Shown: positions 1-64,000, numbered from the stretch's first letter. The stretch: 64,000 bases of DNA from Mesoterricola silvestris (GCF_030295405.1 NZ_AP027080.1:4200001-4264000); one strand, 5' to 3'. Notes: a model not told the origin generated them from the letters alone. A program made the numbers and translations.

Positions 1-186
1 GCGGAGATCCAGGTGAGGCTGGATTATGCAAAGCATGAACTGTGCGAGTACCCGGCATATGACTATCTTGTAGTGAACGACACGCTGGACCGGGCCTACC
101 GGGATCTGGAATCCATCGTGCTCGCCACCCGCCTCCGGCGGGAGCGGATGGGCGATACGGCGCAACGGATACTTGAAGGATTCTGA
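1..186 (+). CDS. gmk: guanylate kinase, C-terminal end (partial)
   Basis: Reading frame open at the left edge, 61 residues to TGA at 184-186. Guanylate kinase phosphorylates GMP to GDP in the cytosol. The visible part matches the family C-terminus: an E..YDYLVVND segment followed by LDRAYRDLESIVLATRLRRER, equivalent to the usual YDYVVVNDDLE.A...L..I...ER tail. The P-loop and GMP-binding part lie outside the window. The S41 protease gene starts 12 nt downstream on the same strand, so they may share a transcript. Identification rests on this short but characteristic tail. Confidence 0.82.
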   Translation, partial: AEIQVRLDYAKHELCEYPAYDYLVVNDTLDRAYRDLESIVLATRLRRERMGDTAQRILEGF

Positions 187-198
187 AGGGGCGCGAAC

Positions 199-1791
199 AT
201 GGCGCGTTGGTTCAAGAGCAGCTGGATCTGGATGGTCATCGGGGTCACGGTGGCGGTCTACGCCCCCCTGGCGGGACGCACCGGGGACGAGAAGGCCCGC
301 CAGCGGTCCCTCGACACCCTCACGGAGATCATGGGCCTGGTGCAGAAGCAGGCGGTGGACCCCCCGGCGCCCAAGCAGGTCTCCCACGCCTCCATCTCCG
401 GCATGCTCCACACCCTGGATCCCCACTCCTACTACATGGACGAATCCGAGTTCCGCACCATGCGCGAGGACCAGCGGGGCTCCTTCTTCGGCATCGGCTC
501 CATCATCCAGCAGCAGCCCGACGGGGTGGTGGTGGTGAGCACGGTGCGCGGCGGGCCCTCGGAAAAGGTGGGCATCCGCGCCGGGGACTTCATCCGCGAA
601 GTGGACGGCAAGAGCACCGAAGGCCTCACCAGTTCCGCCGTGGTGCAGAAGCTCCGGGGCGACAAGGGCACCGTGGTGGAGGTGGCCGTGCAGAGGGCGG
701 GCTTCCCCGGCCTCATCCGCTTCCCCATCACCCGCAGCGAGATCCCCTCCAACAGCGTCCAGTACGCCTTCATGCTCACGCCCACCACGGGGCTCATCGC
801 CATCAAGGACTTCGGGGAGACCACCTCGGAGGAGTTCGAGAAGGCCGTGCGCAACCTCAAGGCCCAGGGCATGACCGATCTCCTCCTGGACCTGCGCAAC
901 AACGGCGGCGGCATGCTGGACGCGGCCACGGGCATCTGCCGGCAGCTCCTGGGCTCGGGCGAGCTCATCGTCACCCAGAAGGGCCGCGACGGCCAGGACG
1001 TGCAGGAGACCCGCACCCCCAAGGGCTCCGTGCTGGACAACTTCCCCATCGTCATCCTCATCAACCGCAGCACCGCCTCGGCCTCGGAGATCGTCACCGG
1101 CGCCGTGCAGGACCACGACCGCGGCGTGGTGGTGGGCCAGACCAGCTGGGGCAAGGGCCTCGTGCAGGCCGTCATGCCCATCAACCGCACCCGGGGCCTG
1201 GCCCTGACCACCGCCCGCTACTACACCCCCTCGGGCCGGTGCATCCAGCGCGACTACCAGCACGGCATCGACGACTACCTGCTGCCCGAGGACCCCAAGG
1301 AGCCCCTGGGCGACAAGGGGCCCGTGTACAAGACCGACCTGGGCCGCACCGTCTACGGCGGCGGCGGCATCACCCCCGACTACACGGTGGAGAACGCCAA
1401 GCTCACCACCTTCGTGGGCAACCTCCGGTTCCGCACCAGCGCCTTCTTCAAATACGCCGTGATCCAGAAGGAGAAGCACGGCATCAAGCCCCAGCAGGCC
1501 CCCGACGACGAGCTCATGAAGTCCTTCCGCGCCTGGATGAAGGACCAGAAGATCGAATGCACCGACGCGGAGTGGAACGACCCCGCGAACCAGGCCGAGA
1601 TGCGCGACCAGCTGGCCATGGAGATGCAGAACGTCGCCTACGGCATGGAAGCCGGGTTCAAGTACATCTGCACCCGCGACCCCCAGGTGAAAAAGGCCCT
1701 GGAGGTCATGCCCGAGGCCGCGGCCATGCTCAAGAAGAAGGTCCTCTCCATGAAGGGCGCCAAGGATTCCCCGCTGGTCGCGCGGAACTGA
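199..1791 (+). CDS. S41 family C-terminal processing peptidase (CtpA/Prc type)
   Basis: 530 residues; periplasmic serine protease that trims C-termini of exported proteins. An N-terminal hydrophobic segment (about 9-25) serves as signal or anchor. A PDZ domain follows at about 90-170 (GIGSIIQQ, GIRAGDFIREVDG) and the S41 core at about 195-360. The Ser/Lys dyad is visible: S294 in STASASE and K319 in SWGKG, 25 residues apart as in E. coli Tsp and Bacillus CtpB. The C-terminal 130 residues are a family-typical helical tail. The start is supported by GAAGGGG about 8 nt upstream. It overlaps the next small membrane protein gene by 1 nt (TGATG), suggesting translational coupling. Confidence 0.93.
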   Translation: MARWFKSSWIWMVIGVTVAVYAPLAGRTGDEKARQRSLDTLTEIMGLVQKQAVDPPAPKQVSHASISGMLHTLDPHSYYMDESEFRTMREDQRGSFFGIGSIIQQQPDGVVVVSTVRGGPSEKVGIRAGDFIREVDGKSTEGLTSSAVVQKLRGDKGTVVEVAVQRAGFPGLIRFPITRSEIPSNSVQYAFMLTPTTGLIAIKDFGETTSEEFEKAVRNLKAQGMTDLLLDLRNNGGGMLDAATGICRQLLGSGELIVTQKGRDGQDVQETRTPKGSVLDNFPIVILINRSTASASEIVTGAVQDHDRGVVVGQTSWGKGLVQAVMPINRTRGLALTTARYYTPSGRCIQRDYQHGIDDYLLPEDPKEPLGDKGPVYKTDLGRTVYGGGGITPDYTVENAKLTTFVGNLRFRTSAFFKYAVIQKEKHGIKPQQAPDDELMKSFRAWMKDQKIECTDAEWNDPANQAEMRDQLAMEMQNVAYGMEAGFKYICTRDPQVKKALEVMPEAAAMLKKKVLSMKGAKDSPLVARN

Positions 1792-2090
1792 TGGCGAAAC
1801 CCAAGGCCTACTCCCCCCTCCTGGACACCCTCGGGCGGAGCCTCCGCTTCTTCTTCCTGCTCTGGGGGGGGATGCTGCTGGCGACCCTGGCGGCCTACAA
1901 CCGGGTGCGCCTGCCGGCCTTCGCCTGGACCTGGCCGAAATTCGCCCGGTTCTGGTACGCGCCCCTGGGGCGCGGGCTGATGCTGGGCATCGGCCTGGCC
2001 ATGTCCATCGCCGCCCTCATCGAGGTGTGGGAGCTGGTGGACCGGATCCTGGTGCGCTTCCTCCACGACCATGAGCGGGAGCGCCCGTGA
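1791..2090 (+). CDS. small two-helix membrane protein, function unknown
   Basis: 99 residues beginning at the ATG that overlaps the protease stop (TGATG). Two hydrophobic stretches, about 19-36 (FFFLLWGGMLLATLAAYN) and 64-84 (GLMLGIGLAMSIAALIEVW), predict two membrane helices joined by a Trp/Pro-rich loop; the C-terminus is charged (HDHERERP). I do not recognise a family. Its 3' end overlaps the GTG start of the following ABC permease by 4 nt (GTGA), so it is embedded in an operon with a periplasmic protease and a Lol-type transporter and may act at the inner membrane with one of them (inference). Confidence 0.7.
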   Translation: MAKPKAYSPLLDTLGRSLRFFFLLWGGMLLATLAAYNRVRLPAFAWTWPKFARFWYAPLGRGLMLGIGLAMSIAALIEVWELVDRILVRFLHDHERERP

Positions 2091-3322
2091 CCTCCTTCGA
2101 GGCCTTCGTCGCCAACCGGTACCTCCACACCCGCAAGAAGGGCGCCTTCGTGCGCGTCATGGTGCGCTTCGCGCGCTGGGGCATCGCCCTGGGGGTCTTC
2201 GCCATGGTGGTGGCCCTGGCCATCGCCAATGGGCTCATGGAGGAGATCCAGGCCAATCTCTTCTCCGCCACGGGGCACTTCACGGTGGCGCACCTGGAGG
2301 GGGAGATCCCCGACACCCAGGCCGCCCTGGCCCGCATCCGCAGCACCCCCGGGGTGGTGGCGGCGAGCCCCATGCGCATGGACCACGGCCTGGTTCGGCC
2401 CACGAATTCCGACGCCCCCCCTTCCCCGCTGCTGCTCAAGGGCGTGGACCCGGCCTCGGCCCACGGCACCTCGCGCATCTTCGATTCCCTGGAGCCCGGG
2501 CCGGTGGAGAGCCTCAAGGAGGGGGAGATCCTCCTGGGCGCCACGCTGGCCAAGGACCTGGGCCTGCGCATCGGCGACCCGGTGGCGGTGGTCTTCATGC
2601 GGCTGGACCTGGGCCTCTCCGGCCTCCAGCCCAAGATGGCCGCCTACAAGGTCGCGGGGATCTTCACGAGCCACATCGGCGAGTACGACAAGGCCTGGGG
2701 CTTCATCCACATCAACGATTCCATGCGCCTGGCCACCAGCGACCAGGCCGAGTTCATCGAGGTGCGCGCCGCCAGCATCGACGCCATCGAGCGCACCAAG
2801 CCCGCGGTGCTGGAGGCCCTCAACCACGGCGCCAAGGGGCCCTGGCTCGCCCAGGACCTGCGCGACACCAACCGGGCCCTCTTCGCGGCGCTGCGGGTGG
2901 AGAAGTGGATGATGGCGGCCATCTTCTCGCTCATCGTGCTCATCGCCGTCTTCAATATCGTGGCCAGCCTGGTGCTCCTGGTGACGGAGAAGCGCCGGGA
3001 CCTGGGCGTCCTGCTGGCCCTGGGCGCCACCCCGGGCCAGGTCCAGCGGCTCTTCGAGCTGCAGGGGCTGCGCATCGGCGCCGTGGGCACCCTTTGGGGC
3101 CTGGCGGTGTCCGTGCCGCTGTGCCTGGTGGCCGACAAATACAAGCTCATCAAGCTGCCGTCGGCGGTGTACGACTTCATCACCTACGTGCCCCTGCGCC
3201 TGAGCCTTTTCGACATCCTCGCGGTGGCGGTCTTCCCGCTGCTGGTGGCCTGGGCCGCCTCCCGGTACCCGGCGCGCCGGGCCTCGAGGGTGGATCCCGT
3301 GGACGCCCTGCGGGCCGAGTGA
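2087..3322 (+). CDS. lipoprotein-releasing ABC transporter permease (LolC/LolE family)
   Basis: 411 residues from a GTG start overlapping the previous stop (GTGA). It starts with a typical LolC/E N-terminus (FEAFVANRYLHTRKK), then TM1 at about 25-47. A large periplasmic MacB_PCD-like domain follows, then an FtsX domain with three C-terminal helices; EKRRDLGVLLALGATPGQVQRLF is the usual coupling region and PARRASRVDPVDALRAE the usual end. LolCDE complexes extract mature lipoproteins from the inner membrane for delivery to the outer membrane. Its ATPase partner is two genes downstream, after an exonuclease gene. Only one Lol permease is present here, so it may act as a homodimer (LolF-like), which is an inference. 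Confidence 0.88.
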   Translation: MTSFEAFVANRYLHTRKKGAFVRVMVRFARWGIALGVFAMVVALAIANGLMEEIQANLFSATGHFTVAHLEGEIPDTQAALARIRSTPGVVAASPMRMDHGLVRPTNSDAPPSPLLLKGVDPASAHGTSRIFDSLEPGPVESLKEGEILLGATLAKDLGLRIGDPVAVVFMRLDLGLSGLQPKMAAYKVAGIFTSHIGEYDKAWGFIHINDSMRLATSDQAEFIEVRAASIDAIERTKPAVLEALNHGAKGPWLAQDLRDTNRALFAALRVEKWMMAAIFSLIVLIAVFNIVASLVLLVTEKRRDLGVLLALGATPGQVQRLFELQGLRIGAVGTLWGLAVSVPLCLVADKYKLIKLPSAVYDFITYVPLRLSLFDILAVAVFPLLVAWAASRYPARRASRVDPVDALRAE

Positions 3323-3328
3323 GGAACC

Positions 3329-3895
3329 ATGAGCCAATCCCTGCTCTTCATCGACACCGAGACCGGCGGGCTGGATCCCCGGAAGCACAGCCTCCTGAGC
3401 GTGGCCCTGGTGGTGGGCGACGCCGGCGGGGTCGCCAACAGCCTGGAGATCCTCATCCGCCACGAGCCCTACGTGGTTTCGGCCGGGGGCATGAAGGTCA
3501 ACCGCATCGACCTGGTGAAGCACACCGCCGCCGCCCTGGAGCCGGACATGGCCCTGGGCGTGATGAATGTCTTCCTGGACCAGCACTTCCCCCACCTGTG
3601 CAAGCCCATCACCCTGGCCGGGCACAACGTCGGCTTCGACCAGGCCTTCCTGGGCGCCTTCGTGGAAGGCCTGGGGCACAAGCTCGAACCCCGCTTCAGC
3701 CACCGGGTGGTGGACACCCACAGCCTGGCCGCGGCCCTGCGGGACGCCGGCAAGCTGCCCCTGGAGAACCTGGGCTCCTCCGCCCTCTTCGACCACTTCG
3801 GCATCGAGGTGCCCGAGGACAAGCGCCACACGGCCCTGGGCGACGCCCTGGCGACCTTCGAACTGTACTGGAAGCTCGTGGGGCTCATGCGATGA
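3329..3895 (+). CDS. DEDDh-family 3'-5' exonuclease
   Basis: 188 residues. The DnaQ-like DEDDh motifs are complete: ExoI D9-T-E11 (FIDTETGGLDP), ExoII with D104 in GHNVGFDQAF, ExoIII H167 and D172 in HTALGDALATF. This predicts metal-dependent 3'-5' exonuclease activity on DNA or RNA; overall size resembles RNase T or stand-alone epsilon-like enzymes, and the substrate cannot be told from sequence. It begins 6 nt after the Lol-type permease and its stop overlaps the ATPase start (ATGA), so it is translationally embedded inside an ABC transporter operon to which it has no obvious functional tie. Confidence 0.9.
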   Translation: MSQSLLFIDTETGGLDPRKHSLLSVALVVGDAGGVANSLEILIRHEPYVVSAGGMKVNRIDLVKHTAAALEPDMALGVMNVFLDQHFPHLCKPITLAGHNVGFDQAFLGAFVEGLGHKLEPRFSHRVVDTHSLAAALRDAGKLPLENLGSSALFDHFGIEVPEDKRHTALGDALATFELYWKLVGLMR

Positions 3896-4566
3896 CGGGG
3901 CTGGCCCTTTCCATCAAGGATCTCCACAAGACCTACACCGGCGCCGAACACCCGGTGTTCGACGGGTTCTCCATGGCGGTGGAGCCCGGCGAACTGTGCG
4001 CCATCGTGGGCGTGTCGGGGGTGGGCAAGACCACCCTGCTCAATTGCGTGGCCGGACTGGACCGCTGGGAGGGCGGCACCATCGAGGTGGGCGGTGACCC
4101 GGTCCCCATGGGCCGGCCCGAGGCCTCCGCCCTCTTCCGGCGCGAGCACGTGGGCCTGGCCTTCCAGCAGCCCCACCTGCTGCCCGAATTCACGGTGGAG
4201 GAGAACCTCCTCATGCCCATCCGCATCGCCGGGGAGGTCACCCCCGCCCACCACGCGTGGGTGGCGGAGCTCCTGGACACCGTAGGGCTGGCTGGCCTGG
4301 GCGGGCGCCTGCCTGGCACCCTCTCCGGTGGCCAGGCCGCCCGGGTGGGACTGGCCCGGGCCCTGGCCCGCAAGCCGGGCCTCTGGCTCCTGGACGAGCC
4401 CACGGGGAACCTGGACCCCGCCACCGCCCTGGAAGTCTTCGAATTCCTCCTGCGGCTGCACCAGGATCTGAGGCCCACCACGCTGCTGGTGACCCACAAC
4501 ATGGCGCTGGCCGAGCGGTGTGGCCGGACCCTGCGCCTGGGCCCGGAGGAGCCTCGGCAGGGATGA
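3892..4566 (+). CDS. lolD: ABC transporter ATP-binding protein (LolD family)
   Basis: 224 residues. Walker A is GVSGVGKT (40-47), Q-loop in LAFQQPHLLPEFTVEEN, signature LSGGQ (144-148), Walker B LWLLDEPT (164-171) and switch His in VTHN. The MacB/LolD subfamily layout fits the LolC/E-like permease upstream, so the pair probably drives lipoprotein release from the inner membrane. The start overlaps the exonuclease stop by ATGA. The Val in the Walker A (usual form GxSGSGKS) and Ala-Ala after the signature Gln instead of the common QQR are mild departures but leave all nucleotide-binding residues intact. Confidence 0.88.
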   Translation: MTGLALSIKDLHKTYTGAEHPVFDGFSMAVEPGELCAIVGVSGVGKTTLLNCVAGLDRWEGGTIEVGGDPVPMGRPEASALFRREHVGLAFQQPHLLPEFTVEENLLMPIRIAGEVTPAHHAWVAELLDTVGLAGLGGRLPGTLSGGQAARVGLARALARKPGLWLLDEPTGNLDPATALEVFEFLLRLHQDLRPTTLLVTHNMALAERCGRTLRLGPEEPRQG

Positions 4567-4613
4567 ACCATTCTGTGGCCAATCCCCTCCGGGCCTGACT
4601 ACACTACGGCGCC

Positions 4614-5483
4614 ATGCGAATCGCGAATCCCATCTACGACGTCGTATTCAAATACCTGCTCGATGACGAGAAGGTGGCGCGGCTGCTGCTTTCCGCCCTG
4701 CTGGGCAAGGAAGTGCTGGCGCTGCAGTTCCGGCCCACGGAGGTCCAGCACGAGGCGCCCCGGCCCGACGGGTCCCAGCTCCTGGTCCTGCGCATGGATT
4801 TCGCGGCCACGGTGCAGCTGGAGGACGGCGGCAGCAAGCTGGTCCTCATCGAGATCCAGAAGGCCCGCACCGCCCGGGACGTGCAGCGGTTCAGGCGCTA
4901 CCTCGGGACGAACTACGCCAGCCCGGAGAACACCTACCTGGACCCGGAGGGCAGGCCCCAGTCCCTGCCCATCGTCACCATCTACTTCCTGGGCGAAGGG
5001 CTGGAGCGCGTCGACGTGCCGGTGCTCAGGATCAACCGCCACTACCTGGACGTGGCCACCGGCGACGAGGTGCGGGTCACCGATCCCTTCGTGGAGGCCC
5101 TCACCCACGACGCCATCGTGGTCCAGATCAACCGCCTCAAGAACCACCGGCGCACCGAACTGGAGCGGCTGCTGGAGGTGTTCGACCAGGGCCTCGCCTC
5201 CCGTTCGGATCCCCACCTCCTGGACATCCTCGAGGAGAACTTCCCGGAGCGCCACCGGGAGGTCCTGCGCCGGCTCATGCGGGCCGGGGCCGAGGAGGAG
5301 CTCCGGGGGAAGATGGACGTGGAGGACGACGTCCTGGCCGCCTTCCAGGACCATGCCCGGGAGGCCTCGGACTTCCGGCAGGCGCTCCTGGAGAAGGACC
5401 AGATCATCGGGGAGAAGGACCAGATCATCGAGGAGAAGGACCTCCTCATCGCCGACCTGACGCGGCGCCTGGGCAAGGCCTGA
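4614..5483 (+). CDS. Rpn/YhgA-like PD-(D/E)XK nuclease-family protein with heptad-repeat tail
   Basis: 289 residues. The N-terminus NPIYDVVFKYLLDDEKVARLLLSALLG is characteristic of PD-(D/E)XK nuclease-family (Rpn/TIGR01784-like) proteins. Putative catalytic residues are D62 (RMDFAAT) and E80-x-Q82 (IEIQK), with the preceding long YxxxxD helix region. Residues about 225-289 form an acidic/basic coiled coil that ends in three consecutive 7-residue units (EKDQIIG, EKDQIIE, EKDLLIA). Family members are linked to transposon or recombination functions, or are stand-alone nucleases. There is no transposase domain or flanking repeat here. It is monocistronic and convergent with ruvX, 11 nt apart. Activity is predicted only. 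Confidence 0.75.
   Translation: MRIANPIYDVVFKYLLDDEKVARLLLSALLGKEVLALQFRPTEVQHEAPRPDGSQLLVLRMDFAATVQLEDGGSKLVLIEIQKARTARDVQRFRRYLGTNYASPENTYLDPEGRPQSLPIVTIYFLGEGLERVDVPVLRINRHYLDVATGDEVRVTDPFVEALTHDAIVVQINRLKNHRRTELERLLEVFDQGLASRSDPHLLDILEENFPERHREVLRRLMRAGAEEELRGKMDVEDDVLAAFQDHAREASDFRQALLEKDQIIGEKDQIIEEKDLLIADLTRRLGKA
5391..5453 (+). repeat. three tandem 21-bp units encoding coiled-coil heptads
   Basis: Three adjacent 21-bp units (5391-5411, 5412-5432, 5433-5453), each starting GAGAAGGAC, encode EKDQIIG, EKDQIIE and EKDLLIA. Units 1 and 2 are nearly identical in DNA; unit 3 diverges in the middle. The unit length is exactly one coiled-coil heptad, so gain or loss by slippage would keep frame and coil register. 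Confidence 0.85.
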
Positions 5484-5494
5484 GGGCCGCCGGG

Positions 5495-5935
5495 TCAGAC
5501 CTCGGCGCTCCCCACCGCCCTGCCCTTCGCCCTGCGCGTCTCGATGAGATCGGCGAGCATCACCGCCGCGGCCGCGGCGTCCAGCCTGGCCTTGCGGTCC
5601 TTGGCCTTCACGCCCCGGGCCGCCAGGAGCCGCTCGGCCTCGACGCTGGTGAGCCGCTCGTCCCAGAACACCAGGGGGAGCCCGGTGCGGTCCCGCAGGG
5701 CCTCCCCGAATTTCCGGGCCAGGGGGGCCGTGGCGCTTTCGGCGCCGTCCTTGTGCAGGGGCAGGCCCACCAGGAGGGCCTGGGCGCCCTCCTCCTTCGC
5801 GAGCCGGGCCAGGCGCGCCAGGGAGGCCTCGCCCTGGTTGGGCCACACCTCGAAGGGGGAGGCGAGGATCTCCAGATCGTCCGTGAAGGCGATCCCGATG
5901 TTCTTGGTTCCGTGGTCCAGGCCCATCCAGCGCAT
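5495..5935 (-). CDS. ruvX: RuvX/YqgF family protein (putative pre-16S rRNA nuclease)
   Basis: 146 residues. RNase H-fold motifs are clear: GLDHGTKNIGIAFTD at the N-terminus, LLVGLPL, WDERLTSVEAERLL in the middle, and DAAAAAVMLADLIE with the third acidic residue. YqgF proteins act in 16S rRNA 5'-end maturation in E. coli; older annotations call them Holliday-junction resolvases. I chose the ATG at 5935 rather than the one at 5944 because AGGA lies 8 nt upstream of it and family proteins begin close to the GLDxG motif. It is divergent from ogt, with 18 nt between start codons. Confidence 0.88.
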   Translation of the reverse strand: MRWMGLDHGTKNIGIAFTDDLEILASPFEVWPNQGEASLARLARLAKEEGAQALLVGLPLHKDGAESATAPLARKFGEALRDRTGLPLVFWDERLTSVEAERLLAARGVKAKDRKARLDAAAAAVMLADLIETRRAKGRAVGSAEV

Positions 5936-5953
5936 ATGTGCCATCCTACATCC

Positions 5954-6430
5954 ATGGAACGGTTCCTGGACTTTCCCACGGCCCTGGGGGTCTGCCGGCT
6001 GCGGTGGACGGAGCGGGGGGTGCGCTCCCTGACCTTCGGCGTGGAGCACGAGCCGGGGGATCCGCCTCCCCCCTGGGTGGCGGAGGCGGTCCAGGCCCTC
6101 TCGGCCCATCTGGCGGGGGCGGAGGCCTCCCTGGACGGGATCCCCCTGGACCTGGAGGGGCTGCCCCCCTTCCGGCGAAGGGTGATGGACGTCCTCCGGT
6201 CCACCCGCCCCGGGCAGACCCTCACCTACGGGGCCGTGGCCCTGCTGGCGGGATCGCCGGGGGCGGCCCGGGCCGTGGGCCAGGCCGTGGCCCGGAACCC
6301 CCTGCCCATCCTGGTGCCCTGCCACCGGGTCCTGGCCTCGGACGGCCCGGGCGGGTTCTCCCTGTTCGGGAGCCTCGAGGCCAAGGCGCGCCTTCTGGCG
6401 CTCGAAGGCGTGCGGCTCCGGCATAATTGA
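5954..6430 (+). CDS. ogt: methylated-DNA--[protein]-cysteine S-methyltransferase
   Basis: 158 residues. Suicide DNA repair protein moving alkyl groups from O6-alkylguanine to its own cysteine. The active-site motif is VPCHRV with C123; the helix-turn-helix DNA-binding segment (TLTYGAVALLAGSPGAARAVGQAVARNP) and the C-terminal GGFSLFGSLEAKARLLALEG-like segment are typical. The N-terminal domain is short, as in Ogt forms lacking the Ada regulatory part. Start at 5954 follows the divergent ruvX start closely; no strong ribosome site is seen. murB begins 4 nt after the stop, so they are likely cotranscribed. Confidence 0.92.
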   Translation: MERFLDFPTALGVCRLRWTERGVRSLTFGVEHEPGDPPPPWVAEAVQALSAHLAGAEASLDGIPLDLEGLPPFRRRVMDVLRSTRPGQTLTYGAVALLAGSPGAARAVGQAVARNPLPILVPCHRVLASDGPGGFSLFGSLEAKARLLALEGVRLRHN

Positions 6431-6434
6431 GGCC

Positions 6435-7313
6435 ATGAAGCCCTGGCCCGACGATCTCCTGGCGATCCCCCACCGGCGGGACGTGCCCTTCGCGAAGCTC
6501 ACGACCCTGGGGGTGGGGGGGATCTGCCGGTGGCTCTTCGAGCCCGTGGACGAGGCCCAGGCCCAGGCCTTCGTCAGGGCCTGCGCCCGTGAGGGCCTCC
6601 CCCGGCGCGTGCTGGGCGGCGGCAGCAACCTGGTGGTCCTGGGGGATGTGGAGACCCCCGTGGTGCGCCTGAAATTCCCTCCGGAGGTGCGCCGGGAAGG
6701 CCTGGAGGTGCACGCGCCGGCCTCGTACGGCCACATCCGCCTCAGCGGCGACACGGCGGCCATGGGCCTTTCGGGCATGGAGTACGCCTCGGGCATCCCC
6801 GGCTCCGTGGGGGGCGCCCTGCACATGAACGCCGGGGCCTACGGCCGGGAGACGGTGGACGTCCTGGCCCGGTTCCGGTTCCTCACCCCCGAGGGGGACC
6901 TGGTGGAGAAGGCCCCGGAGCCGGGGGAGTTCCGCTACCGGTGGAGCTTCCTGGGGGAGGGCCGCATCGCCCTGGGCCTGGTGGTGCGCCTGGCCGAGGG
7001 GGATCCCGTCGCCATCCGCGCGCGGGTGGAGGAGTACCGGCAAAAGCGCGGCACCAGCCAGCCCCTGCACAAGCGCAACGCCGGGTGCGTGTTCAAGAAC
7101 CCCCCGGGCCAGAGCGCGGGGCGCCTCATCGACCAGGCCGGGCTCAAGGGCTTCCGGGTGGGCGACGCCGAGGTGAGCCCGGAGCACGGCAACTTCCTGG
7201 TGAACCTGGGGGGGGCCAGCGCCTCGGATTTCCGGGAGCTCATGGCCCGGGTCCGCGAGAAAGTGCTGGACGGCTTCGGCATTGAACTCGAACCTGAAGT
7301 GGAAATCTGGTAA
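6435..7313 (+). CDS. murB: UDP-N-acetylmuramate dehydrogenase
   Basis: 292 residues; FAD enzyme reducing UDP-GlcNAc-enolpyruvate to UDP-MurNAc with NADPH in peptidoglycan precursor synthesis. FAD-domain motifs: TLGVGG, RVLGGGSNLVV and ASGIPGSVGGALHMNAGAYG. The active-site loop NAGCVFKNP carries C218 at the position that is Ser in E. coli MurB (proton donor). The C-terminal GIELEPEVEIW is the usual ending. It heads a murB-ftsQ-ftsA-ftsZ run, the end of a division/cell-wall cluster; murC and ddl are not between murB and ftsQ here. Confidence 0.94.
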   Translation: MKPWPDDLLAIPHRRDVPFAKLTTLGVGGICRWLFEPVDEAQAQAFVRACAREGLPRRVLGGGSNLVVLGDVETPVVRLKFPPEVRREGLEVHAPASYGHIRLSGDTAAMGLSGMEYASGIPGSVGGALHMNAGAYGRETVDVLARFRFLTPEGDLVEKAPEPGEFRYRWSFLGEGRIALGLVVRLAEGDPVAIRARVEEYRQKRGTSQPLHKRNAGCVFKNPPGQSAGRLIDQAGLKGFRVGDAEVSPEHGNFLVNLGGASASDFRELMARVREKVLDGFGIELEPEVEIW

Positions 7314-7324
7314 ACCTGACTGCC

Positions 7325-8119
7325 ATGCCCATGCTTCCCCGCACCCGCCCGAAGCGACCCTGGATGCCCTGGGTCCGGGTGGCCCTGGTGGCCCTGCTGG
7401 TGACCGGGGCGGGCTACGCGGCCCTGGAGCTGGGCCACCGCTACCTGGGCCTCCAGAAGCTCACCATCGAGCAGGTGGCCATTTCCGGATGCCGGGGGGA
7501 GCGCCTGGCCCAGGCCCAGGCCATCGCGGACCAGGTTTGCCTGGGCAAGCCCCTGTTCTGGTTCGACGCGGAAAGGCTCCGGGAATCCCTGGAATCCAAG
7601 CGCTGGGTGAAGGGCCTCCTCATCCGCCGGGACCCCCCGGACCGGCTCAGCCTGGTCCTGGAGGAGCGCAAGCCCCTGCTCTGGCTCGTCCGCCCGGACG
7701 GGGTCTTCCTGGTGTCCGACGACGGGATTGTTCTTGATCGGCTCAATCAAGTGGATTTATCGCCCATTCCGGTGGTCGCGGATCCCAAAAGCCAGCAGGA
7801 CGGGCCCATGGTGCAGCTGATCCGCGCCGCCACGAGCCTGCGCAACAAACAGAAGGAGTTTTACGACCGGCTCACGGAGCTGCGGTGGAGCGACCGGGGC
7901 CCGGTGGCCTTCCTGGAGGGGCTGGACGCGCCCATCTACCTGTCCCGGGTGGAACCCACGAAAAACATACCCAATTTCCAGATGCTCTTCCTGAATGAGC
8001 TTTCCAAGAGGCCGGACGCGGCCGCCCTGCGGTACATCGACCTGAGGTGGGACGACGAGATCGCGGTGGGCGAACCCGCCGATTCCGCGCCGCCCAAGGC
8101 GGTGGCCCAGCCCCGCTGA
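7325..8119 (+). CDS. ftsQ: cell division protein FtsQ (POTRA-domain divisome protein)
   Basis: 264 residues. A basic N-terminus is followed by one membrane helix (about 17-37) and then a POTRA domain (LTIEQVAISGCRGERLAQAQAIADQV...) and the FtsQ beta domain (KRWVKGLLIRRDPPDRLSLVLEERKPLLWLV...DGIVLDR). FtsQ bridges early and late divisome proteins through FtsB/FtsL and sits in the inner membrane with its bulk in the periplasm. Sequence conservation in FtsQ is low; the POTRA layout and the position directly before ftsA-ftsZ make the assignment secure. Confidence 0.9.
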   Translation: MPMLPRTRPKRPWMPWVRVALVALLVTGAGYAALELGHRYLGLQKLTIEQVAISGCRGERLAQAQAIADQVCLGKPLFWFDAERLRESLESKRWVKGLLIRRDPPDRLSLVLEERKPLLWLVRPDGVFLVSDDGIVLDRLNQVDLSPIPVVADPKSQQDGPMVQLIRAATSLRNKQKEFYDRLTELRWSDRGPVAFLEGLDAPIYLSRVEPTKNIPNFQMLFLNELSKRPDAAALRYIDLRWDDEIAVGEPADSAPPKAVAQPR

Positions 8120-8184
8120 ATTTTCAACCCTGTAAATCCAGTTCCCGCGCGGTTATGCTTGGGGTCAAGGAAACAGGAATACTC

Positions 8185-9399
8185 ATGGTGCAACCTGCCG
8201 TTCTGCTAGGACTGGATCTCGGAGCCAGCAAAGTTGTCGCAGTTGTTGCAGTTCAGGAGGAGAACGGGCTCCTGAACGTCACCGGCGCGAGTCAGGCGAA
8301 CCCCGAGGGGGGCATCCGCCAGGGCGAGATCACCGACATCAACCTCACGGTCACGGCCATCACGCGCGCCGTGGAGGAGGCCATGCGCACCTCGGGCCAG
8401 ACGCGGCTCGACGGCATCCGCGTCACCGTGGACGGCATCCAGTTCAAGGGCGAGAACCTGCGGGACTCCATCACCATCGCCTCCTCGGACCGGGTCATCA
8501 CTCCCGGCGACCGGGACCGCGTCATGGAGCAGGCCACCAACGGCTGCAAGCTCGCCAAGGAGGAGACGGTCCTGCACCGCATCCCCCAGATGTTCCACAT
8601 CAAGGGCCAGCGCGACATCAAGAACCCCGTGAACATGATCGGCGACACCCTGGAAGCCGAGGTGCGCATCATCGTCGCCCCGGGCTCCGTGCTGGAGAAC
8701 ATCAACCGCGCCCTGCACCTCTCGGGGCTCCAGGACGCCGCGCTGATGTACTCGCCCCTGGCCTCGGCCGAGGCGGTGCTGAGCCGCGAGGACGCCGAGA
8801 ACGGCGCGGTCATCGTGGACATCGGCGAGCAGCTCACGCACATGGGCGTCTTCCTGCGCGGAACCCTCTTCCATTCGGCGGTGATCCCCATCGGGGGCAT
8901 GCACTTCACCAAGGACCTGGAGATCACCAAGCACCTGGGCGGCATCGGCATGGCCGAGCGCATCAAGCGCATCTACGGCACCGCCCTGCCCAGCACCGTC
9001 CCCGCCGAGGAGCACATCGAGCTGGAGGAGGAGGGTCGGCAGGTGTCGCGCCGGGAGCTGGCCGACGTGCTCCACGCCCGGGCCATCGAGCTCCTGAACA
9101 TGGTGCTGGCGGAGATCGGGCGCTCGGGGCTCATCCACGAGATCCACGGCGGCGTGCACCTGGTGGGCGGCGGTTCGCTCCTGCCCGGCATGCCCATCCT
9201 CGCGCAGAACATCCTGGGCCGGCCGCGGGTCGTCCTGGGCCGCGTGATCGGCGTGCAGGGGCTCTCCCACGCCATCGCCAACCCGCTCTACACCAACGCC
9301 CTGGGCGCCGTGAAGGCCCTGCACCGGAGCATGAACGAGTCCACCGGCCGTCCCCGCGGGGGCAGTGGTTTAATCGAGAGGATCAAGCGATGGATTTGA
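8185..9399 (+). CDS. ftsA: cell division protein FtsA
   Basis: 404 residues; actin-like ATPase that tethers FtsZ to the membrane. Phosphate-1 motif LLGLDLGASKVVAVVA is at the N-terminus and adenosine motif GVHLVGGGSLLPGM near the C-terminus. The final GLIERIKRWI is the amphipathic membrane-targeting helix. I chose the ATG at 8185: AGGA lies 6 nt before it, whereas an in-frame ATG at 8155 has no ribosome site. The 3' end overlaps ftsZ by 10 nt, placing the membrane-targeting codons over the ftsZ start. Confidence 0.95.
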   Translation: MVQPAVLLGLDLGASKVVAVVAVQEENGLLNVTGASQANPEGGIRQGEITDINLTVTAITRAVEEAMRTSGQTRLDGIRVTVDGIQFKGENLRDSITIASSDRVITPGDRDRVMEQATNGCKLAKEETVLHRIPQMFHIKGQRDIKNPVNMIGDTLEAEVRIIVAPGSVLENINRALHLSGLQDAALMYSPLASAEAVLSREDAENGAVIVDIGEQLTHMGVFLRGTLFHSAVIPIGGMHFTKDLEITKHLGGIGMAERIKRIYGTALPSTVPAEEHIELEEEGRQVSRRELADVLHARAIELLNMVLAEIGRSGLIHEIHGGVHLVGGGSLLPGMPILAQNILGRPRVVLGRVIGVQGLSHAIANPLYTNALGAVKALHRSMNESTGRPRGGSGLIERIKRWI

Positions 9400-10634
9400 C
9401 CGGCGACGCCATGAGCGCTATCCCATTCCTCCCCAACCCCATCCATCTTCCCGGCGCCAACATCAAGGTGGTGGGCGTGGGCGGCGCGGGGTGCAACGCC
9501 ATCGACCGCATGATCCAGAGCGGCGTGGGCGGCGTGCAGTTCATCGCCATGAACACGGACCAGCAGAGCCTCGCCCAGAGCAAGGCCCACGTGAAGATCC
9601 CCCTGGGCCCCCAGAGCATGCGCGGCCTGGGCGCCGGAGGCAACGCCGAGCGCGGCGCCGTGGCCGCCGAGGAGAGCCGCGAGGAGATCCTCGCCCAGCT
9701 CCAGGGCGCCGACATGGTCTTCATCACGGGCGGCATGGGCGGCGGCACGGGCACCGGCGCGGCGCCCATCGTGGCCAGCTGCGCCCGGGAATTCGGCGCG
9801 CTCACCGTGGCCGTGGTGCTCACCCCCTTCCGTTGGGAGGGCGTGAACAAGTCCGACAAGGCCAGCCAGGGTCTCGAGAACCTGCGCAACACCGCCGACA
9901 CCGTCATCGTCGTCTCCAACGAGAAGCTCCTCACCCTCTGCGAGAAGGGCGTGAAGATCAAGGAGGCCTACCGGGTCGCCGACGGCGTGCTCATCCAGGG
10001 CGTGCGCGGCATCACCGACCTCATCCTGCGCCCCGGCACCCTCAACGGCGACTTCGCCGACGTGGAGGCCGTGCTGCGCAACGGCCGCGAGGCCCTCATC
10101 GGCACCGGCATCGGCCGCGGCGAGGAGGCCCTGCTGGACGCCCTGCAGCGCGCCCTGGACTGCCCCCTGCTGGAGCGGGACACCCGGGGATCCGCCTCCC
10201 AGGTCATCGTCTCGGTCATGGCCGACTGGGACCGCGTGGAGCTCTCCGCGGTGGAGACGGCCATGGGCTTCCTGAGCCGGCACTACCACGGCCTGGCCGA
10301 CATCAAGCTCTGCCAGGTGGAGGCCCCCGAACTGGAGGACCGCGCCCTGGTCACCGTGCTGGCCTCGGGCTTCGTGGAGACGAGCCAGGACCTGGACGCG
10401 GAGGCCGCGCCCCAGGAGCTGGCCTCCTTCTCCGACGTGCCGCGCACCGCCAACGGCGACAGCGGACGCATCTACGGCGAGGTGCCCCAGAACCCCCTGG
10501 ATCCGCCGGTGCTGACCCCCACCCGGCTCCTGCCCCAGGCGCCCACCCCCAGCGGCGAAATGGCCAACCTCACCGAGGACCTGCACGTGCCGGCCATCAT
10601 CCGCATGACCCAGGGGCGCTTGCCCATCGAATAA
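9390..10634 (+). CDS. ftsZ: cell division protein FtsZ
   Basis: 414 residues; tubulin-like GTPase forming the Z ring. GTP-binding signature GGMGGGTGTGAAP at about 114-126, N-terminal VVGVGGAGCNAIDRM, and the T7 synergy loop as NGDFADVEAVLRNG (usual form NxDFADV). After a linker of roughly 80 residues the tail ends VPAIIRMTQGRLPIE, corresponding to the conserved C-terminal peptide that binds FtsA. The start at 9390 is supported by GAGAGG 8 nt upstream inside ftsA; an alternative ATG at 9411 would shorten it by 7 residues. Confidence 0.96.
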   Translation: MDLTGDAMSAIPFLPNPIHLPGANIKVVGVGGAGCNAIDRMIQSGVGGVQFIAMNTDQQSLAQSKAHVKIPLGPQSMRGLGAGGNAERGAVAAEESREEILAQLQGADMVFITGGMGGGTGTGAAPIVASCAREFGALTVAVVLTPFRWEGVNKSDKASQGLENLRNTADTVIVVSNEKLLTLCEKGVKIKEAYRVADGVLIQGVRGITDLILRPGTLNGDFADVEAVLRNGREALIGTGIGRGEEALLDALQRALDCPLLERDTRGSASQVIVSVMADWDRVELSAVETAMGFLSRHYHGLADIKLCQVEAPELEDRALVTVLASGFVETSQDLDAEAAPQELASFSDVPRTANGDSGRIYGEVPQNPLDPPVLTPTRLLPQAPTPSGEMANLTEDLHVPAIIRMTQGRLPIE

Positions 10635-10643
10635 TCTTTTCAT

Positions 10644-10679
10644 CGGCCCCCGCGGCGCGCCCTTGCGGCCCGGGGGCCG
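10644..10679 (+). terminator. possible hairpin terminator after ftsZ
   Basis: Inverted repeat CGGCCCCC (10644-10651) / GGGGGCCG (10672-10679) with a 20-nt GC-rich loop, 10 nt after the ftsZ stop. No T tract follows, so it is either a weak or factor-dependent terminator or merely a GC-rich dyad. Confidence 0.35.
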
Positions 10680-10791
10680 TGCGCTGCCCGGAACCAAGCC
10701 GGGGTTGGCGTCACATGAGCGGAAGGATCCCACGGGGTCCCGGGATGAAGGAATCGTTCATTCCCATCCCCACCCACCTTCCGGAGAGACC

Positions 10792-11319
10792 ATGAACCCA
10801 TCGATACCCCGACTCGCGCGCCTGGGCCTGCTGTGCGCGGCCGCCACCGTTCTTTGCGCCGAGGCGCCCCGCCTGGGCCTCACCGCCGGCGCCGCCTGGC
10901 CCACCGGGACCACCCGCGACCAGCTCACGGACCGGGCGGGCTACGCCGTGGGGGCCTTCGCCGACTGGGAACAGCGGCCCGGCCACGCCCTCCGCCTGGC
11001 CCTGGACGGGAACTTCCACCCCAGGTCCACCGGCGGCGGCCCCGCGGGCCGGGCCCAGAGCCAGGCCCTGACCCTCAACTACGTTTTCAAGCCCCGGGCG
11101 GAATTCCAGGGCTTCTACATCGTGCTGGGCGCCGGAGGCATGAACGCCCAGAGGCGCGTGGACGACGGGCTCCGCGAGACCGGCGTGAAGCTGGCCTGGA
11201 ACGCCGGCTTCGGCGTGGACATCGACGAGAACTGGGGGCTGCTGGCGCGGTACCATTCCCTGTCGGTGGAGGGGCACACCTTCGGCACCGTCTCCGCCGG
11301 GCTCACGTACCGTTTCTAG
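10792..11319 (+). CDS. outer-membrane beta-barrel domain protein
   Basis: 175 residues. A signal peptide (about 1-22, cleavage near VLCA-EAP) is followed by alternating hydrophobic/polar segments typical of a small 8-strand barrel. It ends GTVSAGLTYRF, with the C-terminal Phe that BAM recognises. GGAGAG lies 5 nt before the ATG. No enzyme motif is visible; the closest general class is the OmpW/Opa-like or outer-membrane beta-barrel domain family, function unknown. It is convergent with the SiaD-like gene and overlaps it by 4 nt: the palindrome CTAG at 11316-11319 supplies TAG stops for both. Confidence 0.78.
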   Translation: MNPSIPRLARLGLLCAAATVLCAEAPRLGLTAGAAWPTGTTRDQLTDRAGYAVGAFADWEQRPGHALRLALDGNFHPRSTGGGPAGRAQSQALTLNYVFKPRAEFQGFYIVLGAGGMNAQRRVDDGLRETGVKLAWNAGFGVDIDENWGLLARYHSLSVEGHTFGTVSAGLTYRF

Positions 11320-12086
11320 CCTTCCACCCGGTTCCCGCCCTGGCGCTTGGCCAGGTACATGGCCGCGTCGGCCCTGCGGATGAGGGCGTCCATGGACTCC
11401 CCCCGCTCCAGCACGGCCAGCCCTACGCTCAGGCCCACGGTGACGCGGGTTTCCGCGGCGGGGACCGAAAGCGCGGCGGCGGCCTTGCGCAGCTTCTCGC
11501 CCACCTCCAGGGCGCCTTGGCGAGCGGTGGCGGGGAGGAGCACCAGGAACTCCTCCCCGCCCCACCGGGCGCAGACGTCGTAGGCCCGCAGCGCGCCGCG
11601 CAGGGCCTGGGCCAGAGCCACCAGCACCTGGTCCCCGGCCTCGTGGCCGTAGGTGTCGTTCACGGCCTTGAAGCGGTCCACGTCGGCCATGATCACGGCC
11701 ATGGAACCACCGTCCCGCTGGGTGCGCAGCAGTTCGGCGTGGAGGTCCTCCATCATGGCCCGGCGGTTGGGAATGCCCGTGAGGGAATCGGTGCGGGAGG
11801 CCAGCTGGAGCACCTCGTTCAGGGCCTTGAGCTGGCCCTGGAACCCGTCGGAGATGCGGGTGATCTTCCCCAGGCGCCGCAACAGGCGAAGATGGGCCTC
11901 GGCCAGCCTTTCCAGTTCGGCCATGAGGGGATGGCCCCGGTACGCGGGGTCCTCCCCCAGGGCCTCCAGGCGGCTGCGGAGCTCCGCCGAGGCGGGGTCC
12001 CGGTGGACGGCGGCTTTCGCCGGGGCGTCCCCGGCGCGGGTGGCGCGGAACCGGGGGTTCCCTTCCGTGGTGGCCATGGCGCTCAT
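11316..12086 (-). CDS. siaD: SiaD-like diguanylate cyclase (GGDEF)
   Basis: 256 residues. The N-terminal 100 residues form a helical stalk. A GGDEF domain follows with RTDSLTGIPNRRAMMEDL, the active-site G176-G-E-E-F180, and the inhibitory I-site R167-A-Y-D170 exactly five residues before it. It should make c-di-GMP and be product-inhibited. Size and stalk match SiaD of Pseudomonas aeruginosa, whose stalk binds unphosphorylated SiaC to activate the cyclase. The start overlaps the SiaC-like stop (ATGA), and the whole A-B-C-D order is conserved here, which is the main support for the Sia assignment. Confidence 0.88.
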   Translation of the reverse strand: MSAMATTEGNPRFRATRAGDAPAKAAVHRDPASAELRSRLEALGEDPAYRGHPLMAELERLAEAHLRLLRRLGKITRISDGFQGQLKALNEVLQLASRTDSLTGIPNRRAMMEDLHAELLRTQRDGGSMAVIMADVDRFKAVNDTYGHEAGDQVLVALAQALRGALRAYDVCARWGGEEFLVLLPATARQGALEVGEKLRKAAAALSVPAAETRVTVGLSVGLAVLERGESMDALIRRADAAMYLAKRQGGNRVEG

Positions 12087-12475
12087 CCTTCCATCGGCAG
12101 GGGGACGATCTCGAAGGGCAGCCCCAGGTCCTCCCGGAATTCCTCCGCGAGGTCCAGGGCCCGGTCGTTTTCGGGATCGTAGTACCAGGTGAGGGAGACG
12201 GCCCGGCCGGAAAGGTGGGCCTCCTCCAGGGCGTCCAGCAGGTCCATCATGCACTTGATGCTGCTGGTGTTGAGGTAGGTCAGGCGGAGCTCCACGCGCA
12301 GGGGCCGCTCGTCTTGGGCCAGGAAGTCCGCCACCCAGGTGAGGATCGGCTGGAAGAACTCGAAGGAGTTCTCGGGATAGGACTCCCCGGCGAGCTCCAG
12401 GAGCCCGCCCTCGGCGTCGCTCCGGACCCGGGGGCTGGAGACGGTGGCGTCCACGGACAGGTTCTCGAGGGTCAT
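12083..12475 (-). CDS. siaC: SiaC-like regulatory phosphoprotein (DUF1987)
   Basis: 130 residues. Matches the DUF1987/SiaC family: ESYPENSFEFFQPILTWV near the N-terminus and LRLTYLNTSSIKCMMDLLDAL, where T70 in NTSS corresponds to the Thr phosphorylated by SiaB in P. aeruginosa. In that system unphosphorylated SiaC activates the SiaD cyclase, while phosphorylation by SiaB and dephosphorylation by SiaA set the balance. Both ends overlap neighbours by ATGA junctions (SiaB upstream, SiaD downstream), consistent with stoichiometric synthesis. Confidence 0.87.
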   Translation of the reverse strand: MTLENLSVDATVSSPRVRSDAEGGLLELAGESYPENSFEFFQPILTWVADFLAQDERPLRVELRLTYLNTSSIKCMMDLLDALEEAHLSGRAVSLTWYYDPENDRALDLAEEFREDLGLPFEIVPLPMEG

Positions 12476-13014
12476 AGGGTCACCGTCAGGGAGAAGAAAT
12501 CCAGGCCCGGCTCCACCGTCACCACGGAATAGGACAGGGGGGCCGAGGCGGTGCGGGCCATGCGGATGAGGCCCAGGCCCGCGCCGGTGGCCCCCGCGGG
12601 CACCTCGGCGCGCATGCGCTCCTTGAAGAGGGCCTTGAGCTCCGCCGGGCCCAGGCCCCCCAGGGCGTCCAGCTTCGCCAGCAGGGGGGAGGCGTCCTCG
12701 CGCCGGATGAAGTTCCCGCACCGCACCAGGTAGTGGTCGCCGCGGCGGCCGATCACCAGGACCCCGTTGTCGGCCTGGGATCCCCCGGGGGCGGCCCCGT
12801 GGCCCTGGGCGGTGTAGTTGGCGACGTTCTGGGCGGCCTCGATGAAGACGGTGAAGACATCGGCCATGGCGGACTTGTGCACGGCCTCGGCCTCCAGGTG
12901 CCGGCGCACCGCCTTGCCCAGCTCCTCGATGATGCTGTGCCGGAAGGGCCCGTTGAAGGACATCAGGATGCCTTCGGCAGCCAGGAATTGCCGGATCTGG
13001 TCCAGGTCGGCCAT
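12472..13014 (-). CDS. siaB: SiaB-like protein kinase
   Basis: 180 residues of the SiaB/DUF6272 family. An N-box-like FIEAAQNVANYT with N63 and a downstream GNFIRREDA and GAGLGLIRMAR pattern resemble a GHKL/HATPase fold, consistent with ATP-dependent phosphorylation of SiaC. The start is 3 nt after the SiaA-like stop and its own stop overlaps the SiaC start. No membrane segment, so cytosolic. The assignment rests on family features plus synteny. Confidence 0.85.
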   Translation of the reverse strand: MADLDQIRQFLAAEGILMSFNGPFRHSIIEELGKAVRRHLEAEAVHKSAMADVFTVFIEAAQNVANYTAQGHGAAPGGSQADNGVLVIGRRGDHYLVRCGNFIRREDASPLLAKLDALGGLGPAELKALFKERMRAEVPAGATGAGLGLIRMARTASAPLSYSVVTVEPGLDFFSLTVTL

Positions 13015-13017
13015 GCG

Positions 13018-15012
13018 CTACTCCTCGGCTGGGCCGGTTCGCAGGCCCAGGATGGTGATGTCGTCCCGCTGGGGATTGGCCCCGCGGTAGTCGGCCAGGG
13101 CCTCGCCCAGCGCCTCGCCCTGGGCGGCCATGGGCAGCCCGCGGAGGTCCAGGAGGAGCCTCGCCAGGCGGCGCCGGCCGAAGCCGAAGTTGAAGCGCCC
13201 CCCGTGCTGGTCCAGAAGGCCGTCGGTGAACAGGTAGATCACCGTGCCCGGCGCCAGGGCCAGCTCCTGGTTCCGGAAGGGGAAGTCCTCCCGGGAGCGG
13301 CGGTACCCCAGGCTCTGGGAATCCCCCGCCAGCACCGTGATCTCGTCCCCGCCGGGCTCCAGGATCCACAGGGGAAGGTGGGCCCCCGCGAACACCGCCC
13401 GCCCCGGCCGGAGCCGCAGCAGCGCCAGTTCCAGGCCATTGTCCATGGCCCCGCCCCGGGGGCCGGGCCCGCTGCCCTGCTGGTGCAGGAGGCGCTTCAG
13501 GGCCGTGTTCATCTCCCCCAGCAGGAGGGCGGGATCCTGGGCCCCGAGCCGGGCCACCGCCTGGTTGAGGATGGCCCCGGCGCTCATGCTCATGAACGCC
13601 CCGGGCACCCCGTGGCCGGTGCAGTCCCCCACGGCCAGGAGGCACCCGTCCTCCAGGGGGAGGCACGCGTAGAAGTCCCCGCCCACGATGTCCCGGGGCT
13701 GGAAGAGCACGAAGTGGTCCGGGACGTGGAGGGAGAGGTCCGCGGCCTTGGGCAGGATGCTCTCCTGGATCAGGTGGGCGTAGGCCAGGCTGTCCAGGAT
13801 CTTGCGGTTGGACTGGGTGAGGGCCAGCGTGCGCTCCTCCACGAGGCCCTCCAGGTTGGAGGTGTGGTCCTGGATGGTGGCGGCCATGTGATTGAAGTTC
13901 CGGGTGAGCTGGCCGATCTCGTCGTCCCGCTCCACGGGGAGGGTGATGCCGTAGTTGCCCGCGGCGATTTCCCGGCTGGATCCCGAGAGCCGGGCCAGGG
14001 GTTCGAGCACCATGCGGTTCAGAAGCCAGGACACCAGGGCGATGGTCACCAGGAGGCTCACGGCCAGGAGCGCCAGGATCGGCAGGAAGCTGCGCAGGCC
14101 CATGACCTGGGAGGGATCCACGAGGGTGATGGTCACCCAGTCGATCTCCTTGATGTAGAGGGCCGCGGCCAGGTAGCGCCGGCCCTCGACGCTGATGCGG
14201 AAGGACTCCAGCGGCGATTCCCCCTTCACCAGGCGGTCCATGCGCGCGCGGAGCAGGGCCCTGCCTGCCTCGCCGTCCACGAGCTGGAAGAGGGTCATGC
14301 GCCGCGCCTCGTCCTTCATGCGGGCGTTGAAGTCCATGTAGCGGGCGCTGGGATGGGCCTGGAGCACGCCCTTGGGGTCGACCATGATGGTCATGGCGCT
14401 GCGGTCCGTGCCCGAGACCAGCTCCCGGAGGAAGGCCGAAAGGTCCACCCCCGTCCCGGCTAGGCCCACCTTGCGGCCGCCGTCCTTCACCACCACGTTC
14501 ACCCACACCTTCAGCAGGCCCAGGGGCACGCTGGAATCCACGTGCAGGGCGAAATCGTCCACCTTGTCCAGGGTCTCGAAGAACCACCGGTCGTTCACGG
14601 CCCCCGGCTCGAGCGTGTACCGGGGGACCCGGGCCGGGGCCGAGGCGTCGCCGAAGTAGTAGTGCCGGCTCGGGGCCACCACGAAAAAGCAGCTCTTGTC
14701 CGCGAAATCCCGGCGGAAGCTCTCCAGTTCCCGAAGGCCCGCGGCCCGGGCCCCGGGCTCCGCCTCGGCCCGGCAGAAGGCGCGCAGGGCGGCCGAATCC
14801 GCCAGCTTGCGGGCCAGGGCCACCTCCCGGCGCACGGGCCCCATGAGACGCTCCTTTTCCAGCTGCGCGTTCTTTTCCGCGAAACGCTGGCCGAAGGTGG
14901 CGGACATGCCCTGGGCGACCCAGAGGAAAACCAGGATGGAGACGATCCCCACCGCCCCGTAGATGGCGAGGATCGTCAGGATGGAGCGGACCTTGAGGCT
15001 TCCGAATTTCAT
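13018..15012 (-). CDS. siaA: SiaA-like membrane PP2C/SpoIIE phosphatase with HAMP domain
   Basis: 664 residues. TM1 at about 11-33, a large periplasmic sensor region (about 40-305, Cache-like layout), TM2 at about 310-332, HAMP (NRMVLEPLARLSGSSREIAAGNYG...), a short coiled coil, then a SpoIIE/PP2C phosphatase domain from about 410. Metal-binding acidic motifs are visible: DIVGGDFY with D near 447, GDCTGHGVPGAFMSM with D near 463, and a C-terminal DDITILG. It should dephosphorylate the SiaC-like protein in response to a periplasmic signal. The region before the ATG (15012) lacks an evident ribosome site although the PqqD-like gene stops 7 nt upstream. Confidence 0.9.
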   Translation of the reverse strand: MKFGSLKVRSILTILAIYGAVGIVSILVFLWVAQGMSATFGQRFAEKNAQLEKERLMGPVRREVALARKLADSAALRAFCRAEAEPGARAAGLRELESFRRDFADKSCFFVVAPSRHYYFGDASAPARVPRYTLEPGAVNDRWFFETLDKVDDFALHVDSSVPLGLLKVWVNVVVKDGGRKVGLAGTGVDLSAFLRELVSGTDRSAMTIMVDPKGVLQAHPSARYMDFNARMKDEARRMTLFQLVDGEAGRALLRARMDRLVKGESPLESFRISVEGRRYLAAALYIKEIDWVTITLVDPSQVMGLRSFLPILALLAVSLLVTIALVSWLLNRMVLEPLARLSGSSREIAAGNYGITLPVERDDEIGQLTRNFNHMAATIQDHTSNLEGLVEERTLALTQSNRKILDSLAYAHLIQESILPKAADLSLHVPDHFVLFQPRDIVGGDFYACLPLEDGCLLAVGDCTGHGVPGAFMSMSAGAILNQAVARLGAQDPALLLGEMNTALKRLLHQQGSGPGPRGGAMDNGLELALLRLRPGRAVFAGAHLPLWILEPGGDEITVLAGDSQSLGYRRSREDFPFRNQELALAPGTVIYLFTDGLLDQHGGRFNFGFGRRRLARLLLDLRGLPMAAQGEALGEALADYRGANPQRDDITILGLRTGPAEE

Positions 15013-15019
15013 GAGAACA

Positions 15020-15355
15020 CTATAGCAACCGAATGAAGCCTCCCGAGGCCATCTGGAAGACCAGGGCCACGGCGCGTTCCTCCACCGGTTCCGCTTCGGC
15101 CCCGAAGCGCTCCCGCACGGCCTGGCAGACCTCGCCCACCGTGCGGACGCCGTCCAGGCTTTCCCAGATGAAGGACCCCGTGGCGTCCAGCTTCACCCGG
15201 AACTCCGGCCGGGGCAGGAGCTTCTGGAGCCAGCCGAGGCGCGGGCTGAGGAACTTGGGGCGGAGGAGGACCACGCGGCCCTCCGCGTCGGTCTCGAAGG
15301 CCACGGCCCGCTGGGGGACCTTGGCCATCATTTCCGTGGTGGTGATGCCCCCCAT
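15020..15355 (-). CDS. PqqD-like (RRE-fold) small protein
   Basis: 111 residues. The core FRVKLDATGSFIWESLDG with VRTVGEVCQAVRERFG matches the PqqD superfamily winged-helix domain (the D/N-x-T/S...IWxLxDGxxTVxEI pattern). PqqD-like domains bind RiPP leader peptides. No radical SAM enzyme, precursor peptide or other RiPP gene is visible nearby, so it is an orphan PqqD-like protein, possibly with another peptide or protein ligand. It leads the Sia operon: AGGAGG precedes its ATG by 5 nt and the SiaA start lies 7 nt beyond its stop. A strong hairpin separates it from the upstream OPT transporter gene. Confidence 0.78.
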   Translation of the reverse strand: MGGITTTEMMAKVPQRAVAFETDAEGRVVLLRPKFLSPRLGWLQKLLPRPEFRVKLDATGSFIWESLDGVRTVGEVCQAVRERFGAEAEPVEERAVALVFQMASGGFIRLL

Positions 15356-15372
15356 GGGGACCTCCTGAACGG

Positions 15373-15401
15373 CCGCGGGTCCCGGAAACCGGGACCCGCG
15401 G
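15373..15401 (-). terminator. 13-bp perfect hairpin between OPT transporter and pqqD-like gene
   Basis: CCGCGGGTCCCGG (15373-15385) pairs perfectly with CCGGGACCCGCGG (15389-15401) around an AAA loop. It lies between the OPT stop (15417) and the pqqD-like start (15355). No T run follows on the minus strand, so it may be a leaky or factor-dependent terminator, or an mRNA stability/processing hairpin setting different expression of OPT and Sia genes. Confidence 0.55.
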
Positions 15402-15416
15402 GGAAGGAATGGACGG

Positions 15417-17537
15417 CTAGAAGTTCGCGCTGGGGGGCGCGGGCTCGTCGGCGGCGCCGGCGTTGGCCATGGGCAGCTTCACCAGGTAGTAGGCGATGCC
15501 GGCCAGGATGGCCAGGCTCACCAGGAAGGTGACGGCCGGGGGATTGGCGAAGATCGTGTACTTCACCTCGAAGAACGTCAGGCCCGCGAAGAGCAGGCCC
15601 ACCAGGGCCTCGCCCGCGATGAGGCCCGCGGCCACCAGCACGCCGGAGTTCTCCACCCGCACCTTCTGGGCCGCGTTGAGGCCGCGCTTCTCGGCCACCA
15701 TCTCGACGATGCCCTTCACGCACCCGCCCAGGAAGATGGCGAAGGTGGTGCCCAGGGGCAGATACATGCCCACGCTCACGAGCATCGGGCTGCGCACCTG
15801 CATGAGGATGAAGGCGAAGCCCATGAGCATGCCCACGATGATGAGCGGCCAGGCCATCTTGCCCTCCACGATGCCCTTGCTGAGCATGGCCATGAGGCCG
15901 GCCTGGGGCGCGGGGATGTTGGGGCTGCCGAAGCCGGCGTCCAGCTGCATGACGACCTTCTTCTGGTCGGCGGGGAGCTGGCGGAGCTCGGCGATGGAGT
16001 AGGCCTTGTCCCCATACGTCACGGAAGAGATGTGCTGGGATTCCAGCTGGACGATCTGGGTCTCGGCGGCCTTCTTGATGTCGCCCTCGTGGAGGATCAT
16101 CAGGGGGAGGAAGAGGACGGCGGCGGCGAGGCCCACGCCCAGGAGGTCGCCCACCTGCATGCGCCAGGGGGTCCCGCCCAGGATGTAGCCCACCTTGAGG
16201 TCCTGCAGCATCTCGCCGGCCACGGCCGTGGCCACGCAGGCGATGGCGGCCACGCCCAGCACCGCGGCGACGCCGGCGTTGCCCTTGACGCCCAGGGCCA
16301 CCATGACGATGGCCGTCACCACCAGCGCCGACAGGGTCAGGCCGGAGATGGGGTTGTTGGACGAGCCCATGATGCCCACCAGGTAGCCGCTGATGGCCGA
16401 GAAGAAGAAGCCCACGATGATCATCACCAGGGCGGCGACGATGGAGACCATGAACCCGACCTTGAAGATCTGCCAGGTGATGAGGAAGGTGGCCACGGCC
16501 GCGAAGAGGATGCCCCCCATGACCCACGTGAAGGGCAGGTCCTGGTTGACGCGGTCAATGGCATGTCCGCCCGCGGCGGCCTTCTTCACGTCGGACACGG
16601 ACCGGGCCAGGCCGGTGGTGAGGCTCTTGCGCATCTTGAAGAGGGTGAAGCTGGCGCCCATGAGCATGCCGCCGATGGCGATGGGGCGCACGATGAACTT
16701 CCACACAGCCGCCGACAGGGCGAACCAGTCCGCGGTGGTGGCGTCGGCGGGCATGGCGTAGGGGGAGATGAAGTAGATCACCAGGGGCACCATGAGGCCC
16801 CAGGCCAGGACGCCGCCCGCGAAGTTCAGGGCGCCGAGCTTGGGCCCGATGATGTAGCCCACGCCCATGTAGGCGGGGCTGATGCCGGGGGCGGTGAGGT
16901 ACAGGCCGCCCTTGGCCAGGGCCGCCTTGCCCTTGCCGATGAGGGCGAAGGCGTTCTCCTTGAAGTAGACGAAGTGCTGCCAGGTGCTGGCGAAGAGCTG
17001 CACCTGCACCAGGGCCTGGATGACCGCGCCCACGCCCATGGCCGTGAACAGGATCTTCGTGCCGCCCCCGCCGGTGGCGCCGGCCTTGTGGATCTCGGCG
17101 GCGGCCACGCTCTCGGGGTAGGGCAGCTCGGCGTCCTCCACCATGACGCGGCGGAGGAGGGCCACGAACATGATGCCCAGGGTGCCGCCCACGAACATGA
17201 TGGCCGTGGAGGTGAAGTAGTTGGTCAGGGAGAAGAACTTCGGCCAGATGCCCGCGATCACGAAGGCCGGGATGGTGAAGATGGCGCCCGCGGCCACGGA
17301 TTCGCCGATGCTGCCCACGGTGCGGCCCATGTTCTCTTCGAGGATGGTGCCCTTCATGAGCTTGATCAGGGCCATGGAGATGACCGCCGCCGGATAGGTG
17401 GCCGCGATGGTCATGCCCGCTTTCAGGCCCAGGTAGGCGTTGGCCGCCCCCAGGACCACGGCCAGGACCAGGCCGATGAGCACGGCCCGGAGGGAGAATT
17501 CCCTCAAGTTCTGCTCGGATGAGACATAGGGTTGCAT
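15417..17537 (-). CDS. OPT family oligopeptide/metal-chelate transporter
   Basis: 706 residues with about 14-16 hydrophobic segments across the whole length. It opens REFSLRAVLIGLVLAVVLGAANAYLGLKAGMTIAATYPAAVISMAL, the hallmark OPT/YSL N-terminus, and has the NPISGLT and GEMLQDLKVGYILGGTPWRMQ motifs of the prokaryotic OPT branch. Members import oligopeptides or metal chelates by proton symport; the substrate cannot be read from sequence. GGAGGG stands before the ATG. Divergent from the TrmH-family gene with 125 nt between starts. Confidence 0.9.
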   Translation of the reverse strand: MQPYVSSEQNLREFSLRAVLIGLVLAVVLGAANAYLGLKAGMTIAATYPAAVISMALIKLMKGTILEENMGRTVGSIGESVAAGAIFTIPAFVIAGIWPKFFSLTNYFTSTAIMFVGGTLGIMFVALLRRVMVEDAELPYPESVAAAEIHKAGATGGGGTKILFTAMGVGAVIQALVQVQLFASTWQHFVYFKENAFALIGKGKAALAKGGLYLTAPGISPAYMGVGYIIGPKLGALNFAGGVLAWGLMVPLVIYFISPYAMPADATTADWFALSAAVWKFIVRPIAIGGMLMGASFTLFKMRKSLTTGLARSVSDVKKAAAGGHAIDRVNQDLPFTWVMGGILFAAVATFLITWQIFKVGFMVSIVAALVMIIVGFFFSAISGYLVGIMGSSNNPISGLTLSALVVTAIVMVALGVKGNAGVAAVLGVAAIACVATAVAGEMLQDLKVGYILGGTPWRMQVGDLLGVGLAAAVLFLPLMILHEGDIKKAAETQIVQLESQHISSVTYGDKAYSIAELRQLPADQKKVVMQLDAGFGSPNIPAPQAGLMAMLSKGIVEGKMAWPLIIVGMLMGFAFILMQVRSPMLVSVGMYLPLGTTFAIFLGGCVKGIVEMVAEKRGLNAAQKVRVENSGVLVAAGLIAGEALVGLLFAGLTFFEVKYTIFANPPAVTFLVSLAILAGIAYYLVKLPMANAGAADEPAPPSANF

Positions 17538-17662
17538 CAGTTCCCCTCCATTAAGACGTTCGATTGGCCGTAAGTGCCCGGCACGAAAATGGGACGATGG
17601 GTATGATTCTGCCTTGTTCCTTTGAAGTGTCCTATGGATTCCTTCCGGCTAGGCTTTAAGGC

Positions 17663-18433
17663 ATGGAAAAAGAGAACCTGATCACAAGCCGGGCCAATCC
17701 CAGGTTCAAGGCCCTCCGGAGCCTCCCTTCGGCCGGAGGGGCCCGCCGCACCCACACCCTTCTGCTGGGCGCCAAGCTCATCGAAGCCTGGGCCCAGGGC
17801 CCCGAATCCGCCCGGCTCCGCCCCGTCACCTGGCTGCGCCTGGAGGGGGCCCGGCCCCATCCCCTGGAGCCTTCCCTGAAGGTGGAGACCTTCGTGCTGG
17901 GCGAGACCCTCATGCGGGACCTGGCCGAGGCCGGCAGCCCCCCGGACCACGCCCTCCTGGCCGCCCTGGAACCCGCCCCCGAGGGCCCCCTGCCCTCCCG
18001 GGTCATCGTCCCCTGGGGCATCCAGGACCCCGGCAACCTGGGGGCCATCCTCCGCAGCGCCGCCGCCTTCGGCTTCCAGGAGGCCATCCTGGGTCCGGGC
18101 TGCGCCGACCCCTTCGCCCCCCGGGCCCTGCGGGGCGGCATGGGCGCCGCCTTCCTCCTGCCCATGCGCCGGCGGGAGATCCTGGACCTGGACGAAGGGG
18201 CCTGGATCGCCCTGGACGGCGCCCCCGGCGCCCTGCCCCTGGAGCGGGCCCCCCTGGCGGGCCGGGTGCGCATCCTGGTGGGCAACGAAGGCCACGGGTT
18301 CGACGGCGCGGAACTCCCCGAGGGCATCACCCGGGTGGCCATCCCCATCCGCGGCGTGGAGAGCCTCAACGCGGCGGTGGCCGCGGGCATCGCCTGCTTC
18401 GAGACCGCCCGCCGGGCGGGCCTGGGCCGATGA
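17663..18433 (+). CDS. TrmH/SpoU family RNA 2'-O-methyltransferase
   Basis: 256 residues. The SPOUT knot motifs are present: motif 1 WGIQDPGNLGAILRSAAAFG, motif 2 ILVGNEGHGFDGAEL, motif 3 IPIRGVESLNAAVAAGIACFE. The N-terminus (LITSRANPRFKALRSL) matches the RNA-binding extension of rRNA-type members (RlmB/TsnR class). It probably methylates a ribose in 23S rRNA or tRNA; the target nucleotide is unknown. Its stop overlaps the lnt start by ATGA. Confidence 0.9.
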   Translation: MEKENLITSRANPRFKALRSLPSAGGARRTHTLLLGAKLIEAWAQGPESARLRPVTWLRLEGARPHPLEPSLKVETFVLGETLMRDLAEAGSPPDHALLAALEPAPEGPLPSRVIVPWGIQDPGNLGAILRSAAAFGFQEAILGPGCADPFAPRALRGGMGAAFLLPMRRREILDLDEGAWIALDGAPGALPLERAPLAGRVRILVGNEGHGFDGAELPEGITRVAIPIRGVESLNAAVAAGIACFETARRAGLGR

Positions 18434-19917
18434 AGGACGCCCTCCTCATCGCCCTGGCCTACCTGGCCGCCAACCGCTTCCCCATGGCCTCGGGCCGGGG
18501 TTACCTTGAAGCCTGCGCCGCCTTCCTCCTGCCGGCGCTCCTCTTCGCCGCCCTGGCCCGGGGCCGGCGCCTGGGCTGGGCGTACCTGGGCCTCCTGGCG
18601 GGCACCGCCGGGGGCTTCCACTGGGTGCCCGAGGTCATGCACTCCAAGGCCCCCATGCCCATGGCCGCGGCCCTGGGGGTGGGCCTGCTCTTTTTCGCGT
18701 ACGAAGCCCTGGGCATCCTGGCGGTGGCCGCCCTGGCCCGCTGGGCCTGGGGGCGCCGCCCCCTGGCCGGGGCCCTGGCCGCGGGCCTGGGCATGGCCCT
18801 GTGGCAGACCTGGGCCTTCCACATCTACGACCTGAGCTACGCCTCCCCCCTGGGCGCCGTGCCCTGGATGGCCCGCAGCGCCGCCTTCCTGGGGGCCCAG
18901 GGGCTGGTGGCCCTCCTGTGGGGCCTGGGGGCCTGGACGGGGTTCCAGGCGGCCCGGGGCGCCGGCCCCCGCCGGATCCTCGCCGGCCCCGCCCTCCTCC
19001 TCCTTCTCCTGGGTTCCCTGGACGCCGCCTGGCACTACCTGCCCCGGGGCCCCCAGCGGGCCCTGGACGTGGTGATGATCCAGCCCAATTACCCGCCCGG
19101 CGAGCGCATGCCCGGCATGGAAGCGGACATGTGGAGGCGCACCGACGCCGAGCTGCGCCGGGCCGGCCTGCCCCGCCCGGGCTTCGCCACCCTGGTGCTC
19201 TGGCCCGAAAGCTCCGTGCTGGGCCGGGACGACCGCGCCCCGGGCGGGCGCCTCTCCCGGGAGGCCCAGGACCGGGGCGTGGCCTGGCTCTACGGCACCG
19301 AGGGCGGGCGCTTCAACCTGGTCCGGGGCGAGGCCGCGGGCCAGCCCAGCTTCATCCAGGCCAAGGTCGTGCCCATGCCCTTCGGGGAGCGCATGCCCGG
19401 CCCGCCCCCGGTGCGGGATTTCCTGGACCGCCACCTGGACTTCTATTCCGCCGAGGCGGGCGTCCTGGGCCCCGGTTCCAGCTTCCGCTTCCCCACCCCC
19501 CAGGGCCCCCTCACCGTGCACCCCCTCATCTGCAGCGAGGCCCTCCTCGAGCAGCGCGTGGCCGACGGCCTCGCCCTGGCCGGGGGCGACCTGCTGGCCA
19601 ACCTCACCAACGACGGATGGTTCGACCGCAGCGTCGCCACCGACCTCCACGCCGTGCAGATCCGCCTGCGGGCCGTGGAGGCGGGCCTGCCCCTGCTGCG
19701 GGCCACCCTCACGGGCAAGTCCGGCCTCTTCCGGGCCGACGGGTCCTGGGAGCTGTGGGGGCAGCCCATGACCGAGGCCTCCCGGAGCCTCCACCTGGTG
19801 TGGCGGCCCATCGCCACCCCCGCCCGGCACCCCTGGCTGGCCCCGGGAATCCTGGCCCTGCTGACCCTCGCCTTCGTGCTGGCCGCCTGGAATAAAAGAG
19901 ATCCAAGACTGAATTGA
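18430..19917 (+). CDS. lnt: apolipoprotein N-acyltransferase
   Basis: 495 residues. An N-terminal block of about six membrane helices (1-205) is followed by a periplasmic nitrilase domain and a last helix (about 465-485). The catalytic triad is complete: E260 (LWPESS), K312 (AKVVPMPFGE) and C368 (ICSEAL), matching E267/K335/C387 of E. coli Lnt. It adds the third acyl chain to lipoproteins. This fits the abundance of predicted lipoproteins (three cytochromes) and the Lol-type genes elsewhere in the window. The start overlaps the TrmH gene stop. Confidence 0.93.
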   Translation: MKDALLIALAYLAANRFPMASGRGYLEACAAFLLPALLFAALARGRRLGWAYLGLLAGTAGGFHWVPEVMHSKAPMPMAAALGVGLLFFAYEALGILAVAALARWAWGRRPLAGALAAGLGMALWQTWAFHIYDLSYASPLGAVPWMARSAAFLGAQGLVALLWGLGAWTGFQAARGAGPRRILAGPALLLLLLGSLDAAWHYLPRGPQRALDVVMIQPNYPPGERMPGMEADMWRRTDAELRRAGLPRPGFATLVLWPESSVLGRDDRAPGGRLSREAQDRGVAWLYGTEGGRFNLVRGEAAGQPSFIQAKVVPMPFGERMPGPPPVRDFLDRHLDFYSAEAGVLGPGSSFRFPTPQGPLTVHPLICSEALLEQRVADGLALAGGDLLANLTNDGWFDRSVATDLHAVQIRLRAVEAGLPLLRATLTGKSGLFRADGSWELWGQPMTEASRSLHLVWRPIATPARHPWLAPGILALLTLAFVLAAWNKRDPRLN

Positions 19918-19939
19918 CCCCCCGGATTATCCTGGTTCC

Positions 19940-20575
19940 ATGATCCCGCCCTGGTCCGCCGCCCCCCTCTTCCGAACCCTGCAACCCGCCCAGCGCGAAC
20001 GGGTAGGTCGCCTGGCCACCTCGCGGATCCTGGACCCCGAAGGCATGCTCTTCCTGGAGAACGAGCCCTGCACGGGGTTCTACGTCCTGGTGGAGGGCGC
20101 CATCCAGCTCACCCGCAGCGGGGACACCCCCGGCGCCCACCCCACCCTGGCCGTCATCACCCCGGTCAACAGCTTCGCCGAGGCCGCCATGTTCGGGGGC
20201 GAAGCCTTCCCCGCCACCGCCACGGCCGTGAAGCCGTCCCGGGTCTTCCACTTCCCCAAGGCCCCGTTCCTGGCCGCCATGCGGGAGGATCCGGACCTGG
20301 CCCTGGCCATCATCCACGCCCAGTCCGTGTGGCTCCGCAAGCTCACCCGCAAGGTGGAGCAGCTCACCGGTTCCGACAGTTCGGACCGCCTGCGTACCTG
20401 GATCCGGGAACATGTTCCCGCCGGCGGGTCCTTCGTGCTGCCCGTCACAAAAAAGACCCTGGCGGCTCAATTGGGCATGACCCCGGAAACCCTCTCCCGG
20501 AGCCTGAGAACGTTGCAGGACGAGGGTATTTTACAGGTGAGGGGCACCACCCTCAGCCGGAAACCCACCGCCTAA
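19940..20575 (+). CDS. Crp/Fnr family transcriptional regulator
   Basis: 211 residues. A cyclic-nucleotide-binding-like beta-roll (about 15-125: EGMLFLENEPCTGFYVLVEGAIQLTR...FAEAAMFGG) is joined by a dimer helix (AIIHAQSVWLRKLTRKVEQL) to a C-terminal winged HTH (TKKTLAAQLGMTPETLSRSLRTLQDEG). There is no N-terminal Cys cluster, so it is not an FNR-type Fe-S sensor; the heme/NO- or small-molecule-sensing DNR-like class is possible. An Rrf2 regulator follows 63 nt downstream. Confidence 0.88.
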   Translation: MIPPWSAAPLFRTLQPAQRERVGRLATSRILDPEGMLFLENEPCTGFYVLVEGAIQLTRSGDTPGAHPTLAVITPVNSFAEAAMFGGEAFPATATAVKPSRVFHFPKAPFLAAMREDPDLALAIIHAQSVWLRKLTRKVEQLTGSDSSDRLRTWIREHVPAGGSFVLPVTKKTLAAQLGMTPETLSRSLRTLQDEGILQVRGTTLSRKPTA

Positions 20576-20590
20576 CGCCCATTAATCCAT

Positions 20591-20618
20591 TTGTTTTTTA
20601 AGAAGACAAGCCTATCCT
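20591..20618 (+). promoter_or_regulatory. candidate promoter of the Rrf2 gene
   Basis: TTGTTT (20591-20596), a 16-bp spacer and TATCCT (20613-20618) in a locally AT-rich stretch upstream of the Rrf2 start. Matches sigma-70 hexamers only partly; offered as a candidate. Confidence 0.3.
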
Positions 20619-20638
20619 TTATTAAACAGGGATACGCG

Positions 20639-21076
20639 ATGCTCTTCTCGACGGCAACCGGCTACGCACTCAGAGCTCTGGCAGCGATGCCGGAGGATGG
20701 CACCTACAGTCTGGCCAAGGATCTGGCCACGCTCCTGGATCTCCCCGGCCCCTACCTGGCCAAGATCCTCCAGTCCCTGGCCCAGGAGGGCATCCTGCAC
20801 TCCGTGCGGGGCCCCCGCGGGGGCTTCCGGCTGGCGCGCCCCGCCCACCACGTCACCGTGGGCGAAGTGGTGGAGGCCCTGGAAGGCATCGAGACCATGA
20901 GCGGCTGCGTCATGGGCTTCGCCCACTGCGACAACGAGGACAACCCCTGCCCCCTCCACAAGGCCTGGAACGAGGTCAAGGCCCACATGGACGCCTCCAT
21001 GACCCACGTGACCATCCGGGACCTGCAGATCCTGGACATGCAGCAGCACCGGGAACTGGCCGCCGGGAAGAAGTAG
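20639..21076 (+). CDS. Rrf2 family transcriptional regulator
   Basis: 145 residues. Typical Rrf2 winged helix (STATGYALRALAAMP, PGPYLAKILQSLAQEGILHSVRGPRGGFRLAR) with three cysteines C90, C97 and C104 (pattern C-x6-C-x6-C) in the loop that ligates a [2Fe-2S] or [4Fe-4S] cluster in IscR, NsrR and RsrR. It could sense redox state, NO or iron; no target gene is evident. Start chosen at the ATG preceded by AGGG, 7 nt away. A strong bidirectional terminator follows. Confidence 0.9.
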   Translation: MLFSTATGYALRALAAMPEDGTYSLAKDLATLLDLPGPYLAKILQSLAQEGILHSVRGPRGGFRLARPAHHVTVGEVVEALEGIETMSGCVMGFAHCDNEDNPCPLHKAWNEVKAHMDASMTHVTIRDLQILDMQQHRELAAGKK

Positions 21077-21091
21077 GCGGGAATCCATTCC

Positions 21092-21122
21092 AAGGCCCCG
21101 CGCGGAATCCGCGCGGGGCCTT
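21092..21122. terminator. bidirectional terminator between the Rrf2 and HhH-protein genes
   Basis: Perfect 15-bp inverted repeat: AAGGCCCCGCGCGGA (21092-21106) and TCCGCGCGGGGCCTT (21108-21122). It lies between the convergent stop codons at 21076 and 21130. Short A/T ends on both sides suit bidirectional use. Confidence 0.75.
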
Positions 21123-21129
21123 GGGCTGT

Positions 21130-21495
21130 TCACTTGCCCTTGGGGGCGTTCTTCATCTGCTGCTTGACGAACACCTGGCGCCGGATGGACTGGTAGAGGC
21201 CCATGGAGATGGCGTTCTTCTCCACCAGGTGCGACTTGGTGACGTAGGGCCGGCCGGCGATGATCTTGGCGGCCAGCTCGGGGGTGATGCCCGGCAGGGT
21301 CTGGAGTTCCTTGGCGCTGGCGGCGTTGATGTCCACCTGCTTGCCCACGGGCTTGGCGAGTTTCTTCTTGGGGTGGGGCCGGGCCGCCCGGGGCTTGGCC
21401 GGGGGCGGAATCTCGTCCTCCTGGGCCCGCAGGAGCGAACCGGCCCCCAGGATGAGCAGGGCCGCGAGGGCGGTCTTCAGGGTGCTGCGAATCAT
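21130..21495 (-). CDS. exported helix-hairpin-helix (ComEA-like) protein
   Basis: 121 residues. A signal peptide (about 1-22, LLRA-QED) and a Pro/Lys-rich linker are followed by a helix-hairpin-helix domain (VDINAASAKELQTLPGITPELAAKIIAGRPYVTKSHLVEK) of the ComEA type. Such exported HhH proteins bind DNA in uptake systems or serve in other envelope complexes; no other competence gene is near. GGAGGT lies 5 nt before the chosen ATG. It sits downstream of the cytochrome cluster but a hairpin lies between. Confidence 0.85.
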   Translation of the reverse strand: MIRSTLKTALAALLILGAGSLLRAQEDEIPPPAKPRAARPHPKKKLAKPVGKQVDINAASAKELQTLPGITPELAAKIIAGRPYVTKSHLVEKNAISMGLYQSIRRQVFVKQQMKNAPKGK

Positions 21496-21570
21496 TCGGA
21501 ACCTCCGGGATAGCGAAATGGCCCGGGAGCCTTGGGGCGCCCGGGCCATCTTAGCATTCAGGACGAAGCA

Positions 21571-21596
21571 CCGGGGCAGGGCGGGCCCTGCCCCGG
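21571..21596 (-). terminator. hairpin after the decaheme cytochrome gene
   Basis: Perfect 12-bp inverted repeat CCGGGGCAGGGC (21571-21582) / GCCCTGCCCCGG (21585-21596), 9 nt beyond the decaheme stop on the minus strand. No T run follows. It probably closes the cytochrome operon. Confidence 0.6.
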
Positions 21597-21604
21597 CTTG
21601 GACG

Positions 21605-24403
21605 CTACTTGAAGTTCATGTGGACGACCCGGACGTCGGCGGTCTTGCCGGCGGCGTGGCAGAGCGTGCACTGTTCGAACTTGGCCAGCGCGGTGCTGCG
21701 GGGCTCGTAGACCGAACCACCATTGGCGATCATGTGGGCCGTGGCGGTGTTGCTGTCGTGGCAGGACCAGCAGGCGGCCGTCACGGGGGAGGTCACGAGG
21801 GTGGTGCCGGCGGCGGCGGTGGAGAAGGTGCCGGCGTCGACCTTGGCCGCGGTGAAGCTCGTGGAGAACCCGGAGCCGTAGACGGCGTTGGGGGCCACGA
21901 AGGGGGAGTAGTAGCTGCCGGGCAGGGTCTCGGCAACACCGTCGCCGACGAGGATGGCGGGGGTGCTGGCGGGCATGGTGCCCACGGCGGCGGTGGAGTA
22001 GAGCAGGTTGGGGATGGCGGCGGCGTTGTTCGTGCCACCGAAGTCATAGGAGCCGGGCACGTGGCAGGCTTCGCAGTTGTTCAGGATCGCGGGGTAGGTC
22101 ACGTTCCAGTAGTAGTCGCCGGCACCCACTTCCCAGCTGAACTTGTTGGTGCGCTTGTCGGCGGCGTGGATGGCGTGGACGGCGTCCTTGATGTTCACAG
22201 CCCAACCGTTGGTATTGGTCTTGTTGGGGTTGTGGCAGAAGGTGCAGGTGGGGGCGTCGTTGCGCTGACCGGCGTGGTAGACCTTCTCGGTGAAGATGCC
22301 GAGGGCGGCATGGCAGGCGTTGCACTTGGCGTTCGTGACGATCGCGCGGCGGGGCTTGACCATGTCGGAGGTGATGTTCGCGGTGGGGGTGACCGTGTTC
22401 ACGGCCATCTTCCAGGCGTTGGGGGCGGGAACGGAGAGGCCGCCCTGGCGGTTGCCGTCGGTGTTGTAGGCGTAGCCGGTGACGTTGGTCTGGGTCAGGG
22501 GCTGGGTGTTGGGCACACCGTAGGTGTAGCCGATGCCGCCGGTGATCATGGTGGCGGAGGCGGGGATCTTGACGCCCGTCATGGTCAGGGTGTAGTAGCC
22601 GCTGCCGTCGGGGCCCGTGAGGGTGCCCGCGCCGGTGCCGGTGGCGGTGCCGTTCCAGACGTTCTTCAGGTAGGTGTTGACCGTGGCGTTGTAGTCCGCG
22701 GGGGTGCTGATGCCGTCCTGGGGGATGGCGAAGGCCATGTAGATGCTGGGGCCGCCCACGAAGTTGGGGAGCATCTCGGTGACGGTGCCGGCGGCGTAGG
22801 TCTGGAAGACCTGGGGCTTGGGACCGTTGCCGTCACGCATGTCCAGCATGAAGCGGAAGACGAACTGGGGCTGCATGGAGGCGTTCAGGGTGACCGTCTT
22901 CAGGTCCCAGGTGGGGATGTAGGCGCCGGCGGGCAGGTTGTTGGTGTAGCCGGCGACGTACGAGGCGTTGGTGTTGTTGTTGCGGGCGGGCTGACCGGCA
23001 GGAGGCGCGGGCAGGAAGCCGTTGTTGGGGTTGGGGGCCACGACGGGGGTGTGGTTGATCTTGATGCCGCCGGGGGTGTGGCACTGGGTGCACTGGGAAT
23101 CGTCAGCCAGGGCGGCGTGGTTGATGCCGTTGGCGAAGTCGATCTGGTCATGGCAGGCGCCGCAGGCCAGACGGCTGGGCACGGTGTTCCAGTTGTCGCC
23201 CTGGGCCGCGCCGGTGGAGGCGCTGTGGCACTGCACGCAGTTCCGCTGGTCCATGGGGTAGGCGACTTCGTTGAACATGACGTTGGCGTAGTTGTAGTTC
23301 TCGTTGGTCAGCCCTTCGCCCATGTGGAGGGCGTGGATGAACGCGGGGAAGTTGGCGATGCTCAGGCCACGGACCTTCATGGTGCTGCCCGAGAACTTGA
23401 GGTGCTGGGGCGTGGTGGCGGTGGCGGGGACGACCGTGGAGGAGGCCTCCGCGTAGGTGTACTTGCGCTGATCGGTGTGGCAGATCACGCAGTAGTTGGG
23501 GTCGAAGCGGTTGCCGCCGTGCACCGTGAGGCGCGTGTGGCAGGCGTTGCAGGCGCCCAGGGAGGTCACCACGCGCTGCTGGTCGGTGGCCGCCACGGCC
23601 TTGCCGGTGGAGGGAACGAAATCGTACACCAGGTTCGCGGCCACCTGGATGGGCGCGGCGGGGACGCCGCTGTCGGCGCCGGTGGCGGTGTTGGTGCTGG
23701 TGCCGCGGGCGTTGCCGCCGATCTGGATGGCGACGCGGTGGGTGAGGGTGCCGTCGAAGGTCACGTCGCCCAGGTCCGCGCGCTTGTTGTTGCCGGTGTA
23801 GGTGTAGCCATCCAGGAAAGCCTGAACCTGGGTGATGTCCCGGTAGAAGGTGTAGACGTAGCTGCCGTCGCCGTTGTCCACGAGGGTGCCGGTGTTGTCC
23901 GTGCTGGGCTTGCCGGGCACGGCGGCCGTGGTGGTGGTGGGCATCGTGGTGACCACGTAGTTCACCCAGTAGCTGGGGGAACCGGCGGTGCCGGGCACCA
24001 GCTTGGCGATGGTGAAGCCGAAGTTGGGGTAGCTGGCGGCCAGGGCCGTGGACGACTTGGAGGTGAAGCCGAGGCCCACCACCGGCGTGCCGTTCTGGTC
24101 GGTCACCTTGAAGTTGATGACGGGCTTGCCGTTGGTGACGGCGGCGCCGGTGATGCTGCCCTGGAGGGTCAGATCACTCCATTCGGTGGGGGTCAGGTTG
24201 GCCGCGTTCACCTGGGGGCCGAGGCCGTTGGTGCCGTTGGTGCCATTGGTGCCGTTGGTCCCGTTGGTGCCGTTGGTGCCGTTGGTGCCGTTGGTGCCAT
24301 TGGCGCCGGCGGCTCCCGTCGCGCCGCGACAGCCGATGAGGGCGAGGGCGATGGCCGCGGTGGCGACCAGGGTGCCCAACCTCTTGAGAGGTTTCATTTC
24401 CAT
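21605..24403 (-). CDS. OmcA/MtrC family decaheme c-type cytochrome lipoprotein
   Basis: 932 residues. The lipoprotein signal LALIGC (Cys25) is followed by a Gly-Thr-Asn repeat (about 34-60). A beta-rich domain, a first five-heme cluster, a second beta-rich domain and a second five-heme cluster follow, the MtrC/OmcA/UndA layout. Ten CXXCH motifs are present: CNACH, CVICH, CVQCH, CGACH, CTQCH in the first half and CNACH, CTFCH, CEACH, CWSCH, CTLCH in the second. Such proteins sit on the outer face of the outer membrane and pass electrons to metal oxides, shuttles or electrodes. AGGAGG stands 7 nt before the ATG. It is the last gene of the porin-cytochrome cluster, with a 152-nt gap before it that may hold its own promoter. 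Confidence 0.93.
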   Translation of the reverse strand: MEMKPLKRLGTLVATAAIALALIGCRGATGAAGANGTNGTNGTNGTNGTNGTNGTNGTNGLGPQVNAANLTPTEWSDLTLQGSITGAAVTNGKPVINFKVTDQNGTPVVGLGFTSKSSTALAASYPNFGFTIAKLVPGTAGSPSYWVNYVVTTMPTTTTAAVPGKPSTDNTGTLVDNGDGSYVYTFYRDITQVQAFLDGYTYTGNNKRADLGDVTFDGTLTHRVAIQIGGNARGTSTNTATGADSGVPAAPIQVAANLVYDFVPSTGKAVAATDQQRVVTSLGACNACHTRLTVHGGNRFDPNYCVICHTDQRKYTYAEASSTVVPATATTPQHLKFSGSTMKVRGLSIANFPAFIHALHMGEGLTNENYNYANVMFNEVAYPMDQRNCVQCHSASTGAAQGDNWNTVPSRLACGACHDQIDFANGINHAALADDSQCTQCHTPGGIKINHTPVVAPNPNNGFLPAPPAGQPARNNNTNASYVAGYTNNLPAGAYIPTWDLKTVTLNASMQPQFVFRFMLDMRDGNGPKPQVFQTYAAGTVTEMLPNFVGGPSIYMAFAIPQDGISTPADYNATVNTYLKNVWNGTATGTGAGTLTGPDGSGYYTLTMTGVKIPASATMITGGIGYTYGVPNTQPLTQTNVTGYAYNTDGNRQGGLSVPAPNAWKMAVNTVTPTANITSDMVKPRRAIVTNAKCNACHAALGIFTEKVYHAGQRNDAPTCTFCHNPNKTNTNGWAVNIKDAVHAIHAADKRTNKFSWEVGAGDYYWNVTYPAILNNCEACHVPGSYDFGGTNNAAAIPNLLYSTAAVGTMPASTPAILVGDGVAETLPGSYYSPFVAPNAVYGSGFSTSFTAAKVDAGTFSTAAAGTTLVTSPVTAACWSCHDSNTATAHMIANGGSVYEPRSTALAKFEQCTLCHAAGKTADVRVVHMNFK
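24224..24304 (-). repeat. nine tandem 9-bp repeats encoding Gly-Thr-Asn tether
   Basis: Nine consecutive 9-bp units, consensus GCCGTTGGT on the plus strand with single-base variants (GCCATTGGT, CCCGTTGGT), encode an (N-G-T)n run right after the lipid-anchored cysteine region of the decaheme cytochrome. Near-identical DNA units indicate recent expansion and likely length variation between strains. Confidence 0.92.
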
Positions 24404-24555
24404 GCTACTTCCTCCTTTTATTAGCATTGGCGTTGAGTGAAAGGACCTGCATTGGGTACGGATGGGGTTGTCCTTCAAGGATTTTCAAGTCGTGCACCTC
24501 CCGTGGTGGTCTGACAGATCGGTTGGTTCAAAACGGCGCGGTGTCCGTCTGGAAG

Positions 24556-25203
24556 TTAGAACTTCGTGGTGTGGCAGAGCGTTCCGTTGAAGCAGCCGGG
24601 TGTCGTCCCCGCGGGGGCGGGGGGCTGGGGGGTGATGTCCGAATTCGCGCCGAGGGCATGGCACTTCACGCATTCGGAGGCATTGGCGTAATCGGTCTTG
24701 TCATGGTTGGGGTTGAGGGGGGAGAGCCCGCTCTGCCAGGGCTTGGAGGGATGCGGAGCCTTGGTGTGGCAGGAGGTGCAGGAGGGGGTGATGCCCACGG
24801 GGCTGGTGTAGTCCGACCCGTGGCAGGGGGTGCAGGAGGCGAAGCCCTTGCCCTGGAAGTAGGTGGCGCCGTTGGGGGCGCCCTGGGCGCCCAGGCGTCC
24901 GTGCTGCGCGGGATCCGCCCAGCCGGCGGGGTGGTGGGGACCGTTGGGGTGGTGGCATCCGAAGCAGCTGACGCCGGAGGTGCCGCCGGCCGCCGCCGTG
25001 TCGGTGGTGGAGCCGTGGCAGGGCTTGCAGCCGTCGGGGTTCTTGAGGTACTCGGCCCAGTGGGTGGTCTGCCAGTTGGCGGGATGGGCGCCGGTGGTGG
25101 GGTTCAGCGTCGCCGCCTTGTCCGCGGCCGTGCTGGAGCAGCCCACGATGGCCAGTGCCGCCAGTGCCGCGAAGAAGGTCCCTGCAATCAATCGTTTGTT
25201 CAT
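24556..25203 (-). CDS. multiheme c-type cytochrome lipoprotein (5 CXXCH + 1 CX5CH)
   Basis: 215 residues. The lipobox AIVGC ends at Cys22. Five canonical heme motifs: CKPCH, CFGCH, CTPCH, CTSCH, CVKCH. The C-terminus ends with C-F-N-G-T-L-C-H, a CX5CH arrangement that may be a sixth, non-canonical heme site or a degenerate motif. Probably anchored at the outer membrane on the periplasmic side, linking periplasmic carriers to the porin-decaheme pair (inference from gene order). The start at 25203 is supported by AGGGG and by the lipoprotein signal beginning there. It follows the pentaheme gene by 10 nt. Confidence 0.88.
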   Translation of the reverse strand: MNKRLIAGTFFAALAALAIVGCSSTAADKAATLNPTTGAHPANWQTTHWAEYLKNPDGCKPCHGSTTDTAAAGGTSGVSCFGCHHPNGPHHPAGWADPAQHGRLGAQGAPNGATYFQGKGFASCTPCHGSDYTSPVGITPSCTSCHTKAPHPSKPWQSGLSPLNPNHDKTDYANASECVKCHALGANSDITPQPPAPAGTTPGCFNGTLCHTTKF

Positions 25204-25213
25204 GATCAGACCC

Positions 25214-25681
25214 CTACTTGTGGCAAGCGGTGCACTTTTCGTTGTTGGCGCGGCCATGGCACTTGAAGCAGCCCGTGGGATCCACCTTCCCGTCGATGCG
25301 GTGCAGGGTCAGGTAGCCCGTGCGGTGCGGCGAGATGCGGTCGGGCCGGTTGCCCAGCTTGGCGGAGGGCAGCATGGCGGTCTTGCCACCGTGGCAGTCG
25401 GAGCAGAAGGACTGGGCGTGGCAGGAGGCGCAGGTGGCGCCGTCCTGGGTGGCCTGGACCTTGTGGTCCTTCACGAAGGTGGTGGTGTGGTCCAGGGAGG
25501 CGAAGGTCTTCTGGGTGCTCTTCACCCGCTCGGTGCCGTGGCACTCGGAGCAGGTGGGGCGCCCGGTGCTCAGCTCCTGGGGGTGGGTGCGCGCGAAGCT
25601 GGCTTCGGGCGAGACCAGGGCGCAGGCGGTGAGGAGCCCGAGGCCCAGGCCCGCCGCGATGAGGGCGAATTTCTTGAACAT
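25214..25681 (-). CDS. pentaheme c-type cytochrome lipoprotein
   Basis: 155 residues. Lipobox LLTAC at about residue 20. Five CXXCH motifs (CSECH, CASCH, CSDCH, CFKCH, CTACH) with interspersed His residues that can give bis-His ligation, in a cytochrome c3/c7-like spacing. It is predicted to be the periplasmic electron entry part of the porin conduit. The ATG at 25681 overlaps the porin stop (TGATG), and GGAGG lies 6 nt upstream inside the porin gene, so the two are translationally coupled. Confidence 0.9.
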   Translation of the reverse strand: MFKKFALIAAGLGLGLLTACALVSPEASFARTHPQELSTGRPTCSECHGTERVKSTQKTFASLDHTTTFVKDHKVQATQDGATCASCHAQSFCSDCHGGKTAMLPSAKLGNRPDRISPHRTGYLTLHRIDGKVDPTGCFKCHGRANNEKCTACHK

Positions 25682-27063
25682 CACTTGCCTCCTTTACCCG
25701 CGAAGCCGAAGCGGAAATCGGCCCGGAGGAGCCCCATCACCTGCTTCTTGTAGAGGGGGGTGTCCGCGAAGCTCAGGTCGCCGGAGAGCTTGAAGTTCTT
25801 GGCGATCTGGTAGCCGGCGGAGCCCACGATCTCGGATTCGATGGCCTTGTGGTTGAGGTTGGGGTCGCCGTAGGCGCCGCCGTAGTGGAGGCGGATGGCG
25901 TCGAGGCTGGCGGAGAAGTTGCCCTTCTCGTACATCGCCCACCCGCGGATCTCGCTGTGGGAGACGCTGTAGGCGGGCGTCAGGGAATCCACGAGCTGGA
26001 CCTTGAAGGCGTTGACCTTGTGGTAGCCGCCCCCCAGCACCAGGTGCTGGGCCGCGAAGGTGAGGCGCCCGTCCAGGCCGGCCCGGGTGGTGTTGCCGTA
26101 GGTTTCGCGCTTGGTGGTGCGCACATCGGCCACCAGGTTCAGGATCGAAAGGGGGCTCCAGGAAACGGAGAGCCCGTTGGAGCTGAACTTGCCCTTCTCG
26201 TTCTGGTTGAAGAGGCTGGGCAGGGTCGTGCCGGCGTAGTAGGCGTAGAAGTTGCGCTGGAGGTAGGTGCCCGTGACGGACAGGTTGTCCAGGATCTTCC
26301 CGGTGGCCTTGTAGTCGTGCTCGGCGATATTGGAACGGTCCTGGCCGGGCAGCGCGTCGGGGTGCTTGGCCACATCGAACACCGTGCGGCCGCTGAAATC
26401 CAGGAAGGCCGCGGGCGCCAGGGTGATGTCGGCGCCCACCTGGCGGCGGGTGTAGTCCACGGGCTCGGGGATGGGCAGGTCCTTGGCGGCGGTGGTGCCG
26501 TCCTGCAGGTAGGAGACGCCGATCTCGCCCAGCTTGGCCATGCGCCAGCCCAGGCGGGTGCCCACGATGAAGTCCCGCTGGTAGGCGGGCTGCAACTGGG
26601 GCAGGCTGCTGAGGTTCTTGAAGATGACGGGCTGGCCGCCGAATGCGGAAATCGTGAATCCGCCCCGGAGATCCGTGCGCATGGATACGCCGTCCACCAT
26701 CTCGTTGCCGATGCCCTGGTTCACCACGATCCGGCCCGCCTTGATCTCGGCGTTGGCGCGGTCGAAGCTGTACTGCAGGTAGCCGTAGGTGAGGTCGCCG
26801 GAGTTCTTGCCGCCGATGGAGGACTGATCCTTCAGGTCGGTGCGGCCCCAGCCGTAGAGGTGCAGGGACAGGGCGTCCGTGCCCAGCTTGGTGGCGTCGA
26901 TACCCAGGAACTCGGTGACCGGCAGGAGGGTCGCCTTGTCGAAGTTGGGGGTGTCCTGCTTCCAGCTCTGGGCCAGGGTGGTGCTGTAGACGTTGATGTC
27001 CTGGGCGAAGGCCGTGGCGGAAACCAGGGCGGCGAGCAGGGCCACGGGGGTGTGCTGTCTCAT
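25681..27063 (-). CDS. outer-membrane beta-barrel protein of porin-cytochrome conduit
   Basis: 460 residues. A signal peptide ends SATAFA-Q (about 19). The mature part is made of repeated amphipathic strands with aromatic belts (for example LHLYGWGR, TYGYLQYSFDR, LVLGGGYHKV, IRGWAMYEKGNFSASLDAIRLHYGG), consistent with a barrel of roughly 18-22 strands. There is no TonB plug. Its position first in an operon with two small and one decaheme lipoprotein cytochromes indicates the barrel of an MtrB/OmbB-like conduit; no MtrB-specific motif is claimed. GGAGGT precedes the ATG by 5 nt, and a short upstream ORF overlaps this start. Confidence 0.82.
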   Translation of the reverse strand: MRQHTPVALLAALVSATAFAQDINVYSTTLAQSWKQDTPNFDKATLLPVTEFLGIDATKLGTDALSLHLYGWGRTDLKDQSSIGGKNSGDLTYGYLQYSFDRANAEIKAGRIVVNQGIGNEMVDGVSMRTDLRGGFTISAFGGQPVIFKNLSSLPQLQPAYQRDFIVGTRLGWRMAKLGEIGVSYLQDGTTAAKDLPIPEPVDYTRRQVGADITLAPAAFLDFSGRTVFDVAKHPDALPGQDRSNIAEHDYKATGKILDNLSVTGTYLQRNFYAYYAGTTLPSLFNQNEKGKFSSNGLSVSWSPLSILNLVADVRTTKRETYGNTTRAGLDGRLTFAAQHLVLGGGYHKVNAFKVQLVDSLTPAYSVSHSEIRGWAMYEKGNFSASLDAIRLHYGGAYGDPNLNHKAIESEIVGSAGYQIAKNFKLSGDLSFADTPLYKKQVMGLLRADFRFGFAGKGGK

Positions 27064-27128
27064 GAATGACCTCCACCCGCAATTCGCCGCAACGATGCGG
27101 TCGCTTTGACCAGGGATCGCGTGCGCAT
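27060..27128 (-). CDS. 22-codon upstream ORF overlapping the porin start
   Basis: ATG at 27128 preceded by GGAGGAGGT (27134-27142 on the plus strand) with a 5-nt spacer, the strongest Shine-Dalgarno match in the cluster. It encodes a 22-residue basic peptide (MRTRSLVKATASLRR...) without a signal peptide or Cys. Its TGA overlaps the porin ATG (ATGA). It could be a leader peptide coupling porin translation to its own, or simply a ribosome landing site. Short GGTC/GACC complementarities inside it can pair alternatively with the porin ribosome site, but they are only 4 bp long. Confidence 0.5.
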   Translation of the reverse strand: MRTRSLVKATASLRRIAGGGHS

Positions 27129-27609
27129 TGAGGACCTCCTCCACTGAAGATGGAACGACGTGTTTCGAAAGCAGCAAATTGGGTATCGGAAAACCAGATG
27201 GCTGGGTCCGAAGATCTGTTTTGAGAAATGCTACGGAGTCCCCCAGGGGCCCGCAAGGAAAGAAAAACCCGACAGATTTGCTATGTCATTGAGGATCGGG
27301 GCGATTTCGGCCCGATATTATTGGGGTTCCATTCCCGGCCTCGGTCATTTGAAAACAGATTTTATGGTCCTTAATGGTAAAAAAGCGGCATGCGCCGGAC
27401 CGTGTCTCAACGTAAACCTAATTCCTGAAAAGTTCCCTTGCTCACAATAATTTTTTTTTCCGATGGTTTGGCTTGCTTTTTGAAATCGCCCTTGAATGCA
27501 GTGGCGGAGCCATTCCGCACCGTTGAACCCTTCAATTTATATTAGGCATTCAGAATCTTTATTCTCATGAATACTGCATGAATCAACAGGCATACGGTCC
27601 GGGGCCCGC
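27129..27609. other. AT-rich non-coding region upstream of porin-cytochrome operon
   Basis: About 480 nt with clearly lower GC than the surroundings, between the porin uORF and the rlmH stop. It includes A/T runs near 27370-27390 and 27450-27465 and a dyad at 27295-27316. No convincing protein gene: a 96-codon plus-strand frame at 27160-27450 lacks a ribosome site and family features. It most likely holds the promoter and control sites for the minus-strand cytochrome operon; I could not fix a -35/-10 pair. Confidence 0.6.
27295..27316. promoter_or_regulatory. 22-bp dyad in the cytochrome operon upstream region
   Basis: ATCGGG (27295-27300), G, CGA, TT, TCG, G, CCCGAT (27311-27316): two arms pair 9 of 10 positions with one G/G mismatch. 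Its symmetry and position about 230 nt upstream of the porin start suggest a regulator site, but a structural role is equally possible. Confidence 0.35.
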
Positions 27610-28068
27610 TTATTTGTGATAGGGGGTGCCCTTGAGAATGGAGAAGGCCCGGTAGAGCTGCTCCAGGAACAGCACCCGGCTCAGGTCGTGGGGGAAGGTC
27701 ATGGGGCCCAGGCTCAGGTGCTCCTTGATCTCGCCCTTGAGGGCGGGGTCGAAGCCGTGGCTGGAGCCGATGGCGAAGGCCAGGCTCTCCCCCCGGTCCA
27801 TGCGGGTGCCCAGCCACCGGGCGAAGCCCTCCGAAGTGCGCGGGGGGCCCTCCGCGCTCAGGAGCACCGGGCACCGGGCCGTCAGGAGCTGGGCGCGGAG
27901 GCGCTCCGCCTCGTCCTTGAGCTGGCGGGCGGGGTCGCCGCGCCCCTCCGCCAATTCCTCCACATCCAGGCGGGCGTAGGCCTTCAGCAGGGTCCGGTAG
28001 TGCTGCTCCAGTTCCCGCAGGGGCCCGCCCTTCGGTTTTCCAATGGCTATGAGTCGGATCGGATACAA
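27610..28068 (-). CDS. rlmH: 23S rRNA (pseudouridine1915-N3)-methyltransferase RlmH
   Basis: 152 residues from a TTG start. The RLIAIGKPK N-terminus and the end GPMTFPHDLSRVLFLEQLYRAFSILKGTPYHK are highly characteristic; the SAM loop is LAFAIGSSHGFD (usual form FxIGGxxG). RlmH methylates pseudouridine 1915 in helix 69 of 23S rRNA. No ATG or GTG exists in frame near the family start; TTG at 28068 with GGGA 5 nt upstream gives the right length (usual 150-160). It is divergent from a lipoprotein gene, 64 nt between starts. Confidence 0.88.
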   Translation of the reverse strand: MYPIRLIAIGKPKGGPLRELEQHYRTLLKAYARLDVEELAEGRGDPARQLKDEAERLRAQLLTARCPVLLSAEGPPRTSEGFARWLGTRMDRGESLAFAIGSSHGFDPALKGEIKEHLSLGPMTFPHDLSRVLFLEQLYRAFSILKGTPYHK

Positions 28069-28132
28069 AGGAATCCCGCTGGAAAAGAGGATCGATACCT
28101 CCCATAATCTACCAGTTCCATTTGGAGGTTTC

Positions 28133-28876
28133 ATGTTTCTGAAAAACGTCTGGATCCCCGCAATCGCAGGCATGGCGCTCATCGTGGGATGTGATTCCAA
28201 GCCCGCCGACACCATTCCCAAGACCGCCCCCATGGCGGCGAAGGAACCCCATGAGCTGCTGGCCCACCTGAAGTACATCGCCGTGCGCAAGGACTTCGCG
28301 GATATCCCGGTGATCGCGCCCCAGGACCTCGCCGGCCTCTACGGCAACGCCTGGTGGTTCCACAACCACGCGGGCCAGATGGACCTGACCCTCACCGCCG
28401 AGGAGATCAAGGCCCTGGGCGCCGATGAAGCCGTGACCCTGGGCTACCTCGCCCCCGGCGTCAGCATGGCCGGGATGCAGGCCGCCATGGACAAGCTCTC
28501 CGCCAAGCAGATCCCCAGCCTCCCCGACGCCATGCAGGGCGTCGACCTCCTCAAGGTGGACAAGCTCCCCGGCGAGAAGGAGAACCCCAAGGCCTTCGCC
28601 ACCATGAACGGGCCCCTGCTCCGCCCCATGTACAACGCCGGCATCTACCGCCTCCTCAAGGGCGTGCCCGCCGAGCTCTGGAGCGAAGTGGCGCTCATGA
28701 AGGCCACGCCCAACCCCAAGAACAGCCTCGAGACCGCCATGGTCCTCGGCTTCCAGGGCAAGCCCATCATCGAGCTCACCGCCCGTCAGAAGGCCGACAA
28801 GACCTACGGCATCATCTACATCCACTACCTCGTGCAGCCCAAGGCCCTGGCCAAGGCCGTCCCGCCCGCCAAGTAG
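28133..28876 (+). CDS. predicted lipoprotein, function unknown
   Basis: 247 residues. Signal with lipobox ALIVGC at about residues 13-18, then a soluble alpha/beta-looking protein without membrane segments or recognisable catalytic motif (KYIAVRKDFADIPVIAPQDLAGLYGNAWWFHNHAG and KTYGIIYIHYLVQPKAL segments). GGAGGT sits 5 nt before the ATG. It is a single gene, divergent from rlmH and followed by the 220-nt leader of the glutamate dehydrogenase gene. Confidence 0.75.
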   Translation: MFLKNVWIPAIAGMALIVGCDSKPADTIPKTAPMAAKEPHELLAHLKYIAVRKDFADIPVIAPQDLAGLYGNAWWFHNHAGQMDLTLTAEEIKALGADEAVTLGYLAPGVSMAGMQAAMDKLSAKQIPSLPDAMQGVDLLKVDKLPGEKENPKAFATMNGPLLRPMYNAGIYRLLKGVPAELWSEVALMKATPNPKNSLETAMVLGFQGKPIIELTARQKADKTYGIIYIHYLVQPKALAKAVPPAK

Positions 28877-29006
28877 GTCCTTCCCGGGGGCCCGTTTGTC
28901 ACAGGACCATGACGGTCCCGGGCAGCGGGCCCTCAGTGTGTACGGGCCTCCAGTGCCTAAAGTCACGAACTTCCCCCCACCCCCTATCAACCCCTGACAA
29001 GGGAGC

Positions 29007-29036
29007 TATAGTCACTGCGTTAGGCTGTCACGCCTA
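29007..29036 (+). promoter_or_regulatory. candidate -10 element and small dyad before glutamate dehydrogenase
   Basis: TATAGT at 29007-29012 resembles a -10 box, but the hexamer 17 nt upstream is a poor -35. An adjacent inverted repeat TAGGC (29021-29025) / GCCTA (29032-29036) lies near the expected transcription start and could be an operator. The rest of 28877-29096 holds no gene. Confidence 0.3.
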
Positions 29037-29096
29037 GGAACCATGGGCCTGCGGGGCAGGCACGGAAACCAACACACTCTCCTAAGGAGTCGTCTT

Positions 29097-30383
29097 ATGG
29101 CTGAGAAAGCCTTCAACCCGTTCGAAATGGCCCAGAAGCAGTTCGATGCCGTGGCCGAGAAGCTGGGCCTGGACCAGGGAACCCGCGACTTCCTGCGCAC
29201 CCCCGCCCGCGAGTTCCACTTCAACATCCCCGTCCGCATGGATGACGGCCGCGTCAAGGTCTTCAAGGGCTTCCGCGTGCAGCACAGCGACGCCCGCGGC
29301 CCCGCGAAGGGCGGCATCCGCTTCCACCCCCACGAGACCATCGACACCGTGCGCGCCCTGGCCACCTGGATGACCTGGAAGACCGCCGTGGTGGACATCC
29401 CCCTGGGCGGCGGCAAGGGCGGCGTGATCTGCGATCCCCGCGAGCTGTCCGACCGCGAGCAGGAACAGATCTGCCGCGGCTGGGTCCGCCAGGTCTCCCG
29501 CAACGTCGGCCCCCTGCAGGACGTCCCCGCCCCTGACGTCATGACCCACGGCCAGCACATGCTGTGGATGATGGACGAGTACGAAATCCTGAACGGCGGC
29601 CGGTTCCCCGGCATGATCACCGGCAAGCCCGTGGGCATGGGCGGCTCCCTGGGCCGCACCGAAGCCACCGGCTACGGCGTGATCTACACCGTGCGCGAAG
29701 CCATGAAGGAGCTGGGCCTGGACATCAAGGGCGCCACCGCCGCCATCCAGGGCGCCGGCAACGTGGCCCAGTACTCCCTCGACCTCTTCACCAAGTACGG
29801 CGGCAAGGTCATCGCCATCTCCTGCTGGGACAACACCGACAAGGTGCCCTACACCTACCGCTGCAAGGACGGCATCGCCTTCGACAAGCTCATGGCCTCC
29901 ATCGACAAGTTCGGCACCATCGACCCCGCCAAGGCCAAGGCCTACGGCTGGGAGCAGCTGGATGGCGGCGCCTGGATCGAGCAGGACGTCACCGTCCTGA
30001 TCCCCGCGGCCCAGGAGAACATGATCAACGGCGAGAACGTCTCCAAGATCCGCCCCTCCGTCAAGCTCATCGCCGAGGGCGCCAACGGCCCCACCACCCC
30101 CGAAGCCGACGCCGTCATCCAGCAGAAGGGCATCTTCATGATCCCCGACTTCCTCTGCAACGCCGGCGGCGTGACCTGCTCCTACTTCGAGCAGGTGCAG
30201 TGCAACATGAACTACTTCTGGGAGAAGGAAGAAGTCCTCACCAAGCTCGACCAGAAGATGACCAACGGCTTCAAGGCCGTCTCCGCCCTGGCCCGCGAGA
30301 AGAAGGTCTACATGCGCGACGCCGCCTACATGATCAGCATCAAGCGCGTGGCCGAAGCCTCCCACCTGCGCGGCTGGGTGTAG
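29097..30383 (+). CDS. gdhA: Glu/Leu/Phe/Val family dehydrogenase, probably glutamate dehydrogenase
   Basis: 428 residues. K71 (GPAKGGIR), K95 (WMTWKTAV) and K107 (PLGGGKGGV) have the same 24- and 12-residue spacing as the substrate and catalytic lysines K89/K113/K125 of clostridial glutamate dehydrogenase. The Rossmann domain has AIQGAGNVAQYSLDLF and the C-terminus CNAGGVTCSYFEQVQ. It reversibly converts glutamate to 2-oxoglutarate and ammonia. AAGGAG lies upstream of the ATG. Codons end almost uniformly in C or G, suggesting strong expression. A classic terminator follows the stop. Confidence 0.93.
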   Translation: MAEKAFNPFEMAQKQFDAVAEKLGLDQGTRDFLRTPAREFHFNIPVRMDDGRVKVFKGFRVQHSDARGPAKGGIRFHPHETIDTVRALATWMTWKTAVVDIPLGGGKGGVICDPRELSDREQEQICRGWVRQVSRNVGPLQDVPAPDVMTHGQHMLWMMDEYEILNGGRFPGMITGKPVGMGGSLGRTEATGYGVIYTVREAMKELGLDIKGATAAIQGAGNVAQYSLDLFTKYGGKVIAISCWDNTDKVPYTYRCKDGIAFDKLMASIDKFGTIDPAKAKAYGWEQLDGGAWIEQDVTVLIPAAQENMINGENVSKIRPSVKLIAEGANGPTTPEADAVIQQKGIFMIPDFLCNAGGVTCSYFEQVQCNMNYFWEKEEVLTKLDQKMTNGFKAVSALAREKKVYMRDAAYMISIKRVAEASHLRGWV

Positions 30384-30402
30384 TCCGATAACGTAGAACA
30401 GT

Positions 30403-30439
30403 AAAAAAGGGACCGGCCCGCGAGGGCCGGTCCTTTTTT
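30403..30439 (+). terminator. rho-independent terminator of gdhA
   Basis: A-rich lead, stem GACCGGCCC (30411-30419) / GGGCCGGTC (30424-30432), GCGA tetraloop of GNRA type, then CTTTTTT. It follows the gdhA stop by about 20 nt; the A and T runs make it potentially bidirectional. Confidence 0.93.
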
Positions 30440-30768
30440 AAGAGTTCATTGTCGAGGTGGCCCGCGCAGGCCAGGAGGAGAGGAAGGCCGACCTGTGCGG
30501 CGAGGCCTCCCAGGCGAAGGGGAAGGGTATGGGGCATACCGGTACGAAGGGGCATGAAGGCTCCTGGAGGTTGTCCGCAGGCACCGGCGGAAGGGCCGGG
30601 CTTTCCCGAATGGCGGATGGAGGAAGAACAGTAAACCCGCATCCCTGCTTAATGCAACTATGAATTTTCCGTTATTCCAATCACGGTTCGTCCCGCGGGC
30701 CGCTAACATGGGGGCAAAGCCGCGCGCGGGGCCCGGACTGCCACGAACTTCCAGGGAATTCAAACCAT
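30440..30768. other. intergenic stretch upstream of the ATP-grasp gene
   Basis: About 330 nt between the gdhA terminator and the next gene. Short frames exist on both strands (for example 30457-30663) but none has a ribosome site plus plausible composition, and the minus-strand one runs through the terminator. The last 110 nt are less GC-rich (TTAATGCAACTATGAATTTTCC near 30651) and may hold the promoter. No known RNA motif recognised. Confidence 0.5.
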
Positions 30769-33510
30769 ATGAGCGACAAGAACTTCGGCCAGTCCAGGGA
30801 ACTCCAGGCGATCTTCGCCATCGCGGCGCTCCTGGCCCGGGAGGACCTCTCCCTCACCCAGATCCTCCAGGTGGTGGCGGAGGCCCTGCCCAAGGGGTTC
30901 AAGTACGAGGAGGTGTGCCAGGCGCGCATCCACTTCTGGGGGGAGTGCTTCGAGACCAAGGGCTTCACGCCCAGTCCCTGGACGCTCCGGGCGCCCATCG
31001 TGGTGCGGGGGGAGACCCTGGGCGAGGTGGAGGTGGTCTACCTGGAGAACCGCTCCTCCCGGGCGCCGGGCAACCCCTTCCACCTGGACCAGAAGAAGCT
31101 CGTGGACCTCACGGCCCAGAAGCTGGGGCAGCTGGCGGAGGTGCGAATCGCCCAGCACAGCGGCGAGCTGGTGCCGGCCCCGGCGCCCCCGGCCCCCGCG
31201 CAGAAGCCGGAGTGGCGCTACATCCTGGACCTGCTCAAGGAGATCGATCCGGCCCTGCATCACCGGCTGATCCGGCGGCTCATGAACCATGCCACCAAGG
31301 TGGGCGTGCCCGGCGTGCAGAAGCTCATCGCGGTGTTCGACCCGGCCATCTACGCCACGGGGGAGGCTTCCTCCCACGGCTCCAACGCCCCGCTGCCCAA
31401 GCGGGACATGGCCACCATGGTCAAGACCTTCCAGGAGATCGAGGACATCGCATCCATCGTGTTCGAGGACGAGGACCTCACGGCCCTCCTCAAGCAGTGG
31501 ATGCGCCAGGACAAGCTGGGCTTCCTGGCCATCGCCACGGAGAAGCGGGACATCCCCCTGGTGGAGATCACCGAGATCGTGGACCGCTTCTGCCGCGAGA
31601 CCAACGAGGAGATCCCCGCCCTGGCCAGCCAGGACGACCAGAACGTGCGGGTGGCCCTCATCCGGCGCTTCCTCACGGAGAACCTCAAGTTCATCGGCAT
31701 CGCCAAGCGCCACCTCACCGTCTACGACTTCGGCAAGATCCTCAACCACGTGGTGGGCCCCGCCCAGGGCAACGGCAAGCTGGGCGGCAAGGCCGCGGGC
31801 CTCATCCTGGGGGCGCGCATCCTCAAGCGCAAGGCCGGGGGCAACGCCCTGGTGGATTCCGTGAAGACGCCCAAGACCTGGTACATCACCTCGGACGGCA
31901 TCTACAACTTCCTGCGCCACAACAGCCTCGAGGACCTGTGGAGCCTCAAGTTCAGCCCGGTGGAGGAGGTGCGCCAGACCTTCCCCTACCTGGAGCAGGC
32001 CTTCAAGAACTCCTTCTTCTCGCCCGAAATGTACCAGCAGATCCAGTTCGCCATGGACGACCTGGGGGAGGGGCCGCTCATCGTGCGCTCCTCCAGCCTG
32101 CTGGAGGACAGCGAGGGCATGGCCTTCTCCGGGAAGTACCGCAGCCTCTTCCTGGCCAACGTCGGCAGCCGCGAGGACCGGCTGGAGGCCCTCATGGACG
32201 CGGTGTGCGAGGTGTACGCCTCGGTCTTCGGGCCCGACCCCATCCAGTACCGGGCCGAGCGCGGCCTCCTGGATTTCGTGGAGGAGATGGGCATCATCAT
32301 CCAGAAGGTGGTGGGGCGCCGCGTGGGCAAGTACTTCTTCCCGGCCTTCGCGGGGGTGGCCTTCAGCCACAACGAGTACCGCTGGAGCCCGCGCCTCCGG
32401 CGCGAGGACGGCATCGTGCGCATGGTGGCGGGGCTGGGCACCCGGGCCGTGGACCGCCTGGGCAGCGACTTCCCCTTCATGCTGAGCCCCGGCCAGCCCA
32501 AGATCCGCGTGAACGTCACCCCCGAGCAGGTGACCCACTACGCCCAGAGCCACATGGACGTCATCAACCTGGAGACGGGCCGCTTCGAGACGCTGGCCGT
32601 GGAGGACATCCTGAAGGAGGCCGGCGACGACTACCCGCTCCTGGAGCAGATCGTGTCGGTGCTGGAGGACGGCTTCCTGAAGAAGCCCATGAAGGGCATG
32701 GTCAGCGCCGACAAGGACGACCTGGTGGTGACCTTCTCGGGCCTGGTGGAGCGCACGGACTTCGTGCCCCAGATCCGCGCCATCCTGGCCATCCTCCAGG
32801 AGGCCCTGGGCACCGCCGTGGACATGGAGTTCGCCCACGACGGCGACAACCTCTACCTCCTGCAGTGCCGCCCCCAGAGCCGCATGGAGGAGGAGGGCCT
32901 CATGCAGATGCCCACCAAGGTGGCCTTCGACCACAAGATCTTCTCCGCCTCCAAGTTCATCACCAACGGATACGTCCCCGGCATCCGGTACATCGTCTAC
33001 GTGGACCCCGAGGAGTACCGCAAGATCCCCGACCTGGCGGACCTGGTTTCCATCGCGGACGCCGTCAACCGCCTCAACGGCATCCTGCCCCGCCGGAAGT
33101 TCATCCTCATGGGCCCCGGGCGCTGGGGCAGCCGCGGCGACGTGACCCTGGGGGTGGGCATCACCTATTCGGGCATCAACAACACCTCCCTGCTGGTGGA
33201 GATCGCCCGCAAGAAGGGCAACTACGTCCCCGACCTCTCCTTCGGCACCCATTTCTTCCAGGACCTGGTGGAGGCCAAGATCCACTACCTCGCCCTCTAC
33301 CCCGACGACGAGGGCAACCTCTTCAACGAGGAGTTCCTCACCAACAGCCCCAGCGTCCTCACCCAGCTCCTGCCCGAGCACACGCGCCTGGAGAAGGCGG
33401 TGCGGGTGATCGACGTGGAGCAGGTCTTCCCGGGCTGCCACCTGGAGGTGGTGATGGACGGCAACACGGACCGGGCCCTGGGCTACATCCGGGGGGCCCA
33501 CGAACACTGA
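30769..33510 (+). CDS. PEP/pyruvate-binding (PPDK N-terminal) domain protein without phosphohistidine domain
   Basis: 913 residues. The N-terminal 140 residues look GAF-like, followed by a helical region. The PEP-synthase/PPDK ATP-grasp domain spans about 335-702: K341 in LGGKAAGL, R440 in VRSSSLLEDSEGMAFSGKY, and the end LLQCRP at about 697-702. The phosphohistidine swivel domain (GGxxSHxA) and the PEP TIM barrel of true PEP synthase are absent. In their place is a 210-residue module with GPGRWGSRGDVTLGVGITYSGINN. It may phosphorylate another partner or act as a regulator; it is not expected to make PEP alone. Confidence 0.8.
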   Translation: MSDKNFGQSRELQAIFAIAALLAREDLSLTQILQVVAEALPKGFKYEEVCQARIHFWGECFETKGFTPSPWTLRAPIVVRGETLGEVEVVYLENRSSRAPGNPFHLDQKKLVDLTAQKLGQLAEVRIAQHSGELVPAPAPPAPAQKPEWRYILDLLKEIDPALHHRLIRRLMNHATKVGVPGVQKLIAVFDPAIYATGEASSHGSNAPLPKRDMATMVKTFQEIEDIASIVFEDEDLTALLKQWMRQDKLGFLAIATEKRDIPLVEITEIVDRFCRETNEEIPALASQDDQNVRVALIRRFLTENLKFIGIAKRHLTVYDFGKILNHVVGPAQGNGKLGGKAAGLILGARILKRKAGGNALVDSVKTPKTWYITSDGIYNFLRHNSLEDLWSLKFSPVEEVRQTFPYLEQAFKNSFFSPEMYQQIQFAMDDLGEGPLIVRSSSLLEDSEGMAFSGKYRSLFLANVGSREDRLEALMDAVCEVYASVFGPDPIQYRAERGLLDFVEEMGIIIQKVVGRRVGKYFFPAFAGVAFSHNEYRWSPRLRREDGIVRMVAGLGTRAVDRLGSDFPFMLSPGQPKIRVNVTPEQVTHYAQSHMDVINLETGRFETLAVEDILKEAGDDYPLLEQIVSVLEDGFLKKPMKGMVSADKDDLVVTFSGLVERTDFVPQIRAILAILQEALGTAVDMEFAHDGDNLYLLQCRPQSRMEEEGLMQMPTKVAFDHKIFSASKFITNGYVPGIRYIVYVDPEEYRKIPDLADLVSIADAVNRLNGILPRRKFILMGPGRWGSRGDVTLGVGITYSGINNTSLLVEIARKKGNYVPDLSFGTHFFQDLVEAKIHYLALYPDDEGNLFNEEFLTNSPSVLTQLLPEHTRLEKAVRVIDVEQVFPGCHLEVVMDGNTDRALGYIRGAHEH

Positions 33511-33596
33511 CGGGCTGGCCATTCCGGCCGATCCGTGATATCGTCCCGATGTTTTGCGTCGACTCGACCGTCGACCATTCTTCCGGAGATACCCAC

Positions 33597-34967
33597 GTGC
33601 TCTACCGCGCTCACCTCTTGAGCCCAGATGGCTCTGCGCGCCTGAAGGAATTCGCAGACGGGGGCCTCCTCGTGGACGAGGCCGGGCGGATCGTCGATGC
33701 GGGGGCCTTCGAGGCCCTGGAGGCGGCCCACCCGGGCGCCGAGGTGATGGACCTGCGTCCCCACTGGATCCTGCCCGGGCTCATCGACCTGCATTCCCAC
33801 CTTCCCCAGTTCGAGTGCGTGGCCCTGGACGGGCTGGAGCTGATGCCCTGGCTGGAGACCCACATCTTCCCCGCGGAGGCCCGGTTCCGGGATTCCGAAG
33901 TGGCGGCCCGGGCGGCCCGGGATTATTTCCGCAGCCAGCTGGCCCTGGGCACCACCACGTCGGTGGCCTACCTCACGGTGCACCCGGAGGCCGCGGACCG
34001 CGCCTTCCGGGAGGCCGAACGCTGCGGGATCCGGGCGGTGCTGGGCAAGGTGATGATGGACATGCATGCCCCCGAAGCGCTCCTGGAGGACACCGGGGCT
34101 TCCCTGCGCCAGAGCGAGGAGCTGTGCGAAACCTGGCACGGGCGCGACGGCGGGCGCCTGCGCTACGCCTTCACGCCCCGCTTCGCGCCGGTGTGCTCCG
34201 GGGAGCTCATGGCGGGGCTGGCCCGGGCCGCCCAGCGCCACGGCGCCTACATCCAGACCCACATCAGCGAGAGCGTGGGCGAGATCGAGCGGGTGCGGGA
34301 GCTGTTCCCGGAGGCCGCGGACTACACCGCCGTCTACGCCGCCGCGGGCATGCTGGGGCCCCGGACCCTCCTGGGCCACGGCATCCACCTCTCCCGCTCC
34401 GAGCGGGAGGTCATCCGGGAATCCGGCGCCACCATCGTCCACTGCCCCCGCTCCAACGAATTCATCAAGAGCGGCATCATGCCCCTGCGCCGCTGGCTTT
34501 CCGAGGGGCTCTCGGTGGGCCTGGCCACGGACGTGGGGGGCGGGCCGAAGCTGGACATGTGGGGCGAGATGGCCGCGGCCTGCAATGCCTCCAAGACCCG
34601 CTGGGCCCTGCAGCGCCTCCAGGGGCTTCGCCTGGACGGCGTCGAGGGGCTGGACGGCGAACTGCGCACCCGCATCGCTTTGGCCCTGGACCTGGACCAG
34701 GACGATCCCGTCACGCCCGTGGAGGCCTTCCACCTGGCCACCCTCCACGGCGCCCGCGCCCTGGGCCTGGAGGCCGAAACCGGCAGCCTGGACCCCGGCA
34801 AGGACGCGGACTTCATCGTCGTGGACCCCCGGCGCGTGGACCCCGCCGCCTCCCGCGCCGTGGAACCCGCGGAGGAGATGCTCTCCCGGCTCCTGTACCG
34901 GTCCGACCCCGCCATGATCCGCGCCACCTACGTGCGGGGCCGCCGATGCCACGCCCTGGGAGCCTGA
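33597..34967 (+). CDS. guaD: guanine deaminase
   Basis: 456 residues; amidohydrolase turning guanine to xanthine. Metal and catalytic residues visible: H66-x-H68 (LIDLHSHLPQ), H222 (THISES), H261 (LGHGIH) and D312 (ATDVGGG). PQFECVALDGLELMPWLETHIFPAEARF and the NEFIKSGIMPLRRW and GGPKLDMWGEM segments are typical of bacterial GuaD. I chose the GTG at 33597 because GGAG lies 8 nt before it; an in-frame ATG at 33549 has no ribosome site. It overlaps the glycosylase gene by 22 nt. Confidence 0.9.
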   Translation: MLYRAHLLSPDGSARLKEFADGGLLVDEAGRIVDAGAFEALEAAHPGAEVMDLRPHWILPGLIDLHSHLPQFECVALDGLELMPWLETHIFPAEARFRDSEVAARAARDYFRSQLALGTTTSVAYLTVHPEAADRAFREAERCGIRAVLGKVMMDMHAPEALLEDTGASLRQSEELCETWHGRDGGRLRYAFTPRFAPVCSGELMAGLARAAQRHGAYIQTHISESVGEIERVRELFPEAADYTAVYAAAGMLGPRTLLGHGIHLSRSEREVIRESGATIVHCPRSNEFIKSGIMPLRRWLSEGLSVGLATDVGGGPKLDMWGEMAAACNASKTRWALQRLQGLRLDGVEGLDGELRTRIALALDLDQDDPVTPVEAFHLATLHGARALGLEAETGSLDPGKDADFIVVDPRRVDPAASRAVEPAEEMLSRLLYRSDPAMIRATYVRGRRCHALGA

Positions 34968-35545
34968 TCCCCGCCGCCTTCTACCTGCGCCCGGTGGACG
35001 TGGTGGCCCGGGACCTGCTCGGCAGGCACCTGTGCCTGGGGCCGGTGACGCTGCGCATCACGGAGGTGGAGGCCTACGGCGGCCCCCAGGACTCCGCCAG
35101 CCACGCCCGCTCCGGGCGCACCCCCCGCAACGCCCCCATGTGGGAGGCCGGGGGCTGCGCCTACGTCTACTTCTGCTACGGCATGCACCACATGCTCAAT
35201 GTCGTCACCGGCCCCCCGGACCGGGCCGAAGCCGTGCTCATCCGCAGCTGCGAACCCGTGACGGGCCTGGACCTGGTCCTGGAGCGCCGGCGCCACGTGC
35301 AGGGCCCCGCCCTCCTCACGGGACCCGGCAAGGTGGCCCAGGCGCTTGGGGTGGATCTGGCCTTCACCGGCACGCGCTTCCACGAACCCGGCGGCCTGGA
35401 GTTGCGGGCGGGATCCCCGGCCGCCGCCATCCTCGCCGGCCCCCGGGTGGGCGTGGATTTCGCGTCGCCCGCGGACCGGGACCGGCCCTGGCGCTTCGCG
35501 GAGGCGGGCACCCCCTGGGTGAGCCGGCCCAGAAACCTGCGTTAA
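34946..35545 (+). CDS. 3-methyladenine DNA glycosylase (AAG/Mpg family)
   Basis: 199 residues. Matches the alkyladenine glycosylase fold: ARDLLGRHL near the N-terminus, the catalytic Glu region ITEVEAYGGPQDSASHARSGRTPRN, VYFCYGMHHMLNVV, RRHVQGPALLTGPGKVAQALG and the final RPRNLR. It excises alkylated purines in base-excision repair, complementing ogt elsewhere in the window. The start lies inside the end of guaD (22-nt overlap), so the two are cotranscribed; both handle damaged or surplus purines, though coupling may be coincidental. Confidence 0.92.
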   Translation: MPRPGSLIPAAFYLRPVDVVARDLLGRHLCLGPVTLRITEVEAYGGPQDSASHARSGRTPRNAPMWEAGGCAYVYFCYGMHHMLNVVTGPPDRAEAVLIRSCEPVTGLDLVLERRRHVQGPALLTGPGKVAQALGVDLAFTGTRFHEPGGLELRAGSPAAAILAGPRVGVDFASPADRDRPWRFAEAGTPWVSRPRNLR

Positions 35546-35614
35546 ATTCCCACCAGCCCCTTGAATTACTAATGCTTTCGGTGTTTCCTGGACTCTTGCC
35601 ATGTTGGAGTTTCC

Positions 35615-36703
35615 ATGACGAGGCCGGTGTTCAAGAAACGCTTCCCCTGGGGCTGGCTGCTCCTGGGCTGCCTGGCGGTGGCGGTGGTCTTCGGCATCGC
35701 CGCGGCCCGCAACGCGCCGCTGAAGCTGGCGGTGACCGTGCCCACGGTGTATGCGGCGGGTGAGCGGAATCCGGTGCTCACGGCCAGCGGCTACCTGGTG
35801 GCCCGGCACCGGGCCACCCTTTCGGCCAAGGTGCCCGGGCGGATCCAGTGGCTGGGCGTGGAGGAGGGGAGCCGCGTCACCAAGGGGCAGGTGATCGCCC
35901 GCCTGGAGGCGCCGGATCTGCAGGCCACCCGCGACCAGGTGGAGGCCCAGCTGGGCCAGGCCATCCTGGACCGGGACCGGGGCGAGGCCCTGGCCAAGGA
36001 CGGGGTGCTGGACCGGGCCTCCCTGGACAAGCTTCGCACCGCCTGCCTCACCCTCAAGGCCCAGCTGGCCTACCAGGACGCGCTGCTGGAGAACATGGTG
36101 CTGCGCGCGCCCTTCACGGGCACCGTCACCCAGAAGCTGTCGGAGGTGGGCGAGACCGTGAGCCCGGGCAGCGCCGGCGGCGCCAACGCCATCAACGCCG
36201 TGGCCGTGCTGGCGGACTTCGACAGCCTGGAGCTGGAGGTGGAAGTGAACGAGACCGGCCTGCCCCGCCTGCGCAAGGGCATGCCCGCGGAGATCCGCGT
36301 GGACGCCCTGGACGCCGAGCCCGGGGCCAAGCCCCTGCGGGGCACCCTCCGGGAGATCTACCCCTCCTCCAACCGCCAGAAGGCCACCGTCCTGGTGCGG
36401 GTCGCCCTGGTGGACAAGCACCCCATCCTCGTGCCCGACATGGGCGCCAAGATCACCTTCATGGGCGAGCCCTTCGCGGCCCAGACGATCTTCCTGGGCA
36501 GGGAGCAGATCGTGCGCCGGCAGGGCAAGCCCTTCGTGTGGACCCTGCAAGCCGGCCGCGCCGCGCTGCGCCCCGTGGAACTGGGGGAGGAGAACCCCGT
36601 GGGCTTCATGGCCAAGGGCATCCCCGCCGATCTCCAGCTCCTGGTGGTGCCCCAGGAAATCAAGCTGGAGGAGGGCAAGCGCGTGATTCCCCGGGAGCGC
36701 TGA
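35615..36703 (+). CDS. periplasmic adaptor (HlyD/MacA family) of ABC efflux system
   Basis: 362 residues. One N-terminal membrane helix (about 13-32), a lipoyl/barrel-sandwich domain (GYLVARHRATLSAKVPGRIQWLGVEEGSRVTKGQVIARLEAPDLQA), a short helical hairpin (DQVEAQLGQAILDRDRGEALAKDGVLDRASLDKL), then VLRAPFTGTVTQKLSEVGETV and beta-barrel segments. It is the adaptor joining inner-membrane permeases to an outer-membrane channel. GGAG precedes the ATG. The ATPase gene starts 1 nt after its stop and two permease genes follow; no TolC-like gene is in the window. Confidence 0.88.
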   Translation: MTRPVFKKRFPWGWLLLGCLAVAVVFGIAAARNAPLKLAVTVPTVYAAGERNPVLTASGYLVARHRATLSAKVPGRIQWLGVEEGSRVTKGQVIARLEAPDLQATRDQVEAQLGQAILDRDRGEALAKDGVLDRASLDKLRTACLTLKAQLAYQDALLENMVLRAPFTGTVTQKLSEVGETVSPGSAGGANAINAVAVLADFDSLELEVEVNETGLPRLRKGMPAEIRVDALDAEPGAKPLRGTLREIYPSSNRQKATVLVRVALVDKHPILVPDMGAKITFMGEPFAAQTIFLGREQIVRRQGKPFVWTLQAGRAALRPVELGEENPVGFMAKGIPADLQLLVVPQEIKLEEGKRVIPRER

Positions 36704-36704
36704 A

Positions 36705-37427
36705 ATGGACGACGTGACCGTCAGGCTCCGGGGCCTGGCCAAGAGCTACTGGCGGGGGCCCCTCGAGATCCCCGTCCTCACGGGCATCGACCTGGAGATC
36801 CCCCGGGGGGGCTACTACGCCCTCATGGGGCCCAGCGGCTCGGGCAAGACCACGCTCCTCAACCTCATCGCCGGCATCGACCGGCCTTCGGGCGGGGAGC
36901 TGGAGGTGTGCGGCCACGCCCTCAACGGGCTGAACGACGACGACCTGGCCGGGTGGCGCAGCCGGAACGTGGGCTTCATCTTCCAGAACTACAACCTGGT
37001 GCCGGTGCTCAACGCCTACGAGAACGTGGAGCTGCCCCTGCTCCTCCAGGACCTGGGGCGGGCGGAGCGCCGCGAACGGGTGCTGCGCGCCCTGTCCCTG
37101 GTCAACCTCTCGGACCGCATGCACAACTACCCCCGCCAGCTCTCCGGGGGCCAGGAGCAGCGCGTGGCCATCGCCCGGGCCATCGTCCACGACCCCGAGC
37201 TCATCGTGGCCGACGAGCCCACCGGGGCCCTGGACGCGAAGAACGCCGAGGAGGCCCTCATCCTCCTGGAGCACCTGAACCAGGAACTGGGCAAAACCAT
37301 CGTGCTGGTCACCCACGACCCCAAGGCCGCCAGCCACGCGCGCTTCCAGATCCACCTGGAGAAGGGCGTGCTGGACCGCACCGTGGAAGTGCATGACCGG
37401 CCCACCCTGCCCCGCCTCCTGCCTTGA
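36705..37427 (+). CDS. ABC transporter ATP-binding protein (MacB/LolD type)
   Basis: 240 residues. Walker A GPSGSGKT (42-49), Q-loop [22 protein letters not shown], signature [15 protein letters not shown], Walker [13 protein letters not shown], switch VTHDP. This is the MacB/LolD/FtsE-like group that works with FtsX-domain permeases, in line with the two that follow. The stop overlaps the TTG start of the first permease (TTGA). Confidence 0.92.
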
Positions 37428-38587
37428 AGTTCCTCACCCTGGTCCTGCGCTCCCTGTTCCGCTCCAAGCGGAGGACCTTCCTCACGGTGCTGAGCCTGTC
37501 GGTCTCGGTCTTCCTCATCGCGATCCTCCAGAGCCTCCTGGGCACCATGGATTCCCTCACCACCTCCACCGGCAGCGGCACGCGGCTGGTGGTGCAGGAC
37601 AAGGCCTCCTTCACCAACGTGATCCCCCAGGCCTACGCCAATTTCCTGCGCCAGCAGCCGGAGATCGAGCGCTTCACCGCCTTCCAGTGGTTCGGGGGCG
37701 AGTACAAGGACCCCCGGAACTTCTTCGCCAATTTCGCAGTGGACCCGGAATCCTACCTCGAGGTGTACCGGGAGGAGGCCAACCTCCCCGCCATCCCCCG
37801 GGACCAGGTGCGGGACTTCCTTCGGGACGGCAACGGGTGCATCGTGGGCCGGACCCTGGCCGACAAGTATGGCTGGAAGGTGGGCGACGTGGTGCCCCTG
37901 AAGAGCCCCATCTTCAACCTCACCCTGCGCCTCAACATCCGCATCATCTTCACGGGCCTGCGCAAGTCCGACGAGATGTTCCTGGCCTTCAACATCAAGC
38001 AGCTGCAGGAGGCCGTGCCCTGGATGAAGGGCCGCGTGGGCGCCTTCACCGTGCGCGCCCGGAACCCCGCCGACATCCCCAAGCTCTGCGAGCGCATCGA
38101 CCACCACTTCGCCAACAGCGCCCAGGAGACGCTCTCCATCACCGAGAACGCGTTCAACCTGAACATGATCAAGATGCTGGGGGACTACTCCACCATGGTG
38201 CACACCATTTCCGCCGCCGTGCTGGTGGCCATCCTCATCGTCACGGCCAACACCATGGCCATGGCCATCCGGGAGCGCACCACCCAGATATCGACCATGC
38301 GGGCCCTGGGCTTCCGCTCGGGGCAGATCCTCTCCCTGCTCATGGCCGAGGGCCTCCTGCTCTCGCTCCTGGGCAGCGGGCTGGGCATCGGCATGGCCAT
38401 GGCCGCGGCCTCGGCCGCGGCGAAGGTGGCCGGCCAGATACTGCCCTGGATGGCCGACTTCATCATCACCCCCGAGACCCTGCTGCTCTGCGTCCTGATC
38501 ACCCTGGCCCTGGGGCTGCTCTCCACGTTCATCCCGGCCTACCGCGCCAGCCGCAGGCCCATCACCGAAGGCTTGAGGGCCCTGTGA
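37424..38587 (+). CDS. ABC transporter permease (FtsX domain), first of pair
   Basis: 387 residues from a TTG start overlapping the ATPase stop. TM1 at about 20-42, a periplasmic MacB_PCD-like domain ([20 protein letters not shown]), and three C-terminal helices ([41 protein letters not shown]...). The coupling helix [15 protein letters not shown] is typical of MacB/FtsX permeases. The stop overlaps the GTG start of the second permease (GTGA), so adaptor, ATPase and both permeases form one tightly coupled unit. Confidence 0.9.
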
Positions 38588-39810
38588 TCTGGTGGTTCTT
38601 CGTCCCCCTCGCCCCGTACCTGCTGTGGCTGGTGTGGGCCGCGGCCTTCCATCCCCTGCCCCTGACCTACAACTGGCGCTCCATCTGGCAGCGCTGGGCG
38701 GGCACCCTCTCCACGGTGGGGGCCATCGCCATCGTCGTGATGGTCTTCGTGGTGGTCCTGTCCATGGCCCAGGGGGTCTCCCGGGCCTACGTGCGCAGCG
38801 GCCGCGAGGACCAGGTGGTCATCATGCGCCAGAACGCGCGGGTGGAGATGATGAGCTCCGTGAGCCTGGCCCAGGCCCGGCTCATCCTCACCCACCCCCT
38901 CATCGCCCGGGACGAGGTGGGGCCCCTGGCCACCGAGGACATCATCGTCAGCAAGCAGGTCGCCCTGGCCGACGGGTCCGGCGCCATGTCCGTGACGGTG
39001 CGGGGCACCACCCCCGCGGGGATCCGCATGCGCAGCCAGGTGCGGATGCTCCGGGGACGCTGGTTCAACACCGGGCTTTCCGAGGCCGTCGTCCCCCAGA
39101 AGATGCTCAACCGCTACACCGGCGTGGAGCTGGGCCGCACCTTCGACATGGCCGGGCGCGCCTGGAAGGTGGTGGGGGTCTTCGACGGGGACGGCAGCGT
39201 CTTCGATTCGGAGATCTGGACCGACGTGGGCGACCTGCGCCAGGCCTTCAAGCGGTACGGCAACGATTCCTCCATGGCGGTGCGCCTGCGCAGCGCCGCC
39301 GACGTGCCCGCCTTCATCCAGGACATGGAGAAGGACGTGCGCCTCAAGCTGGAGGCCAAGCCCGAACCCGCCTACTTCGCCGACCTGGGCGACGCGGGCC
39401 GGCCCATGCAGGTGCTGGGCCAGATCATCACCCTGATCCTCACGGTGGGCGCGGTCTTCGCGGCCATGAACACGATGTACGCCACCGTAGCCGGCCGCAC
39501 CCCCGAGATCGGCACCCTGCGGGCCCTGGGCTTCCGGCGCCGGGAGATCCTGGCCAGCTTCCAGTGGGAGGCCATCCTCCTCACGGCCCTGGGGGGCCTG
39601 GCGGGGGCCTTCCTGTCCCTGCTCTTCAACGGCATCCGCACCGGCACGGTGAACATGAACACCTGGTCCGACGTGAGCTACGCCTTCGCCGTGACCCCGG
39701 ACCTCATGGCCCAGGGGGTGGGCTTCAGCGTCCTCATGGGCGTGGCGGGGGGGTTCCTCCCCGCCTGGCGCGCCAGCCGCATTCCCGTAACGGAGGCTAT
39801 GAGAGCTTGA
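38584..39810 (+). CDS. ABC transporter permease (FtsX domain), second of pair
   Basis: 408 residues from a GTG start. It has one more N-terminal hydrophobic segment than its partner ([22 protein letters not shown]) before the standard TM1 ([24 protein letters not shown]), a periplasmic domain and three C-terminal helices; [26 protein letters not shown] is the coupling region. It is probably a heterodimer partner of the preceding permease. The transported compound is unknown; MacAB-type systems export macrolides, peptides or siderophores. Confidence 0.88.
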
Positions 39811-39850
39811 ACGATTTATAAATTTTTATTAAACTAATTTCGGCCGCGCG

Positions 39851-39878
39851 TTGACGACATCAGCTTGCGAGGTAAACT
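39851..39878 (+). promoter_or_regulatory. candidate promoter of the padR gene
   Basis: TTGACG (39851-39856), 16-bp spacer, TAAACT (39873-39878), 21 nt before the PadR-like start codon and in an AT-rich gap. TAAACT recurs at 39830-39835 (TAAACTAAT versus TAAACTGAT at 39873-39881), which could be a regulator-binding direct repeat overlapping the -10 box. Confidence 0.4.
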
Positions 39879-39899
39879 GATCACTAAACGGGAGGCGCT

Positions 39900-40226
39900 A
39901 TGGACCGTGAACTGCTAAAGGGGAGCACGCCGCTCCTTCTGCTGTCTCTTCTCACGGACGGCCCGATGTACGGCTACCAGATCATCGAGACGGTCAAGCA
40001 ACGGACCGATGGCAGCTACACCCTCAAGGAGGGTGCGCTCTACCCGGCCCTCCACAAGCTGGAGGCGGCGGAGTTCATCACCTCGTACTGGCAGACCCAG
40101 CCCAACGGCCGGGACCGCCGCTACTACGCCATCCAGCCCGCCGGCGCCTCCTTCCTGGCCGCCAAGAAGCAGGAGTGGGGGCAGTTCGTGGCCATGGTGG
40201 ACGGCTTCGTGGGGCCCCGGCCGTGA
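39900..40226 (+). CDS. PadR family transcriptional regulator
   Basis: 108 residues. PadR winged helix: LLKGSTPLLLLSLLTDGPMYGYQIIETVKQRTDGSYTLKEGALYPALHKLEAAEFITSYWQ and RDRRYYAIQPAGASFLAAKKQEW. Such one-domain PadR proteins are repressors released by hydrophobic compounds and often control efflux pumps, which fits the transporter set just upstream. GGGAGG precedes the ATG. The stop overlaps the GTG of the next gene. Confidence 0.92.
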   Translation: MDRELLKGSTPLLLLSLLTDGPMYGYQIIETVKQRTDGSYTLKEGALYPALHKLEAAEFITSYWQTQPNGRDRRYYAIQPAGASFLAAKKQEWGQFVAMVDGFVGPRP

Positions 40227-40969
40227 ACCTGGCGCTGGGCGCCTACCTCTCCGAAGTGGAGAGGGGACTGGGGGGGCTCACCTCCGGAAGGCGGCGCCTG
40301 ATCATCCGCGAACTGGAAGCGCATCTCCAGGACGAGGCCGAAGCCCGGGGGATCCGGACGGAATCCCAGATGGCCGAACTCCTGGCCGAGAAGGAACCGC
40401 CCCGGGAGCTGGCCTCCGAGCTGAGCAACGGCGAGGGCACGGACGCCACCCACCGCAGCGAAACCTCCCTGCTGGCCGGGGGCCTCCTGGGCCTGGCCAC
40501 GGGCGGCTACCTCTACCTCCAGGGCGGGTGGCCCTGGCACCTGAGCCTGGCCTTCTGCATGGCCCACGGCCTGGCGGTGGGCGCGGGCATCCTGCTGGTG
40601 CGCCGGCGCTGGCAGCGCCTGGGCACCCAGACCCGGATCCTCACCTCCCTCCTCTTCGGCACCCTCATGGCCATTCCCATGGGCTTCACCAGCCTGCGGG
40701 GCTTCAATTCCAGCCGCTTGCTGTACGGGGCCTTCACGGGCTACATGCTGGAGCGCCACTCGGAACCCCGGCCGGCCTGGCAGGCGATCCTGGAAACCCT
40801 GGGTTTCACCGTCCTGGACTACCTGGCCTACACCTTCGTCTTCACCCACCGGCACCCGTACAGCTGGCTGCTGGAACTGAGCTTCAATTTCACCCTGGCC
40901 CTGGCGGTGCTGCTCGCCCTCCAGCTCAAGCGGCTCCTTTCGGGGCGCTGGCTGCTGGCTCCCCAGTGA
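40223..40969 (+). CDS. HAAS-domain membrane protein paired with PadR
   Basis: 248 residues from a GTG start that overlaps the padR stop (GTGA). The N-terminus ([38 protein letters not shown]) matches the HAAS/DUF1700-type helical signalling domain often encoded with PadR. About five membrane helices follow (from residue 85). The pair PadR-HAAS is a recurring module, often next to ABC exporters; the membrane part may sense envelope or drug state, which remains inference. Confidence 0.78.
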
Positions 40970-41069
40970 TTTCGGCTTGAGTTCCAAGGGCATACGGGCT
41001 ACACTTTCTTCCTTGTGCGTGAACAAGCCGCGTGCCGTCATGGCATCCGGTCGGTTCCAGGAGGCCTCG

Positions 41070-41333
41070 ATGAAGGACAAGATCCATCCCCAGCTCTTCG
41101 ACGTGAACGTCCATTGCGCGTGCGGCAATGAGTTCATGACCCGCTCCACCAAGAAGGAGCTCCGCGTGGAAGTGTGCGCGGCCTGCCACCCCTTCTTCAC
41201 CGGCAAGCAGAAGCTCATGGACACCGCCGGCCGGGTGGAGAAGTTCAACCGCAAGTACGCCAAGAAGGAAGTGGCGGCCCCCGTGGCCGAGGCCGCTCCC
41301 GAGGCGGAAGCGCCGGCCGAAGCCAACCAGTAG
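41070..41333 (+). CDS. rpmE: 50S ribosomal protein bL31
   Basis: 87 residues. [21 protein letters not shown] and [34 protein letters not shown] are diagnostic. The four cysteines C16, C18, C36 and C39 make it a zinc-binding (C+) form. It carries an Ala/Glu-rich C-terminal extension of about 20 residues (from position 68) beyond the usual length. AGGAGG lies 5 nt before the ATG; a strong terminator follows. Confidence 0.95.
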
Positions 41334-41349
41334 CGACAGCGTTCCCAGG

Positions 41350-41380
41350 AACGGGCCGATCCTCGGCCCGTTCTTTTTTT
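41350..41380 (+). terminator. rho-independent terminator of rpmE
   Basis: AACGGGCCGA (41350-41359) / TCGGCCCGTT (41363-41372), 3-nt loop, followed by CTTTTTTT. The prfA start codon lies only 17 nt beyond it. Confidence 0.93.
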
Positions 41381-41397
41381 GTATGTGTGGGTGACCC

Positions 41398-42471
41398 ATG
41401 CTCGACCAGCTTGAATCCCTCGATGCCAAGTACCAGGAGATCGAAGCCCAGCTCCAGGACCCCGCCGTCGTCAGCGACATGAAGCGGCTGCGGGAGCTCA
41501 CCAAGCTGCGCTCCGAGCTGGAGCCCGTGGTGGAGGCCTGGCACCTCCAGCGCACCCGGCTGCGCCAGCTGGAGGAGGCCGAGCAGATCCTGGCCGACAA
41601 GACCCAGGACGCCGAGCTGCGCGAGATGGCCGGCCTGGAGATCCCCGAGCTCAAGGAGGCCATCCTGGCCGGGGAGGCCGCCCTGCGCCAGCTGCTGGTG
41701 CCCAAGGACCCCAAGGACGAGCGCAACGTCATCCTGGAGGTGCGGGCCGGTACCGGGGGGGAGGAGGCCGCCCTCTTCGCGGCGGAGATCTTCCGGATGT
41801 ACGTGCGCTTCGCGGAGCGCCGGGGCTACCGGGTGTCGGTGCTCAGCGAGAGCGAGGCGGACCAGGGCGGCCTGCGGGAAGTGGTGGCCGAGGTGGAGGG
41901 GGCCGGGGCCTACTCCCTCTTCCGGTTCGAAAGCGGCGTCCACCGGGTGCAGCGGGTGCCCAAGACCGAGACCCAGGGCCGCATCCACACCTCGGCCTGC
42001 ACCGTGGCCGTCATGCCCGAGGCCGACGAGGTGGACATCGAGGTGAAGAAGGAGGACCTGCGCATCGACACCTTCTGCTCCGGCGGCAAGGGCGGCCAGA
42101 GCGTGAACACCACCTACTCCGCCGTGCGCCTCACCCACCTGCCCACCAACACCGTGGTGCAGTGCCAGGACGAGCGCAGCCAGCTCAAGAACATGGCCAA
42201 GGCCATGACCGTGCTCCGCTCGCGCCTCCTGGAGAAGGCCCAGGCCGAGGTGGACCAGGCCGAGGCCAGCCTGCGCAAGACCCAGGTGGGCTCCGGGGAC
42301 CGCTCGGAGAAGATCCGCACCTACAACTTCCCCCAGGGCCGGGTCACGGACCACCGGGTCAACGTCACCATCCACCAGCTGGATTCCTTCATGCAGGGCA
42401 TGATCGAGCCCATCCTGGAGCCCCTGCGGGCCGCCCACGAGGCCGAAAGGCTCCAGCAACTGGAGGCCTGA
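41398..42471 (+). CDS. prfA: peptide chain release factor 1
   Basis: 357 residues. Catalytic G232-G-Q234 in GKGGQSVNTTYSAVR. The codon-recognition tripeptide is P188-K-T190, at the same positions as P-A-T in E. coli RF1, which marks it as RF1 (UAA/UAG) rather than RF2 (SPF). It ends DSFMQGMIEPILEPLRAAHEAERLQQLE as in RF1 proteins. No convincing ribosome site is seen and the start lies just after the rpmE terminator T run. hemK/prmC, often its partner, is not adjacent. Confidence 0.94.
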   Translation: MLDQLESLDAKYQEIEAQLQDPAVVSDMKRLRELTKLRSELEPVVEAWHLQRTRLRQLEEAEQILADKTQDAELREMAGLEIPELKEAILAGEAALRQLLVPKDPKDERNVILEVRAGTGGEEAALFAAEIFRMYVRFAERRGYRVSVLSESEADQGGLREVVAEVEGAGAYSLFRFESGVHRVQRVPKTETQGRIHTSACTVAVMPEADEVDIEVKKEDLRIDTFCSGGKGGQSVNTTYSAVRLTHLPTNTVVQCQDERSQLKNMAKAMTVLRSRLLEKAQAEVDQAEASLRKTQVGSGDRSEKIRTYNFPQGRVTDHRVNVTIHQLDSFMQGMIEPILEPLRAAHEAERLQQLEA

Positions 42472-42561
42472 GGGGATCCGCATCTATATATAAAGGTACC
42501 GATCCCCATATTGCAGTTTTCCCCGGCAAGCTCCACGATAGCTGGAACCCCGGACGATCCC

Positions 42562-43518
42562 ATGGCCCCCGCTCCCGCCCACCGACCCCTCGATACCCTT
42601 CTGCACGAGTGCCGGAAGGTCATCGTCGGCCAGCCGCAGCTCCTGAACCGGCTTCTGGTGGCCCTGCTGGTGCCCGGGCACGTGCTCCTGGAGGGCCTGC
42701 CGGGCCTGGCCAAGACCCGCACCGTCAAGACCCTTGCGGCGGCGAGCCGCATGCACTTCCGGCGCATCCAGTTCACCCCGGACCTGCTGCCCTCGGACGT
42801 CGTGGGCACCCTGGTCTTCGACCCCCGGAACCTCACCTTCACCCCCAAGAAGGGCCCCATCTTCGCCAACCTGCTCCTGGCCGACGAGATCAACCGGGCC
42901 CCCAGCAAGGTGCAGTCGGCCCTCCTGGAGGCCATGGAGGAGCGCCAGGTGACCCTGGGCGAGGAGAGCTTCCCCCTGCCGGACCCCTTCCTGGTGCTGG
43001 CCACCCAGAACCCCCTGGAGCAGGAGGGCACCTTCCCCCTGCCCGAAGCCCAGATGGACCGCTTCCTCTTCAAGCTCCGCATCGACTACCCCAGCCTCCA
43101 GGACGAGGGGGAGGTGCTGCGCCGGGCAGACGGCCACGAGGAGCCCGTCCTGCCCCTCATGACCGGCGAGGGCATCCTGGAAGCGGGGGTCCAGGCCCGC
43201 AAGGTCCGGCTGGACGAGGCCATCCGAAACTACATCGTCCGCATGGTCCAGGCCACCCGCCCCGGCCACGGCAAGGCCTGGAAGGGCCGGGAACTGCTCC
43301 GCTGCGGCGCCTCCCCCCGGGCCTCCCTGGCCCTCCAGGCCTCCGCCAAGGCCCTGGCCCACCTTTCCGGCCGGGACCACGTGCTCCCGGAGGACGTGGC
43401 GGCCCTGGCGCCGGACGTGCTCCGGCACCGGCTCCTCCTCACCTACGAGAGCGAGGCCGACGGGGTGACCACAGACGACGTCATCAAGGCCCTGCTCAAC
43501 GCCACTCCCCGGCCCTGA
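42562..43518 (+). CDS. MoxR family AAA+ ATPase
   Basis: 318 residues. MoxR hallmarks: VIVGQPQLLNRLLVALLVPGHVLLEGLPGLAKTRTVKTLA (Walker A GLPGLAKT), FTPDLLPSDVVGT, LLLADEINRAPSKVQSALLEAMEERQVT (Walker B), LATQNPLEQEGTFPLPEAQMDRFLF (sensor 1) and a C-terminal lid domain. These ATPases act as chaperones for metal or complex insertion, usually beside DUF58 and VWA genes; here it stands alone, and a DUF58 gene lies about 15 kb away on the other strand. I prefer the ATG at 42562; a TTG at 42511 would add 17 residues. Confidence 0.88.
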   Translation: MAPAPAHRPLDTLLHECRKVIVGQPQLLNRLLVALLVPGHVLLEGLPGLAKTRTVKTLAAASRMHFRRIQFTPDLLPSDVVGTLVFDPRNLTFTPKKGPIFANLLLADEINRAPSKVQSALLEAMEERQVTLGEESFPLPDPFLVLATQNPLEQEGTFPLPEAQMDRFLFKLRIDYPSLQDEGEVLRRADGHEEPVLPLMTGEGILEAGVQARKVRLDEAIRNYIVRMVQATRPGHGKAWKGRELLRCGASPRASLALQASAKALAHLSGRDHVLPEDVAALAPDVLRHRLLLTYESEADGVTTDDVIKALLNATPRP

Positions 43519-43558
43519 AGGGGCCCCGGGCGGTCTGTGATCCAGCTCACTCGGGGGC

Positions 43559-43587
43559 TTGACAGAATTTGATATTTTCCCTATTTC
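43559..43587 (+). promoter_or_regulatory. candidate promoter upstream of the TonB-dependent receptor
   Basis: Perfect -35 hexamer TTGACA (43559-43564), 17-bp spacer, weak -10 TATTTC (43582-43587). If used, the leader mRNA would be about 210 nt. Confidence 0.38.
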
Positions 43588-43647
43588 CAATCCTTAACAA
43601 AAATTAACATCCCCCAAAAAAAGAAAACAAGATTGGGGAACTTTCGG

Positions 43648-43665
43648 ACCCGTGCTAGCATGGGT
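43648..43665. promoter_or_regulatory. 18-bp palindrome, candidate operator
   Basis: ACCC-G-TGCTAGCA-T-GGGT: perfectly symmetric except for one G/T position. It lies 140-157 nt before the receptor start codon and downstream of the candidate promoter, so a repressor bound here could block transcription. Confidence 0.45.
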
Positions 43666-43804
43666 CACCCTACTTAGGTCACCTGATATTTTCCAATAAT
43701 GGGCCGGGGAAAGGCCTTGACGTCTTTGATCCCCCGGAATTAACCCCTAAGCGAAGTGATATATCCACTTATCGCTAACGCTAACCCCAAACAGGAGGAT
43801 GCTC

Positions 43805-46717
43805 ATGCATCGTAGAATCGAAAACTTCGGCCGTATCGCCGCGCTGATCGTCGTGGGTTCCGTGACCCTCGCCGCCCAGGGCACGCAGACGTCCAGCATC
43901 ACCGGGAGCCTCGTCGACCAGAACGGGGCCGCGGTTGTGGGCGCCACGGTCAACCTCGTCTCCAGCAGCCTCCAGGGCCCCCGCGTCCTGCAGACCGACG
44001 AAAAGGGCCGGTTCATCACCCGGCTGCTGCCTCCCGGCCAGTACACCATCACCATCACCAAGGCCGGCTTCCAGACCATCAAGACGTCCGAGAAGATCGG
44101 CATCGACCAGACCTACCAGCCCCGGTTCACCATGGCCAAGACCGCCGCTGCGGTCGTGGAAGTGGTCGCCACCGCCGCCGCCGTTGACCGCACCGACGTC
44201 AAGACCGCTTCCAACTACTCCCTGGACGCCGTCGACGCCCTGCCCAACGCCCGCACGATGGAAGGCGTCGCCCTCCTGACCCCCGGCGTCACCACCGGCG
44301 TCGGCAACCGCGTCCAGATCCGCGGCGCCATGACTTCCGGCAACCTCTACCTGCTGGACGGCCAGAACATTTCCGACAACGCCTACAACAACCGCGGCGT
44401 CCGCCTCATCGACGACTCCATCGAGGAGATCCAGGTCATCACCGGTGCCATCTCCGCCGAGTACGGCGATGTGGACGGCGGCGTTCTGAACGCCATCACC
44501 CGTTCCGGCGGCAACGAATTCGCTGGCCAGCTCCGCTGGGAACTGAAGGACTCCGCCTGGAATGCCTACAATCCGAAGGACCCCCGTGGCTCCTTCCCAA
44601 ACACGATGAACGAAGAGAAGACGATCTCCCTCTCCGGCTTCATCATCAAGGACAAGCTGTGGTTCTCCGGCAGCTTCTTCTCCACCGATCAGACCGGCGC
44701 CAGCACCATCACCTTTGACCTGGGCAACCGGGTGGGTTCCAACCCCGTCATCTCCAACAACGATCAGACCGGCCTCGTGGGCTTCAACGCCCCCTATGTC
44801 ACGCGGTCGAAGGAAATCCGCCGCCAGATCAAGTTGACCTGGGCCCTCAACCAGAACCACACCCTGGTTTCGTCCTTCAACAACTCCCGCACCGATGACG
44901 TCAACCGCAACTACAGCGCGGCCATGACCACCGCCCTCGTGCCCCAGGTCAGCACCAGCGAGTTCCTGAACCTGCAGTGGCGCGCCATCTGGTCCAACAC
45001 CATCACGTCCGAAATGAAGATCGGCCGCAAGAAGCAGAAGTACTCCGCTGGCGCCGACGCGGCCAACGGCAGCCCGATCTACAACTACAGCTCCGGCGTG
45101 GGTGGCTACCTCAACAACGGTATCTTCAACTCGAACGACGGCGGCGACAACCGCAACAACCAGACCTTCAACGCCAAGGTCAGCATGTTCTGGGACGGCG
45201 CCGGCAGCCACACCACCGACATGGGCGTCGACTACTACAAGGGCATCTCCAAGGCCCGCAACGAACAGTCCGCCACCGGCTTCACCTTCGGCGTCACCCG
45301 GCCCTCCCTCAACGGCCAGGTCGCTGGCATCTGGGAAGCCCGCCCCCGCGACGTCTGGGAATGGATCAGCGGTGACGGCGAAGCCCACAACTTCTCCCAG
45401 GCCGTCTACATCAACGACAAGTGGACCGTCGACAAGCACCTGAGCTTCAACGTGGGCCTGCGCTTCGACAAGTTCAAGGCGGAAAACGAGTCCGGCAAGT
45501 CCACGGCCTCCGCCAGCGGCCTGTCCCCTCGCCTCGGCATGAAGTACGATCTCCTCGGCGATGGCAACTGGCTCTTCAGCGCCGCCTGGGCCCGCTACAA
45601 CTCCAAGGTGCTCGAGGGCATCACCAACTCGGTGACCAAGCAGGGCAACCCCACCGAGATCGATCACCCCTACATTGGCCCCGGCGGCCTCACCACCTAC
45701 CAGACCTTCGCCTACATCACCAACCTCGCGACGGTCCGCACCAACTACGACTTCACGAAGTTCGCCTACTACAACGACCCCACCCTGAACGTCTCCCTCT
45801 CCTCGAACCTGAAGAACCCCACCGTGGATGAGACGCAGGTCGCCGGCCAGTACTTCTACAACACCCCCGCCATTGGCGCCGGTTCCATCAAGGTCACCTT
45901 CGTCAACAAGAAGTGGAAGAACCTCTTCGACTACAAGACCGGCGACTCCGGCCATGTGACCGCCCCCGACGGAAGCGATCTTTACATGCGCGTCTGGGAA
46001 AACAGCGATGTCGCCAAGCGCGAGTACAAGGGGATGGAACTGGAAACCACCCTGCAGCGGGACGAATGGCAGTTCATCGGCACCGCCACCTGGAGCAGCC
46101 TGAAGGGCAACTACGAGGGTGAGGCCACCAACAGCCCCGCCGCCGGCGCTGGCCTGAAGAACTTCACGGTGCAGGACGGCGTGCAGATGTATGATCCCTC
46201 CATCACCACGCCCTACGGCTACCTCCAGGGCCATGTGCCCCTCCGCATCCGCGCCACCGCCTCCCGTGCCATGACCAACCAGTACGGCAAGACCACCCTC
46301 GGCCTTGTCTACCGCCAGGATACGGGCCTGCACTACAGCAAGAGCCGCTCCATCGACAACATCGCCGCCCTGAACCCCGCCCTCAGCGATCAGTTCGGCA
46401 GCAGCTTCACCCAGTATGAGGGTGGCCGCCGCATGGAAGGCGTGTTCCCCACCGCCGTCTACCTCGATCTTGCCCTGACCCACGAATTCACCATCTTCAA
46501 GGTGGCCTCCAAGGCCGTCACGGGCTTCTTCAAGGCGAACATCGGCAACATCCTGAACCACCAGCAGATCATCGCCTGGGACACCAACTACACCGCGGCC
46601 TCCTCCCTGGATGCCCCCTGGGTCAAGGCCAATCCCACGACCTTCGGCAAGCCCCGCCAGTCCGCCGACTACGGCACGGGCCGCACCATCGCCGTCTCCA
46701 CCGGCTTCCGCTTCTAG
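43805..46717 (+). CDS. TonB-dependent receptor with carboxypeptidase regulatory-like domain
   Basis: 970 residues. A signal peptide (about 1-23, TLAA-QGT) is followed by a CarboxypepD_reg-like beta-sandwich (about 28-110: SITGSLVDQNGAAVVGATVNLV...FITRLLPPGQYTITITKAGFQ), a plug domain (LDAVDALPNARTMEGVALLTPGV...IRGAMTSGNLYLLDGQNISDN...EYGDVDGGVLNAITRSGGNEF) and a 22-strand barrel ending TGFRF. This is the Oar/SusC-like receptor type common in Acidobacteriota. AGGAGG lies 6 nt before the ATG at 43805; the ATG at 43799 abuts the ribosome site and is unlikely. The substrate is unknown. Confidence 0.9.
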   Translation: MHRRIENFGRIAALIVVGSVTLAAQGTQTSSITGSLVDQNGAAVVGATVNLVSSSLQGPRVLQTDEKGRFITRLLPPGQYTITITKAGFQTIKTSEKIGIDQTYQPRFTMAKTAAAVVEVVATAAAVDRTDVKTASNYSLDAVDALPNARTMEGVALLTPGVTTGVGNRVQIRGAMTSGNLYLLDGQNISDNAYNNRGVRLIDDSIEEIQVITGAISAEYGDVDGGVLNAITRSGGNEFAGQLRWELKDSAWNAYNPKDPRGSFPNTMNEEKTISLSGFIIKDKLWFSGSFFSTDQTGASTITFDLGNRVGSNPVISNNDQTGLVGFNAPYVTRSKEIRRQIKLTWALNQNHTLVSSFNNSRTDDVNRNYSAAMTTALVPQVSTSEFLNLQWRAIWSNTITSEMKIGRKKQKYSAGADAANGSPIYNYSSGVGGYLNNGIFNSNDGGDNRNNQTFNAKVSMFWDGAGSHTTDMGVDYYKGISKARNEQSATGFTFGVTRPSLNGQVAGIWEARPRDVWEWISGDGEAHNFSQAVYINDKWTVDKHLSFNVGLRFDKFKAENESGKSTASASGLSPRLGMKYDLLGDGNWLFSAAWARYNSKVLEGITNSVTKQGNPTEIDHPYIGPGGLTTYQTFAYITNLATVRTNYDFTKFAYYNDPTLNVSLSSNLKNPTVDETQVAGQYFYNTPAIGAGSIKVTFVNKKWKNLFDYKTGDSGHVTAPDGSDLYMRVWENSDVAKREYKGMELETTLQRDEWQFIGTATWSSLKGNYEGEATNSPAAGAGLKNFTVQDGVQMYDPSITTPYGYLQGHVPLRIRATASRAMTNQYGKTTLGLVYRQDTGLHYSKSRSIDNIAALNPALSDQFGSSFTQYEGGRRMEGVFPTAVYLDLALTHEFTIFKVASKAVTGFFKANIGNILNHQQIIAWDTNYTAASSLDAPWVKANPTTFGKPRQSADYGTGRTIAVSTGFRF

Positions 46718-46742
46718 TTCAGACGGAACCGCGTAGTACCTG

Positions 46743-46772
46743 AAGGGCGCCCGGGAAACCGGGCGCCCTTTT
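46743..46772 (+). terminator. terminator of the TonB-dependent receptor gene
   Basis: AAGGGCGCCCGG (46743-46754), GAAA tetraloop, CCGGGCGCCCTT (46759-46770) and further Ts. It is a GNRA-capped 12-bp stem 26 nt after the stop, functional in either direction. Confidence 0.88.
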
Positions 46773-46788
46773 CCATTAGACTGGGGGA

Positions 46789-47775
46789 ATGACCACGCGC
46801 ACCGTATCCCTCATCCACACGGGCGGCACCCTGGGCATGGGGCCCGGGGAGGATGACAGCCTCGCGCCGGGACCTTCCCTGGACCGCATCCTCGATCAGG
46901 TGCCCGAGCTGCGGGAGCTGGCCGATCTGCGCATGGCGGTGGCCTTCAACCAGGATTCGGCCACCACGGAACCGGAGGACATCCTCCTCCTGGCCCGGCT
47001 CATCCGGCACGAGGCCGCCTCCTGCGACGGCATCGTGCTCATCCACGGCACCGACACCATGGCCTACACGGCCTCCGTGCTGGGTTTCCTCCTGGCGGAC
47101 CTGGGCCGGCCGGTGGTGCTCACGGGCAGCCAGCGGCCCCTGGCCTACGTGCGCAGCGACGCCCGGGGCAACCTGGTGGACGCGGTGACCCTCGCGGCCC
47201 GGGGGGTCGACGAGGTGGGCATCTGCTTCGGGGACCACTGGCTTCGCGGCGTGGCCGCGGACAAGGTGAGCGTGCACCGGTACGAGGCCTTCGAATCCCC
47301 CAACCTGCCGCCCCTGGCGGAACTGGGCCTCCACGTGCAGGTCCACCCCCACGCGGGGGCGTTCCCGCGCCAGGTGCCGCCGGGCATCGGACCGGCGCTG
47401 GAATCGGCCATCGAGATCTACGCCCCCTTCCCCGGCATGCCCTGGCGCCTGCCGGACCGGTCCTGCCGCGGTGTGCTCATCCGGGCCTTCGGGGCCGGCA
47501 ACCTCCCCATGGACCGCCCCGATCTGCGGGATCTCTTCCGGCACTGCGAAGCCCTGGACCTGCCGGTGGTCATCATCAGCCAATGCGCATCGGGCGGCGT
47601 GGACCTCGCCACCTACGACCTGGGCCGCCGGGCCCAGGCCATGGGCGCCATCTCCGGGGGCCGGCACACGCCCTGGGCGGCCCTGGCCAAGCTCTCCCTG
47701 GCGCTGGGCGCGGGTTTCACCACGGACGAGATCCGGCGCGCCTTCCAGGTCTCCTGGGCCGGAGAGCCCGTCTGA
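46789..47775 (+). CDS. asparaginase (type I-like)
   Basis: 328 residues. Both catalytic Thr motifs are present: HTGGTLGM at the N-terminus and GIVLIHGTDTMAYTASVL, plus the VVLTGSQRPLAYVRSDARGNLVDAV segment typical of cytosolic asparaginase I. No signal peptide, so cytosolic. It hydrolyses asparagine to aspartate and ammonia; archaeal GatD-like proteins share the fold but have extra domains not seen here. It is followed 31 nt later by serS. Confidence 0.9.
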   Translation: MTTRTVSLIHTGGTLGMGPGEDDSLAPGPSLDRILDQVPELRELADLRMAVAFNQDSATTEPEDILLLARLIRHEAASCDGIVLIHGTDTMAYTASVLGFLLADLGRPVVLTGSQRPLAYVRSDARGNLVDAVTLAARGVDEVGICFGDHWLRGVAADKVSVHRYEAFESPNLPPLAELGLHVQVHPHAGAFPRQVPPGIGPALESAIEIYAPFPGMPWRLPDRSCRGVLIRAFGAGNLPMDRPDLRDLFRHCEALDLPVVIISQCASGGVDLATYDLGRRAQAMGAISGGRHTPWAALAKLSLALGAGFTTDEIRRAFQVSWAGEPV

Positions 47776-47806
47776 TACACTGGTCCTCCACCCTTGAGGA
47801 TCCGCC

Positions 47807-49072
47807 ATGCTCGACGCCGCCCTTCTCCGCAACGACCTGGAAACCGTGGTGCAGGGCCTGGCCAGGCGGGGCGTGACCTTCGACCAGGAGGCCTACCAGG
47901 AGCTGGACGCGGCGCGCCGGCGCGTCATCCAGGAGGCCGAGGCCCTCAAGGGCGAGCGCAACCGGGTGTCGGACGAAGTGGCCCGCCTCAAGCGCGCCAA
48001 GGAGGACGCCAGCCACCTCATCGCCGCCCAGCGCGAGGTGGGGGAAAGGCTCAAGGCCCTGGAGACCGCCGAAAAGGAGGCCGAGGCCGCCTTCAAGGCC
48101 TTCATGGCCACGCTGCCCAACCTGCCCCACGAGACCGTGCCGGTGGGCAGGGATGAGCACGCCAACGTGGAGATCAAGCGCTGGGGCACCCCCGCGGCCA
48201 TGGAGAAGCCCCTGGACCACGTGGACCTGGGCACGAGGCTGGGCATCCTGGACCTGGACCGCGCCGCCAAGCTCAGCGGGGCGCGGTTCTCCATCCTCAA
48301 GGGCCTGGGCGCCAAGCTGGAGCGAAGCCTGGTCTCGTTCATGGCGGACCTGCACGCCCAGGCCGGCTGGACCGAAGTGCTCCCGCCGTACCTGGTGCTT
48401 CCGGAGTGCATGTACGGCACCGGCCAGCTGCCCAAGTTCGAGCAGGACCTCTTCAAGACCTACCGGGGCGAGGATCCGCTCTACCTGATCCCCACGGCGG
48501 AAGTGCCCGTGACGAACATGTACCGCGAGGAGATCCTGCCCGGGGAGGAACTCCCCCTGCGCCACTTCGCCTTCACCCCCTGCTTTCGCAGCGAGGCCGG
48601 CAGCTACGGCAAGGACACCAAGGGCATCATCCGCCAGCACCAGTTCCACAAGGTGGAGCTGGTGGCCTTCGCCACCCCCGAGCAGGCCCTGGAGGAACTG
48701 GAGAACCTCACCCGCGAGGCCGAGCGCATCCTGGAGGCCCTGGAGCTGCCCTACCGGCGGGTGCTGCTGTGCAGCGGCGACATGGGCTTCTCCAGCCGCA
48801 AGACCTTCGACCTCGAGGTGTGGCTGCCCAGCCAGAACACCTACCGGGAAATCAGCTCCTGCAGCTGGTTCGGGGACTTCCAGGCCCGGCGCGCCAATAT
48901 CCGCTTCCGCGCCGCGGGCGGCAAGCCGCAGCCCCTGCACACCCTCAACGGCAGCGGCCTGGCCGTGGGCCGCACCTGGGTGGCCATCCTGGAGAACTAC
49001 CAGCAGCCCGACGGGAGCGTGAGGATCCCCAAGGCGCTGCAGGCCTACATGGGCTGCGACGTGATCCGGTAG
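47807..49072 (+). CDS. serS: serine--tRNA ligase
   Basis: 421 residues. An N-terminal coiled-coil arm (about 30-105) and class II motifs: motif 1 region, motif 2 [27 protein letters not shown], and motif 3 [40 protein letters not shown] is typical of SerRS. The TAG stop (49070-49072) overlaps the first two bases of the left terminal inverted repeat of the 269-bp element, so that insertion touches the gene end without altering its expected C-terminus ([15 protein letters not shown]). Confidence 0.95.
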
Positions 49073-49103
49073 GAGCCTGTCCAAGTAATATTCGGCCCCG
49101 CGA

Positions 49104-49201
49104 CGGCGTCTGGAGGCCCGATTATCGAGCGCAAGGCCCGCAGGAAATATAGGTCATATTTTCAAGGGACTTGCGCACGACAGGCGGGCCTCCAGACGCC
49201 G
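49104..49201. repeat. hairpin A of the 269-bp element
   Basis: Base stem of 17 perfect pairs (CGGCGTCTGGAGGCCCG, 49104-49120, with 49185-49201). A middle stem GCGCAAG (49129-49135) / CTTGCGC (49170-49176) and an AT tip AAATAT (49145-49150) / ATATTT (49156-49161) around AGGTC complete one arm. Confidence 0.9.
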
Positions 49202-49208
49202 CCTTCGG

Positions 49209-49306
49209 TGGTGGCAGCGGCCACGGCAATCCCGCGTTCCGCTCGTCGAACGATTAACCTAATCGCCCTCCTCGCGGGCCTTGTCTTGCCATGGCCGGTG
49301 CCACCA
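49209..49306. repeat. hairpin B of the 269-bp element
   Basis: Base stem pairs 49209-49229 with 49286-49306 at 19 of 21 positions (TGGTGGCA...). An inner stem CCCGCG (49231-49236) / CGCGGG (49273-49278) and a tip CGATTA (49251-49256) / TAATCG (49260-49265) around ACC follow. Its length equals that of hairpin A exactly. Confidence 0.85.
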
Positions 49307-49342
49307 TCGCGGGGCCGAATATTACTTGGACAGGCTCCTCGC

Positions 49343-50209
49343 TCAACCCAGGACCACCAGGGCGGTGTCCGAGGCCTCCCGCACCGCGTCGGGAAGGAAG
49401 AAGTCCGCCACCAGAGGCGCTCCGGGCACCACGGCGTAGCCGGAGAAATCCGTCACCCCCTCGGCCCGCAGGACCTCCTCGTCGATGAAGAAGTTGCCCG
49501 TGCAGGTGCGGGAGGGGCGCTGGAGGATCGCGGCGGCGGCGTCGGCCATGATCTCGGGCCTGCGGCTGGCGTTGGCCAGCTGCTCCCCGCCCAGGAGGTT
49601 CCGCACCGCCGCGGTGTCGATGGTGGTGAGGGGCCACAGGGAATTCACGGCGACCCCGTCCGGGGCCAGCTCCTGGGCCATGCCCAGGGTGCACAGGCTC
49701 ATGCCGTACTTGGCGGTGGTGTAGGCCACGTGCGGGGCGAACCACTTGGGGCGCAGGTCCAGGGGCGGGGAGAGGGTCAGGATGTGGGGATTGTCGGCCT
49801 TCAGGAGGTGCGGCAGGCAGGCCTTGGAGCACAGGAAGGTGCCCCGGGCGTTCACCTGGTGCATGAGGTCCCAGCGCTTCAGGTCCGTGGCCAGGGTGCC
49901 GGTGAGGGAGATGGCGCTGGCGTTGTTCACCAGGATATCCAGGCCCCCGAAGGCCTCCACGGTGTGGGCCACGGCGGCCAGCACCTGCTCCTCGCTGCGC
50001 ACGTCGCCCACGATGGGCAGGGCCCGGCCCCCGGCGGCCTCCACGGCCTCGGCGGCGGAGAACACGGTGCCCGGAAGCCTGGGATGGGCCTCGGCGGTCT
50101 TGCCGAAAACCGCCACCCGCGCCCCGTCCCGGGCGGCGCGCAGGGCGATGGCGAGGCCGATGCCCCGGGTGGCGCCGGTGATGAAGAGGGTCTTCCCGCT
50201 GAGGGTCAT
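49343..50209 (-). CDS. SDR family oxidoreductase (HSDL2-like)
   Basis: 288 residues. Classical SDR: cofactor motif TGATRGIG (11-18), DILVNNAS, and active-site YTTAKYG with the expected Tyr/Lys. A GKTAEAHPRLPGT segment after the second strand and LSPPLDLRPKWFAPHVAYT are typical of the HSDL2-like/NAD(P)-dependent branch often annotated as acyl or sterol-like dehydrogenases. Cytosolic; substrate unknown. Its 3' end abuts the 269-bp structured element. Confidence 0.87.
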   Translation of the reverse strand: MTLSGKTLFITGATRGIGLAIALRAARDGARVAVFGKTAEAHPRLPGTVFSAAEAVEAAGGRALPIVGDVRSEEQVLAAVAHTVEAFGGLDILVNNASAISLTGTLATDLKRWDLMHQVNARGTFLCSKACLPHLLKADNPHILTLSPPLDLRPKWFAPHVAYTTAKYGMSLCTLGMAQELAPDGVAVNSLWPLTTIDTAAVRNLLGGEQLANASRRPEIMADAAAAILQRPSRTCTGNFFIDEEVLRAEGVTDFSGYAVVPGAPLVADFFLPDAVREASDTALVVLG

Positions 50210-50261
50210 GGGGGGCTCCGGAGGCTGGACCCCCGAGTATGCCCCGCGCGGACGGGAATTT

Positions 50262-52187
50262 CTATTCGAAGTCGGGGGCGTCCGGAACGTCGCTGCCCAT
50301 GCGCTTCAGGGCTTCCTCGTTCCTCCAGATGCCGCCGAAGCGGCCGTACAGGGAGCTGAAGCCCGGGCGCTTGCGGCCCTCCTCGGCCAGGGTCATGAGT
50401 TCAGCGGTGAGGAGCTTCTCGGCCACGCCGGTCTGCAGGGCCTCCACCAGGGTGCGGCGGGTCTCGAAGGTGAGGGGGGCCGCGGGGGTGCGCTCCTTGA
50501 TGCGGGCCACCCAGATCTTGCCGTCGGGGGTCCAGCAGGGGGGCGTGGCCTTGCCGGCGGGGGTCTCCAGGAGGGCCTTGCGGATGGCGGGGTGCTGGCC
50601 CAGTTCGGCCAGGCTCTGGATGGTGACGCCGTCCTTGGTTTCCGGGGTTCCCAGGGCCTTGAGGTCCCCGGCGGCCTGGTCGGCCTTGGCCCGGAGGGCG
50701 GTGCGGGCCTCCTCCAGCTTCCAGGCGGTCAGCACCTTGGCCTTGATATCGGCGAGGGGGGGCACGGCCACGGGCAGTTCCTCCTGCACGCGGAAGACCG
50801 CGTAGGAGGCGCCGGCCATGCGCACCTTGGACACCTGGCCCACCTCCAGGCGGAAGGCCTCGCCGGTGAGGCCCTGGCTGCCGGGCAGACCTTCCAGGCC
50901 GGCGGCGTCACCGGCGGTGAAGGGCTTGCTGGTGGCCACCTTGAGGCCCAGGTTCCGGGCCGGGGCGGCCAGGTCGCCGCGCTCCCCGGCGCGCTTACGC
51001 AGCTGCTCCAGCTTGTCCTTGGCCTTGGCGGCGAAGGTGTCCCGGGCGATCTGGGCGCGCAGCTCCTCCTTGACGGCCTCGAAGGGCTTCTCCCGGCGAC
51101 CTTCCAGGCGGATGAGGTGCACGCCGAACTGGGTCTTCACGGGCTGGCTGATATCGCCGATCTTCAGGGCCGCGGCGGCGTCGGTGAAGGGCTTGACCAT
51201 CTGGCCGGGGGCGAACCACCCCAGGTCCCCGCCCTTGCCCTTGGCGCTGGGATCCTCGCTGAAGGCCTCGGCGGCCTTGGCGAAGTCCTGGCCGGCCACG
51301 AGCTTGGCCCGCAGTTCGCCGGCCTTCTTGAAGGCCTCGCCCAACTGGGCCTCGCTCTCGGCCTTGAAGAGGATGTGGCTGGCCTTGAGCTCGGTGTACT
51401 GGGCCTTGCGGGCCTCGTACAGGGCCTTGACCTTGGCGTCGTCCACGGGGGCCAGGCCCAGGGAGGCCTCGTCCACGGACACGTAGGAGATGACGCGGCG
51501 GGGGCCCTCCTGGAAGCGGGCGCCGGAATCCTTGAGGAAGGCCTGCAGCTTGGCGTCGCCGGGATCCGGGATCCCCGAGGGATCCGGGGAGGCGGTGACG
51601 GCCTCGAAGCTGATCTTCTCGTTGCGCACCCGGTTCTCCAGCTCCACCCAGGCCTGGTCCACGGGCACCCGGGACGCGGCCTGGCCCACCAGCTTGCGCA
51701 GGCTCAGTTCGCTGGCGAGTTCGGTCTCCCACTGCTTGAGGGAGGTGCCGTTCTCCCGGAGGACGGAGTTGATTTCGCCGGATTCCCGGAGCTGGCCCTT
51801 TTCATCCAGGAAGAGGGGGATGCTGCGCAGGCGGGCCTCCAGGGCCGCGCGCACCTCGGCGTCCGTGACGACGATATCGTGGCGCTCCGCCAATTCCAGC
51901 CGGAGCTGGTTGCTGATGAGGCCGTCCAGGGCCTGCTGCTGCAGCATGGGCATGAGGGATTCGATATTGGCCTGCTTGCCCATGCGCTTCACGTACTGGG
52001 CGATCATGGAATCCACGTCCCGCTTCAGGACATCCCGCCCGTAGACCCGCGCCAGCACGTTGTCCGGAGCGGCCGAGCTGGCCCCGCTCGGGGCGAGGTA
52101 GGCCACCAGGCCTAGCAGCACCACCATCATGACCACGGCCATGGGCGTCTGGTTGCCTTTGAACACTTGGCGGAAGTTGCGAAGCAT
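50262..52187 (-). CDS. membrane-anchored peptidylprolyl isomerase (PpiD/SurA-like chaperone)
   Basis: 641 residues. One N-terminal helix (about 15-33, TPMAVVMMVVLLGLVAYLA) anchors the protein. A SurA/PpiD N-terminal chaperone region (about 45-215) and a parvulin-type rotamase domain at about 262-352 (KASHILFKAESEAQ...GGDLGWFAPGQMVKPFTDAAAALKIGDISQPVKTQFGVHLIRLEGR) follow, then a second C-terminal helical/beta region. It probably assists folding of exported proteins, including outer-membrane barrels, at the outer face of the inner membrane. Divergent from def. Confidence 0.9.
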   Translation of the reverse strand: MLRNFRQVFKGNQTPMAVVMMVVLLGLVAYLAPSGASSAAPDNVLARVYGRDVLKRDVDSMIAQYVKRMGKQANIESLMPMLQQQALDGLISNQLRLELAERHDIVVTDAEVRAALEARLRSIPLFLDEKGQLRESGEINSVLRENGTSLKQWETELASELSLRKLVGQAASRVPVDQAWVELENRVRNEKISFEAVTASPDPSGIPDPGDAKLQAFLKDSGARFQEGPRRVISYVSVDEASLGLAPVDDAKVKALYEARKAQYTELKASHILFKAESEAQLGEAFKKAGELRAKLVAGQDFAKAAEAFSEDPSAKGKGGDLGWFAPGQMVKPFTDAAAALKIGDISQPVKTQFGVHLIRLEGRREKPFEAVKEELRAQIARDTFAAKAKDKLEQLRKRAGERGDLAAPARNLGLKVATSKPFTAGDAAGLEGLPGSQGLTGEAFRLEVGQVSKVRMAGASYAVFRVQEELPVAVPPLADIKAKVLTAWKLEEARTALRAKADQAAGDLKALGTPETKDGVTIQSLAELGQHPAIRKALLETPAGKATPPCWTPDGKIWVARIKERTPAAPLTFETRRTLVEALQTGVAEKLLTAELMTLAEEGRKRPGFSSLYGRFGGIWRNEEALKRMGSDVPDAPDFE

Positions 52188-52274
52188 GGGTTCTCCACGG
52201 GCAGGCCATTGGCCAGGATCTTCTAGGTTATCAAAGGAATGCTGTTTGTCCTAAACTGATTGACCGAGGGTGTC

Positions 52275-52775
52275 ATGGCCGTGCGACCAGTGCTCACCTG
52301 GGGAGATCCCAGGCTGAAGATAAATTCAAGCGATATCGGGGAATGGACCCCCGAGCTGGACCAGCTGGTGGCCGATCTCTTCGACACCACCTACGCCGAG
52401 GAGGGCGTGGGGCTCGCCGCGCCCCAGGTGGGCGTGAATCTCAATCTTGCCGTCATCGACACCTCCTGCGGGGCGGATCCCTCCGCCCGCATCGTGCTGG
52501 TCAATCCGGAAGTGGTGAAGGAGGAGGGGTCCCAGGTGGGGCCCGAGGGCTGCCTCTCCATCCCCGGCATCCACGAAGTGCTCGAACGCCCCATGAAGGT
52601 CTGGGTGAGGAACCGCACCCCCCAGGGCGAGTGGGTGGAACTGGAGGGCGAGGAGCTCCTGGCCCGGGCCTTCTGCCACGAGATCGACCACCTGCGGGGA
52701 AGGCTCTTCGTGGAGTACTTCGGCCCCGTCAAGCGCCAGATCCTCCAGCGGAAATTCAACAAGTCGAGGGCCTGA
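52275..52775 (+). CDS. def: peptide deformylase
   Basis: 166 residues. All three motifs are intact: GVGLAAP (44-50), EGCLSIP (91-97, metal ligand C93) and HEIDH (135-139). It removes the formyl group from nascent N-termini. I chose the ATG at 52275, preceded by GAGGG; a TTG 15 nt upstream is less likely. fmt starts 3 nt after the stop, the common def-fmt pair. Confidence 0.95.
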   Translation: MAVRPVLTWGDPRLKINSSDIGEWTPELDQLVADLFDTTYAEEGVGLAAPQVGVNLNLAVIDTSCGADPSARIVLVNPEVVKEEGSQVGPEGCLSIPGIHEVLERPMKVWVRNRTPQGEWVELEGEELLARAFCHEIDHLRGRLFVEYFGPVKRQILQRKFNKSRA

Positions 52776-52778
52776 ACC

Positions 52779-53711
52779 ATGCGCGTGGCCTTCCTGGGAA
52801 CCCCCTCGGCGGCGGTGCCCGTGCTCCGGGCCCTGGCGGGCAGCCGGGAGGTGGCGGCGGTTTTCTGCAATCCCGACCGGCCCCAGGGCCGGGGACGCCA
52901 CCTGGAGGCCCCCCCCGTCAAGCACGCCGCCCTGGACCTGGGACTGGCGGTCCACCAGCCCCTCTCCTGGAAGGACCCCGCCACCCGGGAGGCCTGGGAG
53001 GCCCTGGGCATCGACCTGGCGGTGGTGGTGGCCTACGGGCACATCCTGCCGCGGTGGATGCTGGACGGCTGCCGGCTGGGGGCCTGGAACCTCCATTTCT
53101 CCCTCCTCCCCCGGTGGCGGGGCGCGGCGCCCGTGAACCACGCCCTCCTGGCCGGCGATGCGGAGACCGGCGTGGGGCTCATGCGCATCTCCCCGGGCCT
53201 GGATGAGGGCCCCGTGCTGGCCCAGACCCGCCGACCCATCACCCTGACGGACACCGCGGATTCCCTCCTGGAGGCCCTGGCCCAGGACGCCGCGGCCCTG
53301 CTCCTGGAACACCTGCCCGCCCTGGAGGCGGGCAGGGCCGAGCCCCGGCCCCAGGACGGCGCCGGCGCCACCGTGGCCTCCAAGCTGCACAAGGGCATGG
53401 CCCCGCTGGATCCGGCGCGGCCCGCCCTGGACCTGCACCGCCAGGTGCGGGGGCTCCACCCCTGGCCCGGGGCCGAGCTGCCCTTCCGGGACACCACCCT
53501 CAAGGTGTGCGCCGTGGGCGGCCTGCGGCCCGACGGGGCCCCCCCGGGCACCCTGGCCTGGGGCCGGGAGGGCGCCTGGCTCACGGCCGGGGACGGCCGC
53601 GCCCTGGAACTGACCCTCCTGCAGCGCCCGGGCAAGCCCGTGCAGCCCGCGGCCCAGGCCCTGCAGCCCTGGGGCGCCGCGGGGTCGGAACCTACACGCC
53701 GAAGGGCTTGA
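52779..53711 (+). CDS. fmt: methionyl-tRNA formyltransferase
   Basis: 310 residues. N-terminal formyltransferase domain with VAFLGTPSAAVPVLRAL, NLHFSLLPRWRGAAPVNHALLAGDAETGVGLMRISPGLDEGPVLAQ (catalytic Asn/His/Asp region) and a C-terminal OB-like domain (DLHRQVRGLHPWPGAEL). It formylates initiator Met-tRNA. The last 20 nt overlap the end of the convergent pterin dehydratase gene. Confidence 0.94.
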   Translation: MRVAFLGTPSAAVPVLRALAGSREVAAVFCNPDRPQGRGRHLEAPPVKHAALDLGLAVHQPLSWKDPATREAWEALGIDLAVVVAYGHILPRWMLDGCRLGAWNLHFSLLPRWRGAAPVNHALLAGDAETGVGLMRISPGLDEGPVLAQTRRPITLTDTADSLLEALAQDAAALLLEHLPALEAGRAEPRPQDGAGATVASKLHKGMAPLDPARPALDLHRQVRGLHPWPGAELPFRDTTLKVCAVGGLRPDGAPPGTLAWGREGAWLTAGDGRALELTLLQRPGKPVQPAAQALQPWGAAGSEPTRRRA

Positions 53712-53937
53712 TGGCCTCGTCGAAACGAGCGGCCAGCGTGTGGTCCTTCTCGGTGACGTGCCCGGCGTCGTGGGTGGTGAGGACGATGCGCACGTAGCCC
53801 CACCCGAAGGCGATGTCCGGATGGTGGTTCAGGGCCTCGGCCGGGGCCACCAGGCGGCTCACGATGTTGAACGAGGTCATGAAATCGGGGGTGCGGATCT
53901 CCCGCACGAGGGTGTTGTCCTTCTCGGTCCAGGTCAT
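53692..53937 (-). CDS. 4a-hydroxytetrahydrobiopterin (pterin-4a-carbinolamine) dehydratase
   Basis: 81 residues, slightly shorter than usual (about 95-105). Retains the active-site region EALNHHPDIAFGWGYVRIVLTTHDAGHVTEKDHTLAARFDE with the two conserved His of NHHPD and the later THDAGH. It recycles the carbinolamine pterin made by aromatic amino-acid hydroxylases. Its ATG overlaps the hydroxylase stop (ATGA), linking the two steps; its 3' end overlaps fmt by 20 nt on the opposite strand. Confidence 0.9.
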   Translation of the reverse strand: MTWTEKDNTLVREIRTPDFMTSFNIVSRLVAPAEALNHHPDIAFGWGYVRIVLTTHDAGHVTEKDHTLAARFDEAIKPFGV

Positions 53938-55481
53938 GGGTCCTCCGGTTGGAATCCAGGTGAGGCGGCGGGGGTGAGAAGTTCCTCGACCTCCTGGGCC
54001 AGGAGCCAGTCCCCGGGGAAGGCGGCCAGGGCGGCGCGGATCTCCCGGAGGCGCCCGGGGGGGGCCTCCCCGCGGTCGCGCAGGGCCCGCACCTCGGCGT
54101 ACAGGGCGGCCAGGTCCGGCGGCAGGGAGGCGGCCTTTCGCTGCCGGGCCAGTTGCTCGGCCTCCCCCGGCGGACCGACGCCGAAGTGCCGGTCCCAGGT
54201 TTCGGGATCGGCCGGACCGCCGGCCACGCTGGGCAGCTTTCCGGCCAGGAAGAGGAGGGCCCGGGAGGGCAGGTCCAGGGCCCCCCCCGGGGAGTGGCCC
54301 TTGAGGTCGATGGTTTCAAAGTTCCCGGTGCGGAACCCGGACAGGCCCACCCCCCCGGGCAGCTCCAGGGTGAAGGGCCCCCGCTCCGGCAGCCCGCCGG
54401 CGCCGAAGGCCACCAGGGCCTGCCCCATCCAGGGCTCCCCCTGGGCCTTCCCGGCCCGGGACACCAGCACCGGTCCGTCCAGCCCCACGATCCCCGCCAC
54501 CCGGCGCGCCACCCGCCCCGTGATCTCCAGCCCCGTGTCCAGGACCAGGTGATTGACGGTGCCCGCGCGCAGGGCCTCCCGCAGCCCGTGGAGGCCGCCC
54601 CGCTTCCAGCTGAGGGTGGCCTCGAAGGCGTCCAGCACCTCGAAGAGGTGGTCGAAGTCCCGGGCGACGTAGAGCTGGGGCTGCATGGAGGTGATGTCGA
54701 AGTCCCGGTCCACGCAGTCCAGGGAAAGGGGGAGCTTCCCCACGGCGGGGGTGAGGCAGTGGGACGCCTCCCCCAGGGAGCTGAGGAGACCGGCCCCGTA
54801 GATGCGCGGGTCGTCCAGGCTCCCCACGAGGCCGTACTCCGCCGTCCACCAGTAGAGGCGGCTGGCCCGGACGCTTTCGCTGGGGTAGGTCCGGCTGGCC
54901 TGGGCCGCGGCGAGGCGGGCCTGGGCCAGCCTTTCGTCCTCCGGGGTGCTGGCGGGGTCCTCCTTCACGACGCTCAGGTGGCGCACGGCCTCGTACACCG
55001 CCTGGTCCTCCCGGCTGGCGATGGCCTTGAAGCCGGCCACTCCGCAGCGCTTCACGTACTCCGCATAGCGCGGGTCCGCGAGGATGGGGGCGTGGCCCGC
55101 GCTTTCGTGGACGATGTCGGGGGCGGGGGTGTAGTCGATGTGATCCGCGGAGCGGATGTCCGCGGCGATGGCCAGCACCCCCAGGGACTGCATCTCCGTG
55201 AACACCGCCGGCGGGATGAAGCCCCGCACCGCCACGGCCCGCCACCCGATCCGCGCGAGGCGCGCGTCCATCTCCTCCAGGCTGGGGATCCGCTCCACGC
55301 CGATGCCCGCGGCGGCGAGGCCCTCCAGGTAGCTGGGGTGGGCGCGGTCCTTCAGGTGGGCCGTGAGCCGCCGGAGGATGTGCCGCCACACGGCCTGGTC
55401 CCGGGGGGTGTAGCCGCCGTAGTCCTGGGACACGGCGTAGCGGGCCAGGTGGGGGGGCAGGATGGTTTCGGGAGCGGGCAT
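53934..55481 (-). CDS. phhA: aromatic amino-acid (phenylalanine-4-) hydroxylase, long form
   Basis: 515 residues. The pterin-dependent catalytic domain occupies about 10-280; iron ligands H125 and H130 (DIVHESAGH) and E215 (YWWTAEYG) are present. It likely turns Phe to Tyr using tetrahydropterin and O2. Unlike the compact proteobacterial PhhA (about 260-300 residues) it has about 230 extra C-terminal residues with RVAGIVGLDGPVLVSR and FTLELPGGVGLSGFRTG segments, and no N-terminal ACT domain. Long forms with this tail are known in several phyla but the tail's role is unclear. Overlaps the dehydratase gene downstream. Confidence 0.88.
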   Translation of the reverse strand: MPAPETILPPHLARYAVSQDYGGYTPRDQAVWRHILRRLTAHLKDRAHPSYLEGLAAAGIGVERIPSLEEMDARLARIGWRAVAVRGFIPPAVFTEMQSLGVLAIAADIRSADHIDYTPAPDIVHESAGHAPILADPRYAEYVKRCGVAGFKAIASREDQAVYEAVRHLSVVKEDPASTPEDERLAQARLAAAQASRTYPSESVRASRLYWWTAEYGLVGSLDDPRIYGAGLLSSLGEASHCLTPAVGKLPLSLDCVDRDFDITSMQPQLYVARDFDHLFEVLDAFEATLSWKRGGLHGLREALRAGTVNHLVLDTGLEITGRVARRVAGIVGLDGPVLVSRAGKAQGEPWMGQALVAFGAGGLPERGPFTLELPGGVGLSGFRTGNFETIDLKGHSPGGALDLPSRALLFLAGKLPSVAGGPADPETWDRHFGVGPPGEAEQLARQRKAASLPPDLAALYAEVRALRDRGEAPPGRLREIRAALAAFPGDWLLAQEVEELLTPAASPGFQPEDP

Positions 55482-55539
55482 CGCGGCCTCGGGACCCTCC
55501 CAAGATAGAGTCTCAGGATCGAAACCGTGCCGGTTTTTT

Positions 55540-58197
55540 TCAGTGCATCATCCGGGCCACGTCCCGGTAGTCGGGATCCTGCGCGGACACGGCGCGGAAT
55601 TCCTCCAGCGCCTCGTCCCGGCGGCCCTGCTCGAGCAGCAGCACGCCCAGGTCGTAGTGCAGGCCCACGGCGTCCTCGGGCGGGAAGCCCGGGGCCTCGA
55701 TGCCCTGGCGCAGCCAGGTCATGGCGGCGTCGGGGTTGTTCTGGGCCTGTTCGCAGATGGCGAGCATGGAGCAGCATTCCAGGGTGCGCTCGGGGTCGCG
55801 CATGGCCTTCTTGAACTCCTCGATGGCGGGGTCCAGGAGGAGCATCTCCTTGTATGCGATGCCCAGGTTGTAGTGGGTGTCGTAGTCGTCGCCCTTGACC
55901 TGCTGCTCCACGCCCTCCCGGAAGGCGTTGAAGAGCTCGTCCACGCTCTGGATCTTCTCCACCACGTTGGTGGCGTCGTGCATCTCCTCGCCTTCGCCGG
56001 TCTCCAGCAGGGCGTCGCCGAGCACGTCGGAAAGGTCGAAGAAGGAGTGCTCGAAATCGGCCTCGGAAAGCACCTGGGGGCTGGCCTTCTTGCCCAGGCG
56101 CTGCAGGGCGGTCTCGGCCTGGTCCAGGCGCCGGAGGAGCTCGGGATGCCTGGGGTTGGCCTCCAGGGCGCTCTCGATCTCGAGCTTGGCCTCCTCGGGG
56201 CTGCCGTAGTCCAGCTGGAAGTCGATGTCGGCGAGGGCCGATGCCAGTTCGGGGCCCACTTCCGCGGAGGCCTCGGCGGGCTGGTCCGTGGGGAACGGCA
56301 GGGGTTCCAGCTCCAGGGGGGGGAGCTCCTCGGCGCCGGCGGCGGTGATCTCGGACCACTCGTACTCGGGCTGGCTGGGGTAGGCTCCGGTGGTGGCGGC
56401 CACGGGCTGGGGCGGCGCTTCCAGCACCTCCCAGGCGGGGATGTCGAAGCCCTCCATGAACGGCTCGGGGGGAACCGGCAGCTCCAGGGCCTCCATGGGC
56501 TGGACGGGTTCGGGGACCGTGGGCACCCCGGAGCGGTCCAGGTCCAGGGCGATGGCGGGGAGCTCCTGGATGGGCTCCAGCTCCAGCGGCAGCACCGGCA
56601 GTTCCTCCACCGGGGCCGGCAGGGCGATGGGCGTGGGCGGTGCGGCGGGCCGGGGCTGGGCTTCCAGGAGCCCCAGGTTGCGCCGGTAGAGGCGCGTGGA
56701 TCCGGGAAAGATGGCCTCGGCCAGGTCCAGAAGCTCGGTGGCGAGGGGCTTGTGGCCCAGTTCCGCGAGCTTTTCCGCGTGCTTGACGTAGTGCATCTGG
56801 ACCTTGCTCAGGACGCCCGTGCCCCGGTGGATCTCGGCGATGCGCACGATGGCGTTGTAGTTGGCCGGGTCCAGGTCGAGGATCCGGTTGTAGGTCTCCT
56901 GGGCCCGGTCCATGAACCGGTTCTTGAGGGCATGCTCGGCGTCCCGCTCCAGCTGCTGGATCTGCATGCGCCGGGCCACGTCGATGTCCGAATGCTCCAC
57001 GGGGATCTCGGCGCCGGGGCCGAAGGTCGCGGTGGGCGCGGCGGGGGAGGCCATGACCGCGGGCGCCTCGTCCAGGTCCTTGATGCCCATGCCGGCCAGC
57101 TGCTCACGGAGCTGGCCCGCCACCTCCTGGTCGTCCTTGGACAGGGCGAAGGCGTGGGCCCGGCGCAGGTGCTCCACCTGCTCGACGCGGTTCCCGGACT
57201 GGTGGGCGATGTCGGCGAGCTGGATCCAGGCCTCTGCGTTGAGGGCGCCGTGGAGGCCCCCCCGCAGCGCCTTGGCGGCGGCCTCGCCCAGGCCGCGCCG
57301 GCCGAATTCGCGACCGATGGGCTTGAAGAGCTTCAGGGCCTCGGCGACGTTGCCGTTGCGCACCATTTCCCGCAGGGCGCGCTCGGCCAGGACCAGGGAC
57401 TTCTCCGGGAGCTGGGGCACCTCGCAAAGGGCCTCCAGGGCCCGGTCCGGGGCCTTGGACTGCAGCTCCACCTCCGCCAGGGCGTCCAGGAGCTCCGCGG
57501 ACCGGGGATTGGCCGCGAGGCCTTCCCGCAGGTGGGCCGCGGCGCCGGGGAGGTCCTTCTGGATGACCGAAAGCCGGGACTGGGTGAGGAACACCTGGGG
57601 CGTGGACACCATGGTCTTGGCCCGCTCCAGGATCTGCCCGGCCTCCACGTGCATCTGCTCCAGGGCCAGGGCCTCGGCCACCTCCAGGTAGATGGCGGCG
57701 GCCTTCTCCCGCATGCCCTCCTTGTTGTAGAGGTCGGCCAGCTTCACCTTGTTCTTCAGGTTCTTGGGATCCAGGTCCACGACCTTGGCGAATTCCTCCA
57801 GGGCGCGCTTGAGCAGGCCCTTCTTGGTGAAGGATTCGGCCACCTCGATGTGGATCTGGATGGCGTCCTTGATCATGTTGGTCTGGCGGTAGAGCTCGGC
57901 CAGGCGCTCGCAGATGTCCAGGTCCTCGGGCTGGGTCCGATGGGCCTTCTTGAAGACGGCGCTGGCCTTGGCGTTGAAGCCCCCCCGCTCGAACCCCATG
58001 CCGGCCCGCTTGAACATCTCGATGGCCTCGGAGACCTTGCCGGCCTGGAGGTAGGCGTCCCCGACCCGGTTCAGGAGGTTGAAGTCGTCGGGCTTGTCGT
58101 CGATGAGCTTCAGGAACTCGTCGATGGCGCGATCGAGCCGGCCCTGGCCCATGAAGGTCTCGGCCTGCTTCTGGATCTTGGCTCGGTCTATGGCCAT
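55540..58197 (-). CDS. large tetratricopeptide-repeat protein
   Basis: 885 residues. TPR-like helix pairs cover about 5-335 (FMGQGRLDRAIDEFLKLIDDKPDDFNLLNRVGDAYLQAGK...) and 385-480. A low-complexity Pro/Glu/Leu-rich linker runs at about 500-650, and further TPRs reach the C-terminus (DDYDTHYNLGIAYKEMLLLDPAIEEFKKAMRDPERTLECC...). No signal peptide or membrane segment, so a cytosolic scaffold is likely. Partner unknown. It starts at the ATG at 58197, 54 nt after the cytidine deaminase stop. Confidence 0.88.
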   Translation of the reverse strand: MAIDRAKIQKQAETFMGQGRLDRAIDEFLKLIDDKPDDFNLLNRVGDAYLQAGKVSEAIEMFKRAGMGFERGGFNAKASAVFKKAHRTQPEDLDICERLAELYRQTNMIKDAIQIHIEVAESFTKKGLLKRALEEFAKVVDLDPKNLKNKVKLADLYNKEGMREKAAAIYLEVAEALALEQMHVEAGQILERAKTMVSTPQVFLTQSRLSVIQKDLPGAAAHLREGLAANPRSAELLDALAEVELQSKAPDRALEALCEVPQLPEKSLVLAERALREMVRNGNVAEALKLFKPIGREFGRRGLGEAAAKALRGGLHGALNAEAWIQLADIAHQSGNRVEQVEHLRRAHAFALSKDDQEVAGQLREQLAGMGIKDLDEAPAVMASPAAPTATFGPGAEIPVEHSDIDVARRMQIQQLERDAEHALKNRFMDRAQETYNRILDLDPANYNAIVRIAEIHRGTGVLSKVQMHYVKHAEKLAELGHKPLATELLDLAEAIFPGSTRLYRRNLGLLEAQPRPAAPPTPIALPAPVEELPVLPLELEPIQELPAIALDLDRSGVPTVPEPVQPMEALELPVPPEPFMEGFDIPAWEVLEAPPQPVAATTGAYPSQPEYEWSEITAAGAEELPPLELEPLPFPTDQPAEASAEVGPELASALADIDFQLDYGSPEEAKLEIESALEANPRHPELLRRLDQAETALQRLGKKASPQVLSEADFEHSFFDLSDVLGDALLETGEGEEMHDATNVVEKIQSVDELFNAFREGVEQQVKGDDYDTHYNLGIAYKEMLLLDPAIEEFKKAMRDPERTLECCSMLAICEQAQNNPDAAMTWLRQGIEAPGFPPEDAVGLHYDLGVLLLEQGRRDEALEEFRAVSAQDPDYRDVARMMH

Positions 58198-58251
58198 GGA
58201 GCGCCTCGGGGGTTCGAACCGGGGCGGGGCCCCGGGTGGCTCAAGGATGGA

Positions 58252-58674
58252 TCAACCGTTGAGGTTCCGCACCGTGAAAGCGTGGGGAAGGAGATCGGCG
58301 AGGCTGTGGAGGGTGCGGTGGTGGCGGTTCACCAGCAGGATGGGGAGGTCGTCCGCGAATTCCGCCAGCACCTGCCGGCAGGCCCCGCAGGGCGGCGTGA
58401 GGGTGGGGGCCTCGGTGACCACCACCAGGGCCGACAGTTCCCCGGGCTTCATGCCCTGGGCCACCGCGGCGCAGATGGCGGTGCGCTCCGCGCACAGGGA
58501 GGAGGGGTAGGCCGCGTTCTCCACGTTGCACCCGGCCACGATCCCGCCCCCGGCCCGCAGGAGCGCGGCGCCCACGTGGAACTTCGAATAGGGGGCATGG
58601 GCGTGTTCCCAGCCCTGCCATGCCGCTTCCACAAGGGCGTCCCACGCGTGGGACTGGGGATCGTTGAAGTACAT
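58252..58674 (-). CDS. cdd: cytidine deaminase
   Basis: 140 residues. Zinc site C61-A-E63 (SSLCAERTAI) and C96-x-x-C99 (PPCGACRQVLAEF), with YSKFHVGAALL and GCNVENAAYPSS. It deaminates cytidine/deoxycytidine in pyrimidine salvage. I chose the ATG at 58674 preceded by GAGG at suitable distance; a TTG at 58698 (AGGA upstream) would add 8 residues. It lies 6 nt after... on the same strand as the DUF58 gene, whose stop is at 58705. Confidence 0.9.
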   Translation of the reverse strand: MYFNDPQSHAWDALVEAAWQGWEHAHAPYSKFHVGAALLRAGGGIVAGCNVENAAYPSSLCAERTAICAAVAQGMKPGELSALVVVTEAPTLTPPCGACRQVLAEFADDLPILLVNRHHRTLHSLADLLPHAFTVRNLNG

Positions 58675-58704
58675 GTCCACCTCGATACGGATATTCAATT
58701 CATC

Positions 58705-59631
58705 CTAGTCAATTTCCGGCCCCCTGCACAGGCCTCCGGCCCGGGCCCGGGCCAGGGCCCGCCAGCAGCGGGTGTAGCCCTCCAGCTCCACCCGGCCGTC
58801 CCGGCCCAGCAGGTCCAGGAAGACCTGGCGCCTCTGCAGCCGGGCCTGGAGGATGCTGCCGGAGAGCACCTCCAGCTCCCGTTCGAAGGGGCCGCCGGCC
58901 TCCCAGGCCCCCAAATCCAGCCGGAGCCGCACCCCGGCGGATTCCTCGTCCTCGAAGGTGCGCACCCAGGGGGTCCCGCGCTGGGCGGTGCGCTTCCAGT
59001 GCACGCGGCTCAGGGGGTCCCAGTCCCGGAAGGGCCTGGCCCCGTCGGGGCTGGCGGAGCCCGGCCGGGTCCGGGGCCGGCTCCGGTCCCCTTCCGCGTC
59101 CTGGCGCGGGGGGAGGGAGCGGGGGTGGGGAAGGACCAGCACCCGCTGCTCCAGGGGGAAACGCCAGGCCTTCTCCAGGAACCCGAAGGGAAAGGCCGTG
59201 CGGAACTCCACGGAGCGAAGCCCCGCCCAGCCCCGGCGCCCGGGCTTCACGTGGAGGGTCGCCACGCCCTCCCCCCGCCCTTCCCCCCCCGCCAGGAACC
59301 CCGGTTCCACCTGGGCGTCCTCCATCTCCAGGTGGATCTCCACCCCCCGCATGCGGGCGGGGGCGTCGTCGCGGAACCGCACCCGGATTCCCCCCCGCAC
59401 CCGGGCGAAGATGTTGCCCTCCTCCACCCCCCGCAGGTGGAGCCCCTGGATCGCCCGCCGGCTCACCCAGCCCGAGGCCAGGAACAGCCCCAGCATGAGC
59501 GAGAAGACCAGGTACAAAAGGTTGTTGCCCGTGTTCACGGCGGCGGCGCCCATGGCGAGCATGGCGAGAAGGTACTGTACCCCCAGCCGGGTCACCGACA
59601 GCCGCAGCCGCTTGTCCCGCCACAGGTCCAT
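58705..59631 (-). CDS. DUF58 domain membrane protein
   Basis: 308 residues. Two N-terminal membrane helices (about 13-32 and 36-54) are followed by a beta-rich region and the DUF58 motif zone (GARPFRDWDPLSRVHWKRTAQRGTPWVRTFEDEESAGVRLRLDL, conserved RxYxxxDxxRxIxWKxxAR-like pattern). DUF58 proteins usually act with MoxR ATPases; the window's MoxR gene is distant (42562-43518). It has a start at 59631 and is divergent from the amino-acid permease gene. Confidence 0.85.
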   Translation of the reverse strand: MDLWRDKRLRLSVTRLGVQYLLAMLAMGAAAVNTGNNLLYLVFSLMLGLFLASGWVSRRAIQGLHLRGVEEGNIFARVRGGIRVRFRDDAPARMRGVEIHLEMEDAQVEPGFLAGGEGRGEGVATLHVKPGRRGWAGLRSVEFRTAFPFGFLEKAWRFPLEQRVLVLPHPRSLPPRQDAEGDRSRPRTRPGSASPDGARPFRDWDPLSRVHWKRTAQRGTPWVRTFEDEESAGVRLRLDLGAWEAGGPFERELEVLSGSILQARLQRRQVFLDLLGRDGRVELEGYTRCWRALARARAGGLCRGPEID

Positions 59632-59715
59632 TCAGGTCTTTCCCCGCGTGCCGCGCTTTGCCATTACCATGAACTCAGCCCTCACAATCCAAGAATGACG
59701 CCAGGACCTCATCCC

Positions 59716-61293
59716 ATGCTGAAAAAACTTTTCCGCTCGAAGTCCCTGGAATCCCTCCAGGCCCAGGCCGACGAACCCAAGCACCAGCTCAAGAAGAACC
59801 TCAGCACCTTCGACCTGACCATGTTCGGCATCGGCGCCATCATCGGCGCGGGCATCTTCTCCAGCATCGGCACCGCCGCCGCGGGGAACCTGGCCGATGG
59901 GCGCTGGCCCGCGGGCCCCGCCCTGGTGATCAGCATCCTCCTGGTGGCCGTGGGCTGCGGGTTCACGGCCCTGGCCTACGCGGAACTGGCGTCCATGATC
60001 CCGGTCTCGGGTTCGGCCTACACGTACGCCTTCGCCACCATGGGCGAGCTCATGGCCTGGATCATCGGCTGGGACCTCCTGCTGGAGTACGCCGTCAGCA
60101 ACGTGGCCGTGGCCATCTCCTGGGGGGACTACGCCCGCAGCTTCCTGGCCAACGTCATGCACATCCGCATCCCGGGCTGGCTCGCCATGGATCCCCGGAG
60201 CGCCCTGGCCCTGGTGCCCGGGACGCCCCCGGCCACGGTGGCCCGCAAGCTCGAGGTGCTGGCCCAGGCCCGGGCGGGGCACCTGGACGGGGCCTCCTTC
60301 TTCGCCAACTGGGACGTGCTCCGCGACGCGCCCCTGGTCCACGGCTTCCCCTTCACCATGAACCTCCTGGCGGTGGTCATCACGGTGGTCATCACCTACC
60401 TGGTCTACCTTGGAATCAAGGAGAGCGCCCGCGCCAACGCGGTCATGGTGGTGGTCAAGGTGGCCATCCTCCTGGCGGTGGTGGCCATCGGCTTCCGCTT
60501 CGTGAACCCGGGGAACTGGCACCCCTTCGCCCCCCACGGGTTCAAGGGCATCCAGGCCGGGGCGGCCATCATCTTCTTCGCCTTCATCGGCTTCGACGCG
60601 GTGAGCACCACGGCCGAGGAATGCCGGGACCCGGGCCGCAGCCTGCCCCGGGGCATCCTGTTCTCCCTGGGCATCTGCACCGCCATCTACGCCCTGGTGG
60701 CCCTGGTGGTCACGGGGATGCTGAAGTACACCCAGCTGGCCGGCAAGGCCGACCCCCTGGCCTACATCTTCACCCATAACAACATGAACGCCGTCGCCGG
60801 GGTCATCTCCTTCGGGGCGGTCATCGCCACCACGGCGGCGCTCCTGGTGTACCAGGTGGGCCAGCCCCGCATCTTCATGGCCATGAGCCGGGACGGGCTC
60901 CTGGGGCCCTGGTTCGGGAAGGTCAGCGCCAGCCACCGCACGCCGGCCAACGCCACCTTCCTCACCGGGCTCCTGGTGGCGGTGCCCGCGGCCCTGCTCA
61001 ACATCGACGAGGTCGTGGAGCTCACCAACATCGGCACCCTCTTCGCCTTCTCCGTGGTGTGCGGGGCCGTCATGATCCTGCGCCTGCGCCGGCCCGAGGC
61101 CCCCAGGCGCTTCCGGATGCCCTGGATCTTCGTGCTGGCCCCGGCCGGGATCCTGGCCTGCATCTGGATCGCCCGGGGCCTGCCCGCGGTCACCTGGATC
61201 CGGTTCGTGGTGTGGCTCGCCATCGGCCTGGTGATCTATTTTGCCTATGGCCAGCGCAACAGCGTGCTGCAAACTGGAACCGAGGAACCCTAG
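59716..61293 (+). CDS. APC family amino-acid permease
   Basis: 525 residues, about 12-14 membrane helices. The first helices carry LTMFGIGAIIGAGIFSSIGTAAAG, the APC substrate-binding GAxxGAGIF motif; IIFFAFIGFDAVSTTAEECRDPGRSLPRGI is typical of the YfnA/CAT-like (cationic amino-acid transporter) branch. A loop of about 65 residues at roughly 155-215 lies before helix 5. Start chosen at 59716 (AGGA 9 nt upstream); an ATG at 59695 lacks a ribosome site. riboflavin synthase begins 2 nt after the stop. Confidence 0.9.
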   Translation: MLKKLFRSKSLESLQAQADEPKHQLKKNLSTFDLTMFGIGAIIGAGIFSSIGTAAAGNLADGRWPAGPALVISILLVAVGCGFTALAYAELASMIPVSGSAYTYAFATMGELMAWIIGWDLLLEYAVSNVAVAISWGDYARSFLANVMHIRIPGWLAMDPRSALALVPGTPPATVARKLEVLAQARAGHLDGASFFANWDVLRDAPLVHGFPFTMNLLAVVITVVITYLVYLGIKESARANAVMVVVKVAILLAVVAIGFRFVNPGNWHPFAPHGFKGIQAGAAIIFFAFIGFDAVSTTAEECRDPGRSLPRGILFSLGICTAIYALVALVVTGMLKYTQLAGKADPLAYIFTHNNMNAVAGVISFGAVIATTAALLVYQVGQPRIFMAMSRDGLLGPWFGKVSASHRTPANATFLTGLLVAVPAALLNIDEVVELTNIGTLFAFSVVCGAVMILRLRRPEAPRRFRMPWIFVLAPAGILACIWIARGLPAVTWIRFVVWLAIGLVIYFAYGQRNSVLQTGTEEP

Positions 61294-61295
61294 TC

Positions 61296-61928
61296 ATGTT
61301 CACCGGTCTCGTACGCCACCTTGGAACCCTGGAAGCCCGCCAGCCCCGCGCCGGGGGGGCCCGCCTCGTCATCGCCGCCCCCCCCGAACTCCTGGAAAGG
61401 GCCGAGGAGGGCGCCAGCATCTGCACCAACGGCGCCTGCCTCACGGCGGTGGGCCGGGACCCGCGCACCTGGCAGGCGGATCTCTCCGAGGAGACCCTCC
61501 TGAAGACCACCCTGGGGCGCCTGGCCCCCGGCGAAAGCCTGCACCTGGAGCCCAGCCTGCGCGTGGGGGACCCCCTGGACGGGCACCTGGTCTCGGGCCA
61601 CGTGGACGGCGTGGGCCGGCTCCTGGAACGCACCGGCGGGGAGGGCCTGTGGCGCTTCTCCATGCCCCCCGCCCTGGCCCCCATGACCGCCCCCAAGGGT
61701 TCCATCGCGGTGGACGGCCTTTCCCTCACGGTGGTGGACTGCGGCACGGACTGGTTCACGGTGGCCCTGATCCCGGAGACGGTGCGGCGCACCCGCCTGG
61801 AGAAGATGGCAGCGGGGGCCGAGGTCAACCTCGAGGCCGACCCCGTGGGCCGCTTCGTGGCGCGGGCCCTGGCCACGCGGGAGACCGACGGCAAGCTCCA
61901 GCGCTTCGCCCAGGGCGGGTGGGGGTAG
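61296..61928 (+). CDS. ribE: riboflavin synthase (alpha subunit)
   Basis: 210 residues. It begins MFTGLV and has two lumazine-binding repeats (1-95 and 96-195; GASICTNGACLTAV and GSIAVDGLSLTVVDC are the paired motifs, with DPLDGHLVSGHVDGVGRLL at the join). It dismutates two 6,7-dimethyl-8-ribityllumazines to riboflavin. No FMN riboswitch precedes it, and ribBA/ribH/ribD are not adjacent; it seems cotranscribed with the permease and ion-channel genes (gaps 2 and 5 nt). Confidence 0.94.
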   Translation: MFTGLVRHLGTLEARQPRAGGARLVIAAPPELLERAEEGASICTNGACLTAVGRDPRTWQADLSEETLLKTTLGRLAPGESLHLEPSLRVGDPLDGHLVSGHVDGVGRLLERTGGEGLWRFSMPPALAPMTAPKGSIAVDGLSLTVVDCGTDWFTVALIPETVRRTRLEKMAAGAEVNLEADPVGRFVARALATRETDGKLQRFAQGGWG

Positions 61929-61933
61929 GGTCC

Positions 61934-62938
61934 ATGAAGGAGCTCCCTCCCATCCGGCGCCTGGCGCAGTCCCTGTGGCTGCTCACCGTCGTGGCCGTGG
62001 CCGGGGCGGTGGGATTCCGGGTCCTGGACAACGCGCGATGGCTGGACGGGTTCTACTACGCCGTGACCACCCTGGTGGGCTTCCGGGATTCCCACCCCGC
62101 CAGTCCCGCCCTCAAGGTCTTCACCATGGCCTACATCATCACCGGCATCGTGGTGGTGGGCATGGCCTTTTCCAATCTCCTGGCCCTCCTGCTGGAGGGG
62201 GACCTCAAGGGCTACTTCCTGGAGCGACGCATGCAGAAACGCCTCAACGCCCTCAAGGACCACATCATCGTGTGCGGGTTCGGCAAGACGGGCTTCCAGG
62301 CCGCCTGGGAGCTCAAGCAGGTGGGGGTGCCCTTCGTCCTCATCGAGAAGGACGAGAGCAAGAGCCACAACGCCCGGTTCGAGGGCGAGCTCTTCCTGGT
62401 GGGAAACGCCATGGACGAAGTCCTCCTGGAGCGGGCCGGCATCACCCGCGCCCGGGGCCTCATCACCACCCTCCAGACCGACGCGGACAACGTGCTGGTG
62501 ACCCTCACGGCCCGCCAGATGAACCCGAACCTCTCCATCGTGGCCCGCTCCACCAAGCTGGGAACCGAGAACAAGCTCAAGGCCGCCGGGGCCGACCACA
62601 TCGTCAGCCCCTACGAGATCGGCGGGCGCCGCATGGCCTCGCTCCTGCTGACCCCGGACCTCCTCAACTACGTGGACGTCATCCTGGACAAGAAGCAGAT
62701 GGAGATGGCCATCGAGCACATCCTCGTGCGCCCCGAATCCTACCTGGTGGGCAAGACCATGCGCGAGGTGCGCCTGAGGGACCGCACCGGCGCGCTCATC
62801 GTGGGCATCAACCGGCCCATGGAGGGCCTCCGCTTCAACCCCACCGGCTCCGAGGTTTTCGAGGCCGGGGACGTGCTGCTGGCCATGGGGGACCATGAGG
62901 CCCTGGACGCCCTGGTGAAGGTTTCCCGCGGGGTCTGA
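61934..62938 (+). CDS. two-helix ion channel with RCK (TrkA-N/TrkA-C) domains and atypical filter
   Basis: 334 residues. Two membrane helices (about 11-31 and 58-84) flank a pore loop, then an RCK domain with Rossmann motif IIVCGFGKTGFQAAWEL, VLIEKDE...NAMDEVLLERAGI, and a TrkA-C domain (about 250-334). The topology is MthK-like. The filter region reads YYAVTTLVGFRDSHP, where K+ channels normally have TTVGYGD: G-Y-G-D is replaced by G-F-R-D. Selectivity may differ from K+ or the channel may be non-conducting. GGG precedes the ATG weakly. Confidence 0.82.
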   Translation: MKELPPIRRLAQSLWLLTVVAVAGAVGFRVLDNARWLDGFYYAVTTLVGFRDSHPASPALKVFTMAYIITGIVVVGMAFSNLLALLLEGDLKGYFLERRMQKRLNALKDHIIVCGFGKTGFQAAWELKQVGVPFVLIEKDESKSHNARFEGELFLVGNAMDEVLLERAGITRARGLITTLQTDADNVLVTLTARQMNPNLSIVARSTKLGTENKLKAAGADHIVSPYEIGGRRMASLLLTPDLLNYVDVILDKKQMEMAIEHILVRPESYLVGKTMREVRLRDRTGALIVGINRPMEGLRFNPTGSEVFEAGDVLLAMGDHEALDALVKVSRGV

Positions 62939-62970
62939 AACGAACCCCGCCCTCGGGGCACTCCAAGGGC

Positions 62971-64000
62971 ATGGATTCCAGTTCCCACCTGCTTATCGTT
63001 GATCTTGCCACCGTCCTGGGCGTGGCGGCCCTCACCACCCTGCTCTTCCGGAGGCTGCGCCAGCCGGCGGTGCTGGGCTACCTCCTCGCGGGCCTCATCG
63101 TGGGGCCCCACGTGCCGGTGCCCCTCGCGGCCCACCTCCAGAACGTCCAGACCCTGGCGGAACTGGGGGTCATCCTTCTGATGTTCTCGGTGGGCCTGGA
63201 ATTCGATTTCCGCAAGCTGGCCCGGGAGGGGGTCCCCGCCGTCCTCCTGGGAGTCGCGCAGGTGGGCCTCACCACCTGGCTGGGGTACCTGGCGGGGCGC
63301 GGCCTGGGCTGGGGCCCGCGGGAAAGCGCGCTCATGGCCGCGGCCCTGGCGGTGTCCAGCACCATGATCATCGCCAAGCTCTTCGAGGAGCACGGCGGCA
63401 AGGGCCCCTTCCGGGACCTGGTCTTCTCGGTCCTGGTGGTCCAGGACCTCTTCGCCATCCTGCTCCTGGCGGGCATGGACACCTCGTCGGCCGCGTCCGG
63501 GGGCATCGGCTGGGCCCTGGCGCGGGTGGGCCTCTTCCTGGCGGGCCTCCTGGGGCTGGGGGGCCTCCTCCTGCCGCCCCTGCTGCGCTGGGCCGCGGAC
63601 CACGGCCGGGACGAGACCCTGCTGGTGGCCGCCGTGGGGGCCTGCTTCACCTGCGCCGTGCTGGCGTCGAAATCCGGATGTTCACCGGCACTGGGCGCTT
63701 TCGCGGCGGGGATGCTCGCGGCCGGCAGCCGGCGGGTGCGCCCCATCGAGCGCCTGGTGATCCCCGTGCGGGATCTCTTCGGCGCCATCTTCTTCGTGGC
63801 GGTGGGCATGCTCATGGATCCGCGGGTCCTGGCGGGGCAGGCGGGCCCGATCCTCCTCCTTTCCGCCGTGGTGCTCCTGGGCAGTGCGGCCGGAGGCGCC
63901 CTGGGGGCCGCGGCGGCGGGCATCCCGGCGCCCACCGGCCTGCGGGTGGGCCTCACCCTGGCCCAGCCCGGCGAGCTTTCCTTCGTCCTGGTGGGGGTGG
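62971..64000 (+). CDS. CPA2 family cation:proton antiporter (partial, runs off the right edge)
   Basis: At least 343 residues visible. VLGYLLAGLIVGPH, LAELGVILLMFSVGLEFDFRKL, AALAVSSTMIIAKLF and LVVQDLFAILLL are hallmark CPA2/KefB-RosB motifs; GAIFFVAVGMLMDP and LAQPGELSFVLVGV come near the cut. It probably exchanges K+ or Na+ for H+. The C-terminal part, where an RCK domain may lie, is outside the window. It follows the RCK channel gene by 32 nt, so the two may form an ion-homeostasis unit. Confidence 0.9.
   Translation, partial: MDSSSHLLIVDLATVLGVAALTTLLFRRLRQPAVLGYLLAGLIVGPHVPVPLAAHLQNVQTLAELGVILLMFSVGLEFDFRKLAREGVPAVLLGVAQVGLTTWLGYLAGRGLGWGPRESALMAAALAVSSTMIIAKLFEEHGGKGPFRDLVFSVLVVQDLFAILLLAGMDTSSAASGGIGWALARVGLFLAGLLGLGGLLLPPLLRWAADHGRDETLLVAAVGACFTCAVLASKSGCSPALGAFAAGMLAAGSRRVRPIERLVIPVRDLFGAIFFVAVGMLMDPRVLAGQAGPILLLSAVVLLGSAAGGALGAAAAGIPAPTGLRVGLTLAQPGELSFVLVGV

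Follow-up and report, generated by a model that had tools for sequence, protein, structure and literature searches.

A candidate porin-cytochrome conduit in Mesoterricola silvestris, a Holophagaceae version of the electron conduits of Geobacter relatives

Four adjacent genes in the genome of Mesoterricola silvestris, a single contig of 4.99 Mb, quite probably encode a conduit of the Pcc/Ext kind that leads electrons through the outer membrane. To judge from the sequences, it represents the form, conserved in Holophagaceae, of a kind of conduit known from Geobacter relatives, and not an acidobacterial invention. The evidence consists of the gene order, the lipoboxes, the counts of haem motifs and distal histidines, the co-conservation of the genes and their homology to genes of the Geobacterales. 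The following features were found in the analysed window, a stretch of 64,000 nucleotides (NZ_AP027080.1:4200001-4264000) from whose first letter all positions are counted.

25681-27063, minus strand: porin, open reading frame of 460 aa with a signal peptide and no haem motif
25214-25681, minus strand: pentahaem lipoprotein, 155 aa from ATG, five CXXCH, lipobox LTAC
24556-25203, minus strand: hexahaem lipoprotein, 215 aa, five CXXCH and one CX5CH, lipobox IVGC
24571-24594, minus strand: CFNGTLCH (CX5CH), residues 204-211 of the hexahaem protein, a non-canonical haem motif
24411-24420, minus strand: strong Shine-Dalgarno-like sequence taaaaggagg, 5' of the decahaem ATG
21605-24403, minus strand: OmcA/MtrC-family decahaem lipoprotein, 932 aa, ten CXXCH, lipobox LIGC
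24224-24331, minus strand: Gly-X-Y (GTN)n collagen-like low-complexity spacer of the decahaem protein, a sub-cut-off match to Pfam Collagen
21571-21596, minus strand: 10-bp GC-rich hairpin CCGGGGCAGG/CCTGCCCCGG, 3' of the decahaem stop

The open reading frames and motif counts agree with the first-pass annotation, which had placed a porin, a pentahaem, a hexahaem-like and a decahaem cytochrome in this order on one strand at 21605-27063, and the lipoboxes bear out its description of all three cytochromes as lipoproteins. Asp at position +2 is found in none of the proteins of this locus. The porin and pentahaem genes overlap by 1 nt (TGATG), with an alternative in-frame GTG for the pentahaem at 25684; a gap of 10 nt precedes the hexahaem gene, and 152 nt lie between the hexahaem stop and the decahaem start. 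A terminator scan of the minus strand gave no terminator-like site between the four genes. The transcript possibly ends at the hairpin behind the decahaem gene, which is without a T run and absent from the list of that scan.

Of 396 Acidobacteriota genomes sampled, 33 gave a porin match, and all of these belong to one family, the Holophagaceae (33 of its 39 sampled members); the hexahaem family was found in 64 of 77 Holophagaceae genomes, multi-domain relatives counted. The order porin-pentahaem-hexahaem-decahaem recurs in about 30 Holophagaceae genomes; named carriers include Geothrix fermentans (L103), G. terrae, G. campi, G. paludis, G. fuzhouensis, G. oryzisoli and G. limicola, and several Geothrix have two or three decahaem genes in tandem. 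By their porins, the closest named relatives are the Holophagaceae MAGs UBA692 (~90%) and UBA706 (~62%). When bacterial genomes were scanned with an alignment of pentahaem proteins, 80 loci emerged in Holophagaceae and Geobacterales, and in all 80 a homologous porin gene lies directly upstream of the pentahaem gene (in L127 with a scaffold gap between the two), in most of them with an overlap of 1-4 nt. As the order recurs in some 30 genomes and the porin-pentahaem pair in every locus of the scan, the four-gene arrangement is far beyond chance. An apparent porin-pentahaem fusion in L127 was rejected as an artefact of the scaffold gap (nn), and distant pentahaem proteins of other Acidobacteriota (L090, L091) lie in an apparent Rnf-type cluster with no adjoining porin.

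The porin itself has no Pfam family, no NCBIfam family above marginal level and no match in a PDB sequence search. A broad porin HMM did match OmbB-like porins of Geobacter-like genomes (N-terminal half, E 1.3e-8 to 4.9e-16). The Omb, Oma and Omc names are given here by context, namely haem counts, sizes and a neighbouring TetR gene, and by descriptions in the literature; they do not derive from sequence matches to the G. sulfurreducens genes. Among the porin families with which the first-pass annotation had proposed an HMM comparison, a relation to the OmbB type is thus found, and none to the MtrB/PioB model TIGR03509 (no match at E<=1).

The AlphaFold2 model of the porin, built with 57 homologues (mean pLDDT 83, pTM 0.76), contains 22 long strands, and because the first of these directly follows the signal peptide, the predicted barrel would be without a plug domain. 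The solved MtrB barrel has 26 strands, against 22 in this model. For MtrB, 28 strands were predicted in PMC4245776, which gives a range of 18-22 for Pcc porins, and the modelled barrel lies inside this range. In VIA-align, the best matches of the model are 22-strand barrels of TonB-dependent transporters (PirA, Cir, Fiu, BtuB and FhuA; Z 16-19, ~350-370 residues), aligned only beyond their plug domains. Foldseek placed generic substrate porins and exporters on top, e.g. AlgE and chitoporin; that neither MtrB nor another conduit porin was singled out among the best 50 matches listed by Foldseek and VIA is not evidence for a different fold. These generic matches, together with the absence of a library family that names the porin, would suit an ordinary substrate porin with cytochrome genes as mere neighbours. 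Such an explanation is largely refuted, and highly improbable, in view of the invariable porin-pentahaem linkage across two phyla, mostly with overlapping genes, and of the HMM relation to OmbB-type porins.

I return to the conduit and its inner cytochrome. In TonB receptors, a barrel of 22 strands is normally filled by a plug of some 150 residues. As the plugless barrel is of TonB-receptor size and the mature pentahaem protein has 135 residues, the latter may be seated inside the barrel as a redox-active cork or wire. Exactly five histidines outside the haem motifs (H34, H66, H74, H120 and H128) are invariant in 61 pentahaem proteins from both phyla, which matches five bis-histidine haems. 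A broad pentahaem HMM matched an octahaem OmaB-like protein (E 2.6e-16 to 5.3e-21), so the pentahaem protein alone would be the counterpart of OmaB, which in Pcc is the only cytochrome associated with the barrel; with five haems, it lies at the lower end of the 5-14 haems of the small cytochrome in such clusters. Searches of PDB sequences and of plasmids with the pentahaem protein gave no match, and its structure model is poor (pLDDT 66, pTM 0.49; fold search without a match). In Pfam and NCBIfam, the matches of both small cytochromes are to generic multihaem families and all stay below threshold, and neither protein matches TIGR03508 (MtrA/DmsE).

The second cytochrome, for which five or six haems had been proposed before, more likely has six. 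Its CX5CH motif is invariant across 20 Holophagaceae hexahaem proteins, and the two Cys and the His are aligned and kept in 70 of 71 hexahaem-type domains. Six conserved histidines (H40, H48, H91, H101, H151 and H167) lie outside the motifs; across the 71 domains five of them are present at 95-100%, and H91 in 98% of the Holophagaceae and 62% of the remaining set. Since there are six near-invariant distal histidines for six haems, a sixth haem at CX5CH has indirect but good support. No publication that names CX5CH together with haem and cytochrome was found in the literature, and PMC4245776 left open whether CX>4CH motifs bind haem. A PDB sequence search with the hexahaem protein gave only weak class-I cytochrome matches.

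Relatives have larger lipoproteins with 8-25 CXXCH, in which the hexahaem-type domain forms the N-terminal module. Such lipoproteins would be too large as a barrel insert, which argues for a hexahaem protein on the outer side, as a variable component of the surface tier. The third gene indeed encodes a single hexahaem protein (5+1 motifs), a double one (10+2 motifs, L116-L118) or a lipoprotein with 25 CXXCH. Proteins of the last form, of ~1120-1165 aa (L132, L140-L142), replace both hexahaem and decahaem and have no adjoining decahaem gene; double-hexahaem loci have none downstream, and in two of them a decahaem gene lies upstream instead. The porin-pentahaem pair stays constant while the third gene varies, which likewise favours the outer side, and published surveys show the same pattern: the porin and inner cytochrome are conserved and the surface cytochromes swapped (Shi 2014, PMC4245776; Jimenez Otero 2018, PMC6148476).

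The first-pass annotation had seen instead a periplasmic subunit split over the two small lipoproteins. Both would then lie at the inner leaflet or in the periplasm, as a serial replacement of MtrA or OmaB, with the decahaem protein alone outside. Their genes do lie between those of barrel and decahaem, and their total of 11 haems is near the 10 of MtrA. However, the pentahaem protein by itself corresponds to OmaB, and neither the size of the lipoproteins headed by the hexahaem-type domain nor the variation of the third gene, with 25-CXXCH forms that have no decahaem beside them, agrees with a split subunit, which I consider unlikely. With the hexahaem protein kept on the outer side, it might be proposed, more tentatively, that the haem-packed cork of 135 residues in a TonB-receptor-sized barrel is a minimal wire that has roughly half as many haems as MtrA, that the CX5CH of the hexahaem protein is a bona fide haem site, and that in relatives this module heads covalent surface wires of at least 20 haems; taken together, these propositions are somewhat more doubtful than probable.

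The assignment of the fourth gene to the OmcA/MtrC type was confirmed. The decahaem protein matches TIGR03507 with 462.6 bits (curated cut-off 209.3, E 2.3e-138) and PF22113 with E 9.6e-49, its PDB matches are MtrF, MtrC and OmcA, and it is the sole OmcA/MtrC-family gene found in this genome. Just past the lipid-anchor Cys, residues 25-60 match Pfam Collagen with 24.3 bits, which is under its cut-off, and in relatives this spacer consists of (GTN)n or (GAT)n of variable length. The decahaem protein is likely the outermost subunit, facing minerals or shuttles.

The earlier description of this conduit as a distinct acidobacterial type is not upheld. Full-length homologues of both porin and pentahaem, with their genes likewise ordered, are present in Geobacterales: matches of the pentahaem scan include Geobacter argillaceus (59%), Geobacter sp. 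OR-1, Geomonas and Oryzomonas, with pentahaem proteins of 155-158 aa (45-59% identity) and porins of 32-41% identity over nearly full length. In these pentahaem-type Pcc clusters (L126, L133, L136, L144-L171) the porin-pentahaem overlap is shared, and a third gene, if there is one, usually opens with a hexahaem-type domain, mostly carrying CX5CH. In contrast to the Holophagaceae, this gene encodes one larger lipoprotein (mostly 8-24 CXXCH), usually with no adjoining OmcA/MtrC decahaem gene. In genome G482, the locus L180 may correspond to Gura_1837 of Geotalea uraniireducens Rf4, whose position it fits by coordinate only. In a tree of 84 porins, all Holophagaceae form one clade with L110, a MAG labelled Deltaproteobacteria (SH-aLRT 100), and this clade is nested among Geobacterales, with G. 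argillaceus L126 as its neighbour (support 95). A single transfer into the Holophagaceae is probably the origin of this pattern, the tree being from a quick search with long branches flagged.

Nor are Acidobacteriota alone in having such a four-part set, as Geomonas/Citrifermentans-like genomes carry a comparable one (L175, L176). These clusters consist of a porin of ~25% identity (E ~1e-36), a shorter pentahaem protein of ~144 aa (42-44% identity), a small lipoprotein with three CXXCH and atypical CX4-5CH motifs, and a nearby OmcA/MtrC-family decahaem protein (33%, E=2.8e-125 in L175; 39%, E=1.3e-177 in L176), in an order less uniform than in Holophagaceae. By description, L175 and L176 are plausibly of the GM18_3461-3463 type of Geobacter sp. 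M18, for which a conduit with 5-haem and 6-haem cytochromes was proposed (Shi 2014, PMC4245776).

With classical Pcc, the OmbB-OmaB-OmcB system of Geobacter, the cluster shares a barrel, a barrel-associated cytochrome and a surface lipoprotein cytochrome, and the barrel and inner cytochrome are homologous in HMM comparison. In three Geobacter-like genomes (G457-G459), the only relatives of porin and pentahaem well above background are the OmbB-like porin and the octahaem OmaB-like protein, with an OmcB-like lipoprotein next to them and, in some genomes, a TetR-type regulator upstream. Unlike the lipidated pentahaem protein of Holophagaceae, OmaB is soluble, with eight haems and no lipobox, and the 12-haem OmcB is unrelated to the Holophagaceae decahaem protein. 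Several sequence features that characterise Pcc are also found here, namely a porin gene beside a multihaem gene, OmbB/OmaB homology and lipobox-bearing cytochromes (hexahaem and decahaem, of predicted location). Compared by description, ExtBCD and ExtEFG of G. sulfurreducens (PMC6148476) likewise combine a porin, a 5-haem lipoprotein and a further multihaem cytochrome, the latter with 12 haems, unlike the hexahaem protein. Shewanella MtrCAB has in common an OmcA/MtrC-family decahaem protein as the outermost subunit, but a soluble decahaem MtrA where 5- and 6-haem lipoproteins are present here, and its MtrB/PioB porin family is not matched; an MtrB-type conduit (TIGR03509) was not found elsewhere in this genome, in a search whose positive control gave no match either. 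Features that would distinguish the Holophagaceae conduit are the lipidated 5- and 6-haem subunits, the conserved CX5CH and the outermost OmcA/MtrC decahaem protein.

Likened by description and not at sequence level, this kind of conduit is already published (PMC7399161, PMC11748539, PMC4245776). Arbour 2020 (PMC7399161) reported a Holophaga genome with one MtrB-like and one ExtB/E-family conduit and called it the first likely conduit in Acidobacteria, and expressed extEFG homologues were described in a Holophaga MAG in 2024 (PMC11748539). The present observations would give the Fe(III)-reducing Holophagaceae, Geothrix and its relatives, a specific and near-universal candidate for electron exit through the outer membrane, tied to the Geobacterales conduits, probably through one transfer. 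The 5-haem protein and its predicted 22-strand barrel could serve as a compact test object, as no conduit of this kind is reported to have fewer haems (5-14 in PMC4245776), and haem binding at CX5CH and the placement of the small lipoproteins become directly testable in the Holophagaceae conduit.

Co-conservation and the HMM relation to OmbB and OmaB favour the earlier proposal of a porin-cytochrome conduit for extracellular electron transfer that resembles MtrCAB and Pcc in concept. In the path that I propose, the quinone pool and periplasmic cytochromes would supply electrons to the pentahaem lipoprotein seated in the barrel; the electrons would pass to the hexahaem lipoprotein on the outer side, and from there to the decahaem protein held on its Gly-rich spacer, which would reduce extracellular acceptors such as Fe(III) or Mn(IV) oxides, humics, electrodes or partner cells. 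The same conduit could also take up electrons from extracellular Fe(II), a cathode or a partner cell, as conduits are reversible in principle, and PMC11748539 suggests that Holophaga and Geothrix may join electron exchange with cable bacteria. I regard this reverse flow as decidedly improbable, as the carriers include G. fermentans, a known Fe(III) reducer, which is not decisive. Outward flow would also agree, again not decisively, with two NapC/NirT-family proteins in the genome. One of them, of 483 aa, has five CXXCH and, close to its N-terminus, a CX3CH, a layout similar to that of ImcH; PMC6295460 discusses the ImcH homologues of Geothrix and proposes that the family acts as quinol oxidases for outward flow.

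The hexahaem-type domain, which in the window makes up a separate 215-aa lipoprotein, is found elsewhere as the N-terminal start of much larger multihaem lipoproteins of some 1120-1165 aa, which carry 25 CXXCH and several additional CX3-5CH motifs. The loci encoding these have no separate hexahaem and decahaem genes adjoining. M. silvestris itself has a second lipoprotein with this domain, encoded at a site apart from the window cluster; it is 883 aa long and contains 19 CXXCH as well as atypical motifs.

L132 from 1099, L140 from 9530, L141 from 9531, L142 from 2038; also in L042 and L046: 25-CXXCH lipoproteins
L061 4936-7587 (about 520.9-523.6 kb on C1, a contig of the same genome): second hexahaem-domain lipoprotein of M. 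silvestris

Genes around the cluster's 3' end recur in other loci as well.

19940-20575 and 20633-21076, plus strand: CRP/FNR-type and Rrf2-type regulators, convergent to the cluster's 3' end
21130-21495, minus strand: secreted ComEA/PsbU-like helix-hairpin-helix protein, 3' of the decahaem gene

Both regulator genes are kept in another genome, G097 (L040), and locus comparison places Rrf2-family genes close to the conduit cluster in several Geothrix-type loci too; redox regulation of the cluster through these regulators is possible. The same comparison shows the helix-hairpin-helix gene next after the decahaem gene in most Holophagaceae loci with enough room. This fold is of a DNA-binding type, yet its gene accompanies surface cytochrome genes in this family.

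Pentahaem genes also occur in other settings.

L090 7393-7869, L091 7515-7967: distant pentahaem proteins of other Acidobacteriota
L136 from 14406, L144 from 14208, L149 from 14073: haem-motif-free proteins 3' of Geobacterales pentahaem clusters

The pentahaem gene in the two Acidobacteriota genomes adjoins an apparent RnfC-type gene, and its product is possibly part of a cytochrome-linked Rnf complex. In the three Geobacterales loci the pentahaem cluster is followed by the haem-motif-free protein (923-935 aa), after which come cytochromes that each have 25-30 CXXCH or more.

Clusters of the Holophagaceae type are present in two public MAGs that bear other taxon labels, Deltaproteobacteria for L110 and Bacillota for L122; these labels are therefore probably wrong. 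A porin-pentahaem fusion in L127 is only apparent, being made by an nn scaffold join at 6088-6089.
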